Assembly (NCBI GenBank): GCA_021203465.1
Contig: JAJQBC010000078.1
Location: 1-42,124, forward strand
Direction of reading: 5' to 3'
DNA: 42,124 nt
DNA from: Lachnospiraceae bacterium
GTDB taxonomy: Bacteria; Bacillota; Clostridia; Lachnospirales; Lachnospiraceae
Both the position numbers and the translations under genes were made by a program. Positions 1-42,124 of this stretch are shown piece by piece. The notes below the pieces were generated by a model. It worked only from the letters and a program-made list of their open reading frames with translations. It searched no databases and had not been told where the DNA came from. Each line of letters starts with the position of its first letter. Position 1 is the first letter of the stretch.

Positions 1-104
1 CGAAAAAATAAAATTGAAAGTTTTCCATTTCAAACTGGATTCGTTTTTTCCCCATGCTGTTCTACACTTCTATCGATAGTATCAAAACCCAAGGAGGTAT
101 CTTT
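1..104 (+). other. Leader region upstream of first gene
   Basis: This AT-rich stretch precedes the first dehydrogenase gene. It holds a clear ribosome site (AAGGAGG, 91-97) and a small palindrome CTATCGATAG (70-79). I see no convincing -35/-10 pair. The operon promoter, or more of the operon, may lie before the window. Confidence 0.4.
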
Positions 105-1187
105 ATGTCTTACACGTATCTGCCTGTAGACAAGGCGCGCCTCTTCTGCGAAGACGTTTTTGAAAAACACGGCTTCACCAGGGAGGAGTGCGAGCGCATC
201 GTCGACGTTGTGCTGACCGCGGATCTCTACGGCATCGAGTCCCACGGCATTCAACGTATGATCCGCTACCATAATTCTATTATCCGCGATCTGGTACATC
301 CCAAGGCAAAGCCGGAGATCGTTTTTGAGACGAAACTCTCCGCCGTCATTGACGGTGCACGCACGATGGGGCAGACCACCGCGTCCATGGCCATGAATAT
401 GGCGATCGCCAAAGCGAAGGAACACGGTTTCGGAGCTGTGACCGTCCGAAACTGCAATCACTACGGCATTGCCGGTTACTACGCAAAGATGGCTGCCGCG
501 GAAGATCTCCTTGGATTCAGCTCCACCAATACCGAGGCCATCGCCATCCCCACCTTTGGCAAACAGCCGATGCTGGGTACCAGTCCGCTCGCCCTGTGCA
601 TGCCGGCGGATCCCTATGATTTTCTGTTTGACGCGGCGACCACCGTGGTTCCGAGAGGCAAAATTGAGATTTATAATAAAAAGGGACTGCCTCTGAAAGA
701 CGGCTGGGCCGCCGATGAAAACGGTGAGACCTGCTCTGATGCGCAGCATGTCCTGGATAATATCAACGCCAAGGTCTTCGGCGGTATCTTCCCGATCGGC
801 GGAGCATCGGTGGACACCGCATCCCACAAGGGATACGGGCTCGGTATCATCGCAGAAATCTTTACCGGCATCCTCTCAGGCGGACACACATCCCCCCACG
901 TCATGAACGGCGGCATGGGCGATACCAGCTTCGGCTTTATCGCGCTGGATTATGGAATGTTCGGTGACAAGAAGGAGATCAAGGATCGGATGTCTACCCT
1001 GCTTCGCGAGCTGCGCGAGAGTCCGAAGGCAAAGGGACACGACCGCATCTACACGCACGGCGAAAAGGAGATGGAGTCGACAGAGGAGAAAATGCGCACC
1101 GGCATCCCCGCGAATGATAAAACCATCGAGGAGCTCCGGCAGATCGGAAGCTATGTCGGCCTGCGCTATGAGGATTACTTTGCATAA
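105..1187 (+). CDS. Ldh2/malate dehydrogenase family NAD(P)-dependent oxidoreductase
   Basis: The 360-residue product belongs to the Ldh2 family (malate/L-lactate, ureidoglycolate and 2,3-diketogulonate dehydrogenases), which oxidises 2-hydroxy acids or reduces 2-keto acids with NAD(P). Visible family motifs are DLYGIESHGIQRM near residue 45 (the SHG site), NHYGIAGYY near 130, GTSPLALCMPA near 162 and KGYGLGIIAEI with a following LSGG near 245. Translation could begin further upstream at 54, but the ATG at 105 has AAGGAGG seven bases before it and gives the family-typical N-terminus. It is the first of eight same-strand genes with short gaps, all apparently sugar-acid or hydroxy-acid enzymes. 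The exact substrate cannot be read from the sequence. Confidence 0.88.
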   Translation: MSYTYLPVDKARLFCEDVFEKHGFTREECERIVDVVLTADLYGIESHGIQRMIRYHNSIIRDLVHPKAKPEIVFETKLSAVIDGARTMGQTTASMAMNMAIAKAKEHGFGAVTVRNCNHYGIAGYYAKMAAAEDLLGFSSTNTEAIAIPTFGKQPMLGTSPLALCMPADPYDFLFDAATTVVPRGKIEIYNKKGLPLKDGWAADENGETCSDAQHVLDNINAKVFGGIFPIGGASVDTASHKGYGLGIIAEIFTGILSGGHTSPHVMNGGMGDTSFGFIALDYGMFGDKKEIKDRMSTLLRELRESPKAKGHDRIYTHGEKEMESTEEKMRTGIPANDKTIEELRQIGSYVGLRYEDYFA

Positions 1188-1214
1188 ACGAAAATTAAAG
1201 GAGGTAACGTTATC

Positions 1215-1871
1215 ATGAAGTACACAGACAAAATCGAGGAACTGAAAGAGATTCTCTATGCCAGCATTCTTGTCGACGTGATGGATCAGAAAGGATACCG
1301 CAACCAGGCGCTGAGCAATGAAATCTACGGCCTCAACGACGGCACGGTGATCTTCGGACCGGCCTTCACCAGCATCGGTACCGAGGTTTACTCCATGCCG
1401 GAGGATCCGCTGACCGCGCAGTGCAAGGTCGTGGATCAGCTCGGAGAAAACGAAATCTATGTCCTCGTCACGAGGGGCAACTACAACTGCGCGGTCTTTG
1501 GTGAACTCTTTGCCACAGCGGTCAAAAACCGCAAGGGCACCGGCGTTCTGCTGGACGGCTACGCACGCGACATGAAAGCTCTGAAGAAGATGGATTTCCC
1601 GCTGTTTTACCGCGGCAAGAACCCGCTGACTTCCAAGGGGCGCTGCGAGATCAACGAGTGCCAGATTCCTGTCACCTTAGACGGCGTAACCATTCGCCCC
1701 GGCGATTACATTTTCGGAGACATTGACGGCGTCGTGATCATTCCGCAGGAGATTGTTGAGGAAGTTCTGGACGAGGCCCTGCAGACAATCAAGAAAGAAG
1801 ACGATGTCCGCGAACGTCTGGAAAACGGCTCTTCTCTCGCCCAGGCCTATGCCGAAATCGGAGCGATCTAA
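1215..1871 (+). CDS. RraA-like / HMG-aldolase family protein
   Basis: The 218-residue product belongs to the RraA/dimethylmenaquinone-methyltransferase-like fold family. That family includes 4-hydroxy-4-methyl-2-oxoglutarate/oxaloacetate aldolases, decarboxylases and the RNase E inhibitor RraA. Supporting motifs are LLDGYARDMKAL followed by FPLFYRG near residues 113-135, and GDYIFGDIDGVVIIPQ near 172, the conserved metal-site and dimer region. In a catabolic operon an aldolase or decarboxylase acting on a branched or deoxy keto acid is more likely than RNase E regulation. It starts 27 bases after the dehydrogenase with a GGAGGT ribosome site. Confidence 0.85.
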   Translation: MKYTDKIEELKEILYASILVDVMDQKGYRNQALSNEIYGLNDGTVIFGPAFTSIGTEVYSMPEDPLTAQCKVVDQLGENEIYVLVTRGNYNCAVFGELFATAVKNRKGTGVLLDGYARDMKALKKMDFPLFYRGKNPLTSKGRCEINECQIPVTLDGVTIRPGDYIFGDIDGVVIIPQEIVEEVLDEALQTIKKEDDVRERLENGSSLAQAYAEIGAI

Positions 1872-1908
1872 TCCGTGAATCAAAATACACAAAAAGGAGT
1901 AAATCAAA

Positions 1909-2508
1909 ATGAAAGCAAGCAAAAGCGCACTGATCATCATGCACTGCCAGAATGACATCGTAGATCCCAAAGGTCTCTACAGCCACAGCGGTTCCTTCGC
2001 AGAGGTTTCCCGCAGAGGAACTCTGGACATCATCAGCAAGACTCTGGCGGAAGCCCGCGCGAAAGGCGTGCAGATATTCTATGTCAACAATAAATTCTCA
2101 GAAGGCTATCCGGAGCTGGGCGACCACAATCTCCCCATCTGCACGGCAGCCCGCACGACGAATTCCTTCCTGGTCAATACCTGGGGAACGGACAATCCCG
2201 ATATCATCAAACCGCAGCCCGGCGATATCGAGATTATCAACACCAATACCAGCGCTTTCTCCTACACGACGCTTGACCAGATTCTCCGCGCGAAAGGCAT
2301 CACGGAGCTGTATCTTGGCGGCGTCGCCACAAACTTTGTCGTAGAGAGTACCGCACGCTATGGCTCGGAGCTCGGATACAATATCCACGTGGTCGAGGAC
2401 TGCTGCGCCTCCTGGACACAGGAGATGCACGAATTTGCCATCCAGTACACGCTTCCGCAGTACGGCGAGGTGACAGATTCAGCGACTATGCTGGCTTCCC
2501 TTGAATAA
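1909..2508 (+). CDS. Isochorismatase-like protein lacking the Asp-Lys-Cys triad
   Basis: The 199-residue product has the cysteine-hydrolase/isochorismatase fold: ALIIMHCQNDIV at residues 7-18, TSAFSYTTLDQIL at 114-126 and GGVATNFVVESTARYG at 137-152. Family members normally use Asp (in D-x-Q-N-D), Lys (before the SAF motif) and Cys (GxxTxxCV) to hydrolyse amides or the isochorismate enol ether. Aligned by these motifs, this protein has His12, Asn111 and Val144 at those places. The rest of the fold looks well preserved and full length, so this reads as a divergent enzyme or binding protein rather than a decayed gene. The ribosome site is AAAAGGAG. Confidence 0.82.
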   Translation: MKASKSALIIMHCQNDIVDPKGLYSHSGSFAEVSRRGTLDIISKTLAEARAKGVQIFYVNNKFSEGYPELGDHNLPICTAARTTNSFLVNTWGTDNPDIIKPQPGDIEIINTNTSAFSYTTLDQILRAKGITELYLGGVATNFVVESTARYGSELGYNIHVVEDCCASWTQEMHEFAIQYTLPQYGEVTDSATMLASLE

Positions 2509-2538
2509 CAGGTATTTTTCGAAGAAAGGATGAAACAT

Positions 2539-3324
2539 ATGAGACTGAAAGATAAGGTCAGTATTATCACCGGCGGTGCTTCCGGAATCGGGAAAGCCAC
2601 GGTCATCCGCTTTGCGGAGGAGGGCGCGAAGGTCGTGTTCTGCTGCCGCTCAAAAGATAAGGCAGCTGCCTTCATGGAAGAGTTGAAGGCCGCAGGACTT
2701 TCTGAAAATGTCCGCTATTTTTCGTGCGACGTCAGCAAAGAGGAGGATGTCATCGCTCTCTGCGAATACACGAAATCCGAATTCGGAAACTGTGAGATTC
2801 TCTTCAACAACGCGGGCGTCCATCAGGCCGGCAAGCTGCACGAGACCAGCCTTGCGGACTGGGACCGCATCATGAATATTGATCTGCGCGGTGTATATCT
2901 GATGTGCTATCACATTCTTCCGCAGATGATCGAGAAACAGTATGGCAGCATCATCAATATGTCCTCTGTCTCCGGTATCGCGGCAGACTACGCCATGTGC
3001 GCGTACAATACCGCAAAAGGCGCCATCACGAACCTCACCCGTTCCATGGCTCTCGACTATGCGGGCGACAATATCCGTGTAAACGCTGTGTGCCCCGGTA
3101 TCATTCGCACGGAAATCGCAGAGCACACCTTCACCTGTGTACCGGGTTCCGAGGATATGTTCCGCGACGCCTATCCTGTGCACTATATCGCCGACCCGGT
3201 CGAGGTGGCCAACGCGGTCGTATTTCTGGCTGCGAGGGAATCTGATTTTATCACCGGCGTAAACCTTCCGATCGACGGAGGCATCACCTGCCATACCGGA
3301 CAGCCCTGTACAGGTACTTATTGA
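2539..3324 (+). CDS. Short-chain dehydrogenase/reductase (SDR)
   Basis: This is a 261-residue classical SDR: the cofactor motif TGGASGIGKA is near residue 12, NNAG near 90, and the catalytic Ser-Tyr-Lys set appears as NMSSVSG followed by YNTAK. It likely interconverts a hydroxyl and a ketone on the island's substrate using NAD(P). An in-frame ATG at 2530 is also possible, but the GAAAGGA ribosome site lies at a proper distance only from the ATG at 2539. It sits between the isochorismatase-like and LarA-like genes. Substrate unknown. Confidence 0.85.
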   Translation: MRLKDKVSIITGGASGIGKATVIRFAEEGAKVVFCCRSKDKAAAFMEELKAAGLSENVRYFSCDVSKEEDVIALCEYTKSEFGNCEILFNNAGVHQAGKLHETSLADWDRIMNIDLRGVYLMCYHILPQMIEKQYGSIINMSSVSGIAADYAMCAYNTAKGAITNLTRSMALDYAGDNIRVNAVCPGIIRTEIAEHTFTCVPGSEDMFRDAYPVHYIADPVEVANAVVFLAARESDFITGVNLPIDGGITCHTGQPCTGTY

Positions 3325-3333
3325 GGAGATCAT

Positions 3334-4614
3334 ATGAGCCAATTTGTTATAGAAGAGAATGCTCAGGGACTGAAAGAGTCAGACATCCGTCTGGCTCTTC
3401 AGAAATCTCTGGAGGAAAGACCGCACAGTCATGTGCTTCTGCTCCCGCCCGATTTTACAAGGTACTACTCGAACGCGGGTCTGATCACGAACCTTTATTA
3501 TCATATGCTGACTGAGCAGGGCTGCGAGGTGGACATTCTCCCCGCACTGGGATCGCACTTCCCGGTCAGCCGTGAGGAAGCCGACATCATGTACGGCGAC
3601 ATTCCCTACGAAAAGCTGATCCCGCACAACTGGCGCACGGAAGTCGTGAAGCTCGGTGAGGTTCCGGGAGACTATATTGCAAAGATCTCCGAGGGGATCT
3701 GGACGGAACCCATCAGCGTGGAGATCAACCGCCGCGTCATGGATCCGTGTTATGACCTGATCATCTCCATTGGGCAGGTTGTTCCGCACGAGGTCGTGGG
3801 AATGGGAAACTATTCAAAGAACCTCTTTGTCGGCGTCGGCGGCAACGATATGATCAACAAAAGCCACCTCTTAGGCGCATTCTACGGACTGGAGCGAATT
3901 CTTGGGAGAGACCATTCCCCCCGTCCGCGAGCTGTTTGATTACAGCCTACAGCGCTTTCTCGGCGATCGCCCGCTTCTTTTCGTCCTGACCGTATGCACC
4001 GTTGCGGAGGAAAAGATTCGCACGCATGGACTTTTCATCGGCGAAGAACGCGATGCCTTCGAAGCCGCCGTCGCGATGGCACAGGAGAAAAATATGACCT
4101 TCCTGCCCCATGGGCTGAAAAAATGCGTAGCCTTTCTGGATCCGCGTGAATTCAAGAGCTCCTGGGTGGGAAATAAAGCGCTCTACCGGACGCGCATGGC
4201 GATGTGTGATGACGGGGAGCTGATCATTCTGGCGCCCGGCATCCGCACTTTCGGCGAAGATCCGGAGGCCAATAAGCTGATCCGGAAATACGGCTACTGC
4301 GGCAGGCAGAAGGTCATCGACCTTCTGAAGGCAGAGGAATGCGAAGATCTGCGCCAGAACATGGCCACCGCAGCCCATCTGATCCATGGTTCTGTAGATG
4401 GACGCTTCCATGTTACCTATGCAGTGCAGAAGGATATGATGGACGGCGTACGTGGGGTCTGCTATGAGGCGGCCGATTACAATGAAGTCGTCAAAAAATA
4501 TGATCCAAAAAAATGCAGGCCGGATGGAACACCGGCGAGGACGGCGAAGAATTCTTCTATGTCCCCAACCCGGGCATAGGCCTGTGGATCAATCAGGAAA
4601 CTTTTCAGCAGTAG
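3334..4614 (+). pseudogene. LarA-like (DUF2088) racemase/epimerase gene, two frameshifts
   Basis: Two overlapping frames together encode one LarA-like protein of about 425 residues. LarA enzymes use a nickel-pincer nucleotide to racemise or epimerise 2-hydroxy acids. The first frame (3334-3939) gives PPDFTRYY (Arg43), ALGSH (His75), and VVPHEVVGMGNYSKN with GVGGNDMINKSH (His152, Lys162, His178), matching the Arg/His/Lys pattern of LarA. At a run of six C (3917-3922) the reading shifts: with five C it would continue GRDHSPVRELFDYSLQRFL. At a run of seven A (4507-4513) it shifts back: with eight A the frame continues DPKKMQAGWNTGEDGEEFF to the TAG at 4612. The two one-base changes compensate, so they may be homopolymer read errors, a real pseudogene, or a slippery or phase-variable gene. 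The ribosome site is GAGGAG. Confidence 0.85.
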
Positions 4615-4631
4615 AGAAAGGAGCATTTATT

Positions 4632-5318
4632 ATGTTAATGGAATTAAGCTATCTCTTTGCCGGCGATGAGCCAAAGTGGCCCACCAACCCCAACGATCAC
4701 TATGTGTGGGAGACTTCCACACGCCGCGGCTGTGCGAACAACGCGTCTACGATCACGCACCACATGCACAACGGCTCCCATGTCGACGCGCCCCGTCATT
4801 TCACCAAAGACGGACTGACCATCGACCAGATTCCGGTGGAAAATTTCTACTATGAAGCGCCGCTCACGCTGAACATTCCGAAGGCAAAGGGAGAGCGCAT
4901 CCGCAAGTCTGATCTCGAGCCTTACGCCGAACAGATGAAGAAGAGCGACATCCTGCTCGTCTACACCGGCTATGCCGACCTTCGCTATACAAATCCGCAG
5001 GCCTTCATCGACGATTTCCCATGCTGGGGTGCTGATGCCTGCACTTATATCCGCAAAGAATTCCCCTCGATCAAGGCACTCGCGATGGATGTGCTGAGTG
5101 TGGACAGCGCCGTGTCCGGAGACGCGGAAGGTTTTCCGGCACACCATGCCCTGCTGGACCTGAACGAGGCGAATCCGGAGCGCACGCTCCTGATCTTTGA
5201 AGATATCAACACGAAAAAGCTTTTTGAATATGGGCAGACACCGAAAGCCATCTGCGCCTTCCCTGTCCGCTTCACCGGCCTGGAAGCCGCACCTGTTTCC
5301 ATGGTGGCCATGTTCTAG
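4632..5318 (+). CDS. Cyclase-family (kynurenine formamidase-like) metal-dependent hydrolase
   Basis: The 228-residue product is in the cyclase/KynB/isatin-hydrolase family, metal enzymes that hydrolyse amide or lactam-like bonds or open rings. The metal-binding signature is visible as HMHNGSHVDAPRHF near residue 47 (family form HxGTHxDxPxH). A second conserved part, VDSAVSG...FPAHHALL, lies near 157. The start ATG at 4632 has GAAAGGAG upstream and lies 17 bases after the proposed end of the LarA-like frame. In this operon it may open a lactone- or lactam-type intermediate; that is inference from context. Confidence 0.85.
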   Translation: MLMELSYLFAGDEPKWPTNPNDHYVWETSTRRGCANNASTITHHMHNGSHVDAPRHFTKDGLTIDQIPVENFYYEAPLTLNIPKAKGERIRKSDLEPYAEQMKKSDILLVYTGYADLRYTNPQAFIDDFPCWGADACTYIRKEFPSIKALAMDVLSVDSAVSGDAEGFPAHHALLDLNEANPERTLLIFEDINTKKLFEYGQTPKAICAFPVRFTGLEAAPVSMVAMF

Positions 5319-5339
5319 AATTTTGGAGGTTACACAATT

Positions 5340-6377
5340 ATGTATTTTCTGACAGTAGACTGCGGAACCACCAACTCCCGCGTATATGCCGTGGATGAGA
5401 GCGGAAAGATCTACGCGAAAGCCAAAAAGAAAGTCGGAGTCCGCGACACCTCTATGACCGGCTCACGCAAGTGCCTCGAAGATGGCCTGCGCGAGACAGT
5501 CACACGCGCCATTCAGGAGTCCGGCATCGCGCCATCCGAGTTCCGCGCCATCCTCTCCTCCGGCATGATCACATCGGAGATCGGACTGTGTGAACTGCCC
5601 CACCTGATGGCTCCATGCAGCGTATCGGACCTTGCACAGAATATTGCCCGTGTCGACGACGTACATCTGTCCGACTATGATATTCCGGTCTATTTCGTCC
5701 GCGGTATCAAGAACACGATGCCGGATGTCGTGGAAAACCCCTTTGCCCTGGTTGGCAATCTGGATTTCATGAGAGGAGAGGAGACACAGATGGCCGGGCT
5801 CATGGCCCACAGCGACTTCACGCTGCCTGCTACAGTCGTTATCTTGTCCTCACACACAAAGTTCACCCCCATCAATGCCAGAGGAGAAATCCTAGGCAGC
5901 CTGACAACGGCCAGCGGCCAGATCCGTGCGGCTATTCTGGCGGAGACTTTTGTGGGAAAATCGGTAGAAAAACGCGAAAATTTAGAAGAAAAACCGGAGA
6001 ACTATTTTGACGAGGGAATCGTACAGGAGGCTGCTGCCTGGATCAAACGCGGCGGCATTGTCCGCGGTATGATGTTCCCCCGCTTCCTCGACGTGCTGCT
6101 GGATACCCGCTGGTATGAACGCGAGCTTTTCTTTGATGCCCTGATCGCGGCGGAGGACATGCTGACAATCGGCCAGCTTGACTCCTTCGATGCTGCCTGT
6201 AAGGAACGCTTTCTCTTCGTGGGGCTTCCGGAGCGCTGCCGACTCTATGAGTACATCATCAGGCAGAATATTCCCGGAGCCGCAGTGAGCTCCGTTACCG
6301 ATGCCGACGCAATTGATCAGCTGAGCATCGACGGCATTCTCGATATTGTAAAGAAAGCAGGTATTTTCCATGAGTAA
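5340..6377 (+). CDS. 2-dehydro-3-deoxygalactonokinase-like sugar-acid kinase
   Basis: The 345-residue product resembles DgoK, the ASKHA-fold kinase that phosphorylates 2-keto-3-deoxygalactonate at C6 with ATP. Evidence includes the N-terminal phosphate loop VDCGTTNSRVYAVDE (residues 6-20), LSSGMITSEIGLCELPHL near 76 (DgoK form: SGMigs..GW.E.PY), and FMRGEETQMAGL near 143, a conserved DgoK element. Length fits the family, though it is slightly longer than typical. The stop overlaps the next gene by eight bases, implying translational coupling. This is the best hint that the island passes through a 2-keto-3-deoxy sugar acid, but related kinases for other keto acids cannot be excluded. Confidence 0.8.
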   Translation: MYFLTVDCGTTNSRVYAVDESGKIYAKAKKKVGVRDTSMTGSRKCLEDGLRETVTRAIQESGIAPSEFRAILSSGMITSEIGLCELPHLMAPCSVSDLAQNIARVDDVHLSDYDIPVYFVRGIKNTMPDVVENPFALVGNLDFMRGEETQMAGLMAHSDFTLPATVVILSSHTKFTPINARGEILGSLTTASGQIRAAILAETFVGKSVEKRENLEEKPENYFDEGIVQEAAAWIKRGGIVRGMMFPRFLDVLLDTRWYERELFFDALIAAEDMLTIGQLDSFDAACKERFLFVGLPERCRLYEYIIRQNIPGAAVSSVTDADAIDQLSIDGILDIVKKAGIFHE

Positions 6378-7359
6378 ATTTAAGATTGTAATATCCGATT
6401 ACTATTATGCCACACAGGACGAGGAAAACGCCGTCTATCAGAAGCTTGGTGGCGACTGTGAGATCGTGGATCTCACCCATGTAAAGCCCGGCGGCATCAT
6501 GGAGCCGGAGGAACTGATCCCTTATGTGACAGACTGCGACGCTCTTGTCGTCCAGTTCGCAAAGGTGACGGCGGAAGTTATCGCTGCCATGACAAAGTGC
6601 AAGGTCGTTGCACGCTATGCGATCGGTGTCGACAATATCGACGTGACCGCCGCCACGGAAAAGGGCATCTATGTGGCCAACGTGCCGGACTACTGTATCG
6701 ATGAGGTTGCAAACACAGCCGCCGCGCATTTACTGAATGCTATGCGCAAGATCGGTGTGGCCCGCGACCAGCTTCTGAACGGTTCCTTTGATATTAACGC
6801 TATCCAGCCGATCAAGCGACTGAAGGAGGCGACGCTCTGCCTGCTTGGTTTCGGCAACATCGCCAGAGACCTGTACAAAAAGATGCGCCCGTTTTTCAAG
6901 GAAATTGTGGCCTACGACCCCTATTTCAACGCAAAAGACTCCTATCCGGATGTCCGCTTCCTCCCGCTGGAAGAGGCTGTCGCCTGTGCTGACGCAATCT
7001 CAATCCACGTGCCGCTCAATGACAGCACGCGCGGACTGGTGAACGCGGAGGTTCTGGCTCACGCCAAAGACGGCGTCGTCATCGTCAACACGGCCCGCGG
7101 CGGCCTCATTGATGACACGGCACTTCTGGCAGCTCTGGACAGCGGAAAGGTCGCGCATGCCGGCCTGGACGTCATCGCGGACGAAAACTTCGCGGATTCT
7201 CCTTACCTGCATCATCCGGCCGTGACGCTGACCCCACATTTCAGCTGGTGCTCCACAGAGGCCGGCCTCGAACTCCAGAGAAAGACCGCCGAAAACGTAG
7301 TGGCTGTACTCCTTAACGGAGCTCCCGTTTGTGCTGTCAATATGAAATCTATCCATTAA
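6370..7359 (+). CDS. D-2-hydroxyacid dehydrogenase (CtBP/phosphoglycerate dehydrogenase type)
   Basis: This 329-residue product of the D-isomer-specific 2-hydroxyacid dehydrogenase family reduces 2-keto acids or oxidises D-2-hydroxy acids with NAD(H). The Rossmann motif LLGFGNIARDL is near residue 158, the catalytic Arg in NTARGGLIDD near 240, the Glu in LDVIADE near 263, and the His in LTPHFSWCS near 284. The N-terminal catalytic domain (GVDNIDVTAATEKGIYVANVPD) most resembles CtBP-like members. It is the last gene of the plus-strand run, overlaps the kinase gene and is followed by a hairpin terminator. Confidence 0.88.
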   Translation: MSKFKIVISDYYYATQDEENAVYQKLGGDCEIVDLTHVKPGGIMEPEELIPYVTDCDALVVQFAKVTAEVIAAMTKCKVVARYAIGVDNIDVTAATEKGIYVANVPDYCIDEVANTAAAHLLNAMRKIGVARDQLLNGSFDINAIQPIKRLKEATLCLLGFGNIARDLYKKMRPFFKEIVAYDPYFNAKDSYPDVRFLPLEEAVACADAISIHVPLNDSTRGLVNAEVLAHAKDGVVIVNTARGGLIDDTALLAALDSGKVAHAGLDVIADENFADSPYLHHPAVTLTPHFSWCSTEAGLELQRKTAENVVAVLLNGAPVCAVNMKSIH

Positions 7360-7382
7360 CTAAAAGCAAATACTGACTGCCG

Positions 7383-7420
7383 TCAAAAGAGGAAGGCCCT
7401 AAAAAGCCTTCCCCTTTTGA
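7383..7420. terminator. Bidirectional hairpin terminator
   Basis: A stem of 15-base arms (7383-7397 and 7406-7420) with an eight-base loop sits between two convergent operons. Its outer TCAAAAG/CTTTTGA parts give a U-run for either strand, so it can end both the dehydrogenase operon and the ABC-transporter operon. Confidence 0.8.
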
Positions 7421-7439
7421 TCGTGCAATCTATTATTTC

Positions 7440-8402
7440 TTAGTTTTTCTTTTGTCTTCCGTTCACCACTACCAGCAGGACGATGATCAGCAGACCCTCC
7501 ACGACCTGTTTGCCCGCCTCATTCATATGCAGGACTGTCATCATACTGCTCAGGATCATCATAATGCCGACACCGGCAATCGTCCCGACATAACCGCCGC
7601 TTCCGCCGAGGATGCTCGTACCGCCCACGACGACCGCCGCGATGGAATCCATATTGTAGGTTGACGCGGTAGACAGGTAGCCGGACTGTGTATACCCAAG
7701 GAAGAAGAATCCTGTAATCCCCGCTACAATCGCCGCAATCACATAGACAGTGAGCGTCACACGCGCCGTATTGATACCCGCATAGCGGGCGCCCTCCGCG
7801 TTTGTCCCGATCGCGTAGATCGACCGTCCGAAGGTTGTTCTGGCAAGCAGGATGATCGTCACAGCGGCCAGCACAATCCAGACCAGAGAGACCCCATTAA
7901 ACACGCCGAAAACCTTCTGGTTCGCAATCGCACTGAGCGTGTCGGAGGCATGCCCTCCGGGACTTCCATTACAATACAGAAGTGTAATACCATACAATGC
8001 AGTACCGGTAGCCAGCGTCATGACCAGAGCCGGAATCTTCAGATAATAAATTCCCGCGCCGTTCACCAGACCAATCACTACACAGACCAGCATGATGAAC
8101 AGGAATACCGGCCAGGTTCTGGCCTCCGCTCCGTTGATCATCTGTGCCGCAAGGACATTGCTGACCAGAATCACGTAACGCAGGGACATGTCAATGCCCC
8201 CGGTCAGGATGATCAGCGTCTGTCCGATACAGGCGATTCCGAGGAAGGCTACCTGCTTCAGGATACTGTAAATATTGTCCGTTGACAGAAATCCGGGGTT
8301 GATAAAATTCGCCACAAGCGCCAGCGCGATCATGACCACATAAACCATGATAACAGGAAAAACCTGCTTCATATATAAGGATCTGGTATTTGACTGATTC
8401 AT
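7440..8402 (-). CDS. Ribose-type (CUT2) ABC transporter permease
   Basis: The 320-residue integral membrane protein is of the RbsC/BPD_transp_2 type, part of a sugar importer. It has about eight to ten hydrophobic segments and the family motifs GQTLIILTGGIDMS near residue 60 and VVVGGTSILGGSGGYVGT near 257. In-frame codons allow GTG at 8408 or ATG at 8402; AGGAGG is well placed only for the ATG. It follows the first permease by 12 bases. This second RbsC-like subunit suggests a heterodimeric membrane channel. Confidence 0.9.
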   Translation of the reverse strand: MNQSNTRSLYMKQVFPVIMVYVVMIALALVANFINPGFLSTDNIYSILKQVAFLGIACIGQTLIILTGGIDMSLRYVILVSNVLAAQMINGAEARTWPVFLFIMLVCVVIGLVNGAGIYYLKIPALVMTLATGTALYGITLLYCNGSPGGHASDTLSAIANQKVFGVFNGVSLVWIVLAAVTIILLARTTFGRSIYAIGTNAEGARYAGINTARVTLTVYVIAAIVAGITGFFFLGYTQSGYLSTASTYNMDSIAAVVVGGTSILGGSGGYVGTIAGVGIMMILSSMMTVLHMNEAGKQVVEGLLIIVLLVVVNGRQKKN

Positions 8403-8414
8403 TTCCACCCTCCT

Positions 8415-9392
8415 TTACTTATGTGACCGAATGGCACTGATCGCAAGCGCGGCTACCAGAATCACACCCTGAATGACATACTGATAATAAGCGTTCATAC
8501 CAAGCAGATTCAGCAGATTGTTGATGATACCGATAATCAGTACCGCCGCCAGACAGCCAACCACGCTCAGCCTTCCGCCGGCCAGAAGAGCTCCGCCCAC
8601 AACAGCTACCGTGATAGAGCGCTGCGTATAAGTTTCTCCCACCAGCGGATTGCCGGAGGTCGTGTAGGCTGTGATGCAGATCGCCGCTATCGCCGCCATC
8701 AGGCCGGACGCCACAAAGGCACCGACCGTCGTCTTTGTCACCGAGATTCCTGAGCACTCCGCTGACTGTGCGTTCCCACCGACCGCCATAAGGTTTCTGC
8801 CAAAACGGGTACGGTTCAACAAAATCCAGATGACAACCGTAATCACAATGACATACAGGAGCGGGAACATATATCCCCAGCCCTTTATAATAAAACGGCT
8901 CACTACCGAAGGCATCGTCCCACTCGGATTTTCCATAACGAACAGCGCAACTCCTGCAAATATCGTCTGTGTGGCCAACGTTGCGATAATCGGCTGCATA
9001 TTTCCCTTCACCACCAGAATGCCGTTGATCAGGCCGATACCTGCGCCAATCGCAAGTGCCGCCGCGAACGCCAGCACCCAGGTCGCCGGATTCTCATTCA
9101 TCAGCGTGATAAGTACCACGTTGACGAGAGAGATCACAGAACCCACCGACAGATCGACGCCACCCAGGCCAATCACAAAGATCTGCGCAAAGGTAACCAT
9201 CAAAAGACCGATATTGGCAGTAAAAAGATTTCTGATATTCCGTACACTCGTAAAGGAGCCGGAAGCAAAGGTGGCAAACAGCACCATGACCAGCAAAAAT
9301 GCATAGACCATAATGACGTCTGTCTTCCTCCTGATAAACAACTGACGATTGTGCCTGCTGGAGAGCACCCCGCCTTTTCCACTTATTTTCAC
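8415..9392 (-). CDS. Ribose-type (CUT2) ABC transporter permease
   Basis: The 325-residue integral membrane subunit of the same importer carries FAQIFVIGLGGVDLSVGSV near residue 70 and VAVVGGALLAGGRLSVVG near 264. It has many hydrophobic helices and ends with a short charged tail. The start is a GTG two bases after the ATPase stop, with a GGAGAGGGG ribosome site inside the end of the ATPase gene, so the genes are coupled. Confidence 0.9.
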   Translation of the reverse strand: MKISGKGGVLSSRHNRQLFIRRKTDVIMVYAFLLVMVLFATFASGSFTSVRNIRNLFTANIGLLMVTFAQIFVIGLGGVDLSVGSVISLVNVVLITLMNENPATWVLAFAAALAIGAGIGLINGILVVKGNMQPIIATLATQTIFAGVALFVMENPSGTMPSVVSRFIIKGWGYMFPLLYVIVITVVIWILLNRTRFGRNLMAVGGNAQSAECSGISVTKTTVGAFVASGLMAAIAAICITAYTTSGNPLVGETYTQRSITVAVVGGALLAGGRLSVVGCLAAVLIIGIINNLLNLLGMNAYYQYVIQGVILVAALAISAIRSHK

Positions 9393-9394
9393 CG

Positions 9395-10909
9395 TTATGC
9401 CCCCTCTCCTGCCTGTTCGCCAAGTCCCATTGCGCCAAACATAATCCGCTCCTCTGTCAGCTCACTGCTCGACAGTTCACCGGTAATATGCCCTTCATAC
9501 ATTGTAATCACGCGGTCGCTGAGTCCAATCGTCTCCATCATGTCACTGGTATACAGCAGCACCGCAATACCCTCAGAGGCCAGCCTGCGGATCAGTCTGT
9601 AGATCTCCTGCTTTGCCTCCACATCGATGCCTCTGGTCGGCTCATTCAGCAAAATTACTTTGGGAAGATCATTCAGAACCTTGCCGATTGCCACCTTCTG
9701 CTGGTTGCCGCCGGACAGGTTGCCGACCTTCTGCAGCAGTGACGGCGTGCGGATGTTCATCTGTTCTACAGACGCATTTGCCTGCTTGGTCTCTTTCTTC
9801 CTGTCGATAAAACCCAGCCGGGAATCCCGGAACATACTGGTCATGCTCAGATTTTCACGCACGGACATGCCCAGACACAGACCCTGGATTTTTCGATCCT
9901 CCGGCACATAGCCGATGCCCTGCTTCAGAGCCTTGCGGCAATTCTGATAATGCAGCTCTTCACCGTTCAGCTGAATCCTGCCGGTCGTGTGGCGCTGTAT
10001 ACCCGCGATCGCTCGCATCATCTGTGTCTGCCCCTGACCATCCAGCGCACCGATCCCCAGAATCTCACCCTTCCTGAGTTCAAAACTTATATTGTGGAAG
10101 TGCTTTCCATCTCCAAGATCTTCTACACGGAAAAGAGCTTCGTCGGACTCTTTATCCAGCTTCGCCGGAAAGATATCCTGTAGCTCACGCCCGACCATCA
10201 TCCGGATGATATCCGCCTCCGTGACCGCCTTAAGATCCACGGTATCTACCAGTTTTCCGTCTTTTAATATCGTCGCATAGTCCCCGAATTCAAAAACTTC
10301 TTCCATGCGATGAGATATAAACAGGACAGTTTTACCTGCCGCTGTGATTGTCTTTACAATATTATGAAGCTTTTCTACTTCCTTTACCGTCAGCGCGGAG
10401 GTTGGTTCATCCAAAATCAAAATCTCCGGGTCTACGGCAAGCGCTTTCAGGATCTCGACCATCTGCTGCTGCGCGATCGCAAGATCGCCTGTACGCATGT
10501 ACGGATCCACCTCTATCCCATATGTTTGCGCAAGCTGCTGTGTTGCCTCCAGCATGCGCGCTTCCTTTAACAACCAGCCCTTTCCGACTCTGTGCTCCTC
10601 ATGAAGCCAGATGTTCTGCGCCACCGTCAGCTCCGGCAGAACAGACATCTCCTGATACACCATCGCGATGCCCTTTCTTCTGGCCTCGCTCGGATGGCGG
10701 AACTTTACAGGCGTCCCGTTTAAAATAATTTCACCTGAATCCGGCTGATACATGCCGGACAACATTTTCAGCACCGTACTTTTTCCGGCGCCGTTTTCGC
10801 CCTGAAGTACATGGACCGTACCGGGCTGACACTGGAAAGACAGGTGATCCACCGCGTGTACACCGACGAATGCCTTATCCAGATCTTTTACAATCAGGGA
10901 AGGTTTCAT
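9395..10909 (-). CDS. Ribose-type (CUT2) ABC transporter ATPase, two nucleotide-binding domains
   Basis: The 504-residue RbsA/MglA-like ATPase has two fused domains. Domain 1 has Walker A GENGAGKST near residue 37, a signature region AIAQQQMVEI near 143 and Walker B ILILDEPTSAL near 163. Domain 2 has the degenerate Walker A usual in this family (GALDGQGQ), signature LSGGNQQKV near 400 and Walker B LLNEPTRGID, with Asn in place of the Asp. The uneven pair of ATP sites is known for sugar importers of this class. The ribosome site GAGGAG precedes the ATG. It energises import through the two downstream permeases. Confidence 0.93.
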   Translation of the reverse strand: MKPSLIVKDLDKAFVGVHAVDHLSFQCQPGTVHVLQGENGAGKSTVLKMLSGMYQPDSGEIILNGTPVKFRHPSEARRKGIAMVYQEMSVLPELTVAQNIWLHEEHRVGKGWLLKEARMLEATQQLAQTYGIEVDPYMRTGDLAIAQQQMVEILKALAVDPEILILDEPTSALTVKEVEKLHNIVKTITAAGKTVLFISHRMEEVFEFGDYATILKDGKLVDTVDLKAVTEADIIRMMVGRELQDIFPAKLDKESDEALFRVEDLGDGKHFHNISFELRKGEILGIGALDGQGQTQMMRAIAGIQRHTTGRIQLNGEELHYQNCRKALKQGIGYVPEDRKIQGLCLGMSVRENLSMTSMFRDSRLGFIDRKKETKQANASVEQMNIRTPSLLQKVGNLSGGNQQKVAIGKVLNDLPKVILLNEPTRGIDVEAKQEIYRLIRRLASEGIAVLLYTSDMMETIGLSDRVITMYEGHITGELSSSELTEERIMFGAMGLGEQAGEGA

Positions 10910-10933
10910 AGTTCATCTCCTCATTCATGCAAC

Positions 10934-10988
10934 CGGCAGATCTGCTGCCGATATAATTTTGATGACCGGATATCACGGGGATATCCGG
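10934..10988 (-). other. Intercistronic hairpins between binding protein and ATPase genes
   Basis: The 123-base gap after the binding-protein gene contains two perfect stems, CCGGATATC/GATATCCGG (10966-10988) and CGGCAG/CTGCCG (10934-10950). Neither is followed by a proper T-run on the minus strand. They are probably mRNA-stabilising or partial-attenuation structures that allow more binding protein than membrane subunits, as in many ABC sugar operons. Confidence 0.5.
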
Positions 10989-11032
10989 CCACCGTTTCAA
11001 TCTCTTATCAGGTTATACTACCAATCTTCCGC

Positions 11033-12208
11033 TTACTCCGTCGCCGGGAAGAGTTCCTCGAGGACATCGTGCGGCAGATAGGTGCCGGGCCAGAAGTCAT
11101 CATTCAGCGTGCTGTCGTAGAGCTCCTCTGCATCCTCCAGAGAAATCGAATCAAAGGAGAGCTGCAGCTCGGTTCCCTCGACTGTCGGCTCAACATCATA
11201 ATTCTCAGAAATCAGCGATGCACAGTCGTCAATCGTACCGCCGTCCAGCAGGGCAATCGCGCACTCCAGAGCAATACGGCTCGAGAATGCCGGATTGTAG
11301 AAGGCCATCGACTCGAATCCATCTTCGCTGTTCTCAAGCCACACTCTCATAAATCCATTTCCGCCCTCACCGGTCATCGGGACAAGCTCACGGCCAGCCT
11401 CGTTGAACGCATCGATCGCGGCCTGCGTCATAGCGCCGCCCTGAGAGAGAACGCCGTCAATCTGTGAATAGGTCGCAAGCAGAGTCTCTAGTGCGGTCTT
11501 CGCCGTCGCATAGTCCCAGTCACAGGCTTCCTCAGCAATAATATTTACATTCGGGCAGAGCTCCTGAAGAGCATCCACGCCACCCTGATAACGGTTCGCA
11601 TCCGTGGAGGTTCCAGCCTGTCCGCGAAGTACAATTACGTTGCCTTCCTCGGTTCCGTTCGCAATCAGCTGCTCGCCAAGCCATGTGCCGCTGACATAGC
11701 CGTGGTTATAATCCGATACGACGATCTTTGCAGACACATCAGCAGATGTGAGGTTGTCACAGTTTACAACAATAATTCCCTCATCCATGGCCTCCTGCAG
11801 GACATCATTCAGTCCGTCAGAGGTGATGGCCGTCACAACGATCGCGTCCACGCCAAGGGTAATCAGGTCATTAATGTCAGAGATCTGTTTTGCCTGATCC
11901 CCGTTTGCCTCATACACATAGTAGTCAGAGATCACACCCTCGTCCTTCAGCGTATCCGCCATGTAGGTGAACTCTGTCTCAAACTGCAGCTTCCAGGAAA
12001 TCTCATTGTTGTAGTTCGAAAATCCGATTACATAACCCCCGCCGGAAGTCGTCTCCGCAGTTTCCTCCGCCGCTTCCTCTGCTGTGTCGGCCTCCTCTTC
12101 CACCGCGGTCTCTTCCTCCGTCTCCGTCGACGAAGAAGACGATGAACCGCAGGCCACAAGACTGCAGGTCATGGCAGCTACCAACAATAAAGCAATCCAT
12201 TTTTTCAT
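11033..12208 (-). CDS. Ribose-type ABC transporter substrate-binding lipoprotein
   Basis: The 391-residue periplasmic-binding-protein-like lipoprotein (Peripla_BP_4 type) starts with a lipoprotein signal peptide ending in LVAC followed by a serine run. A very acidic Glu/Ala/Thr linker (about residues 25-50) connects it to a two-lobed sugar-binding domain beginning YVIGFSNYNNE. Of two possible starts, GTG at 12214 and ATG at 12208, AGGAGG is correctly spaced only for the ATG. It captures the substrate outside the cell and hands it to the two permeases. The ligand is unknown; context favours a sugar acid or related polyol. Confidence 0.9.
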   Translation of the reverse strand: MKKWIALLLVAAMTCSLVACGSSSSSSTETEEETAVEEEADTAEEAAEETAETTSGGGYVIGFSNYNNEISWKLQFETEFTYMADTLKDEGVISDYYVYEANGDQAKQISDINDLITLGVDAIVVTAITSDGLNDVLQEAMDEGIIVVNCDNLTSADVSAKIVVSDYNHGYVSGTWLGEQLIANGTEEGNVIVLRGQAGTSTDANRYQGGVDALQELCPNVNIIAEEACDWDYATAKTALETLLATYSQIDGVLSQGGAMTQAAIDAFNEAGRELVPMTGEGGNGFMRVWLENSEDGFESMAFYNPAFSSRIALECAIALLDGGTIDDCASLISENYDVEPTVEGTELQLSFDSISLEDAEELYDSTLNDDFWPGTYLPHDVLEELFPATE

Positions 12209-12292
12209 TTTCACTTTCCTCCTTTTTGGCTTTCTATTGTTGATTTATCTCCAATTTCCCAAAGGAAATTTTCGATCATTTCCATATCGGCT

Positions 12293-13183
12293 TTACAAAA
12301 TCCCCAGTTCACGGAGCCCCTGCGCAATATTCTCTTTCTCCTGCGCTGTGGCCGGAATAAACGGAGCTCTCGGATATGTGGTCATGATGCCGCGGATCTC
12401 CGCGATCGCGTAAATCGCCAACTGGGTCGAACGCGCCATATACATGACGTCGCGAAGCTTATTGATCCGGAACTGCGACTGCAGCGCGGCTTCCTTCTCG
12501 CCTTCCATGGACTGGCGGTACATCTCCGTGCAGAGCTCCGGATAGACATTTCCGATGCCGGGAATGTAGGCCTCGCAGCCCAGCGCATGGGAGGCTACCC
12601 AGATCGCCTCTGTGCCGGATGCAATATCAAAGTTCTCATCCGCCAGCTCCCTCTGGTAGGTCGCGTACTTCATCACATCGAAGGTGGCATCCTTGATGCC
12701 GGACAGGCCGGCTTCCTTCAGCGCCTTGAACACTTTCAGGCTGGTCTCATAACCCTGAAATCCGGGATTGTGATAGGCATAGAAGGGGAAGTCCTTTGTC
12801 TCCTTCAGAATCGACTCGTAGTAACGGATCAGATCCGCATCCTGATATTTATAATAGTAGGGACCCACCGCGGCCGCCGCGTCACAACCAATGTCCCTTG
12901 CATGCAGGCTCAGCTCAATCGTGTCACGGGCATTGGTCGTTCCGGTATGTACCACAATCGTCGTCTCCGGGCTTGCATATTTCTTCACAATCTCAGCCAC
13001 GCGTTTGCGCTCCTCCAGACTCATCAATGCTCCGCAGCCATAAGAACCGCAGATGAAGAGTCCGTTCACCTTTCCGGACAGGTACTCCACCAGTTTCTGT
13101 AAATTTTTCTCATCAAGTTCTCCGTTTTCTTTAAACGGAGTAATCATCGGCGGGATAACGCCTTTCAATCTGAACATACTCAT
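12293..13183 (-). CDS. Dihydrodipicolinate synthase/N-acetylneuraminate lyase family aldolase
   Basis: The 296-residue TIM-barrel class I aldolase of the DapA/NanA/KDG-aldolase family forms a Schiff base with a 2-keto acid and splits or makes a C-C bond. The Schiff-base lysine is in GLSGIKDAT near residue 165 and the partner tyrosine in FYAYHNPG near 137. The usual substrate-carboxylate motif GTTGE is changed to GSYGCGALMS near 47. It is the first gene of the ABC operon, so catabolic use on a 2-keto-3-deoxy acid is more likely than lysine synthesis. An ATG at 13177 is an alternative start. Confidence 0.85.
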   Translation of the reverse strand: MSMFRLKGVIPPMITPFKENGELDEKNLQKLVEYLSGKVNGLFICGSYGCGALMSLEERKRVAEIVKKYASPETTIVVHTGTTNARDTIELSLHARDIGCDAAAAVGPYYYKYQDADLIRYYESILKETKDFPFYAYHNPGFQGYETSLKVFKALKEAGLSGIKDATFDVMKYATYQRELADENFDIASGTEAIWVASHALGCEAYIPGIGNVYPELCTEMYRQSMEGEKEAALQSQFRINKLRDVMYMARSTQLAIYAIAEIRGIMTTYPRAPFIPATAQEKENIAQGLRELGIL

Positions 13184-13213
13184 ATATCTCCCTGTTTCTG
13201 TTTTGATAAACCG

Positions 13214-13242
13214 ATTTTATGTTCTCTTTTTTTGAGTGTCAA
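13214..13242 (-). promoter_or_regulatory. Promoter of the aldolase-ABC transporter operon
   Basis: On the minus strand TTGACA (13237-13242) and TAAAAT (13214-13219) are 17 bases apart, close to the housekeeping consensus and about 30 bases before the aldolase start. Between this and the divergent amidohydrolase gene lies a short repeat (TCAAA three times, 13280-13294), a possible operator. Confidence 0.7.
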
Positions 13243-13366
13243 CACGATAGAAAAAGGACAAAATTTAATCTAAACATTTTCAAATCAAATCAAATCTTAT
13301 ATTCCAACCCGCGAAAAAAAATTATGTTATACTTATTCCAACTTCAGAACAACAGGAGGTGACTCT

Positions 13367-14272
13367 GTGAAAATCATCGATATTCACGCCCATATTTACC
13401 CAAAAGTTGCCGGAATCACGAATGGTCTTCCTATGACCTCCGAGCCGCTTGGGCGAGTAAAGGTCGGCAATGAGCTGAGACAGTTTCTTCCACCGTCCTT
13501 TGAGCATACGCATTCCACGGCTGAAATGCTTATCGCCTACATGGACTGGTGCGGCATCGACAAGGCTCTGCTCATGCCCAATCCATATTATGGCTATCAC
13601 AATGAATATTTTATAGAGAGCGCCGAAAAATATCCGAATCGGCTTCGTGCCGTCGCGCTGGTTGACCCGCTGAAGGGCGAGGCCGCTGCGAAAGAGCTTG
13701 CCTGGCTGTACGACAATACCTGCCTGTTCGGCTTCAAGGTAGAGACAGACAGCACTTTCCAGTGCTCGCCGCACAGCCATATGATGTCCCCGGAGCTCGC
13801 GCCGGTGTGGGACTGCTGCGCGCAGTATCATCAGCCGGTTTTCCTCCATCTGTTCACCGCCCAGGATATTGCAGATCTGATACAGATGGTGCAGCTCTAC
13901 CCGGACATTACCTTTATAATCTGTCATATGGGCGTGGACGCCTGCTTTGCCCCCGGCGCCGAGGCTGACGCTTATAGCACAATATTGGGTCTGGTGAAGG
14001 AGCATTCCAATGTCTATATCGACACCTCCACGGTGCCTGTTTACTTTCAGGAGGAATACCCATTCCCCTCCTCGGTTCGCATCATTGAACAGTGTTATCG
14101 GAAAATCGGGCCGGAAAAGATGATGTGGGCCTCCGACTATCCCGGCATGTTGAACCACGCTACCATGAAACAGCTCATCGGTTTGACCGCCGAACAGTGT
14201 GCAATCCCGGAAAACGACATGCGTCTCATTATGGGAGAAAACGCGGATCGCCTGTTTTTCGGAAACGAATGA
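13367..14272 (+). CDS. Amidohydrolase family (TIM-barrel) metal-dependent hydrolase
   Basis: The 301-residue amidohydrolase-2 type protein belongs to a group that includes sugar-lactone hydrolases and carboxylic-acid decarboxylases/hydratases. Metal-ligand motifs are visible: IDIHAHIY at residues 3-10, FLHLF near 160, ICHMG near 184 and WASDYPG near 258. It starts with GTG after a strong AGGAGGTG site. A TATACT-like -10 lies at 13328-13333 with no clear -35. It is divergent from the aldolase-ABC operon, so the two may share a control region. A lactonase step for a sugar acid is an attractive but unproven role. Confidence 0.83.
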   Translation: MKIIDIHAHIYPKVAGITNGLPMTSEPLGRVKVGNELRQFLPPSFEHTHSTAEMLIAYMDWCGIDKALLMPNPYYGYHNEYFIESAEKYPNRLRAVALVDPLKGEAAAKELAWLYDNTCLFGFKVETDSTFQCSPHSHMMSPELAPVWDCCAQYHQPVFLHLFTAQDIADLIQMVQLYPDITFIICHMGVDACFAPGAEADAYSTILGLVKEHSNVYIDTSTVPVYFQEEYPFPSSVRIIEQCYRKIGPEKMMWASDYPGMLNHATMKQLIGLTAEQCAIPENDMRLIMGENADRLFFGNE

Positions 14273-14299
14273 TTTTTAAGAAAGGAGTTCTAAAAATAT

Positions 14300-15832
14300 A
14301 TGAAAACGATACGTAACCCAGAATTTACCCGCGTCGCTCTGGCCTGTCAGGCCGAAGAACCGAACGACCAGGAACTCTATGACATGATCGACAATGTCAT
14401 CTTTCAGCTCTACGGCGCAGACGGCCTTCGTGGGCTGATCAAGGAAGGCGACCATGTTGTCATCAAGACGAACGTCGTCTGCTGCTGGCAGGGAAAGCGA
14501 GGCGAAAAAGGCCGCGCCGTCATCACTGACCCGCGCATCGTCCGTTACCTCGCCGAAAAGATCCGTGAAATCATCGGCTGGGACAACGGCGCGTCGCTGA
14601 AGGTCATCGACGCTGTCTTTTCTCCCGATCCCAATCCATCCGATTTCAACAACAGCGTCAGCTTCCATTGGGCGCGCCTGAACCGCGTTCCCGATAACCA
14701 TGTCTGGCCGGAGGATGTCACCTATGACTACAACGGCGACGGTATTCTGGACGGCATGAGCGGAGCCAAACTGGTCAATGTGGATGCACTGGGCGAGGAT
14801 GAGCGTGACCTGCATATGGTAAAACTGGCAAATGGTCGTACCATCCCGGTCGCTTTCCCGCGTTTCCTTCGCAGAAAAGAGGAAGCCACGGACGGCGGAG
14901 ACTATACCGATGTCTTCATCGGCACACCGATCTTCAAAAACCACGGCTTTATCGGCTGTACCGGCTCGATCAAGCTGCATTACGGGCTGCGCGCGATGGA
15001 CAGCATTATGGGCGATACCGGACGCCGCGGTCACAGCGGTATGTATTCCTTCACGCAGAACGGCACGATCTCCCCGCGAGGGCAGCAGCAGCTGAATGAT
15101 TATCTGGTCGCGCAGCACCTTGTCCGCAGCTACGATCTGGTCATTATGGACTGCCTGACGGCAAACCGTCAGGGTCCCTGCGGCCCCACCGGCGCAGTCA
15201 GCATGACTCCCGACCCGGATGAGGCGGTCGACTATATCATCACAAACGCGATCATGGCATCTACGGATCCGGTCGCGATTGATACTGTCGAGAGCACGCT
15301 GGGCGGATACCGCTATGAGTCAATCAATGTCCTGCGCACCGCAGCGGAAAACGGTGTCGGCGTTCAGGATCCCGCCAAGATCGAGGTCGACGGTCTGGAA
15401 CGTCTTTCGATCCACCGAAACCGTCTGATCAAAGCCTACGGCCCGGAAGGGCGTTATCCGCTTTCGGCTCTCGGCAATCCGGATATCGTCACGGACCCCT
15501 CCGCACAGTATACGGTGTCGATGGATTATCATACGATCGAACCGGACGAAAACGGCATGCATCATGTGAAATACACCATTCATCCCAAGAATCCTGATAG
15601 CAAGCCGGACATTCGCCGGGTGGATCTGACCGTCTTCGGAGCGGCCGTGCAGTCCATCGTCGGAGACGATCTCATGCAAGGTGAGTTCACTTTCCGTCAC
15701 AGCGACTATGATTGCTTCAACGGCGGCTATGTGGTCGGCGTCGTCAGTGCATGGGACGGCATGTTCAACTGTGTCAATTCCGGCACGGAATTCTTTATCC
15801 CGCCCGATGGGTGCAGAGACTGGAAGGAGTAA
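14300..15832 (+). CDS. DUF362 domain protein of unknown function
   Basis: This 510-residue protein has a DUF362 core: VVIKTNVVC near residue 54, IFKNHGFIGCTGSIKLHYG near 214, an NRQGPCGPTG segment near 291 and STDPVAIDTVES near 325. About 130 residues with a mixed beta-strand-like pattern follow the core (from about 380). Unlike many DUF362 proteins, it has no CxxCxxC ferredoxin clusters. The molecular function of this family is largely unknown. It sits 27 bases after the amidohydrolase gene and is followed at once by an SDR gene, so it is probably a pathway enzyme. Confidence 0.75.
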   Translation: MKTIRNPEFTRVALACQAEEPNDQELYDMIDNVIFQLYGADGLRGLIKEGDHVVIKTNVVCCWQGKRGEKGRAVITDPRIVRYLAEKIREIIGWDNGASLKVIDAVFSPDPNPSDFNNSVSFHWARLNRVPDNHVWPEDVTYDYNGDGILDGMSGAKLVNVDALGEDERDLHMVKLANGRTIPVAFPRFLRRKEEATDGGDYTDVFIGTPIFKNHGFIGCTGSIKLHYGLRAMDSIMGDTGRRGHSGMYSFTQNGTISPRGQQQLNDYLVAQHLVRSYDLVIMDCLTANRQGPCGPTGAVSMTPDPDEAVDYIITNAIMASTDPVAIDTVESTLGGYRYESINVLRTAAENGVGVQDPAKIEVDGLERLSIHRNRLIKAYGPEGRYPLSALGNPDIVTDPSAQYTVSMDYHTIEPDENGMHHVKYTIHPKNPDSKPDIRRVDLTVFGAAVQSIVGDDLMQGEFTFRHSDYDCFNGGYVVGVVSAWDGMFNCVNSGTEFFIPPDGCRDWKE

Positions 15833-15836
15833 AGAG

Positions 15837-16631
15837 ATGACAAAGTTCAGAGATGTAGAGGGAAAGGTCGCCGTGATTACCGGCGCCGCGCAGGGCATCG
15901 GCTACGGCTGTGCGGAAGCGCTGGCGGCAGAGGGCGTTCATGTCGTCCTCGCAGATGTCTCTCCTGAGGTTCACAATTCCTGGAAAAAGATCAGCGAGGC
16001 AAACCCGGAAAACCAGGGCTTTTCCATGGAAACAGATATTTCAAAGGAAGACCAGGTTAAGCGTCTGGTAGACGCTGTCGTGGAGAAATTCGGCAGAATT
16101 GATATCATGTATAACAACGCCGGCATCAACGGCGGCGAATGGGCAATCAGCGATGTCACGGAGGACGTGATCGATAAGGTGTTCGGCGTCAACCTCAAGG
16201 GCACAATGTTTTGCTGCAAGTACGCGGCCATCCAGATGAAAAAGCAGCGCTTCGGCACGATCGTCAATACCGGCTCCTTCTACGGAAAGGTCGGCCACGC
16301 CAATTCGGGACTGTACGGCTCCTCAAAGGCCGCGATACACACGCTCACGCAGGCGCTGGCCCTCGAGATAGCTCCCTATGGAGTCACCGTCAACGCGGTC
16401 TGCCCCGCACTTGCGGCGACAGAGATGCACTGGGCCTATCTGCGCAAAGAGGCAGCAGAGACCGGCGTTCCTTTTGAGCAGCTGACCAAAGACGAGCTTC
16501 TGACGATCCCTCTGGGGCGTCTTGGCACCGGCGCCGACTCCGCCGGCGCAATCCTGTGGCTGGCCTCCGAAAGCGGAGCCTACGTCACCGGACAACTGAT
16601 TAATGTGAATGGCGGTCTGGATTTTACCTGA
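15837..16631 (+). CDS. Short-chain dehydrogenase/reductase (SDR)
   Basis: This is a 264-residue classical SDR with TGAAQGIGYG near residue 15, NNAGINGG near 91 and the catalytic YGSSK near 159, ending in the family-typical VTGQLINVNGG. Its start ATG is four bases after the DUF362 stop and its ribosome site AAGGAG lies inside that gene's end, so the two are coupled. It is a second alcohol/ketone oxidoreductase of the island, distinct from the one at 2539. Confidence 0.88.
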   Translation: MTKFRDVEGKVAVITGAAQGIGYGCAEALAAEGVHVVLADVSPEVHNSWKKISEANPENQGFSMETDISKEDQVKRLVDAVVEKFGRIDIMYNNAGINGGEWAISDVTEDVIDKVFGVNLKGTMFCCKYAAIQMKKQRFGTIVNTGSFYGKVGHANSGLYGSSKAAIHTLTQALALEIAPYGVTVNAVCPALAATEMHWAYLRKEAAETGVPFEQLTKDELLTIPLGRLGTGADSAGAILWLASESGAYVTGQLINVNGGLDFT

Positions 16632-16656
16632 TAAATTTCATCCTGCTCTCGCAAAG

Positions 16657-16703
16657 ACAGCCGCAAGTCTCGCTCCAAAGAGCGGCTTGCGGCTGTTTTC
16701 TCA
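16657..16703 (+). terminator. Rho-independent terminator after SDR gene
   Basis: The 11-base perfect stem ACAGCCGCAAG/CTTGCGGCTGT (16657-16667, 16686-16696) is followed by TTTCTC and then TTTT, 26 bases after the SDR stop. Confidence 0.85.
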
Positions 16704-16762
16704 ATTTTACACAAAAAAAGAACACCGCCCCCGGACGACAAATCCAAAAACAGTGCTCTGCA

Positions 16763-16835
16763 TGCATCTCCAGGGGTTCGAACCCTGGACACCCTGATTA
16801 AGAGTCAGGTGCTCTGCCAGCTGAGCTAGAGATGC
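16763..16835 (-). tRNA. tRNA-Lys (anticodon CTT)
   Basis: The minus strand folds as a complete 73-base tRNA: a seven-pair acceptor stem GCATCTC/GAGATGC with discriminator A, a D arm, an anticodon stem CCTGA/TCAGG with loop CTCTTAA (anticodon CTT, codon AAG), and a T arm CAGGG-TTCGAAC-CCCTG. The 3' CCA is not encoded. The gene stands alone. Confidence 0.95.
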
Positions 16836-16865
16836 ATTTCCTCGTTCATTTCACGAACAAAAAGT

Positions 16866-16894
16866 ATTATACTCAACTGTGCTCTAAATTGCAA
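16866..16894 (-). promoter_or_regulatory. Promoter of tRNA-Lys
   Basis: TTGCAA (16889-16894) and TATAAT (16866-16871) on the minus strand are 17 bases apart, about 30 bases before the mature tRNA end. Confidence 0.75.
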
Positions 16895-16933
16895 GCCCTT
16901 TTTTATAATTTTTTTATTTTTTCCCGATCTTTT

Positions 16934-33137: not shown

Positions 33138-34221
33138 CTGCCGGTACCTCCTGATATTTTCTAAGCACGAAATGCATCGTCGTCCCGATGCCTTCCTTGC
33201 TCGTAGCCCAAACCTGTCCTCCATGATCCTCCATAATTTTATGGACGATCGACAGCCCGATCCCGCTGCCTCCCTTGGAGGAATTGCGCGAGGTGTCGGT
33301 GCGGTAGAATCGATCAAAAATATATGGCAGATCTTTGGCCGCAATACCCTTGCCATTGTCCTCAATCTCTACCTGAATGAAATCGCCGACATCCTTTACG
33401 CGGATCGCAATAAATTTCTCCTCTTTATCCATGTATTTTACTGCATTTCCAACGATATTGTTAATGACGCGCTTGAGCTGCTCCGCATCCGCGATCACGA
33501 TCACGTCCTGCGCCACTTCGTTGTCATAGCTCAGGCCGATCTTCTGCTGTCCGAGCTCCAGCCCGACGTCCTCGAAGCAGTCGTCGAAATATTCCCGCAC
33601 ATTGATCTTGCTGAAAGCATAAGGAATGCGGTTCGTATCGATCTTCGAATAAAAAGTCAGCTCATTAATCAGCCGGTCCATGTCGTTCGCCTTATTGTAG
33701 ATCGTACGAAGATACTTCTGCTGCTTCTCCGGCGTATCGGCCACGCCGTCCAGCAGCCCCTCCACATAGCCCTTGATCGCGGTGATCGGCGTCTTCAGGT
33801 CATGGGAAATATTGCTGATCAGCTCCTTGTTCTGGCTGTCGAACGCGACCTTCTCCTCCGTGCTCTCCTTGAGCCGGACACGCATCTCCTCAAAATCCGC
33901 GCAGAGCTCACCGATCTCATCATTATCCTCGATCTCAACCTCGAAATCCAGATTACCGTCACGGATATTCCGCGTCGCGCGCTTCAATGTCTCCAACGGC
34001 GTCAGAAAGCTCCGATAGAGCCAGATCAGCAGAATCCCGCAGGTCATCGCCATGATCAACAGCATCGACAACAGCATCTCGATCAGAAACTCCTTCGTCT
34101 GCGGCGTCACAACGCCCGCCGGCTGCAGGCTCATGAAGCCCAGAAAGATCATCGAGACCAGAAGCAGCGGTGTCGCAATCACGATGCCAAATGTCACGAA
34201 CAGCCTCATCTTCAGATTCAA
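33130..34221 (-). CDS. Membrane sensor histidine kinase (HAMP-HisKA-HATPase)
   Basis: The ~363-residue sensor has two transmembrane helices (about residues 7-30 and 50-70), only a short outside loop, a HAMP domain, a HisKA box with the phosphorylated His in ISNISHDLKTPITAIKGY (near 140), and an ATPase domain with NIVGNAVKY, DNGKGI and GSGIGLSI. The tiny extracytoplasmic loop suggests sensing within the membrane or through a partner. An ATG at 34236 is available, but GGAGG is well spaced for a TTG at 34221, giving the common LNLKMRLF start. Confidence 0.9.
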   Translation of the reverse strand: MNLKMRLFVTFGIVIATPLLLVSMIFLGFMSLQPAGVVTPQTKEFLIEMLLSMLLIMAMTCGILLIWLYRSFLTPLETLKRATRNIRDGNLDFEVEIEDNDEIGELCADFEEMRVRLKESTEEKVAFDSQNKELISNISHDLKTPITAIKGYVEGLLDGVADTPEKQQKYLRTIYNKANDMDRLINELTFYSKIDTNRIPYAFSKINVREYFDDCFEDVGLELGQQKIGLSYDNEVAQDVIVIADAEQLKRVINNIVGNAVKYMDKEEKFIAIRVKDVGDFIQVEIEDNGKGIAAKDLPYIFDRFYRTDTSRNSSKGGSGIGLSIVHKIMEDHGGQVWATSKEGIGTTMHFVLRKYQEVPAGE

Positions 34222-34300
34222 AACACATTCCTCCATCTGTATAGCTAAAGGTATTGTAACATAAATAGAACAGCTGTTTTATAAACTTTTTCTAAAATGC

Positions 34301-34329
34301 TTGACTTTTCCATAAAGCCGGCGTATGGT
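34301..34329 (+). promoter_or_regulatory. Promoter of the metK leader
   Basis: TTGACT (34301-34306) and TATGGT (34324-34329) are 17 bases apart, about 30 bases before the riboswitch aptamer. Confidence 0.65.
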
Positions 34330-34358
34330 ATTCCACAGGAAAAGTCCATAGTGCAGTT

Positions 34359-34507
34359 TCTCTTATTCAGAGCGGTGGAGATACATAGGATCTGTGAAAC
34401 CCGGCAACCCCTGCATGCAGGAAGGTGCTAACCTGAGCGAGTAATCGAACAATAAGAGAACCTGAGACATGTTATCAGGTTCGCTTATCACGCGGACCTT
34501 TCTTTAT
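34359..34507 (+). promoter_or_regulatory. SAM-I riboswitch with terminator, upstream of metK
   Basis: The S-box aptamer is clear: P1 arms TTCTCTTATT/AATAAGAGAA (34359-34368, 34451-34460), the core AGAGCGGTGGAG, GAAACCCGGCAACC, and GGTGCTAACCTG. The expression platform holds a terminator stem GGTTCGC/GCGGACC (34478-34484, 34492-34498) with a T-rich tail, and a competing antiterminator GAACCTGA/TCAGGTTC (34458-34465, 34475-34482) that uses the end of P1. SAM binding should therefore stabilise P1, free the terminator and lower metK expression. Confidence 0.96.
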
Positions 34508-34538
34508 ATCATTTATTCACCGGAAGGAGTACAAAAGA

Positions 34539-35723
34539 ATGGAAAAAATTTTATTCACATCCGAGTCCGTGACAGAGGGACATCCGGATAAAATCTGCGA
34601 CCAGATCTCCGACGCGATTCTCGATGCCCTGATCGAGCAGGATCCAATGAGCCGTGTGGCCTGCGAGACGGCCACGACCACCGGCCTTGTGCTCGTCATG
34701 GGAGAGATCTCGACCAAGGCCTATGTCGATATCCAGAAAATCGTCCGCGACACGATCCGCGAAATCGGATACACACGCGGAAAGTATGGCTTCGACGCGG
34801 AGAACTGCGCCGTCATCACGGCCATCGACGAACAGTCCACCGACATCGCGATGGGTGTCGACCGCGCACTTGAGGCGAAGGAACACACGATGGACGAGAG
34901 CGAGATCGAAGCCATCGGAGCCGGCGACCAGGGCATGATGTTCGGCTACGCGACCAACGAGACGCCCGAACTGATGCCCTATCCGATCGCACTCGCCCAC
35001 AAGCTCGCCCTGCAGCTCACGAAAGTGCGTAAGGACGGCACGTTGCCCTACTTAAGGCCGGACGGCAAGACACAGGTGACCGTAGAATACAATGAGGCCG
35101 GAAAACCGGTGCGCCTGGATGCGGTCGTGCTCTCCACCCAGCACGGCGAGGAGGTCACACAGGAACAGATCCACGAGGATATCCGCAAATACGTGTTTGA
35201 TCCGATCCTTCCGCCCGACATGGTCGACGCGGACACGAAGTTCTTCATCAACCCGACCGGGCGCTTCGTCATCGGCGGCCCGCACGGCGACAGCGGCCTG
35301 ACCGGACGCAAGATCATCGTCGACACCTACGGCGGCTACGCGCGCCACGGCGGCGGCGCTTTCTCCGGAAAAGACTGCACGAAGGTCGACCGCTCTGCGG
35401 CTTACGCGGCGCGCTACGCGGCGAAGAATATCGTAGCGGCAGGACTTGCCGACAAGTGCGAGATCCAGCTCTCCTACGCGATCGGCGTCGCGAGGCCGAC
35501 CTCCATCATGGTGGATACTTTCGGCACCGGAAGGGTCTCCGACCAGAAGCTTGTGGATATCATCCGGGAGAATTTTGACCTGCGTCCTGCCGGCATCATC
35601 AAGATGCTCGACCTGCGCCGCCCGATTTACAAGCAGACCGCGGCCTACGGACATTTCGGGCGCACGGACCTCGATCTTCCGTGGGAGCGGACAGACAAAG
35701 TAGAACAATTGAGAAAATACTGA
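34539..35723 (+). CDS. metK: S-adenosylmethionine synthetase
   Basis: The 394-residue enzyme makes S-adenosylmethionine from methionine and ATP. Signature motifs are [14 protein letters not shown] near residue 8, [12 protein letters not shown] near 127 and the phosphate loop [16 protein letters not shown] near 270. Length is standard. The start ATG has a GGAAGGAG site. The feedback SAM-I riboswitch in its leader fits its product. Confidence 0.98.
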
Positions 35724-35747
35724 TTACAGTCTCTTCTTATCTTCTGC

Positions 35748-35776
35748 TTGATTTCCTTTGGCTGTCTGATTATACT
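35748..35776 (+). promoter_or_regulatory. Promoter of the Shango-like operon
   Basis: TTGATT (35748-35753) and TATACT (35771-35776) are 17 bases apart in the 97-base gap after metK, about 45 bases before the first defence gene. I see no terminator after metK, so some read-through is possible. Confidence 0.65.
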
Positions 35777-35820
35777 TGATTTTGAGAGGATTTACAGAAC
35801 CGCCAATTGGAGTCTCTAGC

Positions 35821-37323
35821 ATGAAATGGGTAGAAAATCAGGAATATTATTATGAGGATGAGCCCATTCGCCTCACAGCGGAGCGAGCCGGAAGCCTCCC
35901 GCCAAAGGAATACCGGAAAATGTGGGAGCTGGCTTTTGGCTCGCCATTTTCCCGCAACAACGACGCCAAAATATTCTATCTGCAGGCCCGCTATATGGAG
36001 CATTTTGAGGACGACTGTCCCTATGAGCGGGAAGTGCTGCACTATTTCCCCACCTACCAGAGCCTTTCCATGGCGGAGCTCCGCGGGTATTTTACCTGGC
36101 GGACCAGGCTGCGCCATGGGAAGCTGGAAAAAACATCACTGTCCTATGCCTACCTCTACATTTACGAGCTCCTGCATCAGATCGGATCGGAGACGAAGGA
36201 AGAGGGACTGGAAGCACTGCTGTGGTTTTATGAGCAGTACGGCGAGCTCGATCCGGGCATCCGGCACTATACCGAACGATGGATTGCGGATTATGCCATT
36301 TACTATGATCTGCCGGCAGAGCTGGTCAAGGACTATGTAAACGCGGACTTCGACGCGGCGCTGGTCGCCCTCCGCGACTGTGATACGGTCGACGATGAAA
36401 CGCTGTTTCCAGCTATCATGCGGCTTTCTTCCTATCATCTGGAGAGGTCAAAAGCCTTTAAGAAATATCCGGAAGAGCTTTCGCAAGTGCTCTGCGGGGC
36501 ATACCGCAGGCTGAACGCCCGCTATGCCGGACGCTATGGACGCCCCTATTCACAGAAACTTTTCGGAAATCCGGCGAGAGTGCCCTATACTCCCTTTCGC
36601 TCAGCGGTATTCTTTGGACACGAGCGGCATGCGCATTATGAGTACCGCGTCAGCCCCGTGCAGTGCTACCTCTGCGAGCGAAATCGCTGGAGCCTGGAAC
36701 GGGGCTATTTCTCCTCGCAGCGCGACCGGACGCTGGGCGTCTTCGTTCGGGCTGCCGACCGCCTCGTGCGGGAAGCATACGGTGTGAAGCCGCCCCTGAA
36801 GGTCGGCACGGAAACCAAAACCATGATACGGTTTATTTCCGAGGCCATTGAGGAGCAGAAAAAAAACGCTGCGCCTAAGGTAGAATTTGATCTCAGCAAG
36901 CTGTCGGGCATCCGCAGAAGCTCGGACGCTGTCGGACAGAGGCTTATGACAGAAGAGGAACGCTATGTGGAGGCGGAGCCGCCCACGCTACAAGCCCAGA
37001 ATGATGCTGCATCCAGCTCGTCAAAAGCACAGGTTCAAGCAGAACCCGCATCCGGCCAGCCCGGTATGCAAGCGCAGGAAGGCTCAGCATCTCTCACCTG
37101 CATCCTCTCAGGAAACGAGCTGCGCTTTGCCCAAATTCTCCTGTATGGCGGAGACCTGCAAGAATTTCTGCTCGAAAACCACCTGATGGCTTCCGTTCTG
37201 GCGGAGGCGGTCAATGAGCAGCTGTACGATGAATTTGCCGATACCGTGATCGAATTCGACGGCAATACTCCCGTTCTCGTGGAAGATTACCGGGACGATC
37301 TGAAAGGAATGATACCAAGTTGA
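35821..37323 (+). CDS. sngA: TerB-domain protein, Shango SngA-like
   Basis: The 500-residue protein has a TerB N-terminal domain (about residues 35-230; MWELAFGSPFSRNNDAKIFYLQARYMEHFEDD), a middle part with a CYLCERNRW pair, a low-complexity Gln/Ala/Ser linker (about 390-420) and a TerB C-terminal domain (LLENHLMASVLAEAVNEQLYDEFADTVIEFDG). TerB-family domains take part in stress and phage-defence systems. The ATG at 35821 has GGAG upstream; an earlier in-frame TTG (35776) overlaps the promoter. The stop overlaps the next gene's TTG start. With the ATPase and helicase that follow, this matches the known Shango anti-phage system. Confidence 0.85.
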   Translation: MKWVENQEYYYEDEPIRLTAERAGSLPPKEYRKMWELAFGSPFSRNNDAKIFYLQARYMEHFEDDCPYEREVLHYFPTYQSLSMAELRGYFTWRTRLRHGKLEKTSLSYAYLYIYELLHQIGSETKEEGLEALLWFYEQYGELDPGIRHYTERWIADYAIYYDLPAELVKDYVNADFDAALVALRDCDTVDDETLFPAIMRLSSYHLERSKAFKKYPEELSQVLCGAYRRLNARYAGRYGRPYSQKLFGNPARVPYTPFRSAVFFGHERHAHYEYRVSPVQCYLCERNRWSLERGYFSSQRDRTLGVFVRAADRLVREAYGVKPPLKVGTETKTMIRFISEAIEEQKKNAAPKVEFDLSKLSGIRRSSDAVGQRLMTEEERYVEAEPPTLQAQNDAASSSSKAQVQAEPASGQPGMQAQEGSASLTCILSGNELRFAQILLYGGDLQEFLLENHLMASVLAEAVNEQLYDEFADTVIEFDGNTPVLVEDYRDDLKGMIPS

Positions 37324-38642
37324 AGATCCCTAAGAGAATTGCGAATACCCTGATCAACGCCCTGAAGGGCGGCGTCGTGCCGCGCATCGGCCTGCCCTAC
37401 ATTACAGTCGGGCGCGAGCAGGAGATCAATGCGCTGCTGCGCGATGTAGAGATCATCGCCGACGGCGGAGCCTCTTTCCGCTTCATTTCCGGAAAATACG
37501 GCAGCGGCAAGAGTTTTCTGCTGCAGACGATCCGAAATTATGTGATGGACAAAAATTTCGTAGTGGTGGACGCCGATCTCTCCCCGGAACGCCGCCTGCA
37601 GGGAACGAAAGGGCAGGGGCTTGCCACCTACCGCGAGCTGATCCAGAATATGTCCACGAAGACCCGGCCGGAAGGCGGTGCGCTGCCGCTGGTGCTGGAT
37701 AAGTGGATCAGCGGCGTGCAGAGTTCAGTGGCGATGGAGACCGGACTGGATTTCTCATCGGAAGAATTTACCCGGCTGGTGCAGCAGAAGATTTTCGCGG
37801 TCATTAACGATCTGAACGGCCTCGTACACGGCTTCGACTTCGCGCGGCTCCTGACGCTCTATTATCAGGCCTTTCTGGACGGCGACGAAGAAACGAAGGC
37901 CAAGGTCGTCCGCTGGTTCCGCGGCGAGTACGCGACGAAGACCGAGGCGAAGCAGGAGCTGGGCGTGAATGTGATCATCACCGACGACGACTGGTATGAG
38001 TATATTAAAATTTTTGCCGCCTTCCTGAAAAACGCGGGCTATGCCGGGATGCTGGTGCTGATCGACGAGCTGGTGAATATCTACAAGATCCCCAACTCCA
38101 TCACCCGGCAATACAACTATGAGAAAATTCTGACGATGTACAACGATACCCTACAGGGTAAGGCGAAATACTTCGGCATCATCATGTGCGGCACGCCGCA
38201 GTGCATCGAGGACACCCGCAGAGGCATCTACAGCTACGAAGCCCTGCGCTCCCGGCTGACCGAGGGGCGTTTTTCCAGCGGGAATACCCGCGATATGCTG
38301 GCGCCAATCATCAAGCTCTCCCCGCTGACCAATGAGGAAATGCTGATCCTTGTGGAAAAGCTGGCGGATATTCACGCGCAGCTCTTCGGCTATGAGCAGC
38401 GCCTCACGCAGGACGATCTCATATGCTTTATCCAGATCGAGTACAGCCGCGTGGGGACAAACTCCCACATCACGCCGCGGGAGATTATCCGGGATTTCAT
38501 TGAGCTGCTGGACATTCTGTATCAGAATCCAAAACTGAAGGTAGCGGAGCTCATGAATTCCGAAAGCTTCTCCTATGCGAAAACGCCGCTGGAAGAGCAG
38601 GCGGCGGACGCGCTCGGAGAGTACGCGGAGTTTACATTGTAA
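37320..38642 (+). CDS. sngB: BrxD-like P-loop ATPase, Shango SngB-like
   Basis: The 440-residue ATPase is of the BREX BrxD/DUF2791 type. GGVVPRIGLPYITVGREQEI near residue 17 and ADLSPERRLQGTKGQGLATY near 85 are hallmark segments. Walker A is GKYGSGKS (58-65), Walker B MLVLIDELVNI near 245, and an Arg-rich sensor region CGTPQCIEDTRRG follows. It starts with TTG in a TTGA overlap with the TerB gene, so translation is coupled. BrxD proteins also occur in type 2 BREX, but no pglX, pglZ or brxC is here. Its likely role is to sense or load onto DNA together with the helicase. Confidence 0.87.
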   Translation: MKIPKRIANTLINALKGGVVPRIGLPYITVGREQEINALLRDVEIIADGGASFRFISGKYGSGKSFLLQTIRNYVMDKNFVVVDADLSPERRLQGTKGQGLATYRELIQNMSTKTRPEGGALPLVLDKWISGVQSSVAMETGLDFSSEEFTRLVQQKIFAVINDLNGLVHGFDFARLLTLYYQAFLDGDEETKAKVVRWFRGEYATKTEAKQELGVNVIITDDDWYEYIKIFAAFLKNAGYAGMLVLIDELVNIYKIPNSITRQYNYEKILTMYNDTLQGKAKYFGIIMCGTPQCIEDTRRGIYSYEALRSRLTEGRFSSGNTRDMLAPIIKLSPLTNEEMLILVEKLADIHAQLFGYEQRLTQDDLICFIQIEYSRVGTNSHITPREIIRDFIELLDILYQNPKLKVAELMNSESFSYAKTPLEEQAADALGEYAEFTL

Positions 38643-38657
38643 GGAGGCTATACGCGC

Positions 38658-40931
38658 ATGAATACCTTTGACCGCTATGCGCCCTTCATACAGGATTATA
38701 TTTACCAGAACGGCTGGGAAAATCTGCGGGCGGTGCAGGCCGCCGCGGCGGATGTCATTTTCAATACCGATGAAAATCTGTTGTTGACGGCCTCCACCGC
38801 ATCAGGAAAGACGGAGGCAGCCTTTTTCCCCATCCTTACTTTATTTACAGAGGAGATGCCCTCCTCCGTGGGCGCGATCTACATCGGGCCGCTGAAAGCC
38901 CTGATCAACGACCAGTTTGGACGGCTGAACGATCTCTGTCAGGAGGCGCATATTCCGGTGTGGCACTGGCACGGAGATGTGTCGGCGTCCCACAAAAATA
39001 AGATGATGAAGCATCCCTCCGGCATCCTGCAGATCACGCCGGAGAGTCTGGAGGCCATGCTGCTGCGCAGGCATTCCGCCATCGGGAAGCTCTTCGGCGA
39101 CCTGCGCTTTATCGTGATCGATGAACTGCACTCTCTCATGCGCGGCGACCGCGGCGGCCAGACGCTGTGCCTGATCGAGCGGCTCTGCCGCCTGGCGGAT
39201 GTGAACCCCCGGCGCATCGGTCTCTCGGCAACCATTGGCGACCCGGAAGACGCCTGTGAATTTCTCTCTGCCGGGACGGGACGCCGAACCATCGTCCCGA
39301 AACTGCCGCAGGGCAGCGTCAGGTGGCGGCTCTCCATGGAGCATTTCTATACTTTTCCTCCGACGAACCCCGGAGCCCCGACGAAAATCCACAATCAACC
39401 GGCGGAGGCAATGCTGCCGATAGACGATGCGCTCGCGCCAAAGACGGACACCGCCCCGAAAGAGGCGGACCCCGGCATCGGCTATATCTTTGAACACACC
39501 AGAGGCAAGAAATGTCTGGTCTTCGTCAACTCCAGAGAGGAATGCGAGGCGGTCACGACAACGCTGCGGCAGTACTGCGAGGCAAAACATGAACCGGACC
39601 GCTTCCTGATTCATCACGGAAATCTGTCGGAATCCTACCGCAAGACAGCGGAGACGGTGATGAAGGACGAAGAACAGTTTCAGACAACGGTAACAACCGC
39701 CACGCTCGAGCTTGGCATCGACATCGGCAGGCTGGAACGGGCTTTCCAGATCGACGCGCCCTTCACCGTCTCGGCTTTCCTGCAGCGTCTGGGACGCACC
39801 GGACGGCGCGAACTGCCTCCGGAGATGTGGTTCGTCATGCAGGAAGAACCGCCGGAGGCGCGGTCTCTATTGCCTGTCACGATCCCGTGGAAGCTCATTC
39901 AGGGCATCGCGCTGGTACAGCTCTATCTCGAGGAACGCTGGGTAGAACCGCCGAGGCTGGACGCCTTGCCCTACAGCCTTCTGTACCACCAGACTATGAG
40001 CACGCTGGCCTCCTGCGGAGAGATGACTCCGGCCCAGCTCGCCGCCCGCGTCCTGTCGCTTCGCTATTTTCAGCGCGTATCGCAGGAGGATTTCCGGATA
40101 CTGCTGCGCCATCTGCTGGAGACGGATCATATCCAGCAGACGGAGGGCGGCGGCCTGATCGTGGGCCTGGCCGGGGAGCGCGTGATTAACAATTACAAAT
40201 TCTACGCGGTATTTCAGGAGAATGAAGAATACACAGTCCGCGCCGGTTCCGAGGAACTGGGCACTGTGGTGAAGCCGCCGCCCGCCGGGGAGAAGCTCGC
40301 CATCGCCGGTCATGTCTGGCTCGTGGACGAGGTCGATCACAAGCGGCATATGGTCTACTGTGAGATAATCAAGGGGAAAGTTCCCGCCTACTTCGGAGAG
40401 GTCGCAGGCGACATTCACACCCACATTCTGGAGCGAATGCTGGGCGTGCTCTGCGAGGAGAAATCCTATCCGTACCTGATGAAAAACGCTGTGGTGAGGC
40501 TGAAGACCGCCCGCACTTCCGCGGAAAATGCAGGCCTGAAGGACAAAAACCTGATCTGCCTCGGCGGAAATATGTACTGCCTCTTCCCCTGGCTGGGGAC
40601 CTACGCTTTCCTTGCTCTGGAACGTTTTCTGAAAATCAAGTGCGGCAAACGTCTGGGCATCAAGGGACTGGATTCCTCAAGACCTTACTTTATGCAGTTC
40701 GTCATGTCTGTTTCCGAGCGGGAATTCTGGGAAATTCTGACGGAAGAACTGAAAAAGCCCATCGAGCCGATGAGCCTTGTCTATCCCCGCGAGGTGCCGA
40801 TCTTCGATAAATACGACGAATACCTGCCGGAATCTCTGGTGAAAAAAGGATTCGCCTGTGGAGTGCTGGATATTGAGGGAATGAAAGAAAAGATGCTGCA
40901 ATTGTGTGAAAGGGCGCTTGCAGGTACATAA
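38658..40931 (+). CDS. sngC: Lhr-like DEAD/DEAH helicase, Shango SngC-like
   Basis: The 757-residue superfamily 2 helicase resembles Lhr and BrxHI. Motif I is TASTASGKTEAA (Lys51), motif II DELH near 157, motif III LSATIGDPE near 195, motif V TATLELGIDIGR near 350 and motif VI QRLGRTGRR near 377. An Lhr-type C-terminal region follows. The gene starts 15 bases after the ATPase gene with a GTAAGGAGG site. All helicase motifs look intact, so the operon is probably functional. It is followed by a hairpin and then by proB in the opposite direction. Confidence 0.88.
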   Translation: MNTFDRYAPFIQDYIYQNGWENLRAVQAAAADVIFNTDENLLLTASTASGKTEAAFFPILTLFTEEMPSSVGAIYIGPLKALINDQFGRLNDLCQEAHIPVWHWHGDVSASHKNKMMKHPSGILQITPESLEAMLLRRHSAIGKLFGDLRFIVIDELHSLMRGDRGGQTLCLIERLCRLADVNPRRIGLSATIGDPEDACEFLSAGTGRRTIVPKLPQGSVRWRLSMEHFYTFPPTNPGAPTKIHNQPAEAMLPIDDALAPKTDTAPKEADPGIGYIFEHTRGKKCLVFVNSREECEAVTTTLRQYCEAKHEPDRFLIHHGNLSESYRKTAETVMKDEEQFQTTVTTATLELGIDIGRLERAFQIDAPFTVSAFLQRLGRTGRRELPPEMWFVMQEEPPEARSLLPVTIPWKLIQGIALVQLYLEERWVEPPRLDALPYSLLYHQTMSTLASCGEMTPAQLAARVLSLRYFQRVSQEDFRILLRHLLETDHIQQTEGGGLIVGLAGERVINNYKFYAVFQENEEYTVRAGSEELGTVVKPPPAGEKLAIAGHVWLVDEVDHKRHMVYCEIIKGKVPAYFGEVAGDIHTHILERMLGVLCEEKSYPYLMKNAVVRLKTARTSAENAGLKDKNLICLGGNMYCLFPWLGTYAFLALERFLKIKCGKRLGIKGLDSSRPYFMQFVMSVSEREFWEILTEELKKPIEPMSLVYPREVPIFDKYDEYLPESLVKKGFACGVLDIEGMKEKMLQLCERALAGT

Positions 40932-40938
40932 AATATCA

Positions 40939-40973
40939 GGCCAGAAATCCGACTATACGAGGAATTTCTGGCC
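40939..40973. terminator. Hairpin between sngC and proB (convergent ends)
   Basis: The perfect ten-base stem GGCCAGAAAT/ATTTCTGGCC (40939-40948, 40964-40973) lies in the 64-base convergent gap. It lacks a strong T-run on the plus strand; on the minus strand TGATATTTTA follows. It probably terminates both transcripts, weakly. Confidence 0.6.
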
Positions 40974-40995
40974 ATGCTGTCAAAAATGTGAAAAC

Positions 40996-41793
40996 TCACC
41001 TCTGTGCGACGAACAAGGTGCCAACTTTCTTTCCTTCAATGATATCATATAATACTCTGGGCGTCTTGCCATTGGTGACAATCACGTCGATTCCCTGCGA
41101 GGTCGCGATGTCGGCTGCCTGCAGCTTCGTGCGCATGCCACCGGTTCCCCTTCGCGAGCCGGCGCCGCCCGCCAGCGCATAGGTGGATTCATTGATCTTT
41201 TCCACACGGCTGATCAGCTCTGCGTTTTTGTATAATCTGGGATCTTTGTCAAAGAATCCGTCTATGTCGGACAGGATAACGAGCTTGTCCGCATTGCACA
41301 GTACGGCGACCACCGCGGAAAGCATATCATTATCGCCAAAAAGCTTGTCATCGGATTCGATCTCCCGATAGCTGACAGAGTCATTTTCATTGACAATCGG
41401 AATAATTCCCTGCTCGAGCAGCGCCTCAAAGGTATTGGCAAGATTCTCCTTCTTCTCCTCATCCCGGATGTCGTCGGCGTTCAGCAAAATCTGCGCCACG
41501 GTCTTATTGTAATACCCGAAGAATTTGTCGTACAGGAACATATTCTCGCACTGGCTGACGGCGGCTGCGGCCTGCTTCATCCGCATCTCCGTGGGCTTCT
41601 GCGGGAGGTTCATCTTCTGCGCCCCCACAGCAATCGCGCCGGACGAGACGAGCACGATCTCATTTCCCATATTCTGTATATCCGCCAGAATCAGCGCCAG
41701 ATCCTCAAATTTTCTCAGATTACTCTTTCCCAACTCGTTCGTAAGTGTCGATGTCCCCACCTTGACGACTATACGATTTCTCTTGATACCCAT
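40996..41793 (-). CDS. proB: Glutamate 5-kinase, short form
   Basis: The 265-residue ProB phosphorylates glutamate in the first step of proline synthesis. Motifs are VVKVGTSTLT near residue 8, VSSGAIAVGAQKM near 50, NENDSVS near 136, LFGDNDMLSA near 152, and GTGGMRTKLQAA near 220. It lacks the C-terminal PUA domain of the E. coli enzyme, as in many bacteria. The ATG at 41793 has GAGGAG upstream; an upstream in-frame ATG (41820) would add nine residues. The usual partner proA is not downstream, where the defence operon ends instead. Confidence 0.95.
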   Translation of the reverse strand: MGIKRNRIVVKVGTSTLTNELGKSNLRKFEDLALILADIQNMGNEIVLVSSGAIAVGAQKMNLPQKPTEMRMKQAAAAVSQCENMFLYDKFFGYYNKTVAQILLNADDIRDEEKKENLANTFEALLEQGIIPIVNENDSVSYREIESDDKLFGDNDMLSAVVAVLCNADKLVILSDIDGFFDKDPRLYKNAELISRVEKINESTYALAGGAGSRRGTGGMRTKLQAADIATSQGIDVIVTNGKTPRVLYDIIEGKKVGTLFVAQR

Positions 41794-41847
41794 CAGGGCT
41801 CTCCTCAGTCTGTAAATCATTATTTATATCGGCGTTTTGCCGACAGT

Positions 41848-41879
41848 TGCATTATAATGCAGCGGGTGGGAGTTGTAAA
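41848..41879 (-). promoter_or_regulatory. proB promoter with palindromic -10
   Basis: Minus-strand TTTACA (41874-41879) and TATAAT (41851-41856) are 17 bases apart. The perfect 14-base palindrome TGCATTATAATGCA (41848-41861) covers the -10, and a small hairpin TCGGC/GCCGA (41829-41843) lies in the leader. Either could be regulatory. Confidence 0.7.
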
Positions 41880-41922
41880 GAATTTTACGCCTTCATTATG
41901 ATTTCCGCAGCACTGATTATTT

Positions 41923-42102
41923 TTACTCTTCTGAAAAATAATCAGAATCTAATTTCTTAACCTTATAAACATATTCAGCTGAAACGCCCAATTCATACTC
42001 AATCATCAATTCCGAAAGTCTTTTACCATCGATCAGAACAATCTTATAATTCAAATTTTTATTAACGAATTCTTCGGTCGATTGTAAAATGAAGTTGAAC
42101 AC
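41923..42102 (-). pseudogene. C-terminal remnant of an Mrr-type restriction endonuclease
   Basis: Read on the minus strand, 59 codons encode YKIVLIDGKRLSELMIEYEL followed by GVSAEYVYKVKKLDSDYF and a stop. This matches the C-terminal end of Mrr-family restriction proteins, which cut modified foreign DNA. Just upstream (42103-42105) is an in-frame TAG, and the residues before YKIVLIDG look scrambled compared with the family, so the gene seems disrupted here; its catalytic domain would lie beyond the window. The stretch is much more AT-rich than its neighbours. The 41880-42124 part holds nothing else that I can recognise. Confidence 0.7.
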
Positions 42103-42124
42103 CTAAAAAATCCATAGCGATTGA

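What the first reader, a model, noticed from the sequence alone, without database searches (positions are those of the whole stretch)
35821..40931. Complete Shango-type anti-phage operon between metK and proB
Seen: three coupled genes in the order TerB-domain protein, BrxD-like P-loop ATPase and Lhr-like helicase, with intact Walker A, DELH and motif VI residues, their own promoter and tight overlaps. Established: this gene content and order is that of Shango, a defence system described in Pseudomonas and other bacteria. Inference: this is a clostridial version with an unusual Gln/Ala/Ser linker in the TerB protein. Mechanism and trigger in this lineage are, as far as I know, not described.
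Basis: partly seen in the sequence, partly recalled or inferred. Interest (0 to 1): 0.8.

Follow-up and report, generated by a model that had tools for sequence, protein, structure and literature searches.

The report
Ordinary Shango anti-phage operon, clostridial
The three genes look like a complete copy of Shango, a bacterial anti-phage system known from Pseudomonas and E. coli and found in many relatives of this bacterium; what stands out is that its first gene changes much faster than the other two.

Summary
Confirmed and largely ordinary. Window 35821-40931 (+) holds three intact genes whose best PADLOC families are SngA (4.8e-66), SngB (637 bits; BrxD 156) and SngC (924 bits; BrxHI 409). 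No BREX PglZ was found in the genome. Catalytic motifs are invariant or nearly so in the relatives aligned. Of 397 family genomes searched, this one included, 47 match SngB, 41 strongly. The metK neighbour means little: in four of six relatives read, metK is followed by a murA-like gene, and this genome has the reciprocal junctions metK/Shango and murA/bioB, most simply an inversion. The Gln/Ala/Ser linker is modelled as disordered and is length-variable (24-95 residues) in 64 aligned relatives. sngB and sngC diverge synonymously like neighbouring genes; sngA is the fast part, with dN 3.6-4.8 times that of sngB or sngC against the three close species compared. Best mechanism (inferred): SngA senses or adapts, SngB is an ATP switch, SngC an Lhr-type DNA motor; no nuclease family was recognised. 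A divergent Shango-like operon occurs in sister species.

The parts
35748..35776 (+). sigma-70-like promoter TTGATT-17-TATACT of the operon
   Evidence: same hexamers and spacing in 5 of 5 relatives read
35821..37323 (+). sngA: TerB_N (aa 47-234), middle region with short strands, linker modelled as disordered (about aa 380-424), TerB_C (aa 341-495) whose end (aa 431-497) is modelled as helices plus a hairpin
   Evidence: PADLOC SngA 4.8e-66; Pfam TerB_N, TerB_C; AlphaFold model mean pLDDT 85.8
37320..38642 (+). sngB: BrxC/BrxD-type P-loop ATPase
   Evidence: PADLOC SngB 3.5e-192; Pfam BrxC_BrxD 2.7e-170
38658..40931 (+). sngC: Lhr-like SF2 helicase
   Evidence: PADLOC SngC 1.5e-278; closest solved structure M. 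smegmatis Lhr 5V9X by sequence profile and by fold

Best explanation
A complete, selectively maintained Shango operon (shown by sequence; near certain). How it works is inferred, and the confidence given is for the mechanism. SngC is an Lhr-type helicase (that Lhr is a 3'-5' ssDNA translocase is recalled) and SngB a P-loop ATPase of the BrxC/BrxD family. Together they form the conserved motor and switch, which is loaded on invading or replicating phage DNA. SngA is the fast-evolving sensor or adaptor: its TerB_N part and middle region recognise the trigger, and its acidic, possibly winged-helix-like TerB_C end, tethered by a disordered linker, docks on SngB or SngC. As no nuclease family was recognised in the three proteins, defence is likely by remodelling or stalling phage DNA (or by signalling arrest) rather than by cutting.
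For: Identity. Conserved trio: of 80 named loci found with SngB, SngA is detected in 79 (the miss, L161, begins at a contig edge) and SngC in 75 (the 5 misses end 92-1662 nt after sngB); in 73 of the 74 loci with all three the order is A-B-C. No fourth gene: the commonest neighbour clusters occur in 15 of 80 loci. Motor: invariant motifs; Lhr as top solved match. SngA as variable part: mean column identity 34% against 78% (SngB) and 70% (SngC); dN 0.087-0.110 in three close species against 0.018-0.024 for sngB and sngC. The end of the SngA model has three helices, two strands and a helix; LysR-type winged-helix proteins are the first and many later weak Foldseek hits; the consensus of the last 72 residues is acidic (16 D/E, 4 K/R), which fits protein docking better than DNA binding. 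Published activity: 10-100-fold drop in plating for many phages, smaller or less clear plaques for several, protection in liquid (PMC10250203, passages).
Against: No functional data for this copy. The SngA fold hits all have E above 1, and the output does not say which part of SngA they align to; placing them at the C-terminus is my inference from the secondary structure. Fast SngA change could reflect relaxed constraint or recombination with diverged alleles: its dS is raised too, 0.70-0.97 against 0.46-0.54. sngA is interrupted by an in-frame stop in G002 and split between frames in G008, so it is not whole in all near relatives' assemblies. The SngC model is of moderate confidence (pLDDT 71.7). 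No solved relative of SngB (E 0.01) was found by sequence, and for SngA only one hit at E 0.81.
Confidence: 0.4

Rival explanations
1. The genes are BREX parts (BrxD, BrxHI) separated from, or belonging to, a BREX locus.
For: SngB and SngC are homologous to BrxD (156 bits) and BrxHI (409 bits).
Against: Shango models score 637 and 924 bits; NCBIfam BrxD cut-off 350 not reached (154.9); no PglZ in the genome; SngA is found with SngB in 79 of 80 related loci.
Confidence: 0.02
2. The operon is Shango by descent but has become a fixed housekeeping or genome-maintenance unit in this clade.
For: Canonical sngB is found in all 6 genomes of the close clade (metK 94.7-97% identical to this one, plus this one) and in none of the other 11 of the genus, 4 of which are under 90% complete (G005, G010, G013, G015); dS of sngB and sngC lies within that of neighbouring genes; nine of 80 named loci, mostly titled Ruminococcus, share the same flanking genes.
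Against: Patchy at family level (41 strong of 397); sngA diversifies fast and is interrupted in the G002 and G008 assemblies; neighbours differ between relatives.
Confidence: 0.1
3. Shango works by abortive infection: activation of SngA-SngB-SngC arrests or kills the host, without acting directly on phage DNA.
For: Sensor-plus-ATPase architecture and lack of a recognised nuclease are compatible; the published plating reduction is modest (PMC10250203).
Against: [quoted passage not shown] no toxin family above its cut-off was found (a Zeta_toxin hit of SngB, 15.8 bits against 22.3, covers only the P-loop region).
Confidence: 0.3

Closest known systems
Shango (SngA-SngB-SngC), P. aeruginosa PA14 and E. 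coli
   Same: Three genes, same order (TerB-like, ATPase, DEAD/DEAH helicase) as described for PA14 (PMC10250203); all three PADLOC models match over most of their length.
   Different: Host: a Lachnospiraceae clade (its nearest named records, L098-L100, bear that title). SngA fits its model least well (222 bits). No direct alignment to the PA14 or E. coli proteins was made.
BREX BrxD and BrxHI
   Same: Homologous ATPase and helicase families.
   Different: Much lower scores; no PglZ found; a TerB protein is present.
Bacterial Lhr (M. smegmatis, 5V9X)
   Same: Top solved match of SngC by profile and by fold.
   Different: Fold overlap is partial (TM-score 0.57-0.58, rmsd 9.2, 18% identity); PMC12278908 (passage) places SngC with BrxHI, DruE and DpdJ in a potentially distinct clade.

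Membership tests
Shango | sngA, sngB, sngC all present and matching the system models | tested here: met
   4.8e-66, 3.5e-192, 1.5e-278
Shango | order TerB protein, ATPase, helicase in one operon | tested here: met
   PA14 order from PMC10250203 (passage)
Shango | intact ATPase and helicase motifs | tested here: met
   the motif names are recalled
Shango | anti-phage activity | not testable with these tools
   needs phage challenge
BREX | BrxD at equivalog level | tested here: not met
   154.9 bits, cut-off 350
BREX | PglZ in the genome | tested here: not met
   no match in G000 (98.47% complete); the search rang in 2 of 14 control genomes

The most novel reading that the evidence does not exclude
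SngA is the diversifying recognition subunit of Shango: variants of SngA (TerB_N and middle region, on a disordered tether with a docking TerB_C end) exchange on a nearly constant SngB-SngC motor, so that SngA alone sets which phages are sensed.
Probability: 0.3. Interest if true: 0.55.

Novelty: new member of a known kind. Interest (0 to 1): 0.22.

Why it matters
It adds an intact copy to the many Shango operons of Lachnospiraceae. Two passages seen here class Shango's mechanism as unknown (tables in PMC10855318, and PMC12926258). The rate difference between SngA and SngB/SngC gives a simple test of which subunit sets specificity.

Tried and rejected
BREX was considered and rejected. Insertion of Shango behind metK as a mobile element was considered: of six relatives whose sequence after metK was read, four (G002, G006, G007, G009) have a murA-like gene there and two (G008, G014) have something else; this genome has that murA-like gene joined tail to tail to bioB-bioY on contig C5, the reciprocal junction expected of an inversion with breakpoints metK/murA and bioB/Shango. 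Insertion is not needed; a mis-assembly would have to make both junctions. Phage origin: no SngB match in 50,697 phage records. Plasmids hold 691 records with a match to SngB, all under 60% identity, which may include BrxD relatives; only one has a match to this SngA, which fits SngA divergence. A fourth conserved gene: none found in 80 loci, though small genes sit between sngB and sngC in some. The fold search for SngA gave nothing with E below 1. No SngB/BrxD tree was built and no PA14 or E. coli protein was aligned; the model scores were taken as sufficient. (42-locus survey) looked at one strand only, so many loci came back empty; it is not used here.

Rows left out: SngA alignment A1 used 63 of 80 loci plus the window (single closed ORFs of 470-600 aa); SngC alignment A3 63 of 80 plus the window; SngB alignment A4 75 of the 77 loci that qualified of 80, plus the window (I left out L154 and L158). 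One search used 11 chosen close loci of the 80. The 80 are not independent: L098, L099 and L100 have the contig lengths of G009, G002 and G006, and L154 and L158 come from one assembly.

Full report
Observation. The window holds three same-strand genes at 35821-40931: a TerB-domain protein, a P-loop ATPase and an SF2 helicase. sngA and sngB overlap by 4 nt; sngB and sngC are 15 nt apart. A promoter-like site lies at 35748-35776. The same hexamers with a 17-nt spacer stand before the operon in 5 of 5 relatives read, none of which has metK upstream. In G009 and G002 only 6 nt lie between the -10 hexamer and the sngA ATG, against 44 here and in G006 and G007.

Identity. PADLOC assigns SngA, SngB and SngC as best families with wide margins over BrxD and BrxHI. 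Pfam finds TerB_N, TerB_C, BrxC_BrxD, DEAD and Helicase_C, plus a ResIII match in SngC that overlaps its helicase domain. NCBIfam's BrxD equivalog is matched only at 154.9 bits against a cut-off of 350; SngA matched nothing in that library. The genome has one SngB match and no PglZ match.

Distribution. In the genus, 10 of 17 genomes match the SngB model. Six carry the canonical form (G000, G002, G006, G007, G008, G009); these are this genome and the five whose metK is 94.7-97% identical. Their operons are not all whole in the assemblies: sngA has an in-frame stop in G002 and is split between frames in G008, sngB of G007 contains unread bases, and the G008 operon lies on two contigs. Four carry a divergent form (G003, G004, G015, G016), in G015 only in part at a contig end. 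Of 397 family genomes (drawn from a larger group, this one included) 47 match, 41 with E below 1e-100 and six only weakly. In a scan of named genomes 300 stretches encoded SngB relatives and the best 80 were kept; their titles are mainly Lachnospiraceae, Ruminococcus, Oscillospiraceae and unplaced Clostridia, with single records from Lactobacillus, Synergistaceae, a deltaproteobacterium and an acidobacterium. SngA was detected in 79 and SngC in 75 of the 80; 73 of the 74 with all three have the order A-B-C, and L130 has A-C-B. sngA is in pieces in two (L099, L152) and sngC in two (L112, L148). Several loci have extra small genes between sngB and sngC.

Location. Among the relatives read, metK is next to Shango only in this genome. 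After metK, four of six (G002, G006, G007, G009) have a murA-like gene; G008 and G014 have other sequence. The operon's upstream neighbour in relatives is bioY- or bioB-like (G006, G007, G008) or a MarR/ABC-like block (G009, G002). In this genome the murA-like and bioB-bioY-like genes are tail to tail on contig C5. The two junctions are most simply the reciprocal products of one inversion. The proB-like amino-acid kinase follows Shango in G000, G002, G008 and G009 but not in G006 or G007.

Selection. In pairs with G002, G006, G007, G008 and G009, dS of sngB and sngC (0.46-0.54) falls within the range of the neighbouring genes compared, metK, ileS-like, histidine-kinase-like and proB-like (0.35-0.66); the second and third of these were compared with G009 only. 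This fits vertical inheritance of sngB and sngC within the clade. sngA (G009, G006, G007) has dS 0.70-0.97 and dN 0.087-0.110, against dN 0.018-0.024 for sngB and sngC, a ratio of 3.6-4.8; the raised dS allows recombination as well as faster change. Across 11 close loci all three genes show dN/dS well below 1. Within sngA the region 377-428 is least conserved (mean top-residue frequency 0.33) and 429-500 most (0.62). The linker between two invariant leucines is 24-95 residues in 64 sequences, median 33; this copy has 53 with 70% Q/A/S/E/P/T against 49-68% in the 14 relatives printed, so it is at the high end but not of a different kind.

Structure and mechanism. The SngA model (mean pLDDT 85.8, pTM 0.64) has a long helical N-terminal part, a small region of strands, a low-confidence linker and an end of helices with a hairpin. 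Foldseek's best E is 1.4; its first hit and many later ones are LysR-type regulators over about 65-80 columns. The output does not give the range in SngA; I infer the C-terminal end from its secondary structure. The last 72 consensus residues are acidic, so I infer docking rather than DNA binding. SngC's best solved match is Lhr by profile and by fold (E 3.6e-21). The mechanism offered (SngA sensing, SngB switch, SngC DNA motor, no cutting) is inference at about 0.4; abortive infection is the main rival. The activity of Lhr and the general roles of such ATPases are recalled knowledge.

Literature. Seen as passages: PMC10250203, PMC12278908, PMC10952713, PMC12926258, PMC13356809, PMC13251782, PMC10855318. 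No listed title was a study of Shango's mechanism: 20 of 985 listed; 7 of 7; 36 of 36 holding Shango and phage; 10 of 10. Most subscription papers and bioRxiv's own holdings are not in that library.

Verdict. Known system, new member; of interest mainly for the SngA rate contrast and the divergent sister operon.

Noticed in passing
L085:6776-11929, L086:7040-12142, L087:7284-12504; partial in L095:3122-5826: Sister species G016, G003, G004 and (in part) G015 carry a divergent Shango-like operon. The G016 proteins, the only ones scanned, give SngB 413 bits, SngC 613 bits and SngA 53.9 bits, with no Pfam match for the first gene; profile comparison links the first genes to SngA over 129 columns (probability 98.3%). 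Possible Shango subtype.
   Followed up: partly
L085:13274-17686 with L182:1-2074; L183:5712-13001 with L087:1-453: In G016 and G004 that divergent operon lies near a JetC (Wadjet type III) gene: 2026 bits in G016, in G004 by resemblance only. Neighbouring ORFs look like further Jet genes (not scanned). G003 shows none in the stretch read.
   Followed up: partly
window 41923-42102 (-): C-terminal fragment resembling a type IV methyl-directed restriction enzyme at the contig end, beyond the proB-like gene (PADLOC mREase_IV 1.2e-10; no Pfam match).
   Followed up: partly
L117:8371-12766, L132:8360-9860, L137/L140/L144/L151:8314-8805, L172:4989-5336, L177:8283-8672: Small extra genes sit between sngB and sngC in several loci: NUDIX-like, P-loop kinase-like and ArsC-like by look; an ArsC-like gene also stands beside the proB-like gene next to Shango in G009 (L080:5519-5917).
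   Followed up: no
L081:5476-6951 and L084:5574-7099: sngA of G002 has an in-frame stop between its two TerB parts and sngA of G008 is split between frames; sequencing or assembly errors are possible.
   Followed up: partly
L080 about 11795, L081 about 6901: In G009 and G002 only 6 nt separate the operon's -10 hexamer from the sngA ATG, which suggests leaderless translation.
   Followed up: partly
window 34360-34458 (+) and 16763-16835 (-): SAM riboswitch upstream of metK and a tRNA gene (Rfam); both expected. Stretches about 90% identical to the region of the tRNA lie some kilobases from Shango in G006 and G007.
   Followed up: partly
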